Source of the DNA: Acetobacter cibinongensis
GTDB lineage: Bacteria > Pseudomonadota > Alphaproteobacteria > Acetobacterales > Acetobacteraceae
Length of the DNA stretch: 64,000 bases
Reading direction: 5' to 3'
Assembly (NCBI RefSeq): GCF_000963925.1
Contig: NZ_BAMV01000016.1
Location: 62,001 to 126,000, forward strand
Shown: piece after piece, positions 1-64,000 of the stretch
Layout: the number at the start of each line of letters is the position of its first letter
How positions within the stretch are numbered: position 1 is the first letter of the stretch
The notes under the pieces: model-generated
What the model was told of the DNA's origin: nothing
Databases searched by the model: none
What the model saw: only the letters and a program-made list of their open reading frames with translations
Translations under genes and position numbers: made by a program

Positions 1-78
1 AACGCACCAGAAGTGGCGCATGAGAGAGCACTGGAAGCAGTGTATCTGTCTCACCGTTTAATGGACAAACAACACTAA
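1..78 (+). CDS. 3' end of an unidentified gene (partial)
   Basis: An open frame enters at the left edge and gives about 25 residues ending HRLMDKQH before a TAA stop. A clear intrinsic terminator follows 27 bp downstream, which supports this as the true end of a transcribed gene. The fragment is too short to assign to a family; it looks helical and charged. Confidence 0.5.
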   Translation, partial: NAPEVAHERALEAVYLSHRLMDKQH

Positions 79-105
79 ACCCGAACGCACGCTACGCGTT
101 GAATT

Positions 106-137
106 AGCCCCCTTTCACAAGAAGGGGGCTTTTTTTG
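106..137 (+). terminator. intrinsic terminator
   Basis: A 9-bp stem (AGCCCCCTT / AAGGGGGCT) with a 7-nt loop is followed directly by seven T residues. It ends the gene entering from the left. It also lies just beyond the 3' end of the minus-strand Lrp gene. Confidence 0.85.
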
Positions 138-147
138 TGACGTGATT

Positions 148-612
148 TTACAATGGAATTTCCCACGATAGTTTGACTTTTTGCATGGGAATATCGGTTT
201 TTAAACTGCGCACCCCTTTAACGCGAGCAAGATGCTCCGCCTGAAACTGGCGGTAGGTCTCAATATTTTTTGCAACAACGCGCAACAGAAAATCACAGTC
301 ACCTGCCATTAAATGACACTCTACAACCTCTGGTGACGCCTGAATGGCTTTCACAAAGTGGCTGACGGTATCTTCATCCTGCCCTTCCAGCCAGACGCGC
401 ACAAATACGGTGGTTGTCACACCCAGTTTTGTCGGGTTGAGCAAGGCAACATAGCGGTCGATAATGCCAGCGTCTTCCAGCATTCGGACACGCCTCAGGC
501 ATGGGGTAGGGGAGAGCCCAACCTCTTTTGCCAGTTCCACATTGCTCATACGGCCGTTTCGCTGCAACGCGGCCAAAATACGTTTATCTATTCTGTCCAA
601 GACTGATGGCAT
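148..612 (-). CDS. Lrp/AsnC family transcriptional regulator
   Basis: This 154-residue protein has the standard Lrp/AsnC layout. A winged helix-turn-helix covers about residues 5-60 (DRIDKRILAALQRNGRMSN, then VELAKEVGLSPTPCLRRV), and a RAM effector-binding domain covers about 70-145. Members of the family are usually oligomeric regulators that sense amino acids. The gene is divergent from azlCD, so control of that branched-chain amino-acid exporter, plus autoregulation, is the likely role. The 134-bp spacer carries a dyad array that fits an Lrp-type operator. The effector cannot be read from sequence. Confidence 0.9.
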   Translation of the reverse strand: MPSVLDRIDKRILAALQRNGRMSNVELAKEVGLSPTPCLRRVRMLEDAGIIDRYVALLNPTKLGVTTTVFVRVWLEGQDEDTVSHFVKAIQASPEVVECHLMAGDCDFLLRVVAKNIETYRQFQAEHLARVKGVRSLKTDIPMQKVKLSWEIPL

Positions 613-629
613 AAAATTTCTTTCTAAAA

Positions 630-664
630 AGAGTTATTAGCATATTACTCTAATAATTCAGAGT
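630..664. promoter_or_regulatory. dyad array, candidate Lrp-type operator
   Basis: Three copies of a 5-bp element alternate in orientation in the AT-rich divergent spacer: AGAGT at 630-634, ACTCT at 647-651 and AGAGT at 660-664. Outer and inner pairs can form two overlapping palindromes. The array lies just upstream of the regulator start (612) and about 80 bp before azlC. Multiple spaced dyads are typical of Lrp-family binding, so this is an inferred operator. Confidence 0.5.
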
Positions 665-746
665 TTTGGAGATGATTTTGCACACACCTGCTTTGGGGTG
701 TTTGCTATAAACAGGTCTCCTTTTTCTCCTGTCTGGAAACCCTATC

Positions 747-1454
747 GTGCAGGTTGCCTCTGCTTCCCACTGTCCTCCGTCTACGCGCATGGAGGTCTTA
801 CGCGGTCTGCGTTCTGCTTTGCCTATTATGCTGGGCTTTATTCCGTTTGGTCTTGTGCTTGGTGCGCAAGCCCGGATGCGTGGTTTTGCCCTCTTTGAAG
901 TGCCTATGATGACAGGGCTGAATTTTGGAGGTGGCTCGGAATTTGCCGCTGTGGGGTTGTGGACATCTCCCCCACATATCCTGCTCATTGTGGGCGTCAC
1001 GTTTCTTGTAAACAGCCGTCATCTGCTTATGGGTGCGGCACTGGCACCGTATTTGCGTGCTATCCCACGCAACAAAATGCTCTTTTGCCTGTTTTTCATG
1101 TGTGATGAAACATGGGCCTTAAGCCTGACGGATGCCCGTAAAACAGGGTTTAGCCTGCCTTATTATATGAGTGTTTCCCTCTGCCTGTATATGAGTTGGG
1201 TCATTGGTACCGCAATAGGGGCGGTTGCCGGACCGATTATGGGAGACGTGAGCCGATACGGTTTTGATATGGCTTTTCCAGCAGTATTTTTTGTATTGCT
1301 GCGCGGTATGTGGAAAGGCATGGCTTCGGCTTTGCCGTGGGGTGTCAGTCTTGGCGTGGCCGTTGCCGCTTATATGGTTTTACCTAAAGGCTGGTACGTC
1401 CCGCTGGGAGCAGTGTCAGGCGGAGCGGTTGCATGGGTGCAGGCACGGTCATGA
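747..1454 (+). CDS. azlC: AzlC family branched-chain amino acid exporter, large subunit
   Basis: This 235-residue polytopic membrane protein belongs to the AzlC family. Together with a small AzlD partner it exports branched-chain amino acids or related compounds. The family signature is near the N terminus (LRSALPIMLGFIPFGLVLGA, then a GLNFGGGSEFAAVGL stretch), followed by several hydrophobic helices. A GTG at 747 gives the listed start; an ATG at 789 would remove 14 residues and still keep the conserved region. The stop overlaps the azlD start as ATGA, which points to translational coupling. Control by the divergent Lrp-type regulator is likely. The substrate is inferred from the family only. 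Confidence 0.88.
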   Translation: MQVASASHCPPSTRMEVLRGLRSALPIMLGFIPFGLVLGAQARMRGFALFEVPMMTGLNFGGGSEFAAVGLWTSPPHILLIVGVTFLVNSRHLLMGAALAPYLRAIPRNKMLFCLFFMCDETWALSLTDARKTGFSLPYYMSVSLCLYMSWVIGTAIGAVAGPIMGDVSRYGFDMAFPAVFFVLLRGMWKGMASALPWGVSLGVAVAAYMVLPKGWYVPLGAVSGGAVAWVQARS

Positions 1455-1741
1455 CTGTTCTCACCCTGTTATTGATGGCTCTTGCCACATATTGCACGCG
1501 TATTGGCGGCTATCTCTTGTTAAACCGGCAGCATATTGCGCCCCGCACAGCCAAAGTAATGGAAGCAGCGCCCGGCTGCGTGTTGATAGCCGTACTCGCG
1601 CCTGATTTTGCCTCAGGCCGGATGGCAGATTTACTGGCGCTGACCGTGACACTCGTAGCGGCTATGCGTTGCTCGTTACTGGTTACCGTTTTGGTAGGGA
1701 TTGGGAGCGGCTGGTTCTTCCGTATGATACTGCCAAGTTAA
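1451..1741 (+). CDS. azlD: AzlD family exporter, small subunit
   Basis: This 96-residue membrane protein has about four hydrophobic segments (MTVLTLLLMALATYCTRIGG at the start) and matches AzlD, the small partner of AzlC. The ATG at 1451 overlaps the azlC TGA (ATGA), so the two subunits should be made together. An upstream in-frame ATG at 1433 would extend further into azlC and is less likely. A bidirectional terminator follows about 25 bp after the stop. Confidence 0.85.
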   Translation: MTVLTLLLMALATYCTRIGGYLLLNRQHIAPRTAKVMEAAPGCVLIAVLAPDFASGRMADLLALTVTLVAAMRCSLLVTVLVGIGSGWFFRMILPS

Positions 1742-1765
1742 GGTTGGCAGCTAGACAAAGAAAAA

Positions 1766-1800
1766 GGCCGGACACCATGTGGTGGTCCGGCCCTTTTTTT
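1766..1800. terminator. bidirectional intrinsic terminator
   Basis: A GC-rich hairpin (GGCCGGAC at 1766-1773 paired with GTCCGGCC at 1785-1792) is preceded by an A run and followed by seven T residues. It can end azlCD on the plus strand and rpsU on the minus strand. Confidence 0.85.
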
Positions 1801-1818
1801 GATCCCTGAAGGGAAGGC

Positions 1819-2022
1819 TTAGAAGCCTTCGCGTTCCAGGCGCTTGCGTTCCATCTTGCGAGCGCGACGAACTGCCTCAGCAGACTCACGAGCTTTACGC
1901 TCAGACGGCTTTTCAAAGTGGCGGCGCAGCTTCATTTCGCGGAAAATGCCTTCGCGCTGCATTTTCTTTTTGAGTGCCTTTAGAGCCTGATCGACATTGT
2001 TGTCACGGACGAGAACGTGCAC
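1819..2022 (-). CDS. rpsU: 30S ribosomal protein S21
   Basis: The frame encodes the small, very basic S21 protein, 67 residues from a GTG at 2022 ([20 protein letters not shown] and onward, ending KRLEREGF). That length matches alphaproteobacterial S21. The frame is open upstream, but the extra residues are hydrophobic and not part of S21. S21 binds the 30S platform near the anti-Shine-Dalgarno end and helps initiation. A leader of about 100 nt with a hairpin precedes it. The COQ9-type gene on the other strand belongs to a family known as rpsU-divergently transcribed, which agrees with this neighbourhood. Confidence 0.95.
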
Positions 2023-2045
2023 TTGGTCACTAACCCCTGTTTCAG

Positions 2046-2067
2046 AAAACCCGGTTACCCCGGTTTT
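2046..2067 (-). promoter_or_regulatory. hairpin in the rpsU leader
   Basis: An inverted repeat with AAAACC and GGTTTT outer arms, a C-C mismatch, two further GC pairs and a 4-nt loop lies about 24 nt upstream of the rpsU GTG start. It would form in the mRNA leader and could affect initiation at this weak start. This is structure seen in sequence only; no known leader motif was recognised. Confidence 0.4.
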
Positions 2068-2132
2068 GAAGTGATATAAAAAAAGGAGCAGGCAGCACGC
2101 AAGGCACATGCCGATTCCTCTATTGGCGGCCT

Positions 2133-2161
2133 CTATAACACGGGCTTGCGGAAAGACACAA
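2133..2161 (-). promoter_or_regulatory. predicted sigma-70-type promoter for rpsU
   Basis: On the minus strand, TTGTGT (2161-2156) and TTATAG (2138-2133) are separated by exactly 17 bp. This predicts a start near 2126 and a leader of about 100 nt before rpsU. The prediction rests on consensus similarity only. Confidence 0.45.
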
Positions 2162-2224
2162 TTCGTTCTTGCTTCTTATCAACAAACTCTTGTGACAGAG
2201 TGCGGCTGCAAGAAGGAGAGAAAC

Positions 2225-2755
2225 ATGGCCATTCTTAAAATTGCACGTATGGGTCACCCGGTTCTACTCCAACGGGCGACCCAAATTGAGGACGTTACGG
2301 CACCGGACATCCAGCGCCTTATCTCTGATATGAGAGAGACATTGGCGGATGCAGGTGGTGTTGGGCTTGCGGGGCCACAAGTGCATGTTTCAAAAAGGCT
2401 TTTTCTCTACTCCGTGCCGCAGGCCCGTAGTGAGGGAGAAGATGATCCGGCCCTTGATGTCCAGATTATTCTCAACCCTGAGCTTGAGCCGGTGGATGAT
2501 GAGATGATCCCAAGGGTGGAAGGGTGCCTGTCTATTCCCGGTTTGCGCGGGCAAGTGCCGCGTTACAAGCGGGTCCGTTATGCGGGCTATGACGAGGCTG
2601 GCAAACGCATTAACGGTGTGGCTTCTGGTTTCCGGGCGCACGTTATGCAGCATGAAATGGACCATTTGGACGGGATTCTCTATCCCATGCGCATGACAGA
2701 TTTAGGCCGTCTTGGTTTTGAGGCGGAAATGGTACGGTACGGGGTAAGGGCATGA
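2225..2755 (+). CDS. def: peptide deformylase
   Basis: This 176-residue enzyme removes the formyl group from the N-terminal Met of new proteins. All three metal-site motifs are present: GVGLAGPQ (about residues 45-52), EGCLS with Cys101, and QHEMDHLDG with His143, Glu144 and His147. Motif I reads GLAGPQ where GxAAxQ is usual, a mild variant. An AAGGAG Shine-Dalgarno just before the ATG at 2225 decides the start; the frame is open upstream to 2108 but without such a site. The stop overlaps the next gene's start. Another deformylase may exist elsewhere in the genome. Confidence 0.93.
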   Translation: MAILKIARMGHPVLLQRATQIEDVTAPDIQRLISDMRETLADAGGVGLAGPQVHVSKRLFLYSVPQARSEGEDDPALDVQIILNPELEPVDDEMIPRVEGCLSIPGLRGQVPRYKRVRYAGYDEAGKRINGVASGFRAHVMQHEMDHLDGILYPMRMTDLGRLGFEAEMVRYGVRA

Positions 2756-3447
2756 ATGTTTCGGCTGGGCTGAAAATACAGCAGGCAATTTCTTTTGCAG
2801 TCGCAGGACTGGCAGCAAGCAGTATGCCAGCCCCGCTGGAGCGGGATGCTGTGCGGGATGAAGCCCTGCGTAAAGTGGCCGCTGTTGCAGGGGAACGCGG
2901 GTGGCGGATGGCCACATTGCGGGACGTTGCCGGACCGGAGGCTGACCTGCTGTTTCCCGGTGGGCCGGTAGAGATGGTTGAATCCTGGTCTGACCTGTGT
3001 GACCGGGACATGCTTTCCGCCATGCTGAGTTGTGAGGAAGAGCGCTTGAGCCAGCGGGTTAAGCAGGCGCTCCTGCTACGTCTGCCGGTTGATAGAGCCA
3101 TGCGTACTGGAGCCAGAAGCGGTTTTGGCGTGCTGGCAGCCCCCTGCGCCGGGGGGGCTTTGCGGCGCAGCATGTTGCGGACCGTTAACGCCATCTGGCA
3201 GGCCGCGCAGGATGAGTCTTCCGGCGTCACCTACGTGACCAAGCGCCTGACGTTGGGAAGCGTATATGCGGCAACCCTTCTGTTCTGGCTGGCCAGAGGG
3301 CAGAACGAGGCTGATATGGCGCGGTTTGTTGAGCACCGGCTTGCTGGCGTTCTGCGGATAGGCAAACTCAAAACGCGCCTGTTGGGCGTGTTTATGCGGC
3401 CTGAGCCTAGCTCTGTTCATACCGCCACCTCTGCTGAAGCAGCCTAA
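2752..3447 (+). CDS. COQ9 family protein (ubiquinone biosynthesis accessory protein)
   Basis: This 231-residue protein fits the COQ9 / rpsU-divergently transcribed family. COQ9 is a lipid-binding helper of the ubiquinone hydroxylase step, known mainly from mitochondria and alphaproteobacteria. The family-typical stretches are an N-terminal helical region (LERDAVRDEALRKVAAVAGE) and a C-terminal helical hairpin around YVTKRLTLGSVYAATLLFWL, which in COQ9 forms the lipid-binding part. The ATG overlaps the def stop by 4 bp, so the two are probably cotranscribed. Its position beside rpsU supports the assignment. Function in this organism is inferred. Confidence 0.82.
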   Translation: MNVSAGLKIQQAISFAVAGLAASSMPAPLERDAVRDEALRKVAAVAGERGWRMATLRDVAGPEADLLFPGGPVEMVESWSDLCDRDMLSAMLSCEEERLSQRVKQALLLRLPVDRAMRTGARSGFGVLAAPCAGGALRRSMLRTVNAIWQAAQDESSGVTYVTKRLTLGSVYAATLLFWLARGQNEADMARFVEHRLAGVLRIGKLKTRLLGVFMRPEPSSVHTATSAEAA

Positions 3448-3463
3448 AAAACTGGATCTGAGC

Positions 3464-3991
3464 ATGAGCGGGTATCGCCCAACGGATGAAGCTGGTGCAG
3501 GGCTGCTCTTTTTACGGGAAGAGCAGATTCGTCTTGCTCAAACCATGATGTTTCTGGCCGGGCGCGATATGGCGGAAGCCGTATCTCCGATTCTGGAAGA
3601 GCATGGCATTGGCCGGGCGCATTATAGGGTATTGCAGGTGTTGGCCTTCAGCCCCCGCATTCCTGTCAGCCGCCTGCAGGACATTTTAGGCGTAACCAAG
3701 CAAAGCCTTGGCCGTACGTTGGGGGAAATGCAGGAGCGCGGCTACCTTGAAAGCGAGTCCTGCCTGCGTGACCGGAGGCAAAAGCTTTTACGTTTGAGCA
3801 AAGCAGGCCAGACTGTTGAGGCTGAGCTTTTTGCTGCGGCAAAGCACCGTTTGATGGGCGCTTACCGGGAGGCAGGTGGCGCTGCTGTTGAGGGGTTCCG
3901 TCGCGTCATGTGGGGGATGCTCTCGGAAAGCAGTCGTGCTCTGGTGGCTGATGAAGGTACAGCGCGAAAGAAGGGACGTCATGGCGCATAA
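3464..3991 (+). CDS. MarR family regulator, PetP-like
   Basis: This 175-residue protein has a MarR-type winged helix: HYRVLQVLAFSPRIPVSRLQ, then LGVTKQSLGRTLGEMQERGY, and a DRRQKLLRLSKAG wing at about residues 95-110. Its 3' end overlaps the start of an OmpR-type regulator by 11 bp, and a histidine kinase follows. A MarR gene joined to an OmpR-type gene matches the PetP-PetR pair described in Rhodobacter capsulatus, so PetP-like is the best guess. The signal and targets are not visible from sequence. Confidence 0.85.
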   Translation: MSGYRPTDEAGAGLLFLREEQIRLAQTMMFLAGRDMAEAVSPILEEHGIGRAHYRVLQVLAFSPRIPVSRLQDILGVTKQSLGRTLGEMQERGYLESESCLRDRRQKLLRLSKAGQTVEAELFAAAKHRLMGAYREAGGAAVEGFRRVMWGMLSESSRALVADEGTARKKGRHGA

Positions 3992-4712
3992 TCCGCACGA
4001 TTTTACATACGAAGAAGGTACAGCCCCTCACGTTATCGTTGTGGATGATGATGCACGGCTCAGGCGGCTGTTGCAGCGCTATCTTTCCGAAAACGGGCTG
4101 AGAGTCAGTGTTGCCGCCAATGCTGCGGAAGCCCGGAAAGCTCTGGGTGGGATCCAGCCAGACGCTATGGTGCTGGATGTGACCATGCCGGGAGAAGATG
4201 GGTTGGAATTAACCCGTGCCCTGCGTGAAGCGCGGCAGGAATTTCCGGTTATTCTGCTGACAGCCCGTGGCGAACCGGAAGACCGCATCTCTGGTCTGGA
4301 GGCAGGGGCAGATGATTATCTGGGCAAACCATTTGAGCCACGCGAGCTGCTGTTACGGCTAAAAGCTCACCTGCGGCGGCTTGCTCCTGCTCCCGCAGCC
4401 GATAATCTGCGTATTATTCGGCTGGGGGATAAAGAGTTTGACCCGGTGAGAGCTCTTTTATCCGGCCCGGAAGGTAATATTCACCTTACTGGCGGGGAGG
4501 CGGCACTTTTGTCCGTGCTGGCCCGCAGACCCAATGACGTTTTCACGCGGGATGAAATTGCTCGTGCCCTTGATATGGCGGAAATTGGAGAACGCGCCGT
4601 GGACGTACAGGTCACACGGCTCCGCCGTCGTATAGAACCTGACCCGCGCGAACCACGCTTTCTTCACACCATTCGGGGCCGGGGTTATGTGCTCAAGCCC
4701 GGTGTGCAGTAA
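3981..4712 (+). CDS. OmpR/PhoB-type response regulator, PetR-like
   Basis: This 243-residue protein has a receiver domain at about residues 17-130, with the acidic triad DDD at 22-24, the phospho-acceptor Asp66 (MVLDVTMPGEDG) and Lys116 (LGKPFEP). A C-terminal winged helix covers about 150-243 (ALDMAEIGERAVDVQVTRLR, then a GRGYVL end). The ATG at 3981 lies inside the MarR gene; an earlier in-frame start would overlap by over 100 bp and is unlikely. The kinase gene starts 5 bp after its stop, so they are very likely a cognate pair. Confidence 0.92.
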   Translation: MAHNPHDFTYEEGTAPHVIVVDDDARLRRLLQRYLSENGLRVSVAANAAEARKALGGIQPDAMVLDVTMPGEDGLELTRALREARQEFPVILLTARGEPEDRISGLEAGADDYLGKPFEPRELLLRLKAHLRRLAPAPAADNLRIIRLGDKEFDPVRALLSGPEGNIHLTGGEAALLSVLARRPNDVFTRDEIARALDMAEIGERAVDVQVTRLRRRIEPDPREPRFLHTIRGRGYVLKPGVQ

Positions 4713-4717
4713 CCCCC

Positions 4718-6100
4718 ATGGGGTGGCAGACGTTCCATTATTTTCCCCGCAAGGTTCTCCAGTCCCGCAGGGTGGAAAAATCCGTGCGTCGGGTTTTGCC
4801 GCGCTCCCTGCTGGGACGCTCCTTGCTGATCGTCTTCATACCTTTGCTGATTACGCAGGCCATTTCTCTCGAACTTTTTTACGGTAATTTTCTTAAGGTT
4901 GCCTCCCGCCGCCTTTCCAGTGCTGTGGCGGCCGAAATAGTTCTGTCCCTCAATGCGTTGGAAAAACTGCAAAAACAGAGCGACAAACAATGGTTTGTGG
5001 CGCAGGCGCGGGACCATTTGCTGCTTGTTGAGACATGGAAGCCCAATGCACGACTGCGGCGGACAGGGTTCAATCATGTTCTAGGCCCGATGGATGAAGA
5101 CCTGGCGCATGCTCTGCAAGAAACAATCGACAAACCGTTTTTCATAAACTGGCATAATGACCCGCATACGGTGCTGATCTCCATTCAGCTCAGTGACGGT
5201 GTGCTGGAGGTGGAGGCCCCTCGTAAACGGTTGGATATGGGCCAGATCTGGCTTTTTGTGGCGTGGGCGCTGGGCAGTTCCTTACTGCTTTTCACCATTG
5301 CCAGCCTGTTTATGCGTAATCAGGTGCGGGCTATCCGCCGGCTGGCCCATGCTGCGGAGCAATTTGGTTTGGGGCGGGATATAGGGCCAATCAAGCCAGA
5401 AGGGGCGCAGGAGGTTCGGAAGGCAGCGATAGCCTTTAACCGGATGCAGGACCGGATTTTCCGCTTTGTGTCCCAGCGTACCGGGGTTCTTGCTGGTGTC
5501 TCGCATGATTTGAGAACACCTTTGACCCGCATTCGTCTGTCTTTGGCCATGATACCACAGAGGGGAACCGTACAGGCGGAGGCCCTCAAGGAAGACGTGG
5601 AGGACATGATTGGCGATGTGGTCGAGATGGAACACATGATCGACAGTTACCTCTCCTTCGCGCGCGGGGAAGGGGCGGAAACACCCGTGCCGGTTGAAGT
5701 AGCCCCTTTCCTGCATGATGTAGTGTTTGCTGCACGGCGGGCGGGGGCGACCGTTTATGCTGTCAGTGTCCAGAAGGACTTGCAGGCCGTCATGCGGCCA
5801 GATGCCATGCGCCGTGCACTCATGAATTTGCTGGATAACGCCCGCAGGCATGGGGGCGGCATTACGCTTAAGGCGCGTGTCATCCCGGAAGGGATATGTC
5901 TGCTGGTGGATGATGACGGACCCGGCATACGGGCGGAGCAGCACGCTGCTGTTTTCAGGGCTTTTGAGAGCGGCGGTAGAAGCGGTGGGACAGGGCTTGG
6001 CCTGACCATTGCGCGAGACATCGTGCGGGCCCATGGCGGGGAGATGGAGCTCTCGACCTCGCCGCAGGGCGGTTTGCGTGTAAGAATTATTCTGCCGTAA
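4718..6100 (+). CDS. sensor histidine kinase, EnvZ-like architecture
   Basis: This 460-residue membrane kinase has a first transmembrane segment at about residues 35-57, a periplasmic region to about 175, and a second segment at about 176-199. A HAMP linker (about 200-250) is followed by a dimerisation/H-box (GVSHDLRTPLTRIRLSL, His263). The ATP-binding domain has an N box (NLLDNARRHGG), a G1 box (VDDDGPGI) and a G2 box (GGTGLGLTIA). All catalytic elements are intact. It lies 5 bp after the response regulator. The signal is unknown. It converges on bamE with only 35 bp between the stops. Confidence 0.9.
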   Translation: MGWQTFHYFPRKVLQSRRVEKSVRRVLPRSLLGRSLLIVFIPLLITQAISLELFYGNFLKVASRRLSSAVAAEIVLSLNALEKLQKQSDKQWFVAQARDHLLLVETWKPNARLRRTGFNHVLGPMDEDLAHALQETIDKPFFINWHNDPHTVLISIQLSDGVLEVEAPRKRLDMGQIWLFVAWALGSSLLLFTIASLFMRNQVRAIRRLAHAAEQFGLGRDIGPIKPEGAQEVRKAAIAFNRMQDRIFRFVSQRTGVLAGVSHDLRTPLTRIRLSLAMIPQRGTVQAEALKEDVEDMIGDVVEMEHMIDSYLSFARGEGAETPVPVEVAPFLHDVVFAARRAGATVYAVSVQKDLQAVMRPDAMRRALMNLLDNARRHGGGITLKARVIPEGICLLVDDDGPGIRAEQHAAVFRAFESGGRSGGTGLGLTIARDIVRAHGGEMELSTSPQGGLRVRIILP

Positions 6101-6135
6101 ACGCAGCGGGGCTGCGCTTACGGTCTCAGGATATT

Positions 6136-6741
6136 TTAGAGAGAGTTACCGGAACCAAAGTGGCCGGGGCCGGAGTTCTGCCCCATCATGCCTGTGCCCG
6201 TGGTGCTGCCAGCGCCCATAAGGTTCTGCATGGGGTTGTAACGGCCCACGTTACCCAGAATTTGCTGAAGAATATTGATGCTGGTGCCCGGTGTGGGGGT
6301 AACCTGACTGATCATGGCAACCGGGCGTGCATCTTTCCGGCTCAGGGTGCGCAGGCTGTCCAGCGTACCGGCCTGATTGAACTTAAGCACAACAACCTGC
6401 TGTTTCTTCACGCCCGGAAAATCCATGGGGCGGAGATAGGTTGTCATGGAAATATAAATCCATGTGTTGTCATCAAACGCGCCACGCGTTGTGGATGACC
6501 CTAGAAGGTCAACGGCATCCGCCCGCGTGCTGGTGCCCGGAATAAGCTGGTTGTAGTCATCTGCTTCAACCAGCGAGCCACGCGGAATGGGTGTGGGACG
6601 GAAGACTGCACAGCCAGACAGAACGCCAAGGGCAGCAAGAAGGCTGCCAGCTTTACGAAGACGCGCCATTGTGTGTGAGCGTTGCTGCATCATGGTCTGT
6701 CGGGCACCCCGGGTTGTGCGGTCATTGGTCATCAAACGCAT
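6136..6741 (-). CDS. bamE: outer membrane assembly lipoprotein, BamE/SmpA-OmlA family
   Basis: The protein has a lipoprotein signal ending in the lipobox LSGC, then a BamE-like domain whose core is QLIPGTSTRADAVDLLGSS, a TWIYIS strand and VVVLKFNQAGTLDSL. A long Gly/Met/Asn-rich tail follows (about the last 45 residues), which is not part of the core fold. BamE is an accessory lipoprotein of the complex that inserts beta-barrel proteins into the outer membrane. The ATG at 6741 has a purine-rich GAGGG upstream and gives 201 residues. An ATG at 6669 would give a shorter, more typical signal peptide, and the frame is open to 6807, so the start is uncertain. Confidence 0.85.
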   Translation of the reverse strand: MRLMTNDRTTRGARQTMMQQRSHTMARLRKAGSLLAALGVLSGCAVFRPTPIPRGSLVEADDYNQLIPGTSTRADAVDLLGSSTTRGAFDDNTWIYISMTTYLRPMDFPGVKKQQVVVLKFNQAGTLDSLRTLSRKDARPVAMISQVTPTPGTSINILQQILGNVGRYNPMQNLMGAGSTTGTGMMGQNSGPGHFGSGNSL

Positions 6742-6966
6742 GGCTGTACCCTCTTGCAAAAAGGTATAGCTCCCTTGTCGGATGCCCCAACGGGCGCGGT
6801 GCGTCAATTACTGAATACCACATGCCTTCGTTTTTGCCGCAAAAATGCACATCAAGGTCTTACGGTACCCTTACTTTATGATACGGCATGAACCGTGCCT
6901 TACCTGTTCGTGAGGTGTGACGTATGCCGCGCCGTCTCTCATGCTGGTGTTTTTCAGGAGGTTTAC

Positions 6967-7521
6967 ATGGCTCCTAAGTCCGAATTTTCCCGCCCTACCG
7001 CAGTACGCCGAATCGGAGTTGGCGGTCTTTCTATTACAGTGGAAGCCACGGCTGAAGAGTGCGTGCAGATTGCCGCCCGCTTGAATTTGCCTGAAGTCAG
7101 CCTGCTGCGTTGCAAATACCAGTTGCAGGTAGGCCGGCGGAATGTGGTGACAGCTCAGGGCGCTCTGGCAGCACGCTTCAAGCAGAACTGCGTTGTGACC
7201 CTTGAACCTTTTGAGGACGTGCTGGCAGGCTCCTTTACGGTAGAATTTGTGCCTGAAGAACATTTTGAGGAGAGCGGAGAGCCTGATCTGGAGGCCATCG
7301 ACCAGATCCCCTACGAAGGAGACTCCGTTGATCTTGGTGAAGCTGCGATTGAACAGTTTGCCCTGGATTTGCCTCTCTATCCGCATGCTCCAGATGCCAA
7401 ACTACCCAAAGGGGTTGTCATGAAGGAAGAAGAGGTAGAAAAAAGAGCGCGTGAAGAAGCGCAGGCAGAGCGCGTTAATCCGTTTGCTCAACTTGAACGG
7501 TTGCGCCGTAAAGATAGCTAA
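6967..7521 (+). CDS. YceD family protein (DUF177)
   Basis: This 184-residue protein fits the YceD/DUF177 family, which is almost always encoded just before rpmF, as here. A conserved core is LARFKQNCVVTLEPFEDVLA (first residue A), and the C terminus is charged with NPFAQLERLRR. The ATG at 6967 has an excellent CAGGAGG site; the frame is open to 6895 without one. Family members are linked to 23S rRNA or L32 biology in some organisms, but the molecular role is not settled. The acidic middle region suggests contact with a basic partner. Confidence 0.85.
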   Translation: MAPKSEFSRPTAVRRIGVGGLSITVEATAEECVQIAARLNLPEVSLLRCKYQLQVGRRNVVTAQGALAARFKQNCVVTLEPFEDVLAGSFTVEFVPEEHFEESGEPDLEAIDQIPYEGDSVDLGEAAIEQFALDLPLYPHAPDAKLPKGVVMKEEEVEKRAREEAQAERVNPFAQLERLRRKDS

Positions 7522-7542
7522 TGTGCAAACACGGGTTTTCTT

Positions 7543-7570
7543 GAGCTGTTGCTTGCGAAAGCAACAGCTC
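7543..7570 (+). promoter_or_regulatory. perfect 12-bp hairpin with GCGA tetraloop between yceD and rpmF
   Basis: GAGCTGTTGCTT (7543-7554) pairs without mismatch with AAGCAACAGCTC (7559-7570) around a GCGA loop of the stable GNRA class. No T run follows, so it is a poor intrinsic terminator. It lies 22 bp after the yceD stop and 113 bp before rpmF. An RNA processing site or a control element for L32 is possible. Confidence 0.6.
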
Positions 7571-7682
7571 TCTGCTACAGCCCGCGCTCAATCTGGTTAA
7601 TAAACCTGTTTTGTTTGTCTGCTGCACGGCATTCTGTGCTGTGTGCAGTCGCTAAAGAATTGTTTTGGAGGGGCTCGGGCCC

Positions 7683-7886
7683 ATGGCTGTACCTAAAAGA
7701 AAAACCTCGCCTTCACGCCGTGGCATGCGTCGCAGCCATCAGGCTCTGACTGCTGAAGCTTTCGCTGAATGCTCAAACTGCGGTGAACTGAAGCGCCCGC
7801 ACAACATCTGCAGCCACTGCGGCCACTATGATGGTCGTGAAGTGATTGCCGCAGGCAAAGCACTGAAAGTTGCTGTTCGCGCCTGA
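7683..7886 (+). CDS. rpmF: 50S ribosomal protein L32
   Basis: This 67-residue basic protein starts [20 protein letters not shown], which is diagnostic of L32. It keeps the four-cysteine zinc ribbon (Cys30, Cys33, Cys43, Cys46), so it is the zinc-binding form. A GGAGGGG site upstream of the ATG at 7683 decides the start. The yceD-rpmF-plsX-fabH order is the widely conserved one that links ribosome and fatty-acid synthesis genes. Confidence 0.97.
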
Positions 7887-7979
7887 TTTCAGGTGAGTGC
7901 CTTTGATCTGTTGTCATGACTGTTAAGGGCGCATAGCACGTATAGGAGTGGGCATCTGCGGCATGGCAGAGAAGCAGGC

Positions 7980-9086
7980 ATGAGCAATAGAGAGATTCCA
8001 GAAACTTCCCCTTCAGAGCAAAGCGAGGCTTTCAGCCTGGCTGTGGACGGAATGGGTGGGGACGGGGCTCCCGATGTGGTCGTTGCCGGACTCGCCATCG
8101 CTGCTGATCGTCACCCCGGTATGCGTGTGCTTCTGACGGGCGATGAAGCAAAGCTTCGCCCGCTGCTTGCCAGGCACCCGAAAGCAGAAGCCATCTGCAC
8201 CATCTGGCATACAGATGAGTCCATCCCCATGGACATGAAGCCAACTGCGGCCCTGCGGGTCCGGAAGTCTTCCATGCGTCTGGGGATGGATGCTGTTGCA
8301 AGCGGTAAGGCTCGTGGCGTTGTTTCTGCCGGCAATAGTGGTGCCATGCTTGCCTTGGCCAAAATAGTGGTCAAAACCCTGCCTGGCATTTCACGCCCTG
8401 CCATGGCAGCTATCAGTCCTACCATTAAAGGCGATGTGGTCATGCTCGACCTCGGGGCCAATGTGGTCTGTGACTGGCGTAATCTCGTAGAATTTGCGGT
8501 TATGGGAGAGGCGTTTGCAAAAGCCGTACTAGGCTTGCCCGCCCCCCGTATCGGCCTTCTTAACATCGGTTCTGAAGAACTGAAGGGTGACGAGAAGCTG
8601 CGCATTGCTTCCGAAGTCCTGCGTGAAAGCCCTCTGGCATCCCAGTTTCATGGGTTTGTTGAAGGGCATGATATTACCGCAGGCACCACCGATGTGGTGG
8701 TGACAGACGGTTTTACAGGCAATGTTGCGCTCAAGACGGGTGAGGGTGCGCTGAAAATGGCCACCACGCTCCTGCGTCAGGTCTTTAGTCGCAGCCTGGT
8801 GGCCAAGCTTGGCTACCTTCTGGTTCGCCCCGGTTTGGAGCGAATGAAGGAGTGGCTAGACCCGCGCCGCTATAACGGCGCTGTATTCGTTGGTTTAAAT
8901 GGTGTTGTTGTAAAATCTCACGGTGGCACAGACGCCGAAGGTTTTGCCGCTGCCGTTGATGTCGCCATGGACATGGTAACGCATGGTTTCAACGATGGTA
9001 TTCGTGAGCGTTTGTCCCACATGGGGGCGCTTCTTTCCCATCAGCAGAGTGTTGCAGAGCGCGAACCAGCAGTTATAGCGTCCTGA
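7980..9086 (+). CDS. plsX: phosphate acyltransferase PlsX
   Basis: This 368-residue enzyme makes acyl-phosphate from acyl-ACP, the first step of the PlsX/PlsY route to phosphatidic acid. Family marks are the N-terminal AVDGMGGDGAPDVVVAG, the ARGVVSAGNSGAMLALAK motif, LDLGANV, and the C-terminal GGTDAEGFAAAVDVA. It has the usual length plus about 18 N-terminal residues before the conserved start. fabH follows 69 bp downstream, as in many bacteria. Confidence 0.95.
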   Translation: MSNREIPETSPSEQSEAFSLAVDGMGGDGAPDVVVAGLAIAADRHPGMRVLLTGDEAKLRPLLARHPKAEAICTIWHTDESIPMDMKPTAALRVRKSSMRLGMDAVASGKARGVVSAGNSGAMLALAKIVVKTLPGISRPAMAAISPTIKGDVVMLDLGANVVCDWRNLVEFAVMGEAFAKAVLGLPAPRIGLLNIGSEELKGDEKLRIASEVLRESPLASQFHGFVEGHDITAGTTDVVVTDGFTGNVALKTGEGALKMATTLLRQVFSRSLVAKLGYLLVRPGLERMKEWLDPRRYNGAVFVGLNGVVVKSHGGTDAEGFAAAVDVAMDMVTHGFNDGIRERLSHMGALLSHQQSVAEREPAVIAS

Positions 9087-9155
9087 GGCACACGTACGCA
9101 GAGCTTCGCCCATAACTGGTGTTGGCGTAAGCGGCTGGATAATGAAAGAACAGAG

Positions 9156-10121
9156 ATGGCGAGACGTTCGCTCCTGGTAGGGTTTGGCAGCTTTCTGCCG
9201 GATCGGGTCGTAACTAACGATGAACTGGCAGCCCGGCTTGAGACCTCTGACGAATGGATAAAAACCCGTACCGGTATCTCCCGCCGTCATATTGCTGGCC
9301 CTGACGATACGGCAGCCAGCATGGGGGCAAAAGCGGCCAGCCGTGCGCTGGAGTATGCCGGTCTGGCTGCCACAGATATTGATGCGGTTATCGTTGGAAC
9401 CTCCACGCCAGATCAGGCTTTCCCAGCCACTGCTGTCCGCATTCAGGCTGAACTGGGTATGACGCAGGGCTTCGGCTTTGATATTGCCGCGGCCTGTTCC
9501 GGCTTCATTTTTGCGCTTTCTACAGCCGATTCTTTTATTCGCTCCGGTTTGGCCCGCAACGTGCTGGTCATTGGCAGCGAGGTCTATTCTCGTATTGTTG
9601 ACTGGTCAGACCGCGGGACCTGTGTGCTGTTTGGTGACGGCGCAGGCGCGGTTGTTCTGTCTGGTACAGATCAGGCTGGTGAGGCTGGTATTCTGTCAAC
9701 ACATCTTCATTCTGACGGTACGGCAGGGGACCTGCTGTATGTTGATGGCGCAGTCGGCCGCCCAGAGATGAGTGGTCACTTAAAAATGAACGGGCGTGAT
9801 GTGTTTCGGCACGCCGTAGCTAAACTTTCTTCTTCAGTGGATGAAGCGCTGGAGGCTGAAGGCCTGTCCTACAGTGATGTTTCTTGGCTGGTGCCGCATC
9901 AAGCCAACATCCGTATTATTGAAGGCGTTGGTAAAAAGCTTGGTTTGCCGCCAGAACAGGTGGTGGTGACCGTTGATCGTCATGCCAATACTTCCGCCGC
10001 ATCGATTCCCTTGGCGCTTGATGAAGCAGTGCGTGATGGCCGCATCAAAAAGGGAGATCTGGTGCTGATGGAAGCATTGGGTGGCGGCTTGACGTGGGGC
10101 TCTGCCCTCGCGCGGATGTAA
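9156..10121 (+). CDS. fabH: beta-ketoacyl-ACP synthase III
   Basis: This 321-residue enzyme condenses acetyl-CoA with malonyl-ACP to start fatty-acid synthesis. The catalytic triad is intact: Cys114 (DIAAACSGF), His in WLVPHQANIRI, and Asn in HANTSAASIP. The GGG motif near the C terminus (EALGGGLTWGSAL) is typical. It follows plsX and precedes ihfA. Nothing is unusual in length or composition. Confidence 0.96.
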   Translation: MARRSLLVGFGSFLPDRVVTNDELAARLETSDEWIKTRTGISRRHIAGPDDTAASMGAKAASRALEYAGLAATDIDAVIVGTSTPDQAFPATAVRIQAELGMTQGFGFDIAAACSGFIFALSTADSFIRSGLARNVLVIGSEVYSRIVDWSDRGTCVLFGDGAGAVVLSGTDQAGEAGILSTHLHSDGTAGDLLYVDGAVGRPEMSGHLKMNGRDVFRHAVAKLSSSVDEALEAEGLSYSDVSWLVPHQANIRIIEGVGKKLGLPPEQVVVTVDRHANTSAASIPLALDEAVRDGRIKKGDLVLMEALGGGLTWGSALARM

Positions 10122-10195
10122 TTTTTCTGGCGTGATGGCCTACTTGTCACACGGAGTGAATTGACGGCCCTTTTTTACATGCTAGGCTCAGGGCT

Positions 10196-10516
10196 ATGGA
10201 AACTGTCACGCGTGCGTCTCTGGTAGAAACTATCTATCAGCAGGTTGGGCTGTCCCGGAAAGATTCAGCCGTTTTTCTGGAAGATATTCTGGAAACGGTG
10301 ATGCTCGCCCTTGAAGAGGGGGAGAGTGTGAAAATCAGTGGTTTCGGGACGTTCTCTGTTCGCCAGAAAGGCCAACGGAGTGGGCGTAATCCCAAAACGG
10401 GGGAGGAAGTGCCAATATTGCCCCGTTCTGTGCTGGTCTTTCGACCAAGTCAGCTTCTCCGTGCACAAGTAAACCATGAGTCTGTTGATGCAGGCTTTGA
10501 AGATGATAATGACTGA
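10196..10516 (+). CDS. ihfA: integration host factor, alpha subunit
   Basis: This 106-residue DNA-bending protein has the HU/IHF fold: N-terminal helices and the beta-arm motif [20 protein letters not shown] at about residues 64-83, with the Pro expected to intercalate. IHF acts as a heterodimer; the beta subunit gene lies about 5.3 kb downstream on the other strand. The 3' end overlaps the start of a MerR-type gene by 8 bp, so they are cotranscribed, as in many alphaproteobacteria. Confidence 0.93.
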
Positions 10517-11390
10517 CCCTAATTTACAGCCGATTGAAGCCGAGAACGTGCCTTCGGTCGAAGAAGAATTTCTGCACTCGGAAAAAGGTCCGAACGCTTT
10601 TCGGACCATTAGCGAAGTCGCTGATGAGTTGCATGTCCCTCAGCACGTTTTACGGTTTTGGGAAACGCGTTTTGAACAGGTCCGTCCGCTTAAACGGGGC
10701 GGTGGGCGGCGTTATTATCGTCCGTCCGACATTGATCTCCTGAAATACATAGCCGATCTTTTGTATCAAAAAGGCTACACCGTTAAAGGCGTTCAACGCC
10801 TTTTGCGAGAGGGCGAACAGCCTCTGGTCAGTGCAGAGCCAGAGATGCCTGATGCAACGGCTGAACATCCCATTTCTTCGGGCGCATCGGATGATTTTTC
10901 TGTCGGTGAGGTCGTGGATGGTGGCCGCATTGCGCAGCCGGAAAATGATATTGCAGAAGAAGCCTCTCTTTCTGCTTGGGACGTGACAGATACTCAGGCA
11001 GAGCAGGGCGATCGTGCGGCAAGCGAAGATACGCTCGTTCATGCAGGCGCTCATTATGTTGAAGATAGCACAACTGAGCACACGCTTGGGCATTACGGAG
11101 AGGGTGCAGTCGTTACTGATGCGCCCCCTGTAGCAGAGCAGGACGATACATCATCTTCATCAGAAGATTCTCTTCCCGTTTTGTCTGAGGCAACGGTAGA
11201 ATCCTTGCAGTCCGAAGAGGATTCTTCTGCCGAGGAAGCGCAGGCAGAACCTCACGCAGTGTCTTCGTCTGTTAATGAGACGCAGGCTGTAGAGGTTGCG
11301 GAACTGAAGCAAGCAAATCAGCGTTTGCGCGAGGATCTTGAGGATATTCTGGTTGAGTTGCAGTCTTTAAGGCAGCGTCTTTCTGCATAA
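10509..11390 (+). CDS. MerR-family regulator with long acidic C-terminal region
   Basis: This 293-residue protein has a MerR-type winged helix at about residues 30-100: [40 protein letters not shown], then a [11 protein letters not shown] helix. A region of about 170 residues rich in Asp, Glu and Ser follows with no recognisable domain. The protein ends in a short coiled coil ([20 protein letters not shown]). No metal-binding cysteines are seen. The ATG at 10509 overlaps ihfA; the earlier in-frame start at 10476 is less likely. MerR-like genes next to ihfA are common in alphaproteobacteria, but the target is unknown. Confidence 0.82.
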
Positions 11391-11453
11391 AAAAGAGAAA
11401 GGGTGACTTGTGCCTTTCTGGAGAGGCTGCTAAAGACCTCTTCACCAAGCAAA

Positions 11454-11527
11454 CGGGCAGTAGCGCAGTCTGGTAGCGCATCAGTCTGGGGGACTGGGGG
11501 TCGTGGGTTCGAATCCCGCCTGCCCGA
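11454..11527 (+). tRNA. tRNA-Pro(GGG)
   Basis: The 74-nt sequence folds as a cloverleaf. The acceptor arms CGGGCAG and CTGCCCG pair perfectly, the D arm uses GCGC/GCGC, the anticodon stem is TCAGT/ACTGG, and the T arm carries GTTCGAATC. The 7-nt anticodon loop CTGGGGG places GGG at 11488-11490. CCA is not encoded. A terminator follows about 45 bp downstream. Confidence 0.96.
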
Positions 11528-11571
11528 TATCTTGTTTGCTTGAGACTTTCCTTACAATAAGAAAGTGCTGT

Positions 11572-11598
11572 GGGTGTTCTTAATGAACACCCTTTTTT
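11572..11598 (+). terminator. intrinsic terminator after tRNA-Pro
   Basis: GGGTGTTC (11572-11579) pairs perfectly with GAACACCC (11585-11592) around a 5-nt loop, followed by six T residues. The orientation fits termination of the tRNA transcript. Confidence 0.85.
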
Positions 11599-11602
11599 GT
11601 TG

Positions 11603-12736
11603 TCAGGTCTCTATCTGGTTTTGGCGGCGGGAACTCCCAACAGTCCAGCGGCGCCATACAAGGTCGAGCGCAGCCATGGCGGCGGGGCCAACAAATAGCC
11701 CCAACAGCCCCCACGTTTCAGCTCCTCCCAGAATACCCAAAAGCACCCATAGGAAGGGCAGTTTCGTGCTGCCGCCAATCAGGACGGGGCGGATAAAGTG
11801 ATCTGCGACAAAAATGACAATTGCACCAATGCAGAATGCAATAATGCCCGCCATTGATGCGCCTTGCGCCAGAATGAGCAGAGAGACAAACCCTATGGCG
11901 ATCATGGCGCAAAAGGGGATCATGGCAGCAACACCGGTAATAACCCCGAACAAGGCCGGATGCGGGGCGCCGCACAGAAAATAGACAAAACCCATGAGTA
12001 CGCCTTCGGCAATACCCACCAGAACAAGGCCTTGCACCGTGCCATGTATGGACGCAACAATCTGGCGGGCAACAATTTCACCTCTGCGGCCAAAAGCGCG
12101 GCGTGACGCAATGCGGCACTGGTGGACCACCGAAGAGCCGTCCTTGTAGAGGAAAAACAAAGTCACGATAGAAAAGCAGAACAAGGTACCTCTGTGCGCA
12201 ACCTGTGCGCCAACCGCCTTGGTAACGGCCATGCCTTTACTATCAAGTGCACCGACAAGGCCGGAAACGTCTTTAGGGTTGGCAAGGTGGGCCTGCCACC
12301 ATTGCGTCAAGGTTTGGCGACCGAAGGGCAGGTGAGAGATGGCTTCGGGAACAGGCACACCGGTTTGTCGTGCTTTTTCCAGCCAGCTCAAGGCGCTCTG
12401 GGCCTCTCCCACGGCTTCCAGTGTAATAAGCAGAAGCGGAATGACAAAAATAAGGGTCATGGCAGCGGTAAACAGGAACGGAAGTAATAAGCCTTTTGCT
12501 GCTTTGGGCCAGAAGAGCTGCGCCCGCGTGTAAAGCGGCCACGTGGCAACCGCAAAAACACATCCCCACATGAGTGCCGGCATAAAACCGCGAATGGTGT
12601 AGAGAGCAATGGCCAGGATGAAAAACGCCAGAACATTGCGCGCAATCTCTTGCCCCCTGCGGGAGCGGTGGCTGGCCTTGACAAGAGTGCAGCGCGGCGG
12701 CCCGGAAATCTTGGCCTGTGGCGTGGTGTCTTGCAT
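11603..12736 (-). CDS. AI-2E family transporter (YdiK/PerM-like permease)
   Basis: This 377-residue polytopic protein has about eight hydrophobic segments in the AI-2E/PerM layout: two N-terminal helices (FFILAIALYTIRGFMPALMW), a soluble stretch, then a cluster of helices around GIAEGVLMGFVYFLCGAPHP and a C-terminal LGLFVGPAAMAALDLVW. The family is named for an autoinducer-2 exporter, but most members have other or unknown substrates. The gene stands alone, convergent with tRNA-Pro. The AGGA before the ATG at 12736 is unusually close, so the exact start is uncertain. Confidence 0.85.
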   Translation of the reverse strand: MQDTTPQAKISGPPRCTLVKASHRSRRGQEIARNVLAFFILAIALYTIRGFMPALMWGCVFAVATWPLYTRAQLFWPKAAKGLLLPFLFTAAMTLIFVIPLLLITLEAVGEAQSALSWLEKARQTGVPVPEAISHLPFGRQTLTQWWQAHLANPKDVSGLVGALDSKGMAVTKAVGAQVAHRGTLFCFSIVTLFFLYKDGSSVVHQCRIASRRAFGRRGEIVARQIVASIHGTVQGLVLVGIAEGVLMGFVYFLCGAPHPALFGVITGVAAMIPFCAMIAIGFVSLLILAQGASMAGIIAFCIGAIVIFVADHFIRPVLIGGSTKLPFLWVLLGILGGAETWGLLGLFVGPAAMAALDLVWRRWTVGSSRRQNQIET

Positions 12737-12950
12737 TCCTGATGAAACTCCCTTTGGCCTGAGCGATGACTTATTTTGTGTCAGTGTTTTGTGCTTTTCC
12801 AGAGTGGAGGACCAGCACGAATAGAGATAGGCATTCTGTATTAGATAGCATAGTTACGTCCTGATGCAGGCATAAGAACCAGAACAGACGTTTTGCGTAT
12901 CCGCCTCTCCCCTTCCATGCGGGCTTTGGCTCTTTTTCTATACAGGTCTC

Positions 12951-14492
12951 ATGTTCAGAAGTTTCCTTACTGTTGGCGGTTGGACCATGCTCAGCCGTAT
13001 TCTCGGGTTGGTGCGTGACCAGCTTCTGGCGGCGTTCATGGGTGCCGGTGCGCTCCAGGATGCGTATCTGGTAGCGTTCAGACTCCCCAACATGTTCCGA
13101 AGGTTATTTGGGGAAGGGGCATTTAATGCGGCTTTCGTGCCGCTTTTTTCTTCAATCCTTGCCAAGGAAGGGGAAAGCGAGGCGCGTTTTTTTGCACGCC
13201 GTGCCTTAGGGCTCATGCTTGTCTGGCTGACCGCTCTCTGTGTGCTGGGCGAAGTGTTCATGCCGCAGATCTTGCCAGTTATCGCCCCCGGCTTCCTGAG
13301 GGAGGGGCAGCAATATGCTCTTGCCGTTAGCCTGAGCCGTATTACGTTTCCGTATCTGGTCCTTATCTGCGCGGCGGCTTTGGTGGCAGGTGTGCTCAAT
13401 GGCCTGCATAAATTCAGTATGGCAGCGGCCGCCTATCTGGCTTTCAACGTTGTGGGCATTATCGCCATTCTGTTTGTGTCCCCCTATATGCCCAATGTGG
13501 CTTACGCCGCGGCATGGGGGGTTACGGCGTCAGGGGTGGTTCAGTTAGGGCTGTTACTCTGGTCGTGTCACAAGGCCGGTTTTGGTCTGATGCCTCTGGT
13601 TCCCAAATTTACGCCGCGTATGCACTTGTTGCTCAAACGCATGGTGCCAGGCCTTATAGGAAGTGGTGTCGGGCAGATAAACCTGACCATTGATACCATT
13701 ATTGCAACGTTACTGCCTTCCGGCAGTGTTTCACTGATGTATTTTGCTGACCGTATCAATCAGTTGCCGCTCGGCGTTCTGGGGGCTGCTGCTGGCACAA
13801 CGCTTTTGCCAGTTCTGACGCGCCATTTGGCCGCCGGAGAGCATGAGGCCGCTCGTGCCGCCCAGAACAGATCAATTGATTATGTTCTACTCCTGACCTT
13901 GCCAGCTGTTGCCGGGTTGCTGGTGTTGGCCGGGCCTATCATGATTGTTCTGTTTGGCCACGGCTCCTTTACCGAGCAGGATGCCTTGCTCTCAGCGCGT
14001 GCGTTATGTGCCTATGCTTTGGGTCTTCCCGCCTTTGTCATGGTGAAAGTGCTTTCTCCTGCATTTTTTGCGCGGGGGGATACACGAACGCCTGTGTACG
14101 TGGGCATAGGCATTCTGGTTTTAAATCTGGTTTTGAACCTGCTGCTCATGAAACCGTTGGTTTATGTGGGGCCTCCATTAGCCAGCAGTCTGGCTGCATG
14201 TCTAAACGTTGCATGTCTGGCGTTTTTGCTGAGCAGACGGAATGCGCTGGAGTTGGAAGCACAAACAAAACGGCGGTTGCTGTTAACCTGTGTGGCATCT
14301 GGGGTGATGGGGGGCGGGCTATGGGCCCTCACGGCTGTCATTACTTTCCCCCATGGTTTGTTTCTGCGGGGCTTATGGCTGGGGGCCATGGTGCTGGCAG
14401 GAGCTATGCTCTACGCCGTGCTGTTGCATCTTTTTGGTTTGACGGATTTTGCCAGTTTGGTGGCGCGCGTCCGGCGAAAACTACGGAAGTAA
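12951..14492 (+). CDS. murJ: lipid II flippase MurJ
   Basis: This 513-residue inner-membrane protein of the MOP superfamily moves lipid II across the membrane for peptidoglycan synthesis. It starts with the family stretch SFLTVGGWTMLSRILGLVRD and contains FRLPNMFRRLFGEGAFNAAF, whose Arg residues line the cavity in known MurJ structures. About 14 hydrophobic helices are visible. A weak AGG site precedes the ATG at 12951. The next gene starts 9 bp after the stop. Confidence 0.95.
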   Translation: MFRSFLTVGGWTMLSRILGLVRDQLLAAFMGAGALQDAYLVAFRLPNMFRRLFGEGAFNAAFVPLFSSILAKEGESEARFFARRALGLMLVWLTALCVLGEVFMPQILPVIAPGFLREGQQYALAVSLSRITFPYLVLICAAALVAGVLNGLHKFSMAAAAYLAFNVVGIIAILFVSPYMPNVAYAAAWGVTASGVVQLGLLLWSCHKAGFGLMPLVPKFTPRMHLLLKRMVPGLIGSGVGQINLTIDTIIATLLPSGSVSLMYFADRINQLPLGVLGAAAGTTLLPVLTRHLAAGEHEAARAAQNRSIDYVLLLTLPAVAGLLVLAGPIMIVLFGHGSFTEQDALLSARALCAYALGLPAFVMVKVLSPAFFARGDTRTPVYVGIGILVLNLVLNLLLMKPLVYVGPPLASSLAACLNVACLAFLLSRRNALELEAQTKRRLLLTCVASGVMGGGLWALTAVITFPHGLFLRGLWLGAMVLAGAMLYAVLLHLFGLTDFASLVARVRRKLRK

Positions 14493-14501
14493 GGTAAGCT
14501 G

Positions 14502-15773
14502 ATGGAGCGTGAAGAAGGCGTCACACACATTGTTCTGGCGCATGAGGTAGATTTTGCCACATGGCGGCAGGCAGTACGCTATCACGTTTCCAGAGGAACA
14601 AGGCCAGAAGAGCTTTCATGGTCGGTCCTGAAATCCGCCGATATTTTTGGTCAGAACGTCTCCCACCCTGTTTGGAAAGCACCTGAAGCGGGTGGCGCAC
14701 TGACCCTGCCGCGGAGTTTGGTGGAGCGTTTGGTTCTTGCCATTCAAGTACAGGATCCAGACCGTTTTTCACGGCTTTACAAGCTTGTCTATCGGGTTGT
14801 TCATGAGGGATTAGACCTCCAACAGGACAACATAGACTCTGACAGGCTACTGGTTGACCAGTGGGTCACGAGTATAAAGCAGGAGAGCGCTGCGTTTCGT
14901 CAGGCATTTGCAGCGCACTACCGGAACGGTGGCCGGGATGCTTGGTACTATGAGCCTCATAATTATATTCTGGAAGCCAACGCCGCATTTTGTCGCGCTC
15001 GTGTCGCGGAAAGATGGGCGGTCCACACGCCCTATCGCAGTATGCAATGGGATGGGCGTGCACTCTTTTTTGGTGAGGGAGGCCGTGCATCATCCCTATG
15101 GCAGCCTGATGCAGCTTGGCCTTGGGAGGGTTACCCCAATACTGTCTTGATCCCGACAGAGACGGAGCGCCAGCAGGCGGAAACTCTTGATCAACTCGGT
15201 GCAGAGGCAATGGACTGTCGGTCTTGCGCGCTGTGGAAGCCTGCTCAACGTACCGTTTTTGGTGAAGGGCCGGGGACGGCACGGATTATGGTGGTGGGCG
15301 AACAACCGGGAGATCAGGAAGATAAAGCTGGTCACCCCTTTGTCGGGCCAGCAGGTCAGGTGTTTGATAGCGCTTTGCGGGACGCAGCGCTTACGCGCTC
15401 AGATGTGTATGTGACAAATGCCGTTAAACACTTTCGGTTTACATGGCGCGGCTCCCATAGGCTGCATCAGAAGCCTGAGCAGGAGAATATTACTGCCTGT
15501 CGCCCATGGCTGGACGCTGAGCGCCGTCTTGTTAAGCCGGAGCTTATTGTGATGATGGGGGTTACGGCAGCGCAAAGTCTGCTTGGTCGCCCAGTCACTA
15601 TTTCGCGGGAGAGATCACGGATTTTTGATCTTGGGCCTAGCGTACAAGGCCTCGTAACTGTCCATCCGTCTTATCTATTGCGCCTGCCTAATCAGGAAGA
15701 CAAGCAACGGGAATATGCCAGATTTGTTGAAGACCTAAAGCTGGCACAGCACTGTGTGACGGTTAAACTGTAA
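14502..15773 (+). CDS. DUF4130 - UdgX-type uracil-DNA glycosylase fusion
   Basis: This 423-residue protein has two parts. Residues 1 to about 215 match a DUF4130-type domain. Residues about 225-423 match a UdgX-type uracil-DNA glycosylase: GEQPGDQEDKAGHPFVGPAG at 266-285, NAVKHFRFTWRGSHRLHQKP at 306-325, and VTVHPSYLLR. Cys239, Cys242 and Cys333 are candidate Fe-S ligands. His322 aligns with the histidine of the KRRIH loop that forms a covalent bond to uracil in mycobacterial UdgX, although the loop here reads SHRLH. The radical-SAM partner often encoded beside such fusions is not in this window. It converges on ihfB with 5 bp between stops. Confidence 0.85.
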   Translation: MEREEGVTHIVLAHEVDFATWRQAVRYHVSRGTRPEELSWSVLKSADIFGQNVSHPVWKAPEAGGALTLPRSLVERLVLAIQVQDPDRFSRLYKLVYRVVHEGLDLQQDNIDSDRLLVDQWVTSIKQESAAFRQAFAAHYRNGGRDAWYYEPHNYILEANAAFCRARVAERWAVHTPYRSMQWDGRALFFGEGGRASSLWQPDAAWPWEGYPNTVLIPTETERQQAETLDQLGAEAMDCRSCALWKPAQRTVFGEGPGTARIMVVGEQPGDQEDKAGHPFVGPAGQVFDSALRDAALTRSDVYVTNAVKHFRFTWRGSHRLHQKPEQENITACRPWLDAERRLVKPELIVMMGVTAAQSLLGRPVTISRERSRIFDLGPSVQGLVTVHPSYLLRLPNQEDKQREYARFVEDLKLAQHCVTVKL

Positions 15774-15778
15774 ATAGT

Positions 15779-16072
15779 TTATGGAATGTCACGGTCCTTA
15801 TTGAGCCGTGCATGAAGTTCCTTGCCTGTTTTAAAGAAGGGAATGAACTTCTTTGACACCTCAACCTGCTCGCCAGTTTTTGGGTTGCGGCCAATGCGAG
15901 GGTCTCGCTCCTTGACTGAGAAAGCGCCAAAGCCCCGCAGTTCAACGCGGTTTGCGTCGGCCAGACTATCAGAAATAGCACCAAAAACGGTATTCACGAT
16001 TAACGTGACATCTTTGAGTTGTAGGTGAGGGTGCTTTCTCATTAAAGCGGCGATGAGTTCAGATTTGGTCAT
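15779..16072 (-). CDS. ihfB: integration host factor beta subunit / HU-family protein
   Basis: This 97-residue HU/IHF-fold protein starts [20 protein letters not shown] and carries the arm motif [20 protein letters not shown]; both favour IHF-beta over HU. It would pair with the product of ihfA at 10196-10516. The frame is open to 16156, but the ATG at 16072 matches the family start. In many bacteria ihfB follows rpsA; here it stands alone between udgX and mucR. Confidence 0.88.
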
Positions 16073-16239
16073 GTTTACCTTCCAGGCTCGTACAATCTGA
16101 CACAATAAGACAGAGAAAACGGGCGCGCAGGAAAAGTGGAAAGACGCGCTTTGCAAGAGAACTGTGTAACTTACCGCTATGTGAGAGATAGCGTTATCTG
16201 ACTTTCGCTATACCTGTGGGTTTCGTCAATATGTAAGAT

Positions 16240-16279
16240 GCCGGTGTGCGGGAACCAGAGCAATACACACCGGCTTTTT
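16240..16279. terminator. terminator-like hairpin downstream of mucR
   Basis: GCCGGTGTG (16240-16248) pairs perfectly with CACACCGGC (16266-16274). The T run (TTTTT) lies on the plus-strand side. On the minus strand, where mucR ends at 16289, the tail is only ATCTTAC, so its efficiency for mucR is doubtful. Confidence 0.4.
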
Positions 16280-16288
16280 CAGAAAAAT

Positions 16289-16750
16289 TTAGCCAGCCTG
16301 CTTCTTGCTGCGGCGGCCACGGCCTACTGTTTCTTCCCCTTCGGTCGTGGCGTGAATTTTGCGGCCAAGGCCAATTTCACGAGCAAGGGTAGAGCGGCGT
16401 TCAGCGTAGTTTGGTGCAACCATTGGGTAGTCGGTCGGCAGGCTCCAGCGTTCACGGTACTGTTCCGGAGTCATGCCATAGGCGCTTTGCAGGTGGCGCT
16501 TAAGCATTTTCAGCTTTTTGCCATCTTCAAGGCAGACAATGTAGTCAGGAAAAACCGAACGTTTTACGGGAACAGCAGGCTGAAGCTTTTCCGGTTCGCT
16601 CTGTGGCAGGTCAGCTGTTTTAAGGGCCTGATAGACATCCTTGATCAGCGCAGGAATTGTTGCCGGGTCTGTCTGGTTGTTAGAAACATGTGCGGAAACA
16701 ATCTCGGCAACCAAATCAAGAATGATGGGGTAGCTCTGGTTCTCAGTCAT
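16289..16750 (-). CDS. MucR/Ros family transcriptional regulator
   Basis: This 153-residue protein matches MucR/Ros, zinc-finger-like regulators of alphaproteobacteria that bind AT-rich DNA and control exopolysaccharide, motility and other genes. The finger region is YIVCLEDGKKLKMLKRHLQS, then YGMTPEQYRERW. Only one cysteine is present: the second Cys of the Ros C-x2-C pair is Asp, as in Ros homologues that fold without zinc. The AT-rich 373-bp region upstream is a plausible autoregulatory site. The neighbouring manC gene for GDP-mannose supply fits a surface-polysaccharide link. Confidence 0.9.
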   Translation of the reverse strand: MTENQSYPIILDLVAEIVSAHVSNNQTDPATIPALIKDVYQALKTADLPQSEPEKLQPAVPVKRSVFPDYIVCLEDGKKLKMLKRHLQSAYGMTPEQYRERWSLPTDYPMVAPNYAERRSTLAREIGLGRKIHATTEGEETVGRGRRSKKQAG

Positions 16751-17123
16751 GGTGCATCCATTATATTTTGTTTTCTGAATGTTTCACTCATATATGTCCT
16801 ATTCTTTCTTGTGAATAGAGAATGTTCAATTTTGACTGAACAACTTAGTTTTTTATCTAGGAGAGTGGTCTTTTTTTATGCGGAGAAGAGGCTGAACAAG
16901 TAAAAAAATAAAACTCTCGTAATGTTTTCTTCTTGATTCTCCTGAAAACAGCCTTAAGCGCATGTGTTCTGCTTATGGTTCCGTAATCAGGATGATTGCT
17001 TGTTCTGCTGGAAGAGAGCTTCTTTCTTGAGAAAACGCCTAGGCGACGAAATGCCACAAAGCTGGCATAAGTGGGTCAGAATTCTACAACATGACTTTAT
17101 AAAGAAACGAGAAAGCTCTTGGT
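16751..17123. other. AT-rich divergent intergenic region between mucR and manC
   Basis: This 373-bp spacer contains no supported gene and is visibly richer in A+T than its surroundings. It has several T-A-step-rich runs and an inverted repeat GTTCA-N8-TGAAC near 16823-16840. A TATAAT hexamer on the minus strand (16766-16761) lies only about 10 bp from the mucR start. Short frames here lack ribosome sites and family features. Confidence 0.5.
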
Positions 17124-18557
17124 ATGACAGAAAGCCCGACCTCATTAGCACCGATCATACCCGTCGTTTTGTCTGGCGGGACAGGGAGCAGATTATGGCC
17201 CATGTCCCGTGCCAGTTTTCCCAAGCAGCTTTGGCCGTTGATCAGCCATCGCAGTATGCTGCAAGAGACATTGCTGCGCGGGCAGCGTTATCTTGCGCCT
17301 ATTATTGTTTGTAATGAGGAGCATAGGTTCCTTATTGCAGAGCAGGTCAGGGAGGTTCTCTCAGAAAAAGCCCAGATTGTTCTGGAGCCTGTGGGCCGTA
17401 ACTCAGCGCCTGCTATCACCGCTGCGGCATTATTGGCGGCCCAAACTAATCCGCAGGCTATATTATGGATGATGCCTGCCGATGCTGAGATTACCGAGCA
17501 GCAGGTTTTGATGCAGGTAATGGATAAAGCCATCAAAGCGGCGGCGCTAGGGCGCATTGTAACCTTTGGTATGACCCCAACCCGGCCAGAAACCGGCTAC
17601 GGGTATATAGAGCAGGGCGAACCTCTTTCTGATGTAGAAGGGGCGTATGTTATTCGGTCTTTTCGTGAAAAACCGGATGAAAAAACAGCCGAATTTTTCC
17701 TGAACGAAGGAAATTATTTCTGGAATTCAGGTATGTTTGTGTTCCGAGCAGACGTATTGCTGTCGGAAATGCAGGCCCATGCTCCCGCAGTGCTTGCGGC
17801 TGTTCAGAAAGCCTTTGAGCACAGGAAGGATGATCTGGACTTCATACGCTTGCAGCGTGAGGCTTTTGAGCAGGCGCCAGATATTTCCATTGACTATGCC
17901 ATTGCGGAAAAAACCAAGCTCTCCGCTGTTATCCCTGCCAATCTTGGTTGGTCAGATGTCGGCAGTTGGGATGCGTTGTGGGAGATCAGCCCAAAGGATG
18001 ACCATCATAATGTCTTGGTGGGAGACGTTTTGGTTGAGGACGCGCAAGGATGTTACGTGCGTTCTGAGGGGGCACTTACCGCGGTATCCGGCCTTGAAGA
18101 CGTAATTGTGGTTGTGACGCCAGATGCTGTGCTGGTAACCCATAAAAGTCAGGCGCAAAACGTCAAAAAAATTGTTGATCGTTTGAAGAAAGAAGAGCGC
18201 GCAGAAGCCTCATCACATCGTAAATGCCACCGACCTTGGGGGTTTTACGAAGGGTTGATCTGTAATGACCGCTTCCAGGTAAAGCGTATTGTTGTTGATC
18301 CCGGTGGTAAACTTTCACTGCAAAAGCATTTTCACCGCTCAGAACACTGGGTTGTGGTTGGCGGCGTTGCTCTTGTAACCCGTGATGACGAAGAACTGCT
18401 GGTGCGGGAGAATGAGAGTGTGTACCTGCCGCAGGGCTGCAAACATCGTCTGGAAAACCCGGGGAAAATTCCATTAACCCTGATTGAAGTGCAATCGGGC
18501 GCGTATCTCGGAGAAGATGATATTATAAGACTAGAAGACAGTTATAATAGAAATTGA
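17124..18557 (+). CDS. manC: mannose-1-phosphate guanylyltransferase / mannose-6-phosphate isomerase
   Basis: This 477-residue bifunctional enzyme makes GDP-mannose. The N-terminal nucleotidyltransferase domain (about 1-350) has VVLSGGTGSRLWPMSR followed by FPKQ, and the sugar-binding FREKPD. The C-terminal cupin isomerase domain (about 370-477) has RPWGFYE, LQKHFHRSEHW and the closing LIEVQSGAYLGEDDIIR. In acetic acid bacteria such an enzyme feeds acetan-type exopolysaccharide; a role in LPS or capsule is equally possible. No polysaccharide cluster is in view. A strong terminator follows. Confidence 0.93.
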   Translation: MTESPTSLAPIIPVVLSGGTGSRLWPMSRASFPKQLWPLISHRSMLQETLLRGQRYLAPIIVCNEEHRFLIAEQVREVLSEKAQIVLEPVGRNSAPAITAAALLAAQTNPQAILWMMPADAEITEQQVLMQVMDKAIKAAALGRIVTFGMTPTRPETGYGYIEQGEPLSDVEGAYVIRSFREKPDEKTAEFFLNEGNYFWNSGMFVFRADVLLSEMQAHAPAVLAAVQKAFEHRKDDLDFIRLQREAFEQAPDISIDYAIAEKTKLSAVIPANLGWSDVGSWDALWEISPKDDHHNVLVGDVLVEDAQGCYVRSEGALTAVSGLEDVIVVVTPDAVLVTHKSQAQNVKKIVDRLKKEERAEASSHRKCHRPWGFYEGLICNDRFQVKRIVVDPGGKLSLQKHFHRSEHWVVVGGVALVTRDDEELLVRENESVYLPQGCKHRLENPGKIPLTLIEVQSGAYLGEDDIIRLEDSYNRN

Positions 18558-18580
18558 TAAATAAAACGGACTTAATACCA

Positions 18581-18610
18581 AAAAAGCTCCCCGGAATGGG
18601 GAGCTTTTTT
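18581..18610. terminator. bidirectional intrinsic terminator
   Basis: AAAAAGCTCCCC pairs with GGGGAGCTTTTTT around a 5-nt loop (GGAAT). It sits between convergent manC and the LysR gene and has T runs on both strands. Confidence 0.88.
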
Positions 18611-18639
18611 GTAAGAGCAACCGAGTCTGGTAACGTCTG

Positions 18640-19521
18640 TTACCGTATGCCCAGCTCACTCATCAGGAAGTCACGGAATACCGCCACGCGCTTTGAGCTG
18701 CGGAGTTCTTCCGGGTAAACAAAATAGGCATCCACTGTCGGGGTCGTAATTTCCGGCAGAATTTGCACCAGATCAGGAAATTCCTTGGCGGCATATGTTG
18801 GGATGGACCCGATGCCAAGGCCTGAAGAGATAGCATAGGCCATTGCAGCCATACTGTTTACTTCCAGCCGTGCAGCCTGTTTCACACCGCTTGCGCGTGT
18901 AGCGTCGGCCAGCCAGTTGATGTGCGCAACCGGTGGATGATGTTCCCCGAACAGAACAAGCTGATGCGTGGAAAGGTCTTCCAGCGTCTTAGGTGTGCCG
19001 TATTTCTCAATATAAAGCGGGGCTGCAAAAATTGGCAGGTGGAAGTCCGCCAGATGCCGCTGAATAAGGTCTGGCTGCCGTGGGGCGTGCATACGCACGG
19101 CAACATCAGCTTCCCGCATCCCCAGATCGAGGTCGTTATCTTCCAGAATAAGGCAGATATCGATGTCAGGGTTTGCTGACATAAACTTATGCAGTCTGGG
19201 CATAAGCCAGCAATTGCCAAAACCTGTTGTGGTTGTAACGCGCAGCCGTCCAGCGGCCTTTTCCTTGCTTTCGGTTAAAAGCGTTTGTGTCATTTCAAGT
19301 TTTGAAAAGACCTCACGCACCGTCTTATGCAACGTCTCGCCCTGTTCTGTGAGAATAAGCCCACGGGCATGGCGATGAAAAAGAGGAACCTGTAGAACGT
19401 CCTCAAGCGCTGAAATCTGGCGGGAAACCGCAGATTGGCTAAGATTGAGAACGTCCCCAGCGTGGGTAAAGGAACCCGCTTCGGCTACAGCATGGAAAAC
19501 CCGGAGTTTGTCCCAGTCCAC
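18640..19521 (-). CDS. LysR family transcriptional regulator downstream of trxB
   Basis: This 293-residue LysR-type regulator has an N-terminal winged helix (about residues 1-60: DWDKLRVFHAVAEAGSFTHA, then LNLSQSAVSRQISALED) and a periplasmic-binding-like effector domain (about 85-290). A GTG at 19521 preceded by AGGAGG at 5-nt spacing is the best start; a TTG at 19536 would add five residues. It lies 116 bp downstream of trxB in the same direction. A 9-bp dyad with an 11-bp spacer lies just upstream, matching the T-N11-A type of LysR operator. A redox role is suggested only by its neighbour. Confidence 0.88.
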   Translation of the reverse strand: MDWDKLRVFHAVAEAGSFTHAGDVLNLSQSAVSRQISALEDVLQVPLFHRHARGLILTEQGETLHKTVREVFSKLEMTQTLLTESKEKAAGRLRVTTTTGFGNCWLMPRLHKFMSANPDIDICLILEDNDLDLGMREADVAVRMHAPRQPDLIQRHLADFHLPIFAAPLYIEKYGTPKTLEDLSTHQLVLFGEHHPPVAHINWLADATRASGVKQAARLEVNSMAAMAYAISSGLGIGSIPTYAAKEFPDLVQILPEITTPTVDAYFVYPEELRSSKRVAVFRDFLMSELGIR

Positions 19522-19552
19522 GCACGCCTCCTGCAATGATTGAATGAAGTGT

Positions 19553-19581
19553 TTTCAGAGTATCATTATGTAACTCTGAAA
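19553..19581. promoter_or_regulatory. LysR-type operator candidate (T-N11-A dyad)
   Basis: TTTCAGAGT (19553-19561) and ACTCTGAAA (19573-19581) form perfect 9-bp arms separated by 11 bp, so T61 and A73 fit the T-N11-A LysR box. It sits 32-60 bp upstream of the LysR GTG. A smaller dyad, ATTAC-N5-GTAAT, and a direct repeat of TGTAACTC lie next to it towards trxB. Confidence 0.6.
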
Positions 19582-19637
19582 TCATTACGTGCAGTAATTG
19601 TAACTCCGGGTCAAGGGACTACGCGTTGTGAAGAAGC

Positions 19638-20585
<948 letters not shown>

Positions 20586-20771
20586 CTAGCCTTTCGTGAC
20601 GTGGAGCCGCTCATGGTGGTGGGAGCGCGGAGACTGACGACTTATAGGCGATATGGCGGGTGCGCCCCGATAGAGCAAGAGTGTAGCGTTTGCGGGCACA
20701 CGCTGTGCATGGCATATACAGGGCACATAATTTGTTAAAACAAGGCTGCGGCGCATAATGGAACAAACAAG

Positions 20772-21257
20772 GTGACGGAACTGGACGCTGTTGACCTACG
20801 AATTGTAGCAGAACTGCAAGAAGATGGGCGTATGACCAATGTTGAATTGGCGCGCCGGGTTGGTATTTCTGCTCCTCCCTGTCTTCGTCGTGTCAGACGG
20901 TTGGAAGAGCTTGGGGTTATTCACGGCTATCATGCCCGCCCCGATGCTGCCACGCTGGGGTGGCCAATCACGTTTTTTGCGCTGATCGGGTTGGATAGTC
21001 AGAAAGAGGCGGTGCTGTCCGCGTTTGAACATCATCTCGCTGAATGGCCGGAAGTGCGGGAGTGCCACATGATTCGCGGTGGTGGGGACTTTCTGGTGCG
21101 CCTGATTGCCAAAGATGCGGCGCATGAAAACCTTCTGACCCGCCATCTCACGGAAGCCCCGCATGTTATTCGGGTTCAGACACTCCAGACAATTCGGACT
21201 AGCCTGGAGCGCAGTGGTGTGCCCTTGCCTGTGGATGGTGAGACACGCTCAAAGTGA
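20772..21257 (+). CDS. Lrp/AsnC family transcriptional regulator
   Basis: This 161-residue protein has an Lrp/AsnC winged helix (VDLRIVAELQEDGRMTNVEL, then RVGISAPPCLRRVRRLEE) and a RAM domain from about residue 70. It differs clearly from the Lrp-type protein at 148-612. The GTG start has AAGG just upstream, rather close. It is divergent from trxB with a 192-bp spacer that may hold a shared control region. The effector is unknown. Confidence 0.88.
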   Translation: MTELDAVDLRIVAELQEDGRMTNVELARRVGISAPPCLRRVRRLEELGVIHGYHARPDAATLGWPITFFALIGLDSQKEAVLSAFEHHLAEWPEVRECHMIRGGGDFLVRLIAKDAAHENLLTRHLTEAPHVIRVQTLQTIRTSLERSGVPLPVDGETRSK

Positions 21258-21387
21258 AGCCTCCGCCCTCAGATGTTGCCCTGTGGTTTTTTGTTGAATC
21301 ACGGTGGGATCGCATAGAAAAACGCGGTGATGGGCACGGCAGCATCTGTGCGATTCTACAGTTATCTTGCACTCGGATTTTTGGTCA

Positions 21388-22851
21388 GTGAATAAGGTGC
21401 CATACTGGGGCTGGTTATGTGCGCTGGCTGCCCTGACAGTGCTGCGTATAGGTGTCAGCGCATGGCTCCCCTTAACACCTGATGAAGCTTATTACCGGGT
21501 GTGGGCACTGGCGCCTGCTACAGGATATCTTGATCACCCTCCCATGGTTGCGGTGTTCATAGGGTTTGGTATGGCTTTGGCCGGTGATACGGCCTGTGGC
21601 GTGCGTCTGCTTGGCCCTGTGAGTGCGGCTCTGGGTAGCCTTTTTCTGGTTCTGGCGACACGCCGATGGGGACTGTCCCGTGGCCTGGCCCCCTCACAGT
21701 CAACAAAGGCCGGTATTCAGGCTGCTGTTCTGCTCAATGGCACCCTTGCTTTGGGTGTGGGGACAATCCTGATAACCCCAGACACGCCTCTTCTTTTTTT
21801 TATGGCACTTTTTTTATGGAGTCTGAGTGGTCTGCTCCAGTCACGGCAAGGGTGGTGGTGGCTGGTGGTAGGTGCCAGCGCGGGTTTAGGCTGTGCCAGC
21901 AAATATACCGCCATATTGCCTGTCGCAGGCCTCTGTGTGTGGTTGTTGGTTTTTGCTTCTGGCCGGATGTGGCTGAGAACTCTCTGGCCGTGGCTAGGTG
22001 GCCTTTTCGCAGCCCTTTGTCTGGCTCCCGTGGTTTGGTGGAATGCCCACCATGGTTGGGCCAGCTTTTTAAAGCAGGGCGGCCGTGCAGGGGATTGGCA
22101 TCCCAATAAAATAATCACTTATTTTGGAGAGTTGCTCGGAGGGCAGATAGGCTTGGCAACACCAGGCATCTTCCTGTTCTTTGTTGTGGGTGCTGTGGTG
22201 CTGTTTCGGCAGAAGGATGCCATTTCTCGGGTCTATACCTGCATGGTTGCCGTGTCTGCTGCGGTTTTTATTCAGCATGCTTTTGGGGCGCGGGTGCAGG
22301 CAAACTGGCCGGTTGTTTTATATCCCATCCTCTGCATGGCCGCGACGCTGCCAGCGTGGCGTTGGTGGAAAGCCGCGAGCGGCTTGGGTATGGCCCTGGT
22401 AGTTCTGGTTATAGGGCAGGCCCTTGCAACGCCTTTAAAGCTGTCCCCGCATTTTGACATGACCTTACGGCAAATGGGCGGATGGGCAGAACTGGCACCA
22501 AAGCTTGATGGTCAGCTACCCGAACATGAGCCCCTGATTGCCGATGAATACGGGCTGGCAGCAGAATTGGCATTTTATGCTCCAGCCTCACGTCCTGTTA
22601 TTGCAGTTGAGCCGCGCTGGGCGCTGTTTGCACTCCAGCCCTCGGCCTGCACAGAAGGGTATCTGGTCAGAAGCCACCGGCGGCATGACGCGCCAGATCC
22701 TGCCGTTTTTACTGTTTTGGAGCGCCTGCCAGATGTGGTGCGTGCCCGCCGTGGCGTCGTGGCCGACACCTATTCCGTTTATAAAGTGCGGTTGCAGTGT
22801 ACTGCGCTGGGGCGGGGGCAAGATGCCGTTCTTCTCCCTCGGCATGGTTGA
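21388..22851 (+). CDS. glycosyltransferase family 39-like membrane protein
   Basis: This multi-pass protein of about 487 residues belongs to the GT-C fold group near ArnT and PMT_2. The first periplasmic loop has the acidic motif LTPDEAYYRVW expected for polyprenyl-phosphate-sugar donors, followed by GYLDHPPMVAVFI. About ten hydrophobic helices follow, then a C-terminal soluble domain. It could transfer a lipid-linked sugar to lipid A, a glycan or protein; the acceptor is not evident. The start is weak: a GTG at 21388, GTG at 21397 and TTG at 21367 all lack a good ribosome site. Confidence 0.78.
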   Translation: MNKVPYWGWLCALAALTVLRIGVSAWLPLTPDEAYYRVWALAPATGYLDHPPMVAVFIGFGMALAGDTACGVRLLGPVSAALGSLFLVLATRRWGLSRGLAPSQSTKAGIQAAVLLNGTLALGVGTILITPDTPLLFFMALFLWSLSGLLQSRQGWWWLVVGASAGLGCASKYTAILPVAGLCVWLLVFASGRMWLRTLWPWLGGLFAALCLAPVVWWNAHHGWASFLKQGGRAGDWHPNKIITYFGELLGGQIGLATPGIFLFFVVGAVVLFRQKDAISRVYTCMVAVSAAVFIQHAFGARVQANWPVVLYPILCMAATLPAWRWWKAASGLGMALVVLVIGQALATPLKLSPHFDMTLRQMGGWAELAPKLDGQLPEHEPLIADEYGLAAELAFYAPASRPVIAVEPRWALFALQPSACTEGYLVRSHRRHDAPDPAVFTVLERLPDVVRARRGVVADTYSVYKVRLQCTALGRGQDAVLLPRHG

Positions 22852-22945
22852 AACTGCACTTTGCGTGCTGCGCGGGTTTGGACAGCGGCGCGGAACAGCG
22901 ATACGGTACCTCCTACTTACGTGATACTAAGGGAAAGCACAGGGC

Positions 22946-23938
22946 ATGGCAGTGACACTCAATGTGGCCGTCCAGATGGATCCGCTGGAACATATCAATA
23001 TTGATGGGGATTCAACTTTTGCCTTGATGCTGGAAGCACAGGCACGCGGGCACTCTCTTTTCGTTTATGAAGTGCCGTCTCTGGCGCTTGGGGAAGGGGT
23101 TGTCACACCCGGGCAGGCGTCTGCGACACAGGTTACAGCTTGGTTGCGCCCGGTGACGGTCCAGCGCAAAAAAGGCGACCACGCTACATTTGGTGAGGGA
23201 GCCCGGCGTTCCCTGCGGGATATGGATGTCGTCCTGATGCGTCAGGATCCGCCGTTTGACATGGCATATATCACCGCCACGCATCTTCTGGACCATGTAC
23301 ATGGCATTGGGCCAGACAAGGCTCTGGTTGTGAACGACCCGCGTTGGGTACGGGATTCGCCGGAAAAATTGCTGGTAACGCACTTTCCACATTTGATGCC
23401 GCCAACCCTCGTGACATGGGATGCCGAGCAGATCCGCGCTTTTCGCGCTAAATGGCGTGATATCATTGTTAAGCCGCTTTTCGGGAATGGCGGCAGTGGC
23501 ATTTTTCGGATCAAGGAAGATGACCAGAACCTTAACGCCCTCCTTGAAATGCATTTTGCCCGCTCCCGTGAACCGTTGATGATCCAGCGTTACGAGCCAG
23601 CCGTGAAGGCAGGTGACAAGCGCATTATTCTGGTGGATGGCAAACCGGTTGGGGCGATCAACCGTGTGCCTTCCGGAGATGATCATAGGTCCAACATGCA
23701 TGTGGGTGGGGTTGCCCAGAAAGTTGCTCTGACTCCACGGGATGAGGAAATCTGCGCTGCAATTGGACCGTTCTTAAAAGAACATGGTCTGATTTTTGTG
23801 GGGATTGACGTGATTGGCGATTATCTGACCGAGATTAACGTGACCTCTCCCACAGGTTTACAGGAACTGGAGCGGTTTGATGGCGTCAATGCAGCAGCCA
23901 CAATATGGGATTGCATTGAAACCAAACTGAGAGGCTGA
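22946..23938 (+). CDS. gshB: glutathione synthetase
   Basis: This 330-residue ATP-grasp enzyme joins gamma-glutamylcysteine to glycine. It starts with the family stretch [20 protein letters not shown] and has [15 protein letters not shown], the ATP-grasp loop [11 protein letters not shown], and the end motif [13 protein letters not shown]. The length is normal. The partner gshA is not in the window. The stop is 8 bp from the end of a convergent small gene. Confidence 0.95.
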
Positions 23939-23945
23939 CAGAACT

Positions 23946-24191
23946 TTACTGCGGTGTGCTGGTGGTGTGCGCCGTAGTGTCCTCTGGTTTTGGTGCGCCT
24001 TCTTCCGTTTTCTTGGGAGACGCAAATAGCTCAGCAGCGTGACCAATACCGTCTTCATCATCGGGATATTTCAATGCTGGGTCTTTTCCAAAACGGTTGT
24101 CTAACCAGCTGAATATTGCGCCGCGCCAGAAGTAGCTAAACGTTGCAACCCAGGCGCAAAGGGCAAACAGGATAAGGATGAATTGCAGCAT
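23946..24191 (-). CDS. small membrane protein of unknown function
   Basis: This 81-residue protein has one N-terminal transmembrane helix (about residues 3-22, MLQFILILFALCAWVATFSY) and a polar, Pro/Thr/Lys-rich tail. I do not recognise a family. The clean start, normal base composition and fit between gshB and pmtA make it a credible gene. It converges with gshB and is divergent from pmtA. Confidence 0.6.
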   Translation of the reverse strand: MLQFILILFALCAWVATFSYFWRGAIFSWLDNRFGKDPALKYPDDEDGIGHAAELFASPKKTEEGAPKPEDTTAHTTSTPQ

Positions 24192-24302
24192 GTTTCCCTA
24201 CAGGTAAAATAACGGTGTTGCGGGTGAAGGTAAGGGCATTATGGGGCCTGAGACAAGGGCGCTTTTATGGCGCGTTTTATTTAAAACAAAGGAAGAAGCG
24301 TA

Positions 24303-25031
24303 GTGGCTCTTGAAGAAATCAGCGCCAGCGGGCAGAGAGAGAGCATGAGTGAAGTTTTGCACAAATGCGCACCCGGCGGTCAGGGTGAAGATCCGGCACC
24401 TTCTCGGTCTGCCTTGGATGCTGAAGCCGTAAAGGCTGCTTATCGTCGGTGGGCAGGTGTGTATGACACCGTGTTCGGCAGCGTTTCCGGCTTTGGCCGC
24501 CGTAGAGCGGTTGAGGCAGTCAATAGCCTGTCTGGTACGAAAGTGCTGGAAGTTGGCGTTGGAACGGGGCTTGCGCTTCCGTTTTATACCAAAGACAAGC
24601 AGATCACCGGTATCGATCTATCGGGTGACATGCTTGCCCGTGCGCGGGAGCGCGTGCAGCGCGAGAAGTTGGGCAATGTTGATGCCCTGCTGGAAATGGA
24701 CGCTGAAGAAACCTGTTTTGATGATGCGTCTTTCGACATCGCTGTGGCCATGTTTGTCGCCTCTGTGGTGCCGCACCCACGCAAGTTGCTGCGTGAGCTG
24801 AAGCGTGTAGTCAAACCGGGCGGCCATATCCTGTTTGTAAACCACTTTCTGGCTCCCAATGGCGTGCGTGGTGCGGTGGAGCGCGGTATGGCGCGTGCGT
24901 CCCGCTCACTGGGGTGGCATCCTGACTTTGCTATGGAATCCCTGCTTCCGCCGGAAGATCTGGTGCGTGCACGCATCCAGCCAGTTCCGCCTGTGGGGCT
25001 GTTTACACTGGTAACACTAGACAACATTTAA
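24303..25031 (+). CDS. pmtA: phosphatidylethanolamine N-methyltransferase, PmtA-like
   Basis: This 242-residue SAM-dependent methyltransferase has motif I VLEVGVGTGLALPFY at about residues 81-95, an acidic DLSGDMLARARERV, and VKPGGHILFVNHF. The closing region ESLLPPEDLVRARIQPVPPV resembles PmtA proteins that methylate phosphatidylethanolamine to phosphatidylcholine; such an enzyme is known in Acetobacter. A GTG at 24303 has AAGGAAG upstream; an ATG at 24345 is the alternative. A broader UbiE-like role cannot be excluded. Confidence 0.82.
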   Translation: MALEEISASGQRESMSEVLHKCAPGGQGEDPAPSRSALDAEAVKAAYRRWAGVYDTVFGSVSGFGRRRAVEAVNSLSGTKVLEVGVGTGLALPFYTKDKQITGIDLSGDMLARARERVQREKLGNVDALLEMDAEETCFDDASFDIAVAMFVASVVPHPRKLLRELKRVVKPGGHILFVNHFLAPNGVRGAVERGMARASRSLGWHPDFAMESLLPPEDLVRARIQPVPPVGLFTLVTLDNI

Positions 25032-25189
25032 CCCGCTTCACGTTCTGTCGCCCTGTTTACACACAGCAGGGCCGACCGACGTGCGCGGCTGAAACGCTCG
25101 TTTCCTTATAAAAAATCCGTTATAGGGATGGCTTCTTAAGGTGCAGGTGAAAGCCAAGCACGAAACTGGAAGTATGTGGGGTGCACAGC

Positions 25190-26488
25190 ATGGCCTCTGC
25201 TCAAGCGGACCAAAGCCAGAATAAAAGGCAGGACACTATGGAACAGCGCACTTTATCCATGAACGGGGTAGGGATGGGTTATCTGGTGTTGGCAGTGATT
25301 GCGGCCTTGCTTGGTGGCGGTAGTTCTGCGCTGCAAAGTGCCGGGCTGGTTCCTGCATCAGGTTTCTGGATGGCGCTAGAACAGAACCACGCCTCACTCA
25401 TGCTTCTGTTTGTAGTTATTCCTGCCTTTATTGGTGGTTTCGGGACGCTCTGGCTTCCTACAGCCCTTGGTCGTGCTGGCATGGTCCTGCCTCGTCTTAA
25501 CGCTGTGGCCCTCGGGTGTCTGGCAGTAGCGGGCGGGCTTATGGTTGGTGCTCCAGCCCACCAGTATGCAGCGCTCTTCCTCTGGTGCGCCGGTACATTA
25601 CTTGCGGCCATGACAGTGCTGGCAACACTCTTTGATAGCCGCGCGGATGGCGCAGCACGTGTTACTTTCTCTCCCTTTATATGGGGGGAAATGCTGGCTT
25701 CTGCTGTTCTCTTGCTTACTGTGCCTGTACTGGCGGCTTTGGCTACGCATCAGCAGAGCGCTGGTCTGGCATTCAGCACAGCTCTGGTGGAATTTTTTGC
25801 CAAACCCGTGACGTTGGTCACCTTGCTGGTTGGGTTCGGTATTGTGTTTGAGACGGTTTCTGGCACCGTGCGTTTCCCCATGCGTTGGGTTGTCAGCCTT
25901 ATGACGGGAGCAGCAACAATCTGCACGGTCCTCTGGGTCAAGGCAGCTTTTGCTCAGGGCTCCGGTAGTGACATTGCAGGTCTGTCGCCTTTAGTGGTGG
26001 AGTCTTGGGTGCTGGGTGCCACAACACTGGTATCTGTTCTTTTGGCGTTTGTCTGGATGGTTGGGACATGGCGGACATATTTATCTGCTCGTGTGCCGGT
26101 TCTGTGGGGGCTGGGCTTTCTTCTGGTCGTGTCTACCGGCTGGGTCAGCCAGTTTACGCAGGGTGGCGGGCTTCATTCCGCACTTCAGTTCGGCATGCTG
26201 TATGCTGTGTTCTGCGGTGTTTATTTCTGGCGCGGTGAGCTCTGCGGGCGCTGGTACTCCACAAAATTGGCCACTGTGCAGTTTGGCATGATGTGTGTAG
26301 CGACCGTTCTGGCGGTTCCCAGTCTGTCTGCCGCCACTCAGGTTGTGAGCAGCACTCTGTTTGCACTCTCTGGTCTGTGCTTCCTTCTTACAATGGGCCT
26401 CAGCTTTTTTAAGGATGAACCTATGCCGCAAAAGCTGGGCGGGGCACGTGCAATACTACAGAACAACGCTGGGATGGTCCGCTCATGA
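25190..26488 (+). CDS. degenerate heme-copper oxidase subunit I homologue (CoxA-like, no CuB site)
   Basis: This 432-residue polytopic protein aligns by eye with cytochrome oxidase subunit I. NHASLMLLFVVIPAFIGGFG, later VLPRLN, matches helix II and keeps the low-spin heme ligand (His67). FFAKPV with LLVGFGIV matches the FFGHPEVY helix, but the CuB His is Lys205 and the cross-linked Tyr is Leu209. The HH pair has no counterpart; W-V-K-A (Lys251) is nearby. LHSALQFGMLYAVFCGVYFW matches HFHYVMSLGAVF: the heme a3 ligand is Gly327, while the second low-spin ligand (His329) is kept. Only four histidines occur. Subunit I proteins are usually 520-560 residues. GTG 25181 and ATG 25238 are alternative starts. 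Its stop overlaps ctaB. Confidence 0.82.
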   Translation: MASAQADQSQNKRQDTMEQRTLSMNGVGMGYLVLAVIAALLGGGSSALQSAGLVPASGFWMALEQNHASLMLLFVVIPAFIGGFGTLWLPTALGRAGMVLPRLNAVALGCLAVAGGLMVGAPAHQYAALFLWCAGTLLAAMTVLATLFDSRADGAARVTFSPFIWGEMLASAVLLLTVPVLAALATHQQSAGLAFSTALVEFFAKPVTLVTLLVGFGIVFETVSGTVRFPMRWVVSLMTGAATICTVLWVKAAFAQGSGSDIAGLSPLVVESWVLGATTLVSVLLAFVWMVGTWRTYLSARVPVLWGLGFLLVVSTGWVSQFTQGGGLHSALQFGMLYAVFCGVYFWRGELCGRWYSTKLATVQFGMMCVATVLAVPSLSAATQVVSSTLFALSGLCFLLTMGLSFFKDEPMPQKLGGARAILQNNAGMVRS

Positions 26489-27450
26489 GCGATACAGTAG
26501 CCGCGTCAACAGGGACTTCTACCCGTATTCGTTTTAAGGCGGATCGGGTTGGTACCACGGCCAAGGACTGGGTCCAGCTTCTCAAGCCGCGTGTTATTTC
26601 TCTGGTGGTTTTCACGGGCGCTGCGGGCATGATTGTTGCCCCAGGCCATATTTCCCTTTTTGAATCCGTTGTGTCCATTATCTGTATCTGTTTGGCATCT
26701 GGTGCAGCAGGTGCGATCAACATGTGGTATGACCGCGACATAGATGCCGTCATGCAGCGTACGATTACACGCCCTATTCCCGGTGGCCGCATTCCGGAGC
26801 AGGAAGCGCTGGCTTACGGTGTTGGTCTATCCTGCCTGTCTGTCTGTCTCATGTGGATAGCGACAAACGCTTTGGCAGCGGGAATTCTGGCTTTTTCCAT
26901 CTTTTTTTATGCTGTCATTTATACAATGTGGCTTAAGCGCTCCACACCGCAGAATATTGTAATTGGTGGTGCAGCAGGGGCATTTCCGCCCATGATTGGC
27001 TGGGCGGCAGCAACCGGGCATATGGCGGTTCTGCCGCTGGTTATGTTCGGTATTGTCTTTTTCTGGACCCCACCGCACTTTTGGTCCCTGTCTCTTTATG
27101 CCTGTAAGGATTATGGGCGTGCAGGCATTCCCATGTTGCCCGTTGTTAAAGGGGCGCGGCACACCAGGTGGCAAATTCTGGCCTACACTTTTGTCTTGCT
27201 GGCAGTGTCTCTGGTGCCTTCCGTCATGCATTTGTGCGGCTGGCTTTATACAGCAACAGCGCTCATTCTAGGGCTTGGGTTTATTGCCTGCGCGGTTGCT
27301 GTGCTGCGTGAACCGCAGGACGCAAATGGTGTCAGCCTTAAAGGTGATAAAGCGGCAAGAATATCGTTCCGGTTTTCTCTGGCGTACCTGTTTCTGCTGT
27401 TCTGCGGTCTTCTGGCAGATCATGCCTTGCAAAGCTTTATGGGGAGCTAA
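26485..27450 (+). CDS. ctaB: protoheme IX farnesyltransferase (heme O synthase)
   Basis: This 321-residue membrane prenyltransferase converts heme B to heme O, needed for bo3- and aa3/ba3-type oxidases. The first Asp-rich motif NMWYDRDIDAVMQRTITRP (about residues 77-95) and the second conserved loop FFWTPPHFWSLSLY followed by DYGRAGIPMLPVVKG are intact, with about nine helices. The ATG overlaps the stop of the CoxA-like gene (ATGA), so translation is probably coupled. Acetic acid bacteria respire mainly with quinol oxidases, so this gene probably serves those; no oxidase operon is in the window. Confidence 0.95.
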   Translation: MSDTVAASTGTSTRIRFKADRVGTTAKDWVQLLKPRVISLVVFTGAAGMIVAPGHISLFESVVSIICICLASGAAGAINMWYDRDIDAVMQRTITRPIPGGRIPEQEALAYGVGLSCLSVCLMWIATNALAAGILAFSIFFYAVIYTMWLKRSTPQNIVIGGAAGAFPPMIGWAAATGHMAVLPLVMFGIVFFWTPPHFWSLSLYACKDYGRAGIPMLPVVKGARHTRWQILAYTFVLLAVSLVPSVMHLCGWLYTATALILGLGFIACAVAVLREPQDANGVSLKGDKAARISFRFSLAYLFLLFCGLLADHALQSFMGS

Positions 27451-27453
27451 TCA

Positions 27454-27585
27454 ATGAGCACTCTTCTCACACAGCAGGAAAATGCGGAAAAACAGAAACG
27501 GCAGAAAGGCCGTCTGACGGCTATGCTTGCCTTCATGCTGCTGTTGGCCGGTATCATGTATGGGCTTACGTTAGGCCATCTATAA
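27454..27585 (+). CDS. CoxF-like small membrane protein
   Basis: A 43-codon frame begins 3 bp after the ctaB stop and gives a charged N terminus (QQENAEKQKRQKGR) followed by one transmembrane helix (LTAMLAFMLLLAGIMYGLTL). This size, layout and position match the small CoxF-type protein found directly after ctaB in many alphaproteobacterial cox operons. Its function is unknown. A terminator about 28 bp downstream ends the cluster, so ctaG, coxC and surf1, which usually follow, are absent here. Confidence 0.7.
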   Translation: MSTLLTQQENAEKQKRQKGRLTAMLAFMLLLAGIMYGLTLGHL

Positions 27586-27612
27586 TCCGGCATCCTGACA
27601 ACAGAGCACTAC

Positions 27613-27649
27613 AAAAGCCCTGCTTCTTACGAAGTTCAGGGCTTTTTTT
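27613..27649. terminator. intrinsic terminator after the ctaB cluster
   Basis: AAAAGCCCTG pairs with CAGGGCTTTT around a loop that can itself form CTTC-TTAC-GAAG, followed by T7. The A run on the left allows it also to serve the convergent small gene. Confidence 0.85.
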
Positions 27650-27676
27650 AATAGGGAAAGAGGCGGCTGTTACAAA

Positions 27677-27877
27677 TTATGCCCGTGATGCAGGGCCAGA
27701 TTTTTTACCAGATGCCGCCAATACATTATCCAGATCAATCGGCACACCATGCTCTTGAAGTTTGATAACTTCTGCTTTCAGGTCCGCCATCTGCCGCTTA
27801 CCCCAATAATGCATAAACACGCCAAAGGCTGAGGCTGAACTGGCGAGAACGAGCGCTGCAATTTCAAGGTAAAGCAT
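27677..27877 (-). CDS. small single-helix membrane protein of unknown function
   Basis: This 66-residue protein has an N-terminal transmembrane helix (MLYLEIAALVLASSASAFGV) and a polar segment ADLKAEVIKLQEHGVPIDL that could form a short amphipathic helix. I do not recognise a family. It lies between two terminators and so would form its own transcription unit. Confidence 0.5.
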   Translation of the reverse strand: MLYLEIAALVLASSASAFGVFMHYWGKRQMADLKAEVIKLQEHGVPIDLDNVLAASGKKSGPASRA

Positions 27878-27897
27878 GGAAACAGCCTGTTTGGATC

Positions 27898-27938
27898 ATA
27901 AAAAAACTCCCGACCACTAAAGGCCGGGAGTTTCCAAA
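27898..27938 (-). terminator. intrinsic terminator of the thrC-to-Tim44 run
   Basis: Read on the minus strand, AACTCCCGGCC and a GGTCGGGAGTT arm form a GC-rich hairpin followed by T7. It lies about 30 bp after the Tim44-like gene stop. Confidence 0.82.
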
Positions 27939-27965
27939 AAGCAAGAGATGCTGGCTGTGAAAGGC

Positions 27966-28937
27966 TTAAGAGCCGGAAGCCTGCTGAATGGCGGACAACA
28001 GCCAGCGACCACCACGGGATGGGCGCGTGAAGGTCCACAGTTCGGTAACTGTCACCGGCTCAGTGGAACTGCCTTCAATAACCTGGCCAGTTGCGTTTGT
28101 AGTCAGGTCAATCAGGCTGTAGCGCATAGCCACAGTGGCGTAATCCATACCGTTTTCGCGCCATGCCTCAGCCAGATCTCCCTGAATGAAGTGCACGTTG
28201 GATACAACATTGCGTGCCCCTTGCGCCGCCAGAGCAGAAAGCTGCTGGTTGAAGTAGGAGACCATTTCCGGCGTTGCCATTTGCTGCATTGCCGTAATGT
28301 TCTGCTGGTTCCACGCATTCTGAATATCAAGCAGAGTTTGCTGAAAAGCCTGATAGTCACTGGCTACGATAGGCAGTGCGCTGGATTGAGGCGCCGTCGC
28401 GCCCGATGGGGCAAAAGACCCTGTAGAGCCCTGTGACAGGTTGAACCCGTTGGCGCCTGCGCCGCCAGTAGTCCGGTTTTTGGAAAAACGACGGACCAGC
28501 CACATGACAACCCATACAACCAGCATAATCTGAAGCAACAGGCCGATCAGGCTGAAAAAGCTGCCAATACCACCAAAGAAGCCATGCCCGCTGAGGAGGC
28601 CAAATAGTCCGGCCCCCAACAGCCCGCCAGCCAGCCCGGTCAGGAATGGGTGCCGTGGCCGCATGCCCTGCATACCCATGCCCTGCCGATAAGGGGCCTG
28701 TGCCCCAAACCCGCTATTAGGCATGGGGTCTGTACGCGGTGTGATGGAGCGATCCATGGGGGATGCACTGTAAGGGGTAGTGCGGGTGGCGGGCGGCGCG
28801 CTCCATGTCCGGCTGCCACGGCTGCCCATGGAGCTGCCTTGGCCGGGGCGGGCATCAGCCTGATAGGCCAAAGGTGCCCCCAGCAGGCTCACGGTCAGCA
28901 AGGCTGTGAGAGCAGAAGAAAGGTAGCGCTTTTTCAC
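27966..28937 (-). CDS. Tim44-like domain membrane protein
   Basis: The protein of about 323 residues begins with a basic, hydrophobic signal segment, then has a Gly/Ser/Pro/Met-rich region containing GSRGSRTWSAPPATRTTP, which is typical of bacterial Tim44-domain proteins. Two hydrophobic stretches follow (LTGLAGGLLGAGLFGLLSGH and IGLLLQIMLVVWVVMWLV). The C-terminal Tim44-like domain covers about the last 150 residues. Mitochondrial Tim44 tethers the import motor, but the bacterial role is unclear. A GTG at 28937 with GGAGA upstream is preferred over a TTG at 28976 that would overlap pmbA. Confidence 0.8.
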   Translation of the reverse strand: MKKRYLSSALTALLTVSLLGAPLAYQADARPGQGSSMGSRGSRTWSAPPATRTTPYSASPMDRSITPRTDPMPNSGFGAQAPYRQGMGMQGMRPRHPFLTGLAGGLLGAGLFGLLSGHGFFGGIGSFFSLIGLLLQIMLVVWVVMWLVRRFSKNRTTGGAGANGFNLSQGSTGSFAPSGATAPQSSALPIVASDYQAFQQTLLDIQNAWNQQNITAMQQMATPEMVSYFNQQLSALAAQGARNVVSNVHFIQGDLAEAWRENGMDYATVAMRYSLIDLTTNATGQVIEGSSTEPVTVTELWTFTRPSRGGRWLLSAIQQASGS

Positions 28938-28959
28938 GGTAGCGGGTGTCTCCACAAAG

Positions 28960-30300
28960 TTAGGCCCCAGCAACACTTAGGGCATCTGACCTTAATGTGG
29001 GGGCGTCAGTGCCAAAACGGAACACTAAATCGTTGGCTACTACCAAAGACGCGAAAATATCAAGCAAGTTCCCGGCCAGCGTGAACTCGGCTACGGCTTC
29101 GGCAATCTGGCCATCACGGATCATGAAGCCAGAAGCACCCCGGCTGTAATCTCCTGTCAGGCCATTAATGGAGGAGCCCATCATTTCTGTAATGAACAGG
29201 CCTTCCTTTATGTCCGCCATCAAGTCGGACGGGCTGAGATGGCCTGCGGCAAAAGCCAGATTGGTGGCAGATGGGCCGGGAGGGCTGGATGCGCCACGGG
29301 CCGCACGGCCGTTGCTGGTTAGCCCAAGCTGGCGGGCGCTACGGGTATCCAGCACCCAGCTTTTCAGCGTACCGTTTTCCACCAGAGTAAGGGGTGCTGC
29401 CTGCGTACCCTCACCATCAAACGGACGGGAGCGCAGGCCGCGGGGACGGGTGGGGTCATCCGTTACCGTAATGCCATCAGCAAAAATCTTCTGGCCCATT
29501 TTGTCTTTCAGGAAAGACGTACCCCGTGCAATGGCCGAGCCATTAATGGCTCCCACAAAATGCCGCAGAAAGCTGTTGGCAATACGGGGATGAAACACCA
29601 CCGGATACCGGCCTGTACGCGGGCGGGTAGGGTTTAAGCGGGCGACTGCATTTTCGCCTGCCTGTATGCCCAGAGTGGTTGGGTTCGTCAGGTCAGAGAG
29701 ATAGACAGCGCTGCTATAATCGTAGTCGCGCTGCATGGTCTCACCTTGACCTGCCAGCACGCAGACAGAGGTTGAGTGGCTGGTGCGCGCATACGACCCC
29801 AGAAATCCCTGCGATGTTGCAAGAATAACTTCCGTTCGCCCAAAGGAGGCACTGCTGCCCGCGCTGTTGGTCACACCCTTGATGGCCAGAGCAGCATGCT
29901 CGCCCTCGGTTGCACGCGCCAGTAGAGCGTTGGCATCTGGTTCAGCCGTGTCTGCCAGATCAAGCGTGTTGGTGGTGTGGGTGCCGGTCAGGCTATGCTC
30001 AGCCAGCCCGGCAAACTGGTCATCTGGCAGAACCTGCGCCATGGCAAGCGCTTGTTCAACAAGTCCGTCAAACCGTGCCGTGTCCAGAGTGGTGGTGGAC
30101 ACGATAGCGGATTTCTTGCCGGAAAATACACGCAGGCCGAGGTCTGTGGTCTCAGATCGTTCAAGCTCTTCCGTCACGCCGTTCCGCACACCCGCACCAA
30201 TAGCTGTGCTGGATACAAAAACAGCATCGGCTGCATCTGCGCCAGCAGAGCGGGCGCGGCGCAGAAGGTCAGAGATTTTATCGAGCGTGTTTTCACTCAT
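28960..30300 (-). CDS. pmbA: TldD/PmbA family protein, PmbA (TldE)-like
   Basis: This 446-residue protein matches the PmbA/TldE half of the TldD-TldE protease, which trims peptides such as microcin precursors. No HExxxH zinc motif is present, as expected for the TldE half; the catalytic TldD partner is not in the window. Family features are the N-terminal RNGVTEELERSETTDLGLRV and the C-terminal TGDYSRGASGFMIRDGQIAE. Its start overlaps the M16 peptidase stop by 4 bp, so the two are coupled. Confidence 0.9.
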   Translation of the reverse strand: MSENTLDKISDLLRRARSAGADAADAVFVSSTAIGAGVRNGVTEELERSETTDLGLRVFSGKKSAIVSTTTLDTARFDGLVEQALAMAQVLPDDQFAGLAEHSLTGTHTTNTLDLADTAEPDANALLARATEGEHAALAIKGVTNSAGSSASFGRTEVILATSQGFLGSYARTSHSTSVCVLAGQGETMQRDYDYSSAVYLSDLTNPTTLGIQAGENAVARLNPTRPRTGRYPVVFHPRIANSFLRHFVGAINGSAIARGTSFLKDKMGQKIFADGITVTDDPTRPRGLRSRPFDGEGTQAAPLTLVENGTLKSWVLDTRSARQLGLTSNGRAARGASSPPGPSATNLAFAAGHLSPSDLMADIKEGLFITEMMGSSINGLTGDYSRGASGFMIRDGQIAEAVAEFTLAGNLLDIFASLVVANDLVFRFGTDAPTLRSDALSVAGA

Positions 30301-31565
30301 GCGACAAGTTTCTCCGTAATATCGCTCAGGGATGGCACATGGCTGATGGGGCCAAGGGCTGCCAGTGTTGGCTGCTGCCGGAAAATGCGCGCTGCAACAC
30401 GGCAGATATCAGCCTGCGTAACAGCTTCTACACGCGCAACTGTTTCAGCAACCGGCACAATGCGGCCAAAAAGCTGAAGCTGGCGGGCAATCTGTTCACA
30501 CCGGCTTCCCGTGCTCTCCAGTGACATCAAAAGCGAGGCCTTGAGCTGTGCATGGGCACGGTTCAATTCTTCCTGCCCTACGGACAACTGAACCTTGCGC
30601 AGTTCTTCCAGTGTTACAGGCACCAGTTCAGCACATTGTTTTTCGCCTGTGCCTGCATAAATGCCAAACAGCCCGCCATCTAGGAAAGGTGCGTTAAAGG
30701 AATAGACGGAATAGACCAGCCCGCGCTTTTCCCGGATTTCCTGAAACAGCCGGGAAGACATGCCCCCACCCAGCAGCATGGAAAGCAGCAGAGCAGCATA
30801 ATAGTCTGGGTCGTTAAACCCTACGGACGGGAAGCCCATAACCACATGGGCCTGATCCAGGTCTTTCTCCTGACGGAATTCACTTCCTGCATAGAGGGCA
30901 GGTGGTGTGGGGATTTGCGGTGTGGTGGGCAGGTCAGCAAAATGTTGCTGCACGCGCTGCACCACATCATCGTGATGCAGGTTGCCCGCAGCGGCCACAA
31001 CCATGTTGCTGGTGGTGTAATGGGTGCGCATGTAACGCATGAGCGTATCGCGGCTCATGGTTTCAATCAGCGCTTCCGTGCCCAGTGTGGGGCGGCCCAT
31101 AGGCTGGTTCGGGAAAGCAGCCGCCTGGAAATGGTCAAACACCACATCGTCAGGCGTATCATTGGCCTGCCCGATTTCCTGAAGAATAACGCCGCGCTCA
31201 CGCTCTATTTCGGCCGGGTCAAAGGTGGAGTGCGTGAGAATATCGCCAATGATATCAACACCCAGGTCCAGATTTTCCTTGAGCAGCTTGACGTAAAAAG
31301 CAGTCTGTTCACGCGCGGTGTAGGCGTTGATATGGCCGCCTACATTTTCGATTTCCTCAGCAATCTGAAGCGCTGAACGGCTTTCTGTGCCTTTGAAGGC
31401 CATATGTTCCAGAAAATGGGACACACCGTTTTCTTCAGCAGTCTCGTCTCGTGTGCCTGTGGCCACATAGGCCCCGAAGGAGACGGTTTCAACACGCTCC
31501 ATACGCTCGGTTACAACGGTCAGGCCGGAGGGAAGGCGGGTCAGATTGATGGGGTCGGTCGTCAT
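30297..31565 (-). CDS. M16 family zinc peptidase (processing-peptidase-like)
   Basis: This 422-residue protein has the inverted zinc motif HxxEH at residues 50-54 (HFLEHMAFKGT) and a downstream Glu in DPAEIERERGVILQEI, which complete the M16 site. It resembles the catalytic beta subunit of mitochondrial processing peptidase and other small bacterial M16B enzymes. A gene of this type directly after thrC is frequent in alphaproteobacteria. AGGA precedes the ATG at 31565. The substrate is unknown. Confidence 0.92.
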   Translation of the reverse strand: MTTDPINLTRLPSGLTVVTERMERVETVSFGAYVATGTRDETAEENGVSHFLEHMAFKGTESRSALQIAEEIENVGGHINAYTAREQTAFYVKLLKENLDLGVDIIGDILTHSTFDPAEIERERGVILQEIGQANDTPDDVVFDHFQAAAFPNQPMGRPTLGTEALIETMSRDTLMRYMRTHYTTSNMVVAAAGNLHHDDVVQRVQQHFADLPTTPQIPTPPALYAGSEFRQEKDLDQAHVVMGFPSVGFNDPDYYAALLLSMLLGGGMSSRLFQEIREKRGLVYSVYSFNAPFLDGGLFGIYAGTGEKQCAELVPVTLEELRKVQLSVGQEELNRAHAQLKASLLMSLESTGSRCEQIARQLQLFGRIVPVAETVARVEAVTQADICRVAARIFRQQPTLAALGPISHVPSLSDITEKLVA

Positions 31566-31621
31566 TCTTGTCCTGAAAGAAAAGGCCGCACAGGGCGGCC
31601 TGAAAAAAGAAAAAATAAAGC

Positions 31622-33022
31622 TTAGTGAGTGTTCGATAAGACTGCGGCGCGTACCGCATCTTTTATGGCGTCTGGCGTGGCAGGTACCGTGCGATATCGT
31701 TCCTCACGAGAGAACAGGTCTTCCAGATGCACGGGCAGCGCAGGATGAATGCCTGTTGCCGCCACCATGGCATCCGGGAACTTGGCCGGGTGTGCTGTTG
31801 CCATGGCAATCATGGGCACGCCTGCCTCACGGAATTTTCGTCCTGCGGCAATGCCGATAGCGCTGTGCGGGTCTGCCAGATAATTGGAGTTCTGGTGCAG
31901 TGCCTTGATTTCGGCTTCCGTCTCGCCATCGTCAAGGGCCAGCCCGGAAAAGACCGTGCGTGCTTTTTCCCACGTCTGTGCGGGCACATCCATGTGACCG
32001 GTACTACGGAAGCCGGTCATGATGCGGGCACAGGCTTCTGCATCGCGGTCGAGCAACTCAAACAGCAGCCGCTCAAAGTTTGAGGAGACCTGAATGTCCA
32101 TGGACGGAGAGAGGCTGGGGATAACCTCTTTCATGGTCATGTCATTGGCATTCAGGAAGCGGGTCAGAATGTCATTGCGGTTGGAGCCAACGCACAGGCG
32201 GCGGATAGGCAGCCCCATCTTGCGGGCGGCCCATGCGGCCAGAATATTCCCGAAGTTGCCGGTTGGAACGGCAAAGGAAACCTCACGGTCCGGCGCGCCA
32301 AAGTTCAGGGCAGCATACACATAGTAAGGGATTTGGGCGGCAATACGCGCCCAGTTGATGGAGTTGACGGCGGACAGATGCATATCCGTACGGAACGGCA
32401 TGTCAGCAAAGCAGGCTTTAACCAGATCCTGACAGTCATCAAACGTGCCTTCAACCGCCAGGTTGGTCACGTTGGGTTCCAGCACTGTGGTCATCTGCCG
32501 GCGTTGCACTTCTGAAGTACGGCCTTTGGGGTGCAGAATAACAACCGACAGGCGGTCACGGCCACGGCAGGCTTCAATAGCGGCGGACCCGGTATCTCCA
32601 GATGTTGCGCCAACAATGGTAACGTGGCTGTTCCGCTCTGCCAGAACATGCTCAAACAACTGGCCCAGCACCTGCATGGCCATGTCTTTGAAGGCCAGTG
32701 TGGGGCCGTGGAACAGTTCCTGCACAAACAGGCCATCTTCAACCTGCGTCAGCGGGACAATGGCCGGGTGATCAAAGCCTGTATAGGCCTGTGCGCACAG
32801 GCGGCGCAGGGTCGCGCCCTCAATATCACTGCCTACAAAAGGGGCCAGCACGCGGGCGGCAAGTTCCGGGTAAGGGAGGCCGCGCAGGGCTTTCCACTCA
32901 TCTTTGGAAAAAGAGGGCCATGTTTCCGGCAGATACAGGCCGCCATCTTCGGCCAGACCAGTCAGCAGGACATCGGAAAACGAGAGAGCGGGAGCCTTCC
33001 CCCGGGTCGAGATATAGCGCAT
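31622..33022 (-). CDS. thrC: threonine synthase
   Basis: This 466-residue PLP enzyme converts O-phosphohomoserine to threonine. It starts MRYISTRGKAPALSFSDVLL as expected for this class; the longer frame to 33103 adds 27 unrelated residues. Lys112 in FHGPTLAFKDMAMQ is the PLP lysine. GATSGDTGSAAIEA is the phosphate-binding loop and PTGNFGNILAAWAA is also conserved. The M16 gene starts 56 bp downstream, so a shared transcript is likely. Confidence 0.95.
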   Translation of the reverse strand: MRYISTRGKAPALSFSDVLLTGLAEDGGLYLPETWPSFSKDEWKALRGLPYPELAARVLAPFVGSDIEGATLRRLCAQAYTGFDHPAIVPLTQVEDGLFVQELFHGPTLAFKDMAMQVLGQLFEHVLAERNSHVTIVGATSGDTGSAAIEACRGRDRLSVVILHPKGRTSEVQRRQMTTVLEPNVTNLAVEGTFDDCQDLVKACFADMPFRTDMHLSAVNSINWARIAAQIPYYVYAALNFGAPDREVSFAVPTGNFGNILAAWAARKMGLPIRRLCVGSNRNDILTRFLNANDMTMKEVIPSLSPSMDIQVSSNFERLLFELLDRDAEACARIMTGFRSTGHMDVPAQTWEKARTVFSGLALDDGETEAEIKALHQNSNYLADPHSAIGIAAGRKFREAGVPMIAMATAHPAKFPDAMVAATGIHPALPVHLEDLFSREERYRTVPATPDAIKDAVRAAVLSNTH

Positions 33023-33147
33023 GTGCGGGTTATACCCTGAATAGAGAGTGGCGCGAAGTGGGCTTGTGCACCGTTTATGGTCAGATGGCCAAGACCAGTC
33101 CACGCCGCCCGTGAAAACTACTATGAGAGAGGGAAAGTTGCCGCACC

Positions 33148-34296
33148 TCAGGGGGCGAGCGGTGCCGGAGGCAGTGTCAGTTTATACACTGTAACCGGCC
33201 AGGACACTGTAGGCGCTGCGTGCGTAAACGCTGCCGTATGGTCAAGCTGCGCTGCTGGCACATACAGATGCCCCGCATTATCCAGCCCCGGCGTGGCAGG
33301 CCATTGCAGGCGCGGGTCGGTAATCAGGCGGCGGGGGACACGCCCGACCGTGTAACTGAGGATACTGCCCGTTGTAATATCAGACCAGTATAGCGTGCCG
33401 TCCGGCGCAATCGTCATGCCGCCCAGAGAAGGCGTTTTAAACCACTGGGTTACACTTTCTTCAAACGCTGCCGCCGTAACGTCAGGGTCCGTGAAAATAC
33501 TGGTCTCAACGCGTGATAGATAACCACCGGGCGGTTGCACCACAATCCATTTACCATCGGGGCTCACAGCAATCATGCTGGCATCAATGGCCAGCAAGTG
33601 CCCTTCAGCCGTTTTAACCGGCCCGGTTGGCGTAACAATGGGGCGCGTTGCCATGAGCGACGGGTGCCGATCAAGGAAGCGGCGTGTGGTGCCGTTTTTC
33701 AGGTCAATAACCAGAATGCCCGCCACACCGGAATCTGCCACATAGGCCGTATCATCATGCACGGCCACCCCGGACAGGATGCTCTCTTTGTGTAAAGCCG
33801 TACTGTCTACAACAACTGTGCGCACAACTTTGTTCTGCTTAGTATCAATCTGTATGAGTTTGGCAGGAGCGACTGCGGTGGCTTTATGATCCGGCACGCC
33901 GCTATCCAGTACCCACAATGTGCCATCTTCCCGCAGGAACATACCGGCAGCGGAAACAATGCGCTGGCTTGCGTCACCATCCAACGCGTTCCAGCTTTCT
34001 GACGGATAAGGGCTGAACGTGCCGTCCTGTGCCCGCACGGACAGTTGGGGAGGTGTATTGCCAACCCAGATAGGCGCTTCAAAAATAAATCGGCCATCCG
34101 GTAGCGGTACGATGGCATCCCATACCTGTTTGTCTGATTTTATGGCCGGTGTCAGGGCAGATGCAGACAGTTCCGGCACCTTTGGCATGTGCAATGCAAA
34201 GGCTGGCTGGGTACCCGCCAGCAGGCAAATGCCCGCAGTTGCAAGGGCAACCCGCAGAGCAGACTGGTGAGGAAATACAGAAGAACGGAAAAGCAT
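33148..34296 (-). CDS. secreted royal-jelly/yellow family protein
   Basis: This protein of about 382 residues has a cleavable signal peptide (LRVALATAGICLLAGTQPAF, then A) and a six-bladed propeller-like pattern typical of the major royal jelly / yellow family: LWVLDSGVPDH, VAVHDDTAYVADSGVAGILV, MTIAPDGTLYWSDITTG and GHLYVPAAQLDH. Bacterial members are secreted or periplasmic and of unknown substrate; a lactonase- or dopachrome-related activity is only a guess. Starts at 34296, 34332 and 34383 are all possible; 34296 gives the most normal signal peptide. Confidence 0.82.
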   Translation of the reverse strand: MLFRSSVFPHQSALRVALATAGICLLAGTQPAFALHMPKVPELSASALTPAIKSDKQVWDAIVPLPDGRFIFEAPIWVGNTPPQLSVRAQDGTFSPYPSESWNALDGDASQRIVSAAGMFLREDGTLWVLDSGVPDHKATAVAPAKLIQIDTKQNKVVRTVVVDSTALHKESILSGVAVHDDTAYVADSGVAGILVIDLKNGTTRRFLDRHPSLMATRPIVTPTGPVKTAEGHLLAIDASMIAVSPDGKWIVVQPPGGYLSRVETSIFTDPDVTAAAFEESVTQWFKTPSLGGMTIAPDGTLYWSDITTGSILSYTVGRVPRRLITDPRLQWPATPGLDNAGHLYVPAAQLDHTAAFTHAAPTVSWPVTVYKLTLPPAPLAP

Positions 34297-34319
34297 AGGG
34301 CAGAGGGCCTTATGGCGGA

Positions 34320-34351
34320 GCGGCGGAAACATGAAGTGTAGTTTCCGCCGC
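34320..34351. promoter_or_regulatory. perfect 11-bp inverted repeat upstream of the royal-jelly-family gene
   Basis: GCGGCGGAAAC (34320-34330) and GTTTCCGCCGC (34341-34351) are exact inverted repeats with a 10-bp spacer, 24 bp upstream of the ATG at 34296. There is no T run on the minus strand, so it could be an operator, a leader hairpin, or a weak terminator for the upstream carboxypeptidase gene. Confidence 0.45.
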
Positions 34352-34426
34352 TTTGGAAGTGGAGGCAACCGCATTCTGCGCATGGCGCACGGGTGTGGCG
34401 GGCGGGTTGAAACCCAGCCGCCCGGC

Positions 34427-35935
34427 TTAAGCGCCCGCAGAGCGGCTCAGATAACGGTTGCGAATATGGGCAAGGTAGGCGTCTGCTTTAAGGGGGAAGC
34501 CGGTGGCAGTCTGTAAAATTTCTGGCATTGAGGCACTGCTGGCGCGGCTATGCACGTTGGTGCGCAGCCAGTGCATTAGGGGTGAAAAATCGCCCTGCGC
34601 AACAGCGGGTGCAATGTCGGGAGACTGTTCGTAGGCGGCCGTACGCAGTTGCGCAGCCGCCATAGCCCCCAGCGCATAACAGGGGAAGTAGCCAAACAGG
34701 CCCTCCGGCCAATGGATATCCTGCAAGCAGCCGCGCCGGTCATCCGGTACGTCCAGCCCCAGCAGCGCCTTTATGCCGTCGTTAAAGGCACCGGGCAGGT
34801 CTGCCAAAGACAGGTCGCCGCTTACCATTGCTTTTTCCAGCTTATAGCGCACCAGAATATGCGCCGGGTAAGTGACCTCATCAGCGTCTACCCGGATAAA
34901 GCCGGGCTGGACATGAATAAGGTGACGATGCAGGTTTTCGGCCTGCCACGCGGGGGTTTGAGATGCTCCAAAAGCCTCGCGCACATGCGGAGTCACCCAG
35001 TCCACAAATGCACGGGAGCGACAAACCTGCATTTCCACCATAAGGGACTGGCTTTCATGCAGCGTCATGCCGCCAGCTTTGCCTACGGGCTGTGAGACCC
35101 ATTCTGCTGGCAACCCCTGCTCATATAAGGCATGGCCGGTTTCATGCAGCACACCCATCATGGCGGGAATAAAATCGTCTTCCACATAACGGGTTGTCAG
35201 GCGCACATCATAAGTGGCCCCACCGCAGAAGGGATGCGTGCTGACGTCCAGTCTGCCTCGGCTCATGTCAAAGCCAAGCTGTTGCATGAGTCTTCGCCCC
35301 AGAGCTTCCTGCTGCGGGACGGGGAAAGGACCGGTCAGGGGCAGCGCGGGTGGCAAACTGGCCTGTTTTTCCAGCACAGCACTGATCAGGCCGGGTAGGT
35401 CTGCTTCCAGCTTGGTGAAAATAGGGTCGATATGGCTTTGGCGGGTGCCGGGGTCGAACGAATCCAGCAGCGCATCATACGGAGAGAGGCCCATGGCCTG
35501 CCCTTTGGCGGTTGCGGTCTGGCGCGTCAGGTTCAGCACCTCAGTCAGGTGCGGCAGAAAGCCTGCATAGTCGCTCTGTGCCCGGGCTTCGCGCCATGCC
35601 ATCTCACTGCGGGTTATGGCCTGTGTCAGCGCTTCAACCAGATCACCCGGAAGGGCCGTGGCATGAGCATGGCTACGGCGCATTTCTGCCAGATTGGCCT
35701 TTTGCCATGCTGTCAGGGTGGTGCCTGCTTCTGCATCGGCCAGAAGGTCCGTCATTGCAGGGGCGGTCAGAATATCATGGCGCAGCCCGGCAAGGGTCGC
35801 CAAGGTATCGGCCCGCCGGTCAGCAGCGCCGTGCGGCATGATAACTTCCTTGTCCCAGGACAAAATGCCTAAGGCATCATTCAAGGAGGAAAGGCGGGCG
35901 AAATGGCGCTCTAGCGTCTGATAGGCTTTGCTCAT
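34427..35935 (-). CDS. M32 family carboxypeptidase (Taq-type)
   Basis: This 502-residue metallocarboxypeptidase has the zinc motif HETGH (His264, Glu265, His268 in GVLHETGHALYEQG) followed by HESQSLMVEMQ, the family's third-ligand region. The DxRxT-like TYDVRLTTRY motif just before is also present. The ATG at 35935 gives the normal family length; the frame is open to 36214 but the extra residues are not family-like. It is divergent from the TPR gene. Confidence 0.92.
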   Translation of the reverse strand: MSKAYQTLERHFARLSSLNDALGILSWDKEVIMPHGAADRRADTLATLAGLRHDILTAPAMTDLLADAEAGTTLTAWQKANLAEMRRSHAHATALPGDLVEALTQAITRSEMAWREARAQSDYAGFLPHLTEVLNLTRQTATAKGQAMGLSPYDALLDSFDPGTRQSHIDPIFTKLEADLPGLISAVLEKQASLPPALPLTGPFPVPQQEALGRRLMQQLGFDMSRGRLDVSTHPFCGGATYDVRLTTRYVEDDFIPAMMGVLHETGHALYEQGLPAEWVSQPVGKAGGMTLHESQSLMVEMQVCRSRAFVDWVTPHVREAFGASQTPAWQAENLHRHLIHVQPGFIRVDADEVTYPAHILVRYKLEKAMVSGDLSLADLPGAFNDGIKALLGLDVPDDRRGCLQDIHWPEGLFGYFPCYALGAMAAAQLRTAAYEQSPDIAPAVAQGDFSPLMHWLRTNVHSRASSASMPEILQTATGFPLKADAYLAHIRNRYLSRSAGA

Positions 35936-36073
35936 GCCGCCATCATAATGCAGGACACCAGCCAACGGAATGTGCAGCGCTGGCATAAAAAGCCCTAAAG
36001 AGGGATAAATATCGTAGAGGGCTGGGCCATTTGGCATACGGACCTTCCCGACCATGAAACTTAGGACGTGACG

Positions 36074-37951
36074 ATGCAGCAGGTTCCAACAGACTCCGAG
36101 CATGCATCGGTTAACGCGGCGCTGGAGTTGCTGGCGCACGGCAATGCGGAACTGGCAGCCGAGCGCTTGACGGCCCTTGTACGAGCCGCACCTGAGAATG
36201 CCGAGGCATGGCACGGTCTGGCCTGTGTTGCCCGCGCCAACGGCAGCGCGGACTCCGCCTTAAAGCTTGCCGCCAAGGCCATTACACTCAGCCCACAGGC
36301 CCATTTTCATATTACCATGGGGTTGGCGCTCCTTATGCTCGGTCATACGGAACCGGCGCGAGCTGCTGTGAATGTTGCCGTCATGCAAACCCCCCGTGAC
36401 CCGCGCGCCCATCAGGCTATGGCAGATGTGCTGGAGGCACAGGGGCGGGTGGAGGATGCAGCGCAGGCACTTAAAAACGCACTACGTCTGCGCCCATTGG
36501 AAACAGACCGGCATTTGGCGCTTGCCGCCTTTCTGGCGCGGCATGGCCGGGTGGCGGAGGGCATTCGTGCGTCCCAAAAGGCTGTGGCATTGGAGCCGAA
36601 TAATATTTTTGTGCACAATCAGCACGCGCTCTTGCTGGAGAGAGCCGGGAGAATGCGTGATGCAGCGCCACATTTTGCGCAGGTTGCCGCTGCTCTGCCG
36701 AAGAATGCCGCGGCTCTTGCAAACTATGGGGCGGCTCTGTTTGCTCAAGGAGCCTTTGAGGAAGCACAGCAGGTTCTCACCCAATCTGTGCACAAACAGC
36801 CAGACGCAACAGAAACACACAGCAATCTGGGGCTGGTGCACATGGCGCTCGGTGCTCTGCCAGAGGCGGTGGAGCATTTGCAGGCTGCCTGCACCCGGTG
36901 TCCGGACGATGCTCGGCTGGCTACAAATTACGGCACAGCGTTAGCCGAGAGTGGCCGGACGGCAGAAGCAGAAGCGTTGTTCCGCCGTGCAATGGCTCTT
37001 CCCAGTGCGTCAGAGCAGGATAGGGCACGCGCACGCTTTAATCTGGGACCACTTTTGCTGGGTGAGGGACGGTTTGAGGACGGCTGGCGCTATTTTGAGG
37101 CGCGCAAAGACCTCTTGCCCCAGGGTCACACGCAAGGGCTACCAGACTGGAAGGGGCAGGCACAAACCACCCCTGTCTTGCTGTATGCTGAACAGGGGTT
37201 GGGGGATACACTCCAGTTTTCAAGATACATCACTTATGCCGCGTCACGTGCTCCAGTGCTGCTGGTCGTGCCCTCCGCCGTGCGAGGTTTAATGATGCGC
37301 CTTGATTGGGGAGATGCGGTGACCGTATTGCCCGAGGGGGCACATGCGGCAGAGTACGGTGCCACGGCGGCCTGCTCCCTGTTAAGTCTGCCTTATGTTT
37401 TGGGCATGGCTGAACCGTTTGCATGGCAACCGCAAGTTGATCTGCCCTGTCTTGCTCCGGCTGTAACAGAGCAGATACGGGTGGGGCTGTGCTGGGCTGG
37501 TAATCCTACCTATCGTTTTGACCGCAGGCGCTCTTTGAACCCAGTGTGTCTTGAGCCTCTGGCACGGGTGGAAGGGGTGTCTTTTTACTCATTGCAACAA
37601 AACCCGGAAAACCTGCTGCCCTTTGCTTTGGCTCCGCTACCGGAGGGGGATCTGGTGCAGACTGCCAGCATCATACAGGGTTTGGATGCCGTGGTGACGG
37701 TTGATACCGGCATGGCGCATCTTGCTGGCCTGTTGGGAAAACCGACATGGCTGCTCAATCGTTTTGGCGGAGACTGGCGGTGGGCCCAGGGGGCTATAAT
37801 GCATCAGACGACAGGGGAAGAACGCAGCCTCTGGTACCCGAGTGTCAGAGTGGTAACCCAGCCGCAGGCAGGCGAGGGCATGGCCCCATGGCATGAGCCG
37901 GTGGCACGGGTTGCGGCCGCTTTACAGGCTTTGGTGCAAAAGCCTGCCTGA
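36074..37951 (+). CDS. TPR repeat protein with glycosyltransferase-like C-terminal domain
   Basis: This protein of about 625 residues has some eight or nine TPR-like repeats over residues 10-330 (for example AAQALKNALRLRPLETDRHL and AAPHFAQVAAALPKNAAALA). The C-terminal domain (about 350-620) resembles the GT9/GT41-like fold, with LLYAEQGLGDTLQFSRYI, GLCWAGNPTYRFDRRRSL and VVTVDTGMAHLAGLLGKPTW. Such proteins are common in alphaproteobacteria and lack a settled substrate. An ATG at 36074 has AGGA at good spacing; GTG 36068 is too close. Confidence 0.82.
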   Translation: MQQVPTDSEHASVNAALELLAHGNAELAAERLTALVRAAPENAEAWHGLACVARANGSADSALKLAAKAITLSPQAHFHITMGLALLMLGHTEPARAAVNVAVMQTPRDPRAHQAMADVLEAQGRVEDAAQALKNALRLRPLETDRHLALAAFLARHGRVAEGIRASQKAVALEPNNIFVHNQHALLLERAGRMRDAAPHFAQVAAALPKNAAALANYGAALFAQGAFEEAQQVLTQSVHKQPDATETHSNLGLVHMALGALPEAVEHLQAACTRCPDDARLATNYGTALAESGRTAEAEALFRRAMALPSASEQDRARARFNLGPLLLGEGRFEDGWRYFEARKDLLPQGHTQGLPDWKGQAQTTPVLLYAEQGLGDTLQFSRYITYAASRAPVLLVVPSAVRGLMMRLDWGDAVTVLPEGAHAAEYGATAACSLLSLPYVLGMAEPFAWQPQVDLPCLAPAVTEQIRVGLCWAGNPTYRFDRRRSLNPVCLEPLARVEGVSFYSLQQNPENLLPFALAPLPEGDLVQTASIIQGLDAVVTVDTGMAHLAGLLGKPTWLLNRFGGDWRWAQGAIMHQTTGEERSLWYPSVRVVTQPQAGEGMAPWHEPVARVAAALQALVQKPA

Positions 37952-37980
37952 AGGCGGTTGCCCCCGCCACGCAGGCCCTT

Positions 37981-40644
37981 ATGATAAGCGGTATGACGCG
38001 TTATTCTCCCGAGGGTGCCACCCCTGCCATGGCGCAATGGTTTGCGCTGAAAGCAGAAAATCCAGAAGCCTTGCTGTTTTTCCGCATGGGCGATTTCTAC
38101 GAACTGTTTTTTGACGATGCCACAGCCGCAGCAGCGGCGCTGGACATCGCCCTGACAGCGCGTGGCAACCATGCCGGGGAGCCCATACCCATGTGTGGTG
38201 TGCCGGTAGCTGCGGCCTCAGCCTATCTGGCACGGTTAATCCGGCGTGGGTTCCGTGTTGCCGTGGCAGAACAGACAGAGGCACCACGTAAGGGAAAAGG
38301 GGCCAGTAAAGGCCCTCTGGCGCGCGCTGTGGTGCGGGTTATTACTCCCGGCACCCTGACAGAGGACGAATTGCTGGAGCCGGGGCGCTCCAACCTGTTG
38401 CTGGCCTTGGTAGAGTCTACGGCTTCCACTGGACGGGGCCGTAAGAGCAAAAATGCTGAAGCCGCACAGCCGGAGGCTCCTCTTGGTGCAGCGTGGATTG
38501 ATGTGTCCACCGGCCTGTTTGAGACAGCGCACATCACGCAAAAAAATCTGGCTGGACTGCTTGGGCGTCTCGATCCCGCCGAAATTCTTGTGCCGCCGGG
38601 TTTTCCATTAGGGGATTTTGAAAGCTGCCGTGCGCCAGATGTGCTGGTGCCCGGTGTAGAGGCCGCCCGCCAACGGTTGGCCTCCGCTTTCAGCGTTGCC
38701 AGTGTAGATGCGTTTGGCACATTTTCAGACGAGGAAGCGGTAGCTGCGGCTCTGGCGGTTGAATATGTGCAACGCAGCCAGGCCGGGAAGCTGCCTCGCC
38801 TGGCACATCCCAGCCCCCAAACCGATGGTGGTATTCTGGGCATAGACCCAGCTACGCGGGCTAGTCTGGATATTTTGCGGGCGCGTGATGGCGGGATGGA
38901 GCATACGCTTTTTTCTGCTGTTAATCGGGCTGTGACCGCTGCCGGTGCGCGCCTTCTGGCAGAATGGCTGGCAGCACCTCTGACCGATACAGGGCGTATT
39001 GCAGCACGACAGGAGGGGTGGGTGTGGCTGCGTGATGCCGGAACCTGCCGTGACAGCCTGCGCGATGCGCTGAAGAAAGCGCCCGATATTGCCCGTGCCC
39101 TCGGGCGTCTTTCATTGGGACGGGGCCAACCACGAGACCTTGCCAGCATACGGGACGGTCTGGCCGCTGCAAGAGAGGCTGCATCTGCCTTAGGCGGTAG
39201 CAAGGCGGACCTTCCACCTTATCTGGACAAGGCTGTAAGCCGTCTTGGTGTGGCAACAGACCTTCAGGCAGAACTGACGCGCGCACTGGCCGAAAACTTG
39301 CCTGCCCGACTGGAAGATGGTGGCGTTATTGCCGCCGGTTATGATGGTGAACTGGATGGCTACAGGGGGCTGCGGGATAACTCCCGCCGCATTGTAGCCG
39401 GGTTGCAGACAGATTATGCCGCCCGATTCGGTGTGGCCAGTCTGAAGATCAAGCACCACGCCCAGCTTGGCTATGTGATTGAGGTTCCAGTTTCTGCCAG
39501 TAGCCGCATGAAAGATCAGGACGGGCTGATGTTCCGTCAGGGTACGGCCAGTAATGCCCGTTTCTCCACGGAAGAACTCTCTGGTCTGGATGCCAAGATT
39601 GCGGAAGCCGGTGAACGTGCGGCTGCGCGGGAAAAAGGCTTGTTTACGGCCTTGGCTGAGGCCGTGCTGGCGGAGCAGGATGTGCCCGTTCTGGCCAAGG
39701 CACTGGCTGTATTGGATGTCTTGCAGTCCTGCGCGGCCCTTGCTGCGGGTGGTAGCTGGTGCAGACCTGTGGTGACGGATGATGGCGCATTTGACCTGCA
39801 CGGTTGCCGCCACCCGGTTGTTGAAGCCGCTCTGCCAAAAGGCACACGCTTTACCCCCAACGGCTGTGACCTTTCGCCAAAACGGCGCGTCATGTTGCTG
39901 ACCGGGCCTAACATGGCGGGGAAATCCACCTTCCTGCGGCAGACCGCTCTCGCCATTATTCTGGCACAGGGTGGTTTTCCTGTGGCGGCGGACAAGGCGC
40001 ATATTGGAGTGGTGGATCAGCTTTTCTCCCGCGTTGGCGCGTCGGACGATCTGGCGCGGGGTCGCTCCACTTTCATGGTGGAAATGACCGAGACCGCAGC
40101 GATTCTCAATCAGGCCGGTCCACGCTCTCTGGTTGTGGTGGATGAAATCGGGCGCGGAACAGCTACATTGGATGGCTTGGCCATTGCGTGGTCTGTTTTG
40201 GAAGCCTTGCATTCAACGGTAAGATGCCGTGCAATTTTTGCAACGCACTTCCACGAACTCTCAGGTTTGGTTGATACCCTGCCCAGGCTGTCCCCCCACA
40301 CAATGGCGGTGCGGGAGTGGCGTGGGCAAATTGTGTTCCTGCACGAAGTTTTGGCCGGTTCAGCTAAAAAAAGCTGGGGTGTGCATGTTGCACGGCTGGC
40401 AGGCGTCCCTACGTCAGTTGTAGAGCGGGCAGGGCGTTTGCTGCGGGAGCTGGAAAAAGACCACGCAACAGGCCCCAAACCTCTGCCACTGTTCGACACG
40501 CAGAAGACTATACCGCAAGAGGACGAAACTACGTTAAGAAAGCGTCTGGTGGATCTGGACGTGGACGCCCTGACACCTCGTGCAGCACTGGATATGCTCT
40601 ATGAGCTTCACAAGGAAGCCATGCACGATACCAAGAGCGCTTAG
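37981..40644 (+). CDS. mutS: DNA mismatch repair protein MutS
   Basis: This 887-residue protein recognises mismatches. The N-terminal clamp motif FFRMGDFYELFFDDA carries the Phe-x-Glu mismatch wedge. The C-terminal ATPase has Walker A LLTGPNMAGKSTFLRQTALA, FSRVGASDDLARGRSTFMVE, Walker B VVVDEIGRGTATLDGLAIAW, and ATHFHELSGL. The length is normal. glnD follows, an order shared by many alphaproteobacteria. ATG 37993 is an alternative start. Confidence 0.97.
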   Translation: MISGMTRYSPEGATPAMAQWFALKAENPEALLFFRMGDFYELFFDDATAAAAALDIALTARGNHAGEPIPMCGVPVAAASAYLARLIRRGFRVAVAEQTEAPRKGKGASKGPLARAVVRVITPGTLTEDELLEPGRSNLLLALVESTASTGRGRKSKNAEAAQPEAPLGAAWIDVSTGLFETAHITQKNLAGLLGRLDPAEILVPPGFPLGDFESCRAPDVLVPGVEAARQRLASAFSVASVDAFGTFSDEEAVAAALAVEYVQRSQAGKLPRLAHPSPQTDGGILGIDPATRASLDILRARDGGMEHTLFSAVNRAVTAAGARLLAEWLAAPLTDTGRIAARQEGWVWLRDAGTCRDSLRDALKKAPDIARALGRLSLGRGQPRDLASIRDGLAAAREAASALGGSKADLPPYLDKAVSRLGVATDLQAELTRALAENLPARLEDGGVIAAGYDGELDGYRGLRDNSRRIVAGLQTDYAARFGVASLKIKHHAQLGYVIEVPVSASSRMKDQDGLMFRQGTASNARFSTEELSGLDAKIAEAGERAAAREKGLFTALAEAVLAEQDVPVLAKALAVLDVLQSCAALAAGGSWCRPVVTDDGAFDLHGCRHPVVEAALPKGTRFTPNGCDLSPKRRVMLLTGPNMAGKSTFLRQTALAIILAQGGFPVAADKAHIGVVDQLFSRVGASDDLARGRSTFMVEMTETAAILNQAGPRSLVVVDEIGRGTATLDGLAIAWSVLEALHSTVRCRAIFATHFHELSGLVDTLPRLSPHTMAVREWRGQIVFLHEVLAGSAKKSWGVHVARLAGVPTSVVERAGRLLRELEKDHATGPKPLPLFDTQKTIPQEDETTLRKRLVDLDVDALTPRAALDMLYELHKEAMHDTKSA

Positions 40645-40704
40645 GCGTGCTAGACTAACCTCACTTATCTCAAGACCTGTCTTTTGGAGCAGAACTCGAC
40701 CGCA

Positions 40705-43656
40705 ATGCCGCACGCCCCTGTAAATGCCGCCCCCGGGCAGCCTGATGTCGCCGCATTGGCCCTTCTTACTCCGGAAGGGCTGGCAGTCTGCCTTGCCCGG
40801 GAACTGAGGGATGCAACCCCGCCAAGTGCTACCATCCCGCCGCGTGATGAAGCCGTGGCTATCTTTCGGCGCTATCTTGGCCGTTATCAGGCAGATGTAC
40901 GCGCACGGTTTGAGCGGCATGACCTCAAGGGGGCTGCTGCCGCAAAGCTTATTGCTGCGTTTACCGATGTGCTGCTGCGCGGGATAGTTGACCTTGCTCT
41001 CCGCGCTACTGGTTCCGCCAGCGGTGTGGAGGAAATCGGCTCAGAAGGGTGTTCCAGTGGGCGGCTGGTTGTGGCTGCTACTGGTGGTTATGGCCGTGGG
41101 CTGCTTGCACCGTTCAGTGACATTGACCTCCTGTTTCTGACAGAAGAGGGCAATGTTAGTGATGCCCACCGACTGGTGGAATATGTCCTCTATTTCCTGT
41201 GGGACTTGGGCGTGAAGGTCGGCCACGCCACCCGCACCATTACCGAATGTATTGAAGAAGCCCGCAAGGACACCACTGTTCGCACAGCCTTGCTGGATGC
41301 CCGCCTTCTGGCGGGTGATGCCGCGCTGTTTGCCATGCTGGAAGCGCGTTACATTGTCGCCTGCGTGGAAGCCGGAGCCTCTGGTTTTATTCATGACAAG
41401 CGGCGTGAGCGGCTGGAGCGGCATCGCCGTTTTGGGGATAGCCCGTATCTTGTTGAGCCCAATATCAAGGAAGGCCGGGGCGGCCTGCGTGACCTGCAAA
41501 CGCTGTACTGGATGTGCCGCAACACCTTTGGCACCCGGCATGTTACGGACCTGCTGGCACCAGACTTTATCTGGATGGGCATACTCACCGCGCAGGAAGC
41601 GGCCCGTGCCCGCCGCTCGTGGGACTTTTTATGGACCGTCCGGCTTCACCTCCACTACGTGGCTGGTCGGGCGGAAGAGCGCCTGACATTTGACATGCAG
41701 CCCGTTATTGGCGCGCGGATGGGGTACACCCGTCATGGTCGCCAGAATGGCGTTGAGCGCTTTATGCGGCATTACTTCCTGACAGCGCGTGAAGTTATGC
41801 GCCTGACCCATGTACTGGAACCCGCCGTACTCAGGCAGGCGCAAGGGCCTGTGGCCACGGCCGCCAAACCGGATGATGCCATGCGGGAAGCAGGCTTTAC
41901 CCTGCTTGATGGGCAAATCCTGCCAGAGCGCGGTATCTCGTTTGACCATGAACCTATCAAGATGATGCAGTTGCTGGACTGGGCGCGTAACCGCCGCAGG
42001 CCGCTGCACCCCATGGCGCGGCATCAGCTTATCCGGTGGGAACGGCGGGCTATGGCCTTGCGCGAAGACCCGGAAGCAGCCCGTATTTTTCTGGACCTGC
42101 TGTGTGGGGATTCGCCCAGCCCTGAGCCATCCGGCCGCCGCCGCCGGGAAGTGGCCATGCCGTCCGATTCCGAAGCGCAGGTTATGACCAGCTATGAGCA
42201 ACATGCGCCTCCGGGTCATGCCCACTGGCTGCATATTCTGAACGAGACGGGTATTTTTGGCCGGCTTATTCCTGACTGGGCACGCATCGTCGGCCAGATG
42301 CAGTTTGATACCTATCATGTGTTCACAGTGGATGAGCATACGATAGAGGCCGTCCGCATTATGGACGAAGTGGCCGCAGGCCGCATGGCCGATGAAATTC
42401 CGGTTGCGTATGAACTGGTCAAGGGCCTGCATTCCCGCCGGGCGCTGTACATGGCCGTCCTGCTTCATGATGTGGCCAAGGGGCGCGGGGGCGATCATTC
42501 GGAAATCGGGTCGGAAATTGCGGCTGAACTCTGCCCCAAGCTTGGCATGTCCGGGGAAGAGACAGAGACAGTTTCCTGGCTGGTCCTGCATCATCTGCTA
42601 TTGAGCCATACCGCCTTCCAGCGGGATATTGATGATCCCAAAACCATTCTGGATGTGGCGGATATCGTGCAGTCTCCAGAGCGCCTGCGTCTGCTGTTGC
42701 TGCTGACTATTGTGGACATGCGTGCCGTCAGTTCCCGCGTCTGGAATGCATGGAAGGCCACCTTGCTGCGCGAGCTTTATGTACGCGTGGCGGAAGTTCT
42801 GGCGGGTGGTCTGGCAACGACCGAGCGCGATGTGCGCGTACGTCATGCCAAAGACATAACAGCCGAAATTCTGGCAGAAGATGGTGTGGCCCAGCCGGAT
42901 ATTGAGCGCTTTCTAGAGCTTGGTTATGCAGGATACTGGCTGTCGTTCGACCACGAAACCCATAAGCGCCATGCCCGCCTGATCCGGGAAGCTGATGCAC
43001 GGGAAGCGCCGTTGACGGTCGAAGTTCTGCCTCTGCCTGCACGTGGCGTCACGGAAGTGACCGTATATTCCGTGGACGTACCGGGACTGTTCTCCAAAAT
43101 AGCAGGGGCTCTTGCTCTGGCCGGTGCGTCCATTGTGGATGCGCGTATTCATACCATGATGCATGGCATGGCGCTGGATACCTTCTGGATTCAGGATACG
43201 GCAGGCAGCGCGTATGAAGAAACACACCGGCTGGTGCGCCTCTCTTCCTTGATAGAGCAGGCATTGAGCGGCCAGATTGATATTAAGGCTGATATTGCCC
43301 GGGCAGGCTTTGGCCATATGCCGCTGCGTATGCGGGCCATTCATGTGCCGCCCCGCGTGGTGATTGATAACGGGGCGTCAAATACCTACACGGTTATCGA
43401 AATCAACGGGCGTGACCGGCCCGGCTTGCTGCATGATGTGACTGCCACCATGAGCGATGAAAGTCTGCAAATCGCCTCAGCCCATATTACCACCTACGGG
43501 GTGCGGGCTGTGGACGTTTTCTACGTGAAAGATCTGTTCGGCCTGAAAATTACCGACAAAAAGCGGCTGGATGAAATACGGGAAAACCTGCTTGCATGCA
43601 TGAAGGCAGCCGAAGCAGAAGCCAAAGCCTTGCTGGATGCCAAGATGTCTGCCTGA
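40705..43656 (+). CDS. glnD: bifunctional PII uridylyltransferase / uridylyl-removing enzyme
   Basis: This enzyme of about 983 residues senses glutamine and uridylylates or deuridylylates PII. It has the nucleotidyltransferase motif GGYGRGLLAPFSDIDLLFL, the middle domain GRGGLRDLQTLYWMCR, an HD domain (LLHDVAKGRGGDHSEIG) for uridylyl removal, and two C-terminal ACT domains (VTVYSVDVPGLFSKIAGALA and VIEINGRDRPGLLHDVTATM). All parts are intact. A TTG at 40684 would add seven residues; the ATG is preferred. Confidence 0.95.
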   Translation: MPHAPVNAAPGQPDVAALALLTPEGLAVCLARELRDATPPSATIPPRDEAVAIFRRYLGRYQADVRARFERHDLKGAAAAKLIAAFTDVLLRGIVDLALRATGSASGVEEIGSEGCSSGRLVVAATGGYGRGLLAPFSDIDLLFLTEEGNVSDAHRLVEYVLYFLWDLGVKVGHATRTITECIEEARKDTTVRTALLDARLLAGDAALFAMLEARYIVACVEAGASGFIHDKRRERLERHRRFGDSPYLVEPNIKEGRGGLRDLQTLYWMCRNTFGTRHVTDLLAPDFIWMGILTAQEAARARRSWDFLWTVRLHLHYVAGRAEERLTFDMQPVIGARMGYTRHGRQNGVERFMRHYFLTAREVMRLTHVLEPAVLRQAQGPVATAAKPDDAMREAGFTLLDGQILPERGISFDHEPIKMMQLLDWARNRRRPLHPMARHQLIRWERRAMALREDPEAARIFLDLLCGDSPSPEPSGRRRREVAMPSDSEAQVMTSYEQHAPPGHAHWLHILNETGIFGRLIPDWARIVGQMQFDTYHVFTVDEHTIEAVRIMDEVAAGRMADEIPVAYELVKGLHSRRALYMAVLLHDVAKGRGGDHSEIGSEIAAELCPKLGMSGEETETVSWLVLHHLLLSHTAFQRDIDDPKTILDVADIVQSPERLRLLLLLTIVDMRAVSSRVWNAWKATLLRELYVRVAEVLAGGLATTERDVRVRHAKDITAEILAEDGVAQPDIERFLELGYAGYWLSFDHETHKRHARLIREADAREAPLTVEVLPLPARGVTEVTVYSVDVPGLFSKIAGALALAGASIVDARIHTMMHGMALDTFWIQDTAGSAYEETHRLVRLSSLIEQALSGQIDIKADIARAGFGHMPLRMRAIHVPPRVVIDNGASNTYTVIEINGRDRPGLLHDVTATMSDESLQIASAHITTYGVRAVDVFYVKDLFGLKITDKKRLDEIRENLLACMKAAEAEAKALLDAKMSA

Positions 43657-43683
43657 TGGGCGGCAGAGGCACTTAAAAACAGT

Positions 43684-43723
43684 AAAAGCGGCAGGCCGGG
43701 GTCATCCGGCCTGCCGCTTTTTT
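43684..43723. terminator. strong bidirectional terminator
   Basis: AAAAGCGGCAGGCCGG (43684-43699) pairs with CCGGCCTGCCGCTTTT (43706-43721) around a 6-nt loop. It separates glnD from the convergent Nudix gene, with T runs on both strands. Confidence 0.9.
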
Positions 43724-43726
43724 ATC

Positions 43727-44587
43727 CTACCGTTTGCCTGGGCTTGCCGGGGAGAGGCCTTTATCCAACCCCTGACGCAGCGCTACCCCGACATCTGAAT
43801 GTGGGTCGATCAAGCCGTGGCGCAGGAAAAGGTCAATCAGCACAAGGTTGACGTTAAACTTGAACTCATCCGTATCCCGCACGAGCGTAAAGGCTTCGGT
43901 CAGGGGCATGAGTGTAAAGGATTCAACCTCACCGTCAGCGGCAACCGGCTCAAAACTTTCCGGCAACAGCAGGTCGTAGCAATACAGAATATCGCGCCTC
44001 AACCCTTCCGGCCTGTTCAAGGCATATAAAATGCGCCCTTTGTTTTGCGCCTGACCTGCCAAGTCAGGTCCAATGCTGGCTTCTTCTTCTGCTTCCTTTA
44101 ACAAGGCGGCGTGGGGGGCATAGCCTGCGGGTACGCCGCCAGCCACCAAGTGGTCGAGTTTGCCGGGGTCGAGCCGCTTATTACGGGCACGGCGGCCTGT
44201 CCATAAATGCAGGCCATTTGCTTTGTGAACCAGTCCGTTCATATGCACGCCGATGGCGACAAACCCGAACAAGGGCAACGCACCACGGTCAATCCGGCCC
44301 ACAACCGGTGTATCCAGGTCAGGCATGACATCAAAAAGTTCATGATGGGAGCGGTAAAAGCCTTCCTGCGCCAAAGTCTCGCCCCGCGCTTCCAGTTCGG
44401 TCGGGTTGGCCAGAGCAAAGCCTTGCGTGCGTGAGCCAAGGCCTGCCTGCTCCAGCCGGTCAGCAATGGCAGGATCTATCCAGCCTGCCTGTTTGCCTCC
44501 CAACCGGAAAGGGAAGCGCGCGCCGGGTATCTCCGCTGTGTTGCATTCCCTGAGGTGGCGTAGAAAAGGCGTATCGTCTGACGGCAT
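43727..44587 (-). CDS. Nudix hydrolase with N-terminal DUF4743-type domain
   Basis: This 286-residue protein has an N-terminal region resembling DUF4743 (about 1-120) and a Nudix domain (about 120-270). The Nudix box is GGVPAGYAPHAALLKEAEEE followed by ASI: the REUxEE core is KEAEEE, the upstream Glu is Tyr and the last Gly is Ser. These changes resemble the eukaryotic-like family near yeast YJR142W and thiamine pyrophosphokinase-linked Nudix enzymes, so thiamine diphosphate analogues are a possible substrate (inference). AGGA precedes the ATG at 44587; ATG 44602 is upstream. Confidence 0.8.
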   Translation of the reverse strand: MPSDDTPFLRHLRECNTAEIPGARFPFRLGGKQAGWIDPAIADRLEQAGLGSRTQGFALANPTELEARGETLAQEGFYRSHHELFDVMPDLDTPVVGRIDRGALPLFGFVAIGVHMNGLVHKANGLHLWTGRRARNKRLDPGKLDHLVAGGVPAGYAPHAALLKEAEEEASIGPDLAGQAQNKGRILYALNRPEGLRRDILYCYDLLLPESFEPVAADGEVESFTLMPLTEAFTLVRDTDEFKFNVNLVLIDLFLRHGLIDPHSDVGVALRQGLDKGLSPASPGKR

Positions 44588-44706
44588 GAAAAATCCTGTC
44601 ATGCTGATGCTAAAAATGAAGTATCAGCCTTTTATCTGGCTTGTGTGGGCCAGAGGCAAGGTGTGGCGGGGTTGCAAAATGTAAAAGGCGTGGCACATCC
44701 GTCTGT

Positions 44707-46554
44707 ATGTCCCCACGTCAACGGCGGGTTTCCGGTCCGCCTAAACAACCGGCTTCCGTTACGTTGTCCCGTTTGCTCCCCTACCTTTGGCCGCGTGAAA
44801 ACAGCAGCCTGCGGTGGCGGGTGGTGCTTGTACTGTGCGTCATGGTGGGAGGAGAGTTGGCAACGCTGGCTGTGCCATTGGTTTACAGTCAGGTGGTTGA
44901 CCGGCTTTCCCATCCGCTGAGTCTGGCCTTGGCTCCGGCTGCCATTATCATCGGTTATGGTGCGGTGCGTCTTCTGTCTGCGGGGCTGACCAACCTGCGG
45001 GACGCACTTTTTGCGCCGGTACGGTTCCGGGTGGCGCGTAAGGCGGCCTTCCGCAGTTTCAAGCATATGCATCAGCTCTCTCTGCGCTTTCATCTAGACC
45101 GGAATACAGGTGGTGTAACCCGGGCTATTGAGCGGGGGACGGAGGGCGTTGAAACCCTTTTGCGTATGGGGATGTCACTGTCTCCCACCATATTGCAGGC
45201 GGTTTTGGTCGCTGTTGTCATCTGGCGGCTGTTCGACTGGAAATATGTTGCCCTGATTGCTTTGATGATTGCGGCCTATATTGGTTTTACCATGAAGTTC
45301 ACCTCATGGCGGTTGGGGATCCGCCGTCAGATGAACGAAACCAATACCGAGGCTACCGGCAAAGCGCTGGATAGCCTTTTGAATTATGAGACAGTCAAAT
45401 ATTTCGGCAATGAACGGCATGAGGCCCAGCGGTACGATAACGCCCAGGCCCGGTATGAAACAGCCGCCCGTAAAACCCAGTATTCTCTGGGTGTGCTCAA
45501 CTTCGGGCAGGCAGCCATTATTGCCATAGCACTCACCCTTATCATGCTACTGGCAGGGCGGGATGTTGAACTGGGTCGGATAACCGTGGGCCAGTTTGTC
45601 ATGGTGAATACCTATCTGTTGCAGCTTTACGGACCGCTCAACTTTTTAGGGTCAGTCTACTCCGCCATTCGCACCGCTATGGTTGATTTGGAACATATGT
45701 TCGGTCTGATGGAGGAGGATATTGAGGTGGCAGACCCTGCCAATCCTTTTCCCATAGAAGCGCATCTGCAAGGCCATCAGGCTGCGGAAGTTGCGTTTGA
45801 GGATGTCCGGTTTGGCTACAGCCCGGAGCGCGAAATTCTACATGGTGTGAGCTTTACGGCCAGACCCGGTATGAAGGTGGCTATTGTTGGCTCAACAGGT
45901 GCTGGGAAATCGACCATAAGCAGGCTGCTATTCCGGTTTTACGACACATGGTCCGGTACCGTGCTGGTGGATGGTCATGATGTGCGGAGTTACCGTCAGG
46001 CTGACCTCAGAGCGGCTATAGGCGTGGTGCCGCAGGATACCGTGCTGTTTAACGATACAATAGGCTACAACATCGCCTATGGCCGTCTGGGGGCTACTCC
46101 AGCGGAGGTAGAGCAGGCCGCGCGGTTGGCCCAGATACACGATTTTATTGCCTCCCTGCCTGACGGCTATGACACACAGGTAGGGGAGCGGGGCCTGAAG
46201 CTTTCCGGCGGTGAAAAGCAGCGTGTGGCCATTGCACGCACAATTTTGAAAGACCCACGCGTTCTTGTGCTTGACGAGGCGACAAGTGCGTTGGACACCC
46301 ATACCGAACAGGAGATTCAGGCAGCCCTGAAAACTGTCTCGGCACAGCGCACCACGCTTGTTATCGCGCATCGCCTCTCCACGATTGTGGATGCAGACGA
46401 AATTCTGGTGATGGGGCAGGGGCGTGTGCTGGAGCGGGGCACCCATGAGGCCTTGCTGGCGGATGGTGGTGCTTATGCAGGGATGTGGGCGGCCCAAAGT
46501 GCCGAGACCATCACGCCTGCCCCGGCAGGTGAAAAAGCAGACGTACAGGTTTAG
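44707..46554 (+). CDS. Atm1-type ABC exporter
   Basis: This 615-residue half transporter has an N-terminal six-helix domain and a C-terminal ATPase: Walker A GSTGAGKSTISRLLFRFYD, signature LSGGEKQRVAIARTIL, Walker B VLVLDEATSALDTHTEQEIQ and the switch His in VIAHRLSTI. The loop SLRFHLDRNTGGVTRAIERG and NYETVKYFGNE are characteristic of the Atm1/HMT family, which exports glutathione-based compounds linked to Fe-S assembly and metal tolerance. The frame is open to 44641; ATG 44707 is favoured. It divides by readthrough or a fresh start from the small gene after it. Confidence 0.92.
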   Translation: MSPRQRRVSGPPKQPASVTLSRLLPYLWPRENSSLRWRVVLVLCVMVGGELATLAVPLVYSQVVDRLSHPLSLALAPAAIIIGYGAVRLLSAGLTNLRDALFAPVRFRVARKAAFRSFKHMHQLSLRFHLDRNTGGVTRAIERGTEGVETLLRMGMSLSPTILQAVLVAVVIWRLFDWKYVALIALMIAAYIGFTMKFTSWRLGIRRQMNETNTEATGKALDSLLNYETVKYFGNERHEAQRYDNAQARYETAARKTQYSLGVLNFGQAAIIAIALTLIMLLAGRDVELGRITVGQFVMVNTYLLQLYGPLNFLGSVYSAIRTAMVDLEHMFGLMEEDIEVADPANPFPIEAHLQGHQAAEVAFEDVRFGYSPEREILHGVSFTARPGMKVAIVGSTGAGKSTISRLLFRFYDTWSGTVLVDGHDVRSYRQADLRAAIGVVPQDTVLFNDTIGYNIAYGRLGATPAEVEQAARLAQIHDFIASLPDGYDTQVGERGLKLSGGEKQRVAIARTILKDPRVLVLDEATSALDTHTEQEIQAALKTVSAQRTTLVIAHRLSTIVDADEILVMGQGRVLERGTHEALLADGGAYAGMWAAQSAETITPAPAGEKADVQV

Positions 46555-46628
46555 GCTGGTATTGTAGCGAATCGCGCAGGCATGGGTGCCTTAACCGCCT
46601 GTGTTGAAAAGAAAGAGGACAAGATTTT

Positions 46629-46922
46629 ATGACGGACACAGCAGCTACCCCTTCCGTTGCGGAGCACGCTCAGGACGTACCGGAAGATCTGGCACGGTGC
46701 GCCATGGTGATAGAAAGCGCGGTAGACCATCTGCTTAAGGAAAAGCACCCGCCATTGGCTGTAGCCTCGGCTCTGCTGGGTGGCTCACTGAGTCTTCTGG
46801 CGCGCACAATGGATAAGGAAACCATTTTGCGCATTCTCGACTCAGCAGCCAATAGCGTGCGCTCAGGGGAAGTTCATGCATCCATGACAGCAGAAAACGG
46901 CGCTGAAAACGAGAAAGCCTGA
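46629..46922 (+). CDS. small soluble protein of unknown function
   Basis: This 97-residue, mostly helical protein (DLARCAMVIESAVDHLLKEK, then AVASALLGGSLSLLARTMDK) has AGAGGAC before its ATG, so it is likely expressed. I recognise no family. It lies between the Atm1-type exporter and rpmB in the same direction. Confidence 0.65.
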   Translation: MTDTAATPSVAEHAQDVPEDLARCAMVIESAVDHLLKEKHPPLAVASALLGGSLSLLARTMDKETILRILDSAANSVRSGEVHASMTAENGAENEKA

Positions 46923-46931
46923 GGTCAACCC

Positions 46932-46960
46932 TTGACGGAAGGTGGTTGCTAAGCCATAAG
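46932..46960 (+). promoter_or_regulatory. predicted sigma-70-type promoter for rpmB
   Basis: TTGACG (46932-46937) and CATAAG (46955-46960) are separated by 17 bp, predicting a start near 46967 and a leader of about 68 nt before rpmB. The match is close to consensus for a highly expressed gene. Confidence 0.55.
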
Positions 46961-47034
46961 CCGCGCCAATCCTGAATGTGGTCGCCGGGCGCTCGTCTCG
47001 GCCCTCTGTTTCTAATTTAGACAAGGATGAGACA

Positions 47035-47340
47035 ATGTCCCGTCGCTGCCAAATCACCGGCAAAGGCGTGCTGACCGGCAATAACGTCAGCCATGCCAAC
47101 AACAAGTCCCGCCGTCGTTTCCTGCCTAACCTGCAGGAAGCGTCCCTGATCTCTGAAACGCTGAACGCACCTGTGCGTATGCGCGTCACAGCTCGCGGTC
47201 TGCGTACCATTGAACACAATGGTGGTCTGGATTCCTTCCTGACCAGCACGCCTAACCGCAAGCTGCCTGAAGAAGCCCAGGTCATTAAGCGCCGCGTTCT
47301 GCGCGCTCAGGCCAAAAAGCAGGCAGCTGCTGGCGCCTGA
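47035..47340 (+). CDS. rpmB: 50S ribosomal protein L28
   Basis: This 101-residue basic protein starts [20 protein letters not shown] and contains [13 protein letters not shown], diagnostic of L28. An AAGGA site precedes the ATG at 47035; the frame is open to 46978 without one. A hairpin about 75 bp downstream probably ends the transcript before fusA. Confidence 0.97.
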
Positions 47341-47414
47341 TTCAGGGGTTCTGCCTTAATACCGCCAGTTCCGGACCTGCTATTATCTAGCTGGCCCGGT
47401 TTCTGCGGTTCTGG

Positions 47415-47435
47415 TGCCCAACAAGGTGTTGGGCA
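47415..47435 (+). terminator. hairpin between rpmB and fusA
   Basis: TGCCCAAC (47415-47422) pairs perfectly with GTTGGGCA (47428-47435) around a 5-nt loop. The tail TCTTTA is a weak T run, so it may be an inefficient terminator of rpmB or a fusA leader structure. Confidence 0.45.
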
Positions 47436-47561
47436 TCTTTACGTCTATCGGCCGGTTTCCGGCAGCCGGGCTACCTGACACACTCAGGTGCCAGCACGGT
47501 GTTGGCGGCCACAGGCGCGAAGGTTGTTCCATCGCGCCTGACCTGTTTTCTGGAGGTTTTC

Positions 47562-49649
47562 GTGTCCGCCAAATCCGAACTCTCAAAGATCCGTAATATC
47601 GGGATCACCGCGCATATCGACGCGGGCAAGACAACCACGACTGAGCGTATTCTGTACTACACCGGTGTGTCTCACAAAATTGGTGAAGTGCACGAAGGTA
47701 ACACCACCACTGACTACATGGCGCAGGAACGTGAACGCGGTATCACGATTACCTCCGCTGCCGTGACCTGTGAGTGGAACGACCACCGCATCAACATCAT
47801 CGACACCCCCGGACATATTGACTTCAACATTGAAGTTAACCGCTCCCTGCGCGTGCTCGATGGCGCGGTGTTCATCATTGAAGGTGTTGCTGGTGTTCAG
47901 CCGCAGTCTGAAACCAACTGGCGTCTGGCTGACCGCTACAAGGTTCCACGCATCATCTTCATCAACAAGCTGGACCGTACCGGCGCAGACTTCTACCGTG
48001 CATTCGACACGCTGAAAGAAAAGCTGGATATCGTTGCTATCCCGCTGCAGTTGCCGATTGGCGCAGAAGACCAGTTCCTCGGTGTGGTCGATCTCGTTGA
48101 GATGAAGGCCATCGTCTGGGAAGGTGGTGAACTGGGTGCAAAATTCCACGACGAAGAAATTCCGGCAGACCTGAAAGAAAAAGCTGCTGAAGCACGCCAG
48201 AACCTGATCGACACGGCTCTGTCCGTTGATGAAAAGGCAATGGAAGAATACTTCGAGAACGGTGACGTCTCCAAAGAAACACTGAAGCGCTGCATCAAAA
48301 AAGGTGCACTCACCGGTGAATTCCGTCCGGTTCTGTGTGGTACGGCGTTCAAGAACAAGGGCGTTCAGCCTCTGCTTGATGCCATTATTGACTACCTGCC
48401 AGCTCCTGATGATGTTGAAGGCATTCGTTGCGCTCCTCCGGAAGGTCAGGAAGACGACGAAACAGCACAGCCCATCATTCCGGTTGACCCGAATGGCAAG
48501 TTTGCTGGTCTGGCATTCAAAATCATCAACGACAAATACGGTACGCTTACCTTTGTGCGTGTCTACCGTGGCGTTCTGAAAACGGGTGATACCGTTCTCA
48601 ACACCACAAAAGGCCACAAGGAACGTATTGGCCGTATCTACCAGATGCATGCTGACAAGCGTGAAGAACTGAGCGAAGTTCATGCTGGTGATATTGCTGC
48701 ATTCGTTGGCCTGAAAGACAGCCAGACGGGTGATACGCTGGCTGATGCATCCGATCCGGTTGTTCTGGAACGTATGACCTTCCCGGTTCCGGTTATCGAC
48801 ATTTCTGTTGAACCGAAAACCAAAGACGCTGTGGAAAAAATGACACTGGCTCTGCAGAAGCTCGCTTCTGAAGATCCTTCCCTGCAGCTGAAAACCGACC
48901 AGGAAACAGGTCAGACCATTCTGTCCGGCATGGGCGAACTGCACCTCGACATCATCATCGACCGTCTGCGTCGTGAATATGGCGTGGATGCAAATGTTGG
49001 TGCTCCGCAGGTTGCTTACCGTGAAACCATCACGAAGCCACACACGGAAATCTACACCCACAAAAAGCAGTCTGGTGGTTCTGGTCAGTACGCTGAAGTC
49101 AAGATCTGCTTTGAACCGCTTGAGCGGAACGAAGACATCCAGTTCGAAAACAAGATTGTTGGTGGTACCGTGCCGAAGGAATATATTCCTGCGGTTGAAA
49201 AAGGTATTCGCGTTCAGTCTTCTACCGGTGTTCTGGCAGGCTTCCAGACCGTGGACTTCAAGTTCACACTGCTCGACGGTAAGTACCATGACGTTGACTC
49301 GTCCGCTCTGGCGTTCGAAATCGCGGCAAAGGCTTGCTTCCGTGAAGGTATGAAGCAGGCTGGTCCTGTTATTCTGGAACCGATCATGGACGTGGAAGTT
49401 ACCACCCCGAACGATCACGTTGGTGACGTTGTGGGTGACCTTAACCGCCGCCGTGGTATGATCCAGAGCCAGGAAACATCCGGTTCTACAGTTATGGTTC
49501 GCGCTCATGTTCCGCTGAAAGAAATGTTTGGTTACATTTCTCATCTGCGTTCCATGACGAAGGGTCGTGCATCCTTCACCATGCAGTTCCACCACTACGA
49601 TCCGGTGCCACGCAACGTGGCTGAAGAAATTGTGTCTCAGTCTAAATAA
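47562..49649 (+). CDS. fusA: elongation factor G
   Basis: This 695-residue translational GTPase moves tRNA and mRNA through the ribosome. G1 is [19 protein letters not shown], switch II is [12 protein letters not shown] with the catalytic His, and G4 is [10 protein letters not shown]. Domains II-V are present to the C-terminal [22 protein letters not shown] at 47562 preceded by TGGAGG is the clear start. Codon use is strongly biased (CTG, GAA, CGT, AAC), as for a highly expressed gene. It stands alone, without rpsL, rpsG or tuf, so it is either a relocated main copy or a second EF-G. Confidence 0.93.
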
Positions 49650-49671
49650 TTTCTTCCCAGTTCGCTGGACC

Positions 49672-49707
49672 AAAAAGAAGCCGCTCCATTTTGGGGCGGC
49701 TTTTTTT
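49672..49707. terminator. bidirectional intrinsic terminator after fusA
   Basis: AGCCGCTCC pairs with GGGGCGGCT (one G-T pair) around a short AT loop, followed by seven T on the plus strand. The CTTCTTTTT tail on the minus strand would let it end the AsmA transcript too. Confidence 0.82.
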
Positions 49708-49777
49708 ATGCTTGCATAAGAGGGTAGTGACCCTCAGTGCTCAGGCTTGAAGCTGCTTTTTACAGCAGCCTCATAAC

Positions 49778-51925
49778 TCAGTTTTTCTTTTTCAGCTTTG
49801 CATTCCATGCGGCCCGGATTTCCGCAGGAGTCATTTGTTTTTGCGAGGCTTTTCCTTTCTGCGTGGTGGCATTTGACCGGGATTTTGATTTTGCAGGAGT
49901 AGCCTGCGGCACCACGCTGCCCTTTGTGCCACGCGCATGGGACAAGCTGCCGGGCGCTATCCCCGCAGCCGGGTGAGCATTCACTTCCTGCACAGCGCGG
50001 CTGCATATGGATTTGTCACCTACGCCAAACTGGATGGTAGGCAGAAGGGCCAGTGGTGGGAAAACAAAACCCAGCCCTGTAGCAGCCGCTGCACGGCCCA
50101 GAATTTCAGCTCCTGGCAACACGGTGGGAGACTTGATGTGCCCCGTAATATGAAAAGCACCGGGGAGGGACGCAATGGTTACGCCCTGAGACCGCGTGGT
50201 GAGCGCGTAGTTCAGCGTGTTATCCCGGAAATTAATGCTGCCACTGCCAAGAGTTCTGGCCTCGCCTGTTTCGAGCAGAAGCGTGTTGGTCGACACAATG
50301 CCATTGCGTAATGGCATGTCGGCAATAAAGCATTTTATGTCCGTATGAGACGGCAGGCCAAGAGCGCTCAGCACGGCATTGCCAAGCTGCAGGCCAAGTA
50401 CGTTTGGCAGGATAGCGGTAATATCCCCACCCTGATCCAGCACCAGCGTCAAGCCACCGTTGCCTGCTGCCATCAGGCTGGCCACGGAGTTACCCTTTGC
50501 CTTCAGGGTCATGTGCCCACCAATAATCCCTTTGGCTTTTGAATCGGTTGTCGCCTGCATGATGCGTGACAGATCGATGCGGGAAAAATCGACCTGTGCG
50601 GTGGTATCAAACACTTTGCCATCCGGCTTCAGCGTTGCAGAGCTGGCGAGCGTACCGCTGCCTACCGCAAAATTCAGTCGTTTGAGGTCAATGGCCCCAT
50701 CAGTCACAAAAAACTCTGTGTCGATGTTATCAAGCGGCAGTTGCTTATTTTGAATATGCGCACCGTGGTAGGTTACATGCGCATTAACAGCATTGAGCTT
50801 GGGAATGTTGATGGGCGTGTCCGGCAGAACGGTATTGCTCTTTGTGTCTGCTTTCTTCTGCCCATCGGTTTTGTTGGGTTTCGCGCCAATAAAACCACCC
50901 AGGTCCACAAGGTCTACATGCTTTGACGCCAGATTAGCTTCAATTAACGGCGGTTTTTTATGAGGGTCTACAGCAATGGTGCCACCAATATCGCTCTGCC
51001 CCATTTTGCCTTCAAAATTTTTGAACAAAATGTGGGTAGGCGTGTAGTCCAGATTACCCGTCACGCTGTAGGCAGGGGTCTGAGGAATAGGCACACCAGT
51101 CAGCGGGTAAAGCAGGGACATATCAGGCCCGGCAAAATGCAGCTTAAGCTGCGCGCCTCCCAAAACCAGCGGATGGACTATGCTGCCTTGTAAGGTTGCT
51201 GTTGTGGGGCCGTTTTGTATGCGTAGGTCAACAGGGTAGGGCGCTTTGTCCGCAACAAAGGACAGAATGGCCCCCCCGATAAAGCGTGCCGTAATGGGCT
51301 GCTGTGCATAGCGGCCCTTGGCATCAACCCGAATAGTGCCGCGACTGTCCCCTTCTGGTGGGGTGGTGTTAACCGCCATGGTCATGTCGGCTCGCATGGG
51401 GGCATGCAGAACATGGAGCGCTCCAGAGGTAATGCGCAGTTCACCAATATCCGGAAGAGAAATGGAAGTTGCATCGGATTGTTTGTTATCGCCGGGAGCG
51501 GGTTTTCCATCTTCGGTGAAGGTGTAGTTATTCACACCATCTTTGCGGGCGAGAATGTCGAGTTTGGGTTCGTCCAGCGCGATAAGCGGAATATGCACCG
51601 CGCGGTGCCAGAGATAGGACCAGATATCAAAAGATGCGGTAACGCTTTTAGCTTCGGCAAACAGGCTTTTTTCCTGAGCAAAAGTCTTGGGCTGCTCAAC
51701 TTTCAGGCCGTCTACGCTAACGGTGATAACCCGGCCCAGCCCAACATGCAGATGCTCAATGCTGGTTTTACGGTGCAAGGCCGCAGTAGCCCGAGAGTTG
51801 ACCATTGGAACAAACCAGTCCCACGACCAGAAAACAATCAGCAGCACAATGGCAAGCCCAAAGCACGCCAACCCCGTTAGAACAGGATGTCTTCTGGCAA
51901 CGGATACAGAGGGTGTCTGGGTCAT
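49778..51925 (-). CDS. AsmA family protein
   Basis: This 715-residue protein has a single N-terminal membrane helix (VLTGLACFGLAIVLLIVFWS) and a long beta-rich periplasmic region typical of AsmA/YhdP-like proteins, which resemble bridge-like lipid carriers. The AsmA C-terminal domain is recognisable around GGLTLVLDQGGDITAILPNV, IKCFIADMPLRNGIVSTNTL and GSGSINFRDNTLNYALTTR. A Lys/Ala/Gln-rich basic tail follows. GGGGGG precedes the ATG. A role in lipid balance between membranes is inferred from the family. Confidence 0.85.
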   Translation of the reverse strand: MTQTPSVSVARRHPVLTGLACFGLAIVLLIVFWSWDWFVPMVNSRATAALHRKTSIEHLHVGLGRVITVSVDGLKVEQPKTFAQEKSLFAEAKSVTASFDIWSYLWHRAVHIPLIALDEPKLDILARKDGVNNYTFTEDGKPAPGDNKQSDATSISLPDIGELRITSGALHVLHAPMRADMTMAVNTTPPEGDSRGTIRVDAKGRYAQQPITARFIGGAILSFVADKAPYPVDLRIQNGPTTATLQGSIVHPLVLGGAQLKLHFAGPDMSLLYPLTGVPIPQTPAYSVTGNLDYTPTHILFKNFEGKMGQSDIGGTIAVDPHKKPPLIEANLASKHVDLVDLGGFIGAKPNKTDGQKKADTKSNTVLPDTPINIPKLNAVNAHVTYHGAHIQNKQLPLDNIDTEFFVTDGAIDLKRLNFAVGSGTLASSATLKPDGKVFDTTAQVDFSRIDLSRIMQATTDSKAKGIIGGHMTLKAKGNSVASLMAAGNGGLTLVLDQGGDITAILPNVLGLQLGNAVLSALGLPSHTDIKCFIADMPLRNGIVSTNTLLLETGEARTLGSGSINFRDNTLNYALTTRSQGVTIASLPGAFHITGHIKSPTVLPGAEILGRAAAATGLGFVFPPLALLPTIQFGVGDKSICSRAVQEVNAHPAAGIAPGSLSHARGTKGSVVPQATPAKSKSRSNATTQKGKASQKQMTPAEIRAAWNAKLKKKN

Positions 51926-52143
51926 GAAAGCCCCCCACCGAGAGTGAACACAGGTTCTGGGGGGCTGGAGTTGTAAGTTCTTTTGTTCATAGCCTGACCG
52001 TATTTGATAAAAGGATTCAGGCTATAAAAACGTGTGACAGTAAAAATTGGTTCCGGAGAGGAGAGGCGCTGAGTCAAAAGGTTAGGTGTGATGGCACTTC
52101 ACACCATGCTGGATGAGCCACGCGATATCCTTTTGATTTCCCT

Positions 52144-54933
52144 TTATCCAAAAGCACCAATTTCATGCATAATCGCCACGCTGATCTCGTGCATCAGGTC
52201 GTAGCAGTGTTTCATGGGAATAAAGATCTGCTGACGTTCCCGCCCATAAAGGTTCTCGTCACGCAGGCCTGCCGGTTCATGAAAATCCAGTGTTGATACG
52301 GCTGTTCCGGCAGAAAAAATATGGTCCAGTTCTTCCAGTACGCCCGGAATATCAAGGCATAGGATCTGTTGCATCATGGCTTCGCGGTTAAAGCCTCCGC
52401 GCGGCATAAAGAACGGAATGTCACAGGCCAGAAGCCAGATACGTTCAATCAGCGCGATGCGTATGGCGTGGAGCGCACGCAGGCGCTCAGAGCCGTGGGG
52501 TGCGTCTTCCCACGCTTCACGCAGTGCCAGATGGTCTGCCTGTACCCGGCGGAACAGGGCGTGGAGGTCGGATGAGAAGTCGAGTTTCTCCAAGTCTCGC
52601 ATCAGGGACAGGAAAGCGGCTCTGCGCTGGCGCTGAGGGTCCCGTGTTGCGCGGTCCAGCCAGAAGCCGGGGTCCAGCAGATGGATGACGGATTTTAGAA
52701 CCCGGTCATCCGAGCAGGCGAGGGCATGGCGGGCAAAGTCCAGCGCACAATGAAAACGTGGGCTGGACGTGTTGAAGGTTTCAAATGTCTCGGGGTGGCG
52801 CAGTACGGCGGTACCCAGCCCCTGCAACGTGTTGGCGCACCAGCCTAACTGCTGAAGGATGGCATTGTTGGGAATGGCCCGGAGCTGGCTTGGGTGGCTG
52901 ATACGGGTGCGATTAGCCGATTCCGCGCTTTGCCGTGCAGGCGGCCGTGAGCCTGTACGGTCAATCAGGGCGGGGCCAAAGGCCCCCAGCAGTGCGGCGT
53001 AACCGGGGTCTTCCACCAGCCGGGTCATACCCTCCGCAATGCTGGAGAAGAAGTCTGCGGAGAAGTCAGGTTGATCATAAACGGGGTCAGATTCGGCCTG
53101 AAGGGGTGTGAACAGGTAGTCAGCAATTGTTGCTATTGTGGCCCCGGCAAGTAGCGGCGTGCCGAAGAGCAGATAGCCGTCCCCGCCCTGAAAAGCGGTT
53201 TCTTCCCGGCAAACAATGCCAGACGATGCAAATTTGGACCGGGCATGATGCGGTGACAGATAGTTGAAGCGGTCAGCGAGCCGGAAAGGGTGTGCGCCCC
53301 GTCCAATACTCTCGCCATGGGTATCAAAGAAAATCACGGTAACGTCTGTCAGTCCCCACCGGGCCAACAGGTCATGAATTTTAAGGCGCAGACGTTCAAT
53401 CAGGTTTGTTGCAGCCAACTGGCCCACATAACGCCCGGAATCGGAGTAGCCAAACTGGAAGCAGATGCGCCCCGTGCGCTGCACATAAGCCCGCCAGGCA
53501 GGGGAGCGGAGTGCTTCTTCTACAATCCGGTCACCGTTGGTCAGCGCTTCTTCCGTTTCAAAAAGGGGGGAAATTTCCAGTTTGTCGGCAACACCAAAAT
53601 ATGTGGCGGCCCATAAGGCGGCCAGCAAGGTGTAGCCGCTTTCTGTTTCGGCAATCAGGAAGCGGACAGGCGTGTCTGAATCAATATGTTTGAGAATCTG
53701 GGCCACGGTCATCATCAGACGCCCGGCGGTAGAGGGGTCCCCCATCAGGGACCCGAAATCGACCGGCACGGGCTGCACCTGTTCCAGAGCCTCGTTAATG
53801 CGGGCCAACAGGGTACGACGATGAGCCGGGTTGCCCGGCATATCCAGAATATCCAGTTTCTGCCGGACAAAGTTATGCACCTGCGCGGCGTTAAGACGGA
53901 CATGGGTATGCGCCAAGGCTAAGCCATGTGCTAGAAAACCGGCACGGGCTACGGCAAGCTGTTCCTGTTGGTCTGTCGGCGCGTTTTTAATGGCGTCCAG
54001 CAGGTCTTCATCCAGCTCTCGTGCGGAGGTCAGGGCCTGCGCATGGTGATTCACCATAACATCAGCAAAGGCCGCTACAGTGTGCGGGTCAGGTTGTGTG
54101 GGGGTGTTGGCTAATTGCTGTTCAACACAGCTTATGGCTTTGGTAAGGCGCGTTGATAAATGCGGTATGGCGTCACGGTAGTCCGCCAGTTGCTCTTGTA
54201 GGCGCTCAAGTTGCAGCAGCTTCATGCGGAGCCGTAGGCGTAGCGTATCCCACCAGCCAATGTCCGTTCGTCCGTCCGTATCGTACCCCACCCAACTAGT
54301 CGCAATAACAGGGTGCGGAGCAAGGTGCTGCCAGCTGTCAGGCCATGTTTTCCGGGCTGTGTGAATAAGCGTGGCGTTCAGGCTGTCCATGGCATCACGG
54401 GCGCGGGTGATGGCTTGTGTTGCCAGGGTAAATTCTTCGTTCAGAGTCGGGGGAGCGGCCCGGCGGTGCGTTTCAAAAAAAGGCGCGGTATCAGGCAAAA
54501 CCGGATGGGAGGCACAGTCTGCCAGTGCGGCATACACGGTATTGTTCAACGCAAAAGTAGGGTGTGCGGTAAACACCGCCGCAAACCGTGTGGGAGCTAC
54601 AGCCTGCATGAAGGCTTCAGGAGTCTGTTCTGGCAAAGCCTTGAAAAGCTGGTTCACACTTTCCTGTAGCCTGCGCTGTGTGTCGTGCGTATTTGCCCCG
54701 CCCACATAGCGGTGCAGGCGGCCCGCACGGCGCAAGAAGGCGCTGTCTCTCACAGCCTGAATTTGCAGGGACACATCCTCTACCGACAGCGCTCCATCGG
54801 CCAGGGCGCTGGCAATAACCTGTGCGGCGGCTGTAACCGGGTTGGAGGTATCGGTCGCACGCGGGCCATAAGGCGCTGTGAGCAGCGGCGTTAGGAAAGA
54901 CTGGAACTCTTCAGGAAAAGAGGAAAGGTCCAT
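52144..54933 (-). CDS. ppc: divergent phosphoenolpyruvate carboxylase family protein
   Basis: This 929-residue protein aligns over its length with PEP carboxylase but is altered at the active site. TAHPTF keeps the catalytic His124 where TAHPTE is usual. The GGDRDGNP region reads GYDTDGRTDI. YSDSxKDAG reads YSDSGRYVG, with Arg501 for the Lys. The HGRGGxxGRGG loop reads THGESIGRGA (residues 538-547), which keeps the second Arg but loses the first His and Arg. Canonical SPLFET and LRAIP are still present. An ATG at 54933 is preferred over a TTG at 54951. It may be an active variant, a regulator-insensitive branch, or have another role. Confidence 0.75.
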   Translation of the reverse strand: MDLSSFPEEFQSFLTPLLTAPYGPRATDTSNPVTAAAQVIASALADGALSVEDVSLQIQAVRDSAFLRRAGRLHRYVGGANTHDTQRRLQESVNQLFKALPEQTPEAFMQAVAPTRFAAVFTAHPTFALNNTVYAALADCASHPVLPDTAPFFETHRRAAPPTLNEEFTLATQAITRARDAMDSLNATLIHTARKTWPDSWQHLAPHPVIATSWVGYDTDGRTDIGWWDTLRLRLRMKLLQLERLQEQLADYRDAIPHLSTRLTKAISCVEQQLANTPTQPDPHTVAAFADVMVNHHAQALTSARELDEDLLDAIKNAPTDQQEQLAVARAGFLAHGLALAHTHVRLNAAQVHNFVRQKLDILDMPGNPAHRRTLLARINEALEQVQPVPVDFGSLMGDPSTAGRLMMTVAQILKHIDSDTPVRFLIAETESGYTLLAALWAATYFGVADKLEISPLFETEEALTNGDRIVEEALRSPAWRAYVQRTGRICFQFGYSDSGRYVGQLAATNLIERLRLKIHDLLARWGLTDVTVIFFDTHGESIGRGAHPFRLADRFNYLSPHHARSKFASSGIVCREETAFQGGDGYLLFGTPLLAGATIATIADYLFTPLQAESDPVYDQPDFSADFFSSIAEGMTRLVEDPGYAALLGAFGPALIDRTGSRPPARQSAESANRTRISHPSQLRAIPNNAILQQLGWCANTLQGLGTAVLRHPETFETFNTSSPRFHCALDFARHALACSDDRVLKSVIHLLDPGFWLDRATRDPQRQRRAAFLSLMRDLEKLDFSSDLHALFRRVQADHLALREAWEDAPHGSERLRALHAIRIALIERIWLLACDIPFFMPRGGFNREAMMQQILCLDIPGVLEELDHIFSAGTAVSTLDFHEPAGLRDENLYGRERQQIFIPMKHCYDLMHEISVAIMHEIGAFG

Positions 54934-55068
54934 GATGTGTCGTACCCGCAAGTTGTCATTTTTATTGTTAGGCCAGTGCCGGGGGAAACAGTTTCATGTC
55001 TTGGCGCGGGCGGCAACAACCTTCACGCACTCTTGGGGAGAGCGCTGTGGGGTGCTATCTAGTGAACC

Positions 55069-56367
55069 ATGATAGTGTACCCTGAGAGTGACGCAGAAAA
55101 AGCGGCCCGCAAAACCCTTAAACGCTACCAACGGGCAGCAACGGGGTTACTTGTGTTTATGGGAGGGCTGACTGTTGCGGGGTATGCCGCACCTGCCGCG
55201 GGCTGGGTAAAAGACGGCTTCGGGCTTGAGATGCTGCGCGCCGGCGCGCGTGCTGGCGTGGTGGGCGGTTTGGCAGACTGGTTTGCGGTTGTGGCCCTGT
55301 TCCGTCACCCCATGGGCCTGCCGATCCCACATACCGCGATTCTGCCTGCGCAGAAGGAACGACTTGGGCGTGCTTTGGGGCGTTTTGTATCCGGGCAGGT
55401 TTTTACGGAAAAAGAGGTAACACGCGTTCTGGAGCGCGTAGATATTCCCAGTTTTCTGGCCAATATGCTGGATGAGCCAGGCACTCGGGAGACAATAACG
55501 CGCTCACTGCTCTCCTCCATGCCGCAAATGCTGGACCGGTTGGAAGATGGGCGTGCCAGCGCGGCTATCAGTAAGGCGCTGCCCCATCTGGTGGGCGGAA
55601 ACAGTCTTGCCCCCATAGTGGCAAAGGCATTGCGCAGCCTTGTGGATGATGACCGGCATCAGGAAGTGCTCTCGTATTTCCTCAGCCAGATCAAAGATGG
55701 ATTGCAAGCCAAGGAAGGTGCCCTACGCGGCATTATTGAAGACCGCGTGCGGGAGCAGGGGGGACGCTTGCTTGGCTGGGCGATTGGCGGATCTATCGCG
55801 ACCCGTGTGCTGCTGGCTGCCAGCAAGGAGCTAGAGCGTGTGGACCCTCAAAATTCTACCTTGCGAGAAGGATTTACCGCATGGGTGCGCGGTCAGATTG
55901 ACCGTATAGAAACAGACCCTGAACGTGGGTCGGAAATTTCCCAGACCATCATGAGCGTCCTGTCGCATGAAAGCGTTGTGGTGTGGTGGGGCGATATCTG
56001 GCAGCGTTTCCGCCGTTTGGTGGAAGAAGATATTGAAGACCCGAACGGTCGCATAGCGTCTGTTATTCAGGAGGCAGTGGACCGTATGGCCATACAGGCC
56101 AGGCAGGACCCCGCCTTGCGTCAGAAAATTATGGATGGCGTGAGCAAGGCAACTTTCAAGGCTCTTCCTTTTATCCGTGAACAGATGGCGGATTTTATTG
56201 CCAAGGTCGTTGCCGGGTGGGACGCCGTGCAAATTGCTGAAAAACTGGAATTGCGGGTTGGGAAAGAGCTGCAATTTGTAAGGTTTAACGGCACACTTGT
56301 TGGATTCGGTGTGGGGGCGGCATTGTTTGCCGTGCTGCGGCTGCTCTTTGGCGTTAACGCACAATAG
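55069..56367 (+). CDS. DUF445 family membrane protein
   Basis: This 432-residue protein has a membrane segment near each end (GLLVFMGGLTVAGYAAPAAG and TLVGFGVGAALFAVLRLLFG) and a long helical middle. The family mark is GARAGVVGGLADWFAVVALF followed by RHPMGLPIPHTAILP. DUF445/YjiN proteins have no known function. It is divergent from ppc, and the suf operon begins about 140 bp after it. Confidence 0.85.
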   Translation: MIVYPESDAEKAARKTLKRYQRAATGLLVFMGGLTVAGYAAPAAGWVKDGFGLEMLRAGARAGVVGGLADWFAVVALFRHPMGLPIPHTAILPAQKERLGRALGRFVSGQVFTEKEVTRVLERVDIPSFLANMLDEPGTRETITRSLLSSMPQMLDRLEDGRASAAISKALPHLVGGNSLAPIVAKALRSLVDDDRHQEVLSYFLSQIKDGLQAKEGALRGIIEDRVREQGGRLLGWAIGGSIATRVLLAASKELERVDPQNSTLREGFTAWVRGQIDRIETDPERGSEISQTIMSVLSHESVVVWWGDIWQRFRRLVEEDIEDPNGRIASVIQEAVDRMAIQARQDPALRQKIMDGVSKATFKALPFIREQMADFIAKVVAGWDAVQIAEKLELRVGKELQFVRFNGTLVGFGVGAALFAVLRLLFGVNAQ

Positions 56368-56474
56368 GGGCTGGTATGCCCTTCCGGCCAGGCAGATCAC
56401 GTTTGCGCGGCATGCGGGAAAGGTGTCGTTTTCGGTTGACGTTTGGTCCGCTTAGTCTCATGTGTCTGAAACAG

Positions 56475-56487
56475 GACCTCTCAGGTC
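56475..56487. promoter_or_regulatory. 13-bp dyad upstream of sufR
   Basis: GACCT-CTC-AGGTC is a perfect 5-bp dyad with a 3-bp centre, 22 bp before the sufR start. A TTGACG hexamer lies upstream at 56436-56441, though no good -10 follows. It is a candidate operator for SufR autoregulation. Confidence 0.35.
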
Positions 56488-56509
56488 TCCAATCAGGTAA
56501 TGCAGGATA

Positions 56510-56974
56510 ATGCTGAAACTTTCCCGGCTGGCTGACTATGCGGTCGTTATTCTTGTTAATCTTGGCGAGCAGGACGGAGTGGTCACATCCCCCGCTCTGG
56601 CCACGGAAACAGGCGTGCCAGAACCCACTGTCGCTAAAATTCTTAAAGTGCTCTCTGCCAATAAATTCGTGCTGTCTCAGCGCGGGGCCAAAGGCGGTTA
56701 CCGTCTGGCGCGCCCATTGGCGGAGATCTCGGTTGCCAGCGTTATATCTGCAATGGACGGTCGGATTGCCCTGACAGCCTGCGTGGATGGCGGAGAGTGT
56801 GATGCCGGCGTATCCTGCGGCATGTGCGGCAGTTGGGACACGATCAACAAAGCCATACGGGATACGCTTGAAGCGATCTCACTGGAGACCATGCGGCAGA
56901 ACAGTACATGCGGTTCTGCCTTCATGAAGAAAAACGTCCTGACCAGTGGCAACACACAATGTGAAGGGGCTTGA
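56510..56974 (+). CDS. sufR: SUF operon regulator, Rrf2 family
   Basis: This 154-residue Rrf2-type repressor has a winged helix (LSRLADYAVVILVNLGEQDG, then PTVAKILKVLSANKFVLSQR) and a cysteine cluster ACVDGGECDAGVSCGMCGSW that can bind an Fe-S cluster, as in the SUF-linked branch near IscR. It is the first gene of the suf operon, 3 bp before sufB, so feedback control of Fe-S assembly is likely. It is unrelated to the cyanobacterial ArsR-like SufR of the same name. Confidence 0.9.
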   Translation: MLKLSRLADYAVVILVNLGEQDGVVTSPALATETGVPEPTVAKILKVLSANKFVLSQRGAKGGYRLARPLAEISVASVISAMDGRIALTACVDGGECDAGVSCGMCGSWDTINKAIRDTLEAISLETMRQNSTCGSAFMKKNVLTSGNTQCEGA

Positions 56975-56977
56975 GCC

Positions 56978-58468
56978 ATGCCAGCAGTGACAGAAACCCG
57001 TGAAGCGGTCGAAAAACTGGGTCAATCCTCCTACAAATGGGGGTTTGAAACCGAAATTGACATGGATCTTGCCCCAAAAGGGCTGAATGAAGATACCATC
57101 CGCCTGATCTCCGCCCGGAAAGAAGAGCCTGAATGGCTTCTGGAATGGCGGTTGAGCGCCTATCGGGCCTGGCTGACAATGGCGGAACCCAAATGGGCCA
57201 AGGTGTCTTATCCTCCCATTGATTATCAAGATCTCCACTACTACGCCGCACCTAAAAAGAAGCCCGGCCCCAAGTCCCTTGAAGAAGTGGACCCTGAACT
57301 GCTGCGGACCTATGAAAAACTGGGTATTCCGCTGCATGAACAGGCTTTGCTGGCCGGGGTGGAATTGCCGGAAGGCGAGGTTGCGCGCACCCCTGTTGCT
57401 GTGGATGCGGTGTTTGACAGTGTGTCTGTTGTCACCACCTTCCGCAAAACGCTGGAAGAAGCAGGCGTTATTTTCTGCCCCATTTCCGAAGCAGTGAAAG
57501 ACCACCCGGAACTGGTGCGGAAGTATCTGGGCACCGTTGTGCCTGCCGGAGATAACTTCTACGCAGCACTCAACTCGGCCGTGTTTACGGATGGCTCATT
57601 TGTCTATGTGCCCAAGGGCGTGCGCTGCCCCATGGAGCTTTCCACCTACTTCCGCATCAACGCCCGCAATACCGGGCAGTTTGAGCGCACGCTGATTGTG
57701 GTGGAAGATGGTGCCTATGTGTCCTACCTGGAGGGCTGTACGGCCCCCATGCGGGACGAAAACCAGCTTCACGCCGCAGTGGTTGAACTGGTGGCGATGG
57801 AAGATGCGTCCATCAAATATTCTACGGTCCAGAACTGGTATCCCGGTGATGAAAACGGGCGTGGGGGTATTTACAACTTCGTGACCAAGCGCGGTGCCTG
57901 CCGTGGTGCCCGCTCCAAAATTTCATGGACACAGGTTGAGACCGGCTCGGCTATTACGTGGAAGTATCCGTCCTGCATATTGCAGGGGGAAGGCTCCGTA
58001 GGGGAATTCTATTCCGTTGCCGTGACCAACAACCATCAGCAGGCGGACACCGGCACGAAGATGATTCATATTGGGCGCAATACGCGCTCAACCATCATTG
58101 CCAAAACAATTAGTGCGGGCCAGTCAGACAGCACATATCGTGGGTTGGTGCGCGTGCTGCCCAAGGCATCCGGCGCACGTAACTTTACACAGTGCGATAG
58201 CCTTCTGATTGGGGACCAGTGCGGGGCACATACCGTGCCTTACATTGAAAACCGGAATATGGCCGCCCGTATTGAACATGAAGCCACCACGTCCAAAATA
58301 TCAGAAGACCAGCTTTTCTACTGCCGCCAGCGTGGCTTGTCGGAGGAAGATGCTGTGGGCCTGATAGTCAACGGCTTCTGCCGGGATGTGTTGAAGGAGT
58401 TGCCCATGGAATTTGCCGTGGAAGCTCAGAAATTGTTGCAGATCAGCCTTGAAGGCAGCGTAGGGTAA
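56978..58468 (+). CDS. sufB: Fe-S cluster assembly protein SufB
   Basis: This 496-residue scaffold subunit of the SufBCD complex has the beta-helical core, including [20 protein letters not shown], the [20 protein letters not shown] stretch, and the C-terminal [20 protein letters not shown]. It receives sulfur and assembles Fe-S clusters with SufC and SufD. sufC starts 13 bp later. It has the normal length. Confidence 0.96.
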
Positions 58469-58481
58469 GGAAGGGCAGAAC

Positions 58482-59252
58482 ATGACCCAGTTTTTGGAAA
58501 TTTCCGGTCTGTGTGCCCGGATTGATGCGGACGGGCAGGAAAAAGAAATCCTGCGTGGGGTGGATCTGACCATTCCACCGGGTGAGGTCCATGCCATCAT
58601 GGGGCCGAATGGCTGCGGTAAGTCCACCCTGTCCTACGTTCTGGCTGGACGGGAAGAGTATGAAGTAACTGCCGGGTCTGTGCAGTTTCATGGTCAGGAT
58701 CTGCTGGCCATGGAGCCGGAAGAACGCGCTGCGGCAGGTTTGTTTCTGGCCTTCCAGTCTCCTATTGAGTTGCCCGGCGTTAACAATGCTAACTTCCTGC
58801 GTACAGCCGTCAATGCTGTGCGGCGCGCCCGTGGGCAGGAGGAGCTTGATGCCGTTGCCTTCCTGAAGGCCGCGCGTGAGGCTGCAAAGTCCCTCTCCAT
58901 GGCGCCGGATATGCTCAAGCGTAACGTCAATGTCGGCTTCTCCGGTGGGGAAAAGAAGCGGAATGAAGTGTTGCAGATGACACTGCTTCAGCCCTCTTTT
59001 GCCATCCTGGACGAAACAGATAGTGGCCTGGACGTGGACGCCCTGCGGATTGTTGCCGAAGGTGTGAACCGCATGCGTTCCCCTGAGTTTTCTGCGCTGG
59101 TCATCACCCATCACAAACGTCTGCTCGACTACCTGAAGCCAGACCGTATTCACGTTATGGCAAAAGGGCGCATCATTCATTCTGGCGGGCCGGAACTGGC
59201 TGAGCAGATTGATACAGAAGGTTACACCCGCTTTCTTGCGGAGGCCGCGTGA
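58482..59252 (+). CDS. sufC: Fe-S assembly ATPase SufC
   Basis: This 256-residue ABC-type ATPase has Walker A GPNGCGKSTLSYVLAG, signature FSGGEKKRNEVLQM and Walker B FAILDETDSGLDVDALRIVA, followed by the switch His in VITHHKRLLDYL. It powers shape changes of the SufBCD complex and is not a transporter. Its stop overlaps the sufD GTG start (GTGA). Confidence 0.96.
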   Translation: MTQFLEISGLCARIDADGQEKEILRGVDLTIPPGEVHAIMGPNGCGKSTLSYVLAGREEYEVTAGSVQFHGQDLLAMEPEERAAAGLFLAFQSPIELPGVNNANFLRTAVNAVRRARGQEELDAVAFLKAAREAAKSLSMAPDMLKRNVNVGFSGGEKKRNEVLQMTLLQPSFAILDETDSGLDVDALRIVAEGVNRMRSPEFSALVITHHKRLLDYLKPDRIHVMAKGRIIHSGGPELAEQIDTEGYTRFLAEAA

Positions 59253-60526
59253 ACGCCATAACGAAAAATCCAAAAGCAACCTTGCAGTCGTTTGAAGCCC
59301 GTTTTGACACAATAACGGACCAGACACGCAAGGCTGCTCTGGGGGCTCTGCACCGGGTGGGTCTGCCTGACCGCCGCGTGGAAGAGTGGAAATACACTGG
59401 CCTGCGTTTCCTGACCGAAACGCCGTTTGCTGCTCCTGCACAAACGTATGATGCTGCACAGGTGCAGGCTGAACTTGATCGGCTTGGCGTTACACACGGT
59501 CCGGCAGAGGCGCTGCCGCGTCTGGTGTTTGTGAACGGCCTGTATTCTGCGGAATTTTCTCGGAAGCCCGCTTCGGCCGAGGTGTCTTTCTTTGCGCAAA
59601 CCAAGTCTTTTGGTGTGCAGGCGTGCCCTGACCGGGATCCGCTGACAGCGCTGAATACCACTTTGGCGCAGGATGGTGTGACCTTATCCGTGCCGGAAAA
59701 TGGGGATGCAGGGCATGTGCTGCTCATCTCCATAGGGCAGGCTGACGCTCCTGTGTCCTTCCATCCTCGCCATGCTGTTGCTCTGGCCGAAGGGGCTAAA
59801 CTGTCCCTTACCTGTATTCAGGCGGGGCAGGGCCGGTATCTGCATAATCCCGTTCTGGAAGTTTCCGTTGCTGCCCGTGCAGAGTTGCAGCATGTAACGG
59901 TGCAGGCAGAAAGTGATGATGCCGCCAGCCTTGCAACACTCTACGCGCAGGTGGATGAGCACGGCAGCTATAATAGCTTTGTTCTTGGCTTGGGTGCAGC
60001 GCTGGCGCGGCACGAGGTTCATGCCACACTGGCTGCGTCTCATGCACAGGTTCACGTTAACGGTGCCCAGCGCTTGCGTGCGCGTCAGCATGGTGACCTG
60101 ACCAGTGTTATCACCCATGCAGCACCGGATTGTATCTCCCGTCAGACCGTGCGCAACGTGTTGGATGGTCAGTCTCGCGGCGTGTTTCAGGGCAAGGTTC
60201 TGGTCGAACGGATTGCCCAGAAGACCGATGGCTACCAGATGAATCAGGCTCTGCTTTTGTCTGAGCAGGCTGAGATTGATGCCAAGCCCGAGCTGGAAAT
60301 CTACGCGGATGACGTCAAATGCAGCCACGGGGCAACCGTAGGCGCGTTGGATGAAGACCAGATGTTCTATCTGCGTAGCCGCGGCGTGCCGTATGCGGAA
60401 GCCCGGCAAATCCTCATTCATGCCTTTCTGGAAGAAGCGCTGGCGTTGATTCCGGATGAGACGGCGCGGGCTCTTTGCAGCCACATTATGGCCCAACGGT
60501 TTCCCGTAAGTGGGGAGGAGGCATAA
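59249..60526 (+). CDS. sufD: Fe-S cluster assembly protein SufD
   Basis: This 425-residue partner of SufB has the C-terminal beta-helix signature SRGVFQGKVLVERIAQKTDG, then DAKPELEIYADDVKCSHGAT and DEDQMFYLRSRGV. The conserved Cys in VKCSHGAT is present. It uses a GTG start overlapping sufC, and its TAA overlaps the sufS ATG, so the operon is tightly coupled. Confidence 0.95.
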   Translation: MNAITKNPKATLQSFEARFDTITDQTRKAALGALHRVGLPDRRVEEWKYTGLRFLTETPFAAPAQTYDAAQVQAELDRLGVTHGPAEALPRLVFVNGLYSAEFSRKPASAEVSFFAQTKSFGVQACPDRDPLTALNTTLAQDGVTLSVPENGDAGHVLLISIGQADAPVSFHPRHAVALAEGAKLSLTCIQAGQGRYLHNPVLEVSVAARAELQHVTVQAESDDAASLATLYAQVDEHGSYNSFVLGLGAALARHEVHATLAASHAQVHVNGAQRLRARQHGDLTSVITHAAPDCISRQTVRNVLDGQSRGVFQGKVLVERIAQKTDGYQMNQALLLSEQAEIDAKPELEIYADDVKCSHGATVGALDEDQMFYLRSRGVPYAEARQILIHAFLEEALALIPDETARALCSHIMAQRFPVSGEEA

Positions 60527-61767
60527 TGTCCGTTCTGCAGCACAAAAACACGCTGGATAGTGCCGCAATCCGTGCCCAGTTCCCCATTCTTGGGGAAAAG
60601 GTGCATGACCGGCCTCTAGTCTTTCTGGACAGCGCGGCTTCAGCACAGAAGCCCGTTGCAGTCATTGATGCCATGGCCAACACCATGCGCACACAATATG
60701 CCAACATCCATCGCGGCCTGCATTGGATGAGCGAACGCACGACCGAGGCCTATGAAGGTGTGCGTGATCTGGTGGCTGCATTTCTCAATGCGCCGTCCCG
60801 CAATGAAATTGTATTCACGCGGAACAGCACAGAAGCCATTAATCTGGTCGCACATTCTTTTGGCGCATTGCTCAAGCCGGGGCAGGCTGTGGTTATTTCC
60901 GAAATGGAACACCACGCCAACCTGGTGCCGTGGCAAATGCTGCGCGACCGCGCAGGCATAGAACTTCGGATTGCCCCGATTACAGACGCGGGTGACCTAG
61001 ATCTGGAGGCCCTGCAAACTCTGTTGGCAGACGGCAAGGTCGGGTTAGTCGCTGTTACGCATATGTCCAACGTGCTTGGCACGGTCACGCCTGCCAAAGC
61101 CATTGCAGATATGGCCCATGCAGCCGGTGCGCAGGTTCTGTTTGATGGCAGCCAGTCCGTTGTGCATCGGAAAACCGATGTGCAGGCGCTTGGGGCAGAT
61201 TTTTATACCTTTACCGGGCACAAACTGTACGGGCCAACAGGCATTGGGGTGTTGTGGGCGCGTAAAGAACTGCTGGACGCCATGCCACCCTTTATGGGTG
61301 GCGGGGACATGATCTCCACCGTCACGTTTGAGCGCTCAACATGGGCCAACGTGCCGCATAAGTTTGAAGCGGGAACGCCCGCCATTATCGAGACGATCGC
61401 TCTCGGGGCTGCCATTACATGGGTGGAAAGCATTGGTATGGACGCCATTGCCGCGCATGAGGCATATCTGACAGCGTATGCCTTGAACCGTCTGCAAGAT
61501 GTGCCGGGGCTAAACATTGTTGGTCAGCCGCAGGACCGTGGTGGCGTTATTTCTTTCACAATGGCTGACGTGCATCCGCACGATATTGCCACCCTGCTGG
61601 ACCGCAACGGGATTGCAATACGGGCAGGCCACCACTGTGCGGAGCCCCTCATGCGCAGGCTGGGGCTGACTGCCACTGCGCGGGCCAGTTTTGGGCTCTA
61701 CACCGTTAAGGAAGAAATTGATGTGCTGGCAGATACGCTGGTGCGCATCCGGGATTTCTTTGTGTGA
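60526..61767 (+). CDS. sufS: cysteine desulfurase SufS
   Basis: This 413-residue PLP enzyme takes sulfur from cysteine as a persulfide. Lys233 (YTFTGHKLYGPTG) binds PLP and Cys371 (RAGHHCAEPLMRR) carries the sulfur, both in the group II pattern. The frame is open to 60475 but the ATG at 60526 has GGGAGGAG upstream and matches the family. sufU overlaps its end by 4 bp. Confidence 0.96.
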   Translation: MSVLQHKNTLDSAAIRAQFPILGEKVHDRPLVFLDSAASAQKPVAVIDAMANTMRTQYANIHRGLHWMSERTTEAYEGVRDLVAAFLNAPSRNEIVFTRNSTEAINLVAHSFGALLKPGQAVVISEMEHHANLVPWQMLRDRAGIELRIAPITDAGDLDLEALQTLLADGKVGLVAVTHMSNVLGTVTPAKAIADMAHAAGAQVLFDGSQSVVHRKTDVQALGADFYTFTGHKLYGPTGIGVLWARKELLDAMPPFMGGGDMISTVTFERSTWANVPHKFEAGTPAIIETIALGAAITWVESIGMDAIAAHEAYLTAYALNRLQDVPGLNIVGQPQDRGGVISFTMADVHPHDIATLLDRNGIAIRAGHHCAEPLMRRLGLTATARASFGLYTVKEEIDVLADTLVRIRDFFV

Positions 61768-62228
61768 CGCAGGTGCTCGACGGTTCAGCACTCTATGACC
61801 AACTGATTGTTGCACGCTCTCGTACCCCGCTCTTTGCAGGACGGCTGGAGCAGGCAGAAAAAGTTGGTAACGGCAAAAATCCGCTCTGTGGTGACAAAAC
61901 ACGGGTGGAACTTGCGCTGGACCACAACCATATCAGTCAGGTGCGCCATCAGACACGAGGATGTGCCATTTGCCTGGCCGCAGCGGACCTGATGGCCGAG
62001 CGTATTCTTGGCCTCAGCCCGGACCAGGCGTTAAAAGTCGGGCAACGTTTTTCTGCTTTACTGGTGGAAGATACGGTGCCCGCCACCCATGAGGGTGAGT
62101 TTGAAGAAAATGCCGCATTGGGGCCACTTATGGCGTTTGCCCCATTGCGTGCGCACCGTTCCCGTATTCGGTGTGCAGAATTGCCGTGGGTCGCTTTAAA
62201 GGAGGCGCTTTCTCATGACGACGTTTGA
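61764..62228 (+). CDS. sufU: SufU-type zinc-dependent sulfur acceptor
   Basis: This 154-residue protein is of the SufU/IscU fold. NPLCGDKTRVEL supplies Cys42 and Asp44, GCAIC supplies Cys67, and RIRCAELPWVALKEAL supplies Cys137; these are the zinc and sulfur-transfer ligands of SufU. The final motif matches Bacillus-type SufU better than scaffold IscU. It would accept sulfur from SufS, the job done by SufE in enterobacteria; no sufE is present. A GTG start overlaps sufS, and its end overlaps sufT by 14 bp. Confidence 0.87.
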   Translation: MTQVLDGSALYDQLIVARSRTPLFAGRLEQAEKVGNGKNPLCGDKTRVELALDHNHISQVRHQTRGCAICLAAADLMAERILGLSPDQALKVGQRFSALLVEDTVPATHEGEFEENAALGPLMAFAPLRAHRSRIRCAELPWVALKEALSHDDV

Positions 62229-62685
62229 AAAGGTGCACGCTCCTGACACGCAGCAGGAAAATGCACCGACTGATCATCCGGTTCTGAAGACAGACGGAAC
62301 AGAGGTCCATGCAGAGCAGGCCAAGGTGGAAAGCTGGCAACCTGATGATGCTGAGGTAACTGCTACGCCAGAAGCCTCAGGCCCGGTTGATGAAGATGCC
62401 ATTATCGGTGCCATTGCTACGGTGCATGACCCTGAAATACCGGTCAATATCTACGAGCTTGGTCTGATTTACGCGATCGATCTGTACGATGATGGCCGTG
62501 TAAAAATTGAAATGACCCTGACTGCCCCAAACTGTCCCAGTGCGCAGGAACTGCCGTTGCAGGTTAAAGAGGCAGTTGAGAAAGTGCCCGGTGTAGTTGC
62601 CGCAACGGTTGATGTCGTGTGGGATCCACCGTGGGATATGTCCCGCATGAGCGATGAAGCCCGCCTTGCACTGAACATGTTTTAA
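62215..62685 (+). CDS. sufT: SUF system protein SufT (MIP18/DUF59 family)
   Basis: This 156-residue protein has a polar N-terminal extension of about 60 residues and a DUF59 domain: VHDPEIPVNIYELGLIYAID, TAPNCPSAQELPLQVKEAVE and VDVVWDPPWDMSRMSDEARL. The Cys in PNCPSA is conserved. SufT-type proteins help Fe-S cluster delivery. PaaD-like relatives share the fold, but the suf context decides the call. Confidence 0.9.
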   Translation: MTTFEKVHAPDTQQENAPTDHPVLKTDGTEVHAEQAKVESWQPDDAEVTATPEASGPVDEDAIIGAIATVHDPEIPVNIYELGLIYAIDLYDDGRVKIEMTLTAPNCPSAQELPLQVKEAVEKVPGVVAATVDVVWDPPWDMSRMSDEARLALNMF

Positions 62686-62702
62686 CGGGAAAGGACGGAA
62701 CA

Positions 62703-63071
62703 ATGTCACAGACCATAGTTGCGCCACCTGCAAAAAGAGAATTGCCCCCCCTTATGCGTCTGACAGATGCAGCAGCGCACCAGTTGGAGCAGCTTTATAA
62801 AACGGCACATGCCGGGCAGACGCTCCGCATTGCCGTGACAACCAAAGGTTGCTCCGGCAAAGCGTATGATATGCAGTTTGTTGAAGCGGCATCTGCCGGT
62901 GATGAAATTGTAAGAGATAAAGGCCTGACCCTTTTTGTGGACAGCAAAGCCGTACTGTTTCTTATCGGGTCAGAAATGGACTTTCAGCAGACAGACCTCT
63001 CGGAAGGGTTCGTGTTTATAAACCCAAACGAGAAGGGCCGCTGCGGCTGCGGCGAGAGCTTTCATGTGTGA
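62703..63071 (+). CDS. sufA: A-type Fe-S carrier SufA
   Basis: This 122-residue carrier has the three A-type cysteines: Cys50 (TKGCSGKAYDM) and Cys114/Cys116 (CGCGESF). It is the last gene of the suf operon. Its 3' end overlaps the convergent methyltransferase gene by 56 bp, so no terminator separates the two. ErpA or IscA names are possible, but the context favours SufA. Confidence 0.92.
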   Translation: MSQTIVAPPAKRELPPLMRLTDAAAHQLEQLYKTAHAGQTLRIAVTTKGCSGKAYDMQFVEAASAGDEIVRDKGLTLFVDSKAVLFLIGSEMDFQQTDLSEGFVFINPNEKGRCGCGESFHV

Positions 63072-64000
63072 AGCCGCAAACGGCTTCCACTTCTGCTGAC
63101 CACAGGAACTGGTCAATCACCTGCACGCTTGTCAGACTGTATCCGGCAGCATGCAGGGCCTCAGCATCTTTTGCCAACGCTGCCGGATTACAACTGACAT
63201 AAACGACGTGCTTTGGTTTACCCAAAGTCAGTTGTTTCATCTGTAATCTGGCACCCGCATGGGGCGGGTCGAGCACAACGGCTGCAGCCTCCCCCAGTTC
63301 ACGGGCCATAATGGGCTGACGGTTCAGGTCCCGAAGAGAGACATCCAGCTTATAGCCGCTCGCAGCCGTTTTCAGGCATGTCGCAGCCGGTGGATAACCC
63401 TCATACGCCACCACTCTGGCTAACGTGCTGAGTGGGAAGCTTAACGTTCCACATCCTGCATATAGCTCAATAATCGAGTCTCGTTTGGCAAGTTTGGCCG
63501 GTAAGGCAGCCAATACAGCGTCCTGAATCCAGCGTTCACTTTCCTGCGTTGCCTGCAAAAAAGCCCCTGGCGGTGGGGCAACAGAAGCAGCGGCCAAGCT
63601 ATGAAACACGGAGCCTCTTTGGGCAACGGTCTCATACGTATCCGAACCACGCTGATACCAGTTGATGCGTGGGATAGACAACGAATCGGCAAAAGCTGCC
63701 AGCCGGATTCTGTCAGCCGCAGTTAATGGCCCGTCAGTGCTGAAAAGAATATCCAGTCCCGAATCGAGCAGATTGATTTGTATTTCCCCAGCCTGCCGCA
63801 GGCCTTCCAAGCTTCGGAGGACCTGCCGCAGGGGCTGAAGCGCCGCAAACAGGGTTGGGTGCATGATCTCGCAGGTTGTTAAATCAACGATCTGCGCACT
63901 TCCTCGGGCATGCAGGCCTAAAAGCAGTTCTTTCCCGTTCCGACGAATCGCAAGATCTGCACGCCGGCGGGAGTGCGGGGGAACCTGATGCTGCACAACC
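63016..64000 (-). CDS. 23S rRNA/tRNA m5U methyltransferase, TrmA/RlmC/RlmD family (partial at window edge)
   Basis: The open frame runs off the right edge. At least 328 residues of a RumA/TrmA-type SAM methyltransferase are present: motif I ELYAGCGTLSFPL, the catalytic-base motif VVLDPPHAGA, and the nucleophile VVYVSCNPAAL. The closing DQFLWSAEVEAVCGF matches the family end, followed by about 17 extra Ser/Arg-rich residues read from the strand opposite sufA. The N-terminal TRAM and Fe-S part would lie outside the window, so rRNA or tRNA specificity cannot be assigned. Confidence 0.88.
   Translation of the reverse strand, partial: VVQHQVPPHSRRRADLAIRRNGKELLLGLHARGSAQIVDLTTCEIMHPTLFAALQPLRQVLRSLEGLRQAGEIQINLLDSGLDILFSTDGPLTAADRIRLAAFADSLSIPRINWYQRGSDTYETVAQRGSVFHSLAAASVAPPPGAFLQATQESERWIQDAVLAALPAKLAKRDSIIELYAGCGTLSFPLSTLARVVAYEGYPPAATCLKTAASGYKLDVSLRDLNRQPIMARELGEAAAVVLDPPHAGARLQMKQLTLGKPKHVVYVSCNPAALAKDAEALHAAGYSLTSVQVIDQFLWSAEVEAVCGFTHESSRRSRSGPSRLGL

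Follow-up and report, generated by a model that had tools for sequence, protein, structure and literature searches.

Does a protein that resembles phosphoenolpyruvate (PEP) carboxylase (PEPC) and carries altered active-site loops still catalyse the PEPC reaction? The question is raised by a gene in the window, i.e. the whole 64,000-nt stretch of Acetobacter cibinongensis DNA analysed here. The sequence-only reading of this locus described an altered PEPC homologue and proposed that it either forms a distinct class or has acquired a new role. In our judgement the gene quite likely specifies a divergent PEP carboxylase that is presumably still active and has an anaplerotic role in many acetic-acid bacteria as well as in other Alphaproteobacteria.

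Gene, reading frame and predicted fold

The gene occupies 52144..54933 on the minus strand and encodes 929 aa from an ATG, a call based on the open reading frame, Pfam and the predicted fold. A TTG at 54951 provides a longer alternative (52144-54951, minus strand) of 935 aa (P0001); residues are numbered here by P0001, from which the numbers of the earlier reading differ by minus 6. The frame is intact, without an internal stop. The protein scored 68.5 bits (E 4e-19) against the Pfam family PEPcase (PF00311; curated cut-off 22.4), and the description of an altered PEPC homologue at 52144-54933 was confirmed by this score together with the open frame, the motifs and substitutions common to a subfamily. 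In contrast, the canonical equivalog model NF000584 returned 72.7 bits, far below its cut-off of 815. Since the canonical model misses the gene, the name depends on a domain match that is weak. The gene should not be filed under NF000584. Identity to E. coli PEPC is 17%, and PEPCs of solved structure were matched in a sequence search at E 3e-6 to 1.4e-5.

The gene is under purifying selection. In the four pairs tried, dN/dS was 0.08 (window versus L062, a pair with dS 1.8 and thus near saturation), 0.10, 0.04 and 0.07. A sequencing error or pseudogene was considered and rejected, because the frame is open and the same substitutions recur in relatives that are under purifying selection.

An AlphaFold2 model built from a 72-sequence alignment (mean pLDDT 86, pTM 0.90) had E. 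coli PEPC (1jqn) as its top Foldseek match (E 2.3e-18), and the 50 matches listed were all PEPCs. With VIA-align, the model superposed on maize PEPC (5vyj) with Z 29.7 over 748 residues and on 1jqn with Z 29.0 over 740; archaeal PEPC (Z 15.2) and pyruvate kinases (up to 14.0) were weaker matches. The whole chain is therefore predicted to adopt the PEPC fold. The likeness to canonical PEPC (PF00311, NF000584, E. coli Ppc) thus extends over the full length at Z 29, whereas archaeal-type PpcA (PF14010; 3odm) shares a common core of 462 residues and has a 529-residue chain, as opposed to 929 aa in the divergent protein.

Retained and altered active-site columns

Residues were compared in an alignment of 46 divergent rows (29 near and 17 distant, the most remote sharing 32% identity with the window protein), hand-picked from 160 that included duplicates, and 15 canonical rows picked from 36. 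An earlier residue table of 133 divergent and 36 canonical rows was biased, because its set had been pre-filtered on the HPT and G[YF]S[DE]S motifs. Unfiltered retrieval added 20 divergent rows, and the motif-filtered table agrees with the 46-row result. Eight columns (E. coli H138, R396, E506, D543, R587, R699, R703 and R713) were identical in 46/46 divergent and 15/15 canonical rows, and 38 columns were common to both groups when one exception was tolerated on the divergent side. In E. coli PEPC, H138, Arg587, Arg699 and Arg713 have core catalytic roles (general base, phosphate arginines), R396 is a PEP phosphate ligand, and E506 and D543 are metal ligands.

All of these positions can be followed along the minus strand. 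TAHPTF (T128-F133; 54553..54570) contains His130, the equivalent of H138; this is the catalytic histidine that had been reported as kept (His124 in the earlier numbering, within FTAHPTF). The same motif holds Phe133 in place of Glu141, so the proposed change from HPTE to HPTF is real and general (Phe in 46/46 divergent rows, Glu in 15/15 canonical). R352 (53896..53898; R396) and E465 (53557..53559; E506) are each kept in 46/46. In GYSDSGRYVG (53422..53451), which replaces GYSDSxKDxG and in which the change from KDAG to GRYVG had correctly been read, D504 (D543) is retained, with Arg507 standing for Lys546 and Tyr508 for Asp547. SRPPAR (52933..52950) holds R669 and R673 (R699 and R703) and LRAIP (52870..52884) holds R691 (R713), all three unchanged in 46/46, and the canonical GSR...R and RAIP motifs persist. 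The C-terminus (52147..52158) reads GAFG rather than RNTG, keeping the final Gly.

Another altered segment is the DTHGESIGRGAHP loop (53287..53325), in which the residue alignment places R551 at the R587 column. Here His545 replaces Arg581, Glu547 replaces Gly583 and His554 replaces Ala590, and the residues found after GRGGxP in the canonical enzyme are missing. An altered HGRGG loop had been claimed, read as THGES; the alteration stands (FDTHGESIGRG for FHGRGGSIGRG), but the HGRGG columns align one by one with DTHGE, and the following SIGRG, including R587, is intact. The alignment did not restore the canonical residues nearby.

These substitutions characterise the subfamily. E141F, K546R, G580T and G583E each occurred in 46/46 divergent rows and in 0/15 canonical rows, and R581H and A590H each in 45/46 and 0/15; the divergent protein also has H579D. 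K546 and R581, where the window has R507 and H545, were invariant in the 15 canonical rows. Some variation exists within the subfamily: the SDS motif reads SDA in 16/17 distant members, and Ameyamaea (L117) has HPVF.

Among W248, L504 and M538, which we take to line the CO2 pocket, the first two are kept and the M538 column is Gln in 46/46 divergent rows. Four further columns, K773, R832, N881 and K620, presumably form the aspartate/malate inhibition site of E. coli PEPC. The K773 column is Cys (C746) in the window, and Glu584 (53200..53202, minus strand) occupies the Lys620 column, which is Glu in 46/46 divergent rows and Lys in 14/15 canonical. The R832 and N881 columns are neither R nor N in the window, although two alignments place these columns differently.

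A mechanism can be proposed on this basis. The divergent enzyme would convert PEP and bicarbonate to oxaloacetate and phosphate, with the general-base, metal-ligand and phosphate-arginine positions retained in a PEPC fold. Arg507 and His545 may stand in for K546 and R581 in contacting PEP and bicarbonate, and the reaction would thus be kept with a rebuilt loop. The changed K773, K620 and probably N881 columns might remove or re-site aspartate/malate feedback, a possible difference that may matter for flux models assuming an ordinary PEPC. If the enzyme is active, it constitutes a natural experiment in which K546, R581 and the HGRGG loop, all invariant in the canonical rows, are replaceable together, and their roles would then be directly testable by loop swaps.

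Kinship, distribution and co-occurrence with other carboxylases

The comparison with canonical PEPC that the earlier reading had called for was made as a quick tree search of 52 rows without an inferred root, which included 14/17 distant rows. One fully supported branch of ~7 changes per column separated 37 divergent from 15 canonical rows, placing the two groups on opposite sides. (An earlier quick tree, also without an inferred root, left out 13 rows because of the same HPT / G[YF]S[DE]S motif filter.) Together with the low identity to the E. coli enzyme and the 72.7-bit NF000584 score, this split upholds the suggestion of a distinct class. The divergent PEPC is a real, old and conserved alphaproteobacterial subfamily of the PEPC superfamily.

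Within the order of the window's genome, 243 genomes matched, of which six were set aside as canonical PEPC cross-hits (G119, G148, G189, G210, G262 and G287). Three more (G013, G239 and G253) matched weakly, had no hit to NF000584 and were likewise excluded, leaving the divergent gene in 234/299. The 234 include an N-terminally truncated relative in the window's own genus (L023, genome G025), which recalls the ppc pseudogene of A. pasteurianus 386B. At class level 51 genomes matched, and setting aside six at 36-47 bits left 45/289. In a phylum sample searched at E 1e-30, 29/398 genomes matched, all of them the own genome, the same family or the same class, in a listing that gives no number of genomes from other classes. 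A tblastn search of plasmids returned six records, four holding most of the gene and two short (29% of the query). The top copies, in Burkholderia pyrrocinia (NZ_CP150851.1; 52%) and Methylobacterium bullatum (NZ_LR743510.1; 45%), lie on large plasmid records, which suggests horizontal transfer or mislabelled records.

A second, canonical ppc and pyc had been named as things to look for in the own genome, and neither was found: the PF00311 search gave the divergent gene alone, and no pyruvate carboxylase (PYC) scored over its cut-off. Archaeal-type PEPC (PF14010) also had no match at E 0.001 in this genome, which includes the divergent gene. ATP-dependent PEP carboxykinase (ATP-PEPCK) is present, so some oxaloacetate may be made by PEPCK there.

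Across the 299 genomes of the order, the divergent gene (234) and an over-cut-off canonical ppc (11) never overlapped (Fisher p 2.5e-8, a value that ignores kinship). PYC was found in 18/299, including two genomes that also hold the divergent gene (G132 and G240); canonical ppc or PYC was present in 27/299, with the same overlap of 2 (p 9.4e-17, again ignoring kinship). The class sample had 27 canonical and 45 divergent genomes and an overlap of 0 where 4.2 were expected (p 0.012, likewise uncorrected for kinship). This near exclusion counts in favour of a working PEPC. It counts against this reading that a second PEPC scoring 718-767 bits accompanies the divergent gene in four genomes of the order (G029, G009, G028 and G155, corresponding to loci L043-L046) and one of the class (G578). 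The second PEPC in L043 and L046 has SRGG for GRGG and ends in FGTTG.

Individual genera are informative here. In genus g11, at least 10 genomes have the divergent gene and three do not; among the latter, G034 and G165 have a canonical ppc and G201 has neither canonical ppc nor PYC. The window's genus has the gene in 34/36 genomes, and the two exceptions are G182, which has PYC, and G294, with neither. The remaining genomes with canonical ppc or PYC and without the divergent gene all belong to genera g26 and g31. Only some three or four of the replacements seem to be independent events, which weakens the argument.

A further point against a working PEPC is that the divergent gene, canonical ppc and PYC were all missing from 40/299 genomes of the order, G294 and G201 among them. 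In a search covering 76 genomes, ATP-PEPCK was found in 34 of those 40, in the window's genome and in 15/27 other sampled gene-bearing genomes. Since it is also common where the divergent gene is present, PEPCK is no clean substitute for the divergent PEPC. Six genomes (G294, G068, G111, G235, G239 and G297) lacked a full divergent PEPC, canonical PEPC, PYC and ATP-PEPCK.

Reported activity, competing explanations and gene neighbourhood

Twelve named acetic-acid bacterial genomes were picked from 80 named loci: K. xylinus (twice; we take Gluconacetobacter xylinus to be now a Komagataeibacter), K. europaeus, Novacetimonas hansenii, Gluconobacter frateurii, Gluconobacter thailandicus, Gluconacetobacter diazotrophicus, dulcium and liquefaciens, A. 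pasteurianus, Commensalibacter intestini and Asaia krungthepensis. The acetic-acid bacteria in this set include makers of cellulose and vinegar. In each of the 12 genomes PF00311 matched a single protein, with a score (42-59 bits) typical of the divergent type, and PYC was found in none of them.

PEPC activity has been assayed in this group. One report describes an assay in Gluconacetobacter xylinus (PMC4047042), and another a commercial purified 'Acetobacter' PEPC, its strain not given in the passages seen, that is inhibited by aspartate and malate (PMC5259782). By elimination, these activities would belong to the divergent subfamily. If the commercial enzyme does belong here, its inhibition fits poorly, because the inhibitor-site columns are changed. 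Two further reports count against a working PEPC. In Gluconobacter oxydans, GOX0102 is given as ppc, with low expression, and PPC may matter little in the wild type (PMC6191907). In A. pasteurianus 386B, ppc (APA386B_587) was annotated as a pseudogene with a frameshift, and malic enzyme, which is reversible, is named as another anaplerotic route (PMC6915089). GOX0102 and APA386B_587 are probably the same gene as the one studied here, since it is the sole PF00311 homologue in a different A. pasteurianus strain and in two further species of Gluconobacter. In the passages seen, both are treated as ordinary PEPC (PMC6191907, PMC6915089). Titles and the opening lines of abstracts, which covered few subscription papers, yielded no description of the divergent subfamily.

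How far do these data favour a working PEPC over other explanations? The protein could have kept PEP binding and enolate chemistry and now carry out another reaction, using CO2 as the carboxyl source, a different phosphate acceptor or a phospho-enol related to PEP. The coordinated swaps that the sampled members share at the K546, R581, E141, M538 and G583 columns are consistent with such a change, as are the loss of the stretch after GRGGxP and the length of the branch to canonical PEPC. However, the core catalytic residues are kept, no genome among the 299 combines the gene with an over-cut-off canonical ppc, and reports of PEPC activity come from a group in which the genomes tested have this homologue alone; we regard a changed reaction as improbable. 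For these same reasons, the new role put forward by the sequence-only reading is not supported. A broader proposal, that this is a third kind of PEPC, old in Alphaproteobacteria, with an independently rebuilt PEP/bicarbonate pocket (Arg at K546, His at R581, Gln at M538), and possibly with different allosteric logic and another carboxyl source or phosphate acceptor, is speculative and unlikely. Loss of K546 and R581 might instead point to a relative without catalysis that has been retained for a regulatory or structural function. Such a protein should have no need of its metal ligands and general base, yet H138, E506, D543, R396, R587, R699 and R713 are kept in 46/46 rows and dN/dS is 0.04-0.10 in the four pairs, which makes this explanation very unlikely.

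The neighbourhood offers one further reading. A DUF445 protein is encoded next to the gene and transcribed divergently from it (55069..56367, plus strand), followed by an Rrf2-type regulator, sufB, sufC and sufD (56510..60526, plus strand). Rrf2 and sufB were named by Pfam; sufC and sufD are presumed names, given by sequence and order. Among 65 loci with full 8-kb flanks, homologues were found in the flanks of 62 for DUF445 and of 61, 61, 61 and 60 for the other four, respectively, and 9 of the 12 loci listed have the window's gene order on the DUF445/suf side. The divergent PEPC might thus act with DUF445, Rrf2 and SufBCD in the assembly or control of iron-sulfur clusters, as their recurrence at 60-62 of the 65 loci would allow. 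However, the gene is transcribed divergently from these neighbours and persists where the arrangement is broken: among the 12 loci listed, suf lies on the other side in L082, rrf2-sufB is ~7 kb away in L133 and L137 has none in its flanks. We consider a role in iron-sulfur metabolism scarcely plausible, and put the DUF445-Rrf2-sufBCD vicinity down to synteny that has remained stable, not to a link in function. Elsewhere in the window, a 696-aa frame (47583-49673, minus strand) runs antisense to an elongation-factor-like gene (47499-49649) and is probably a codon-usage artefact.
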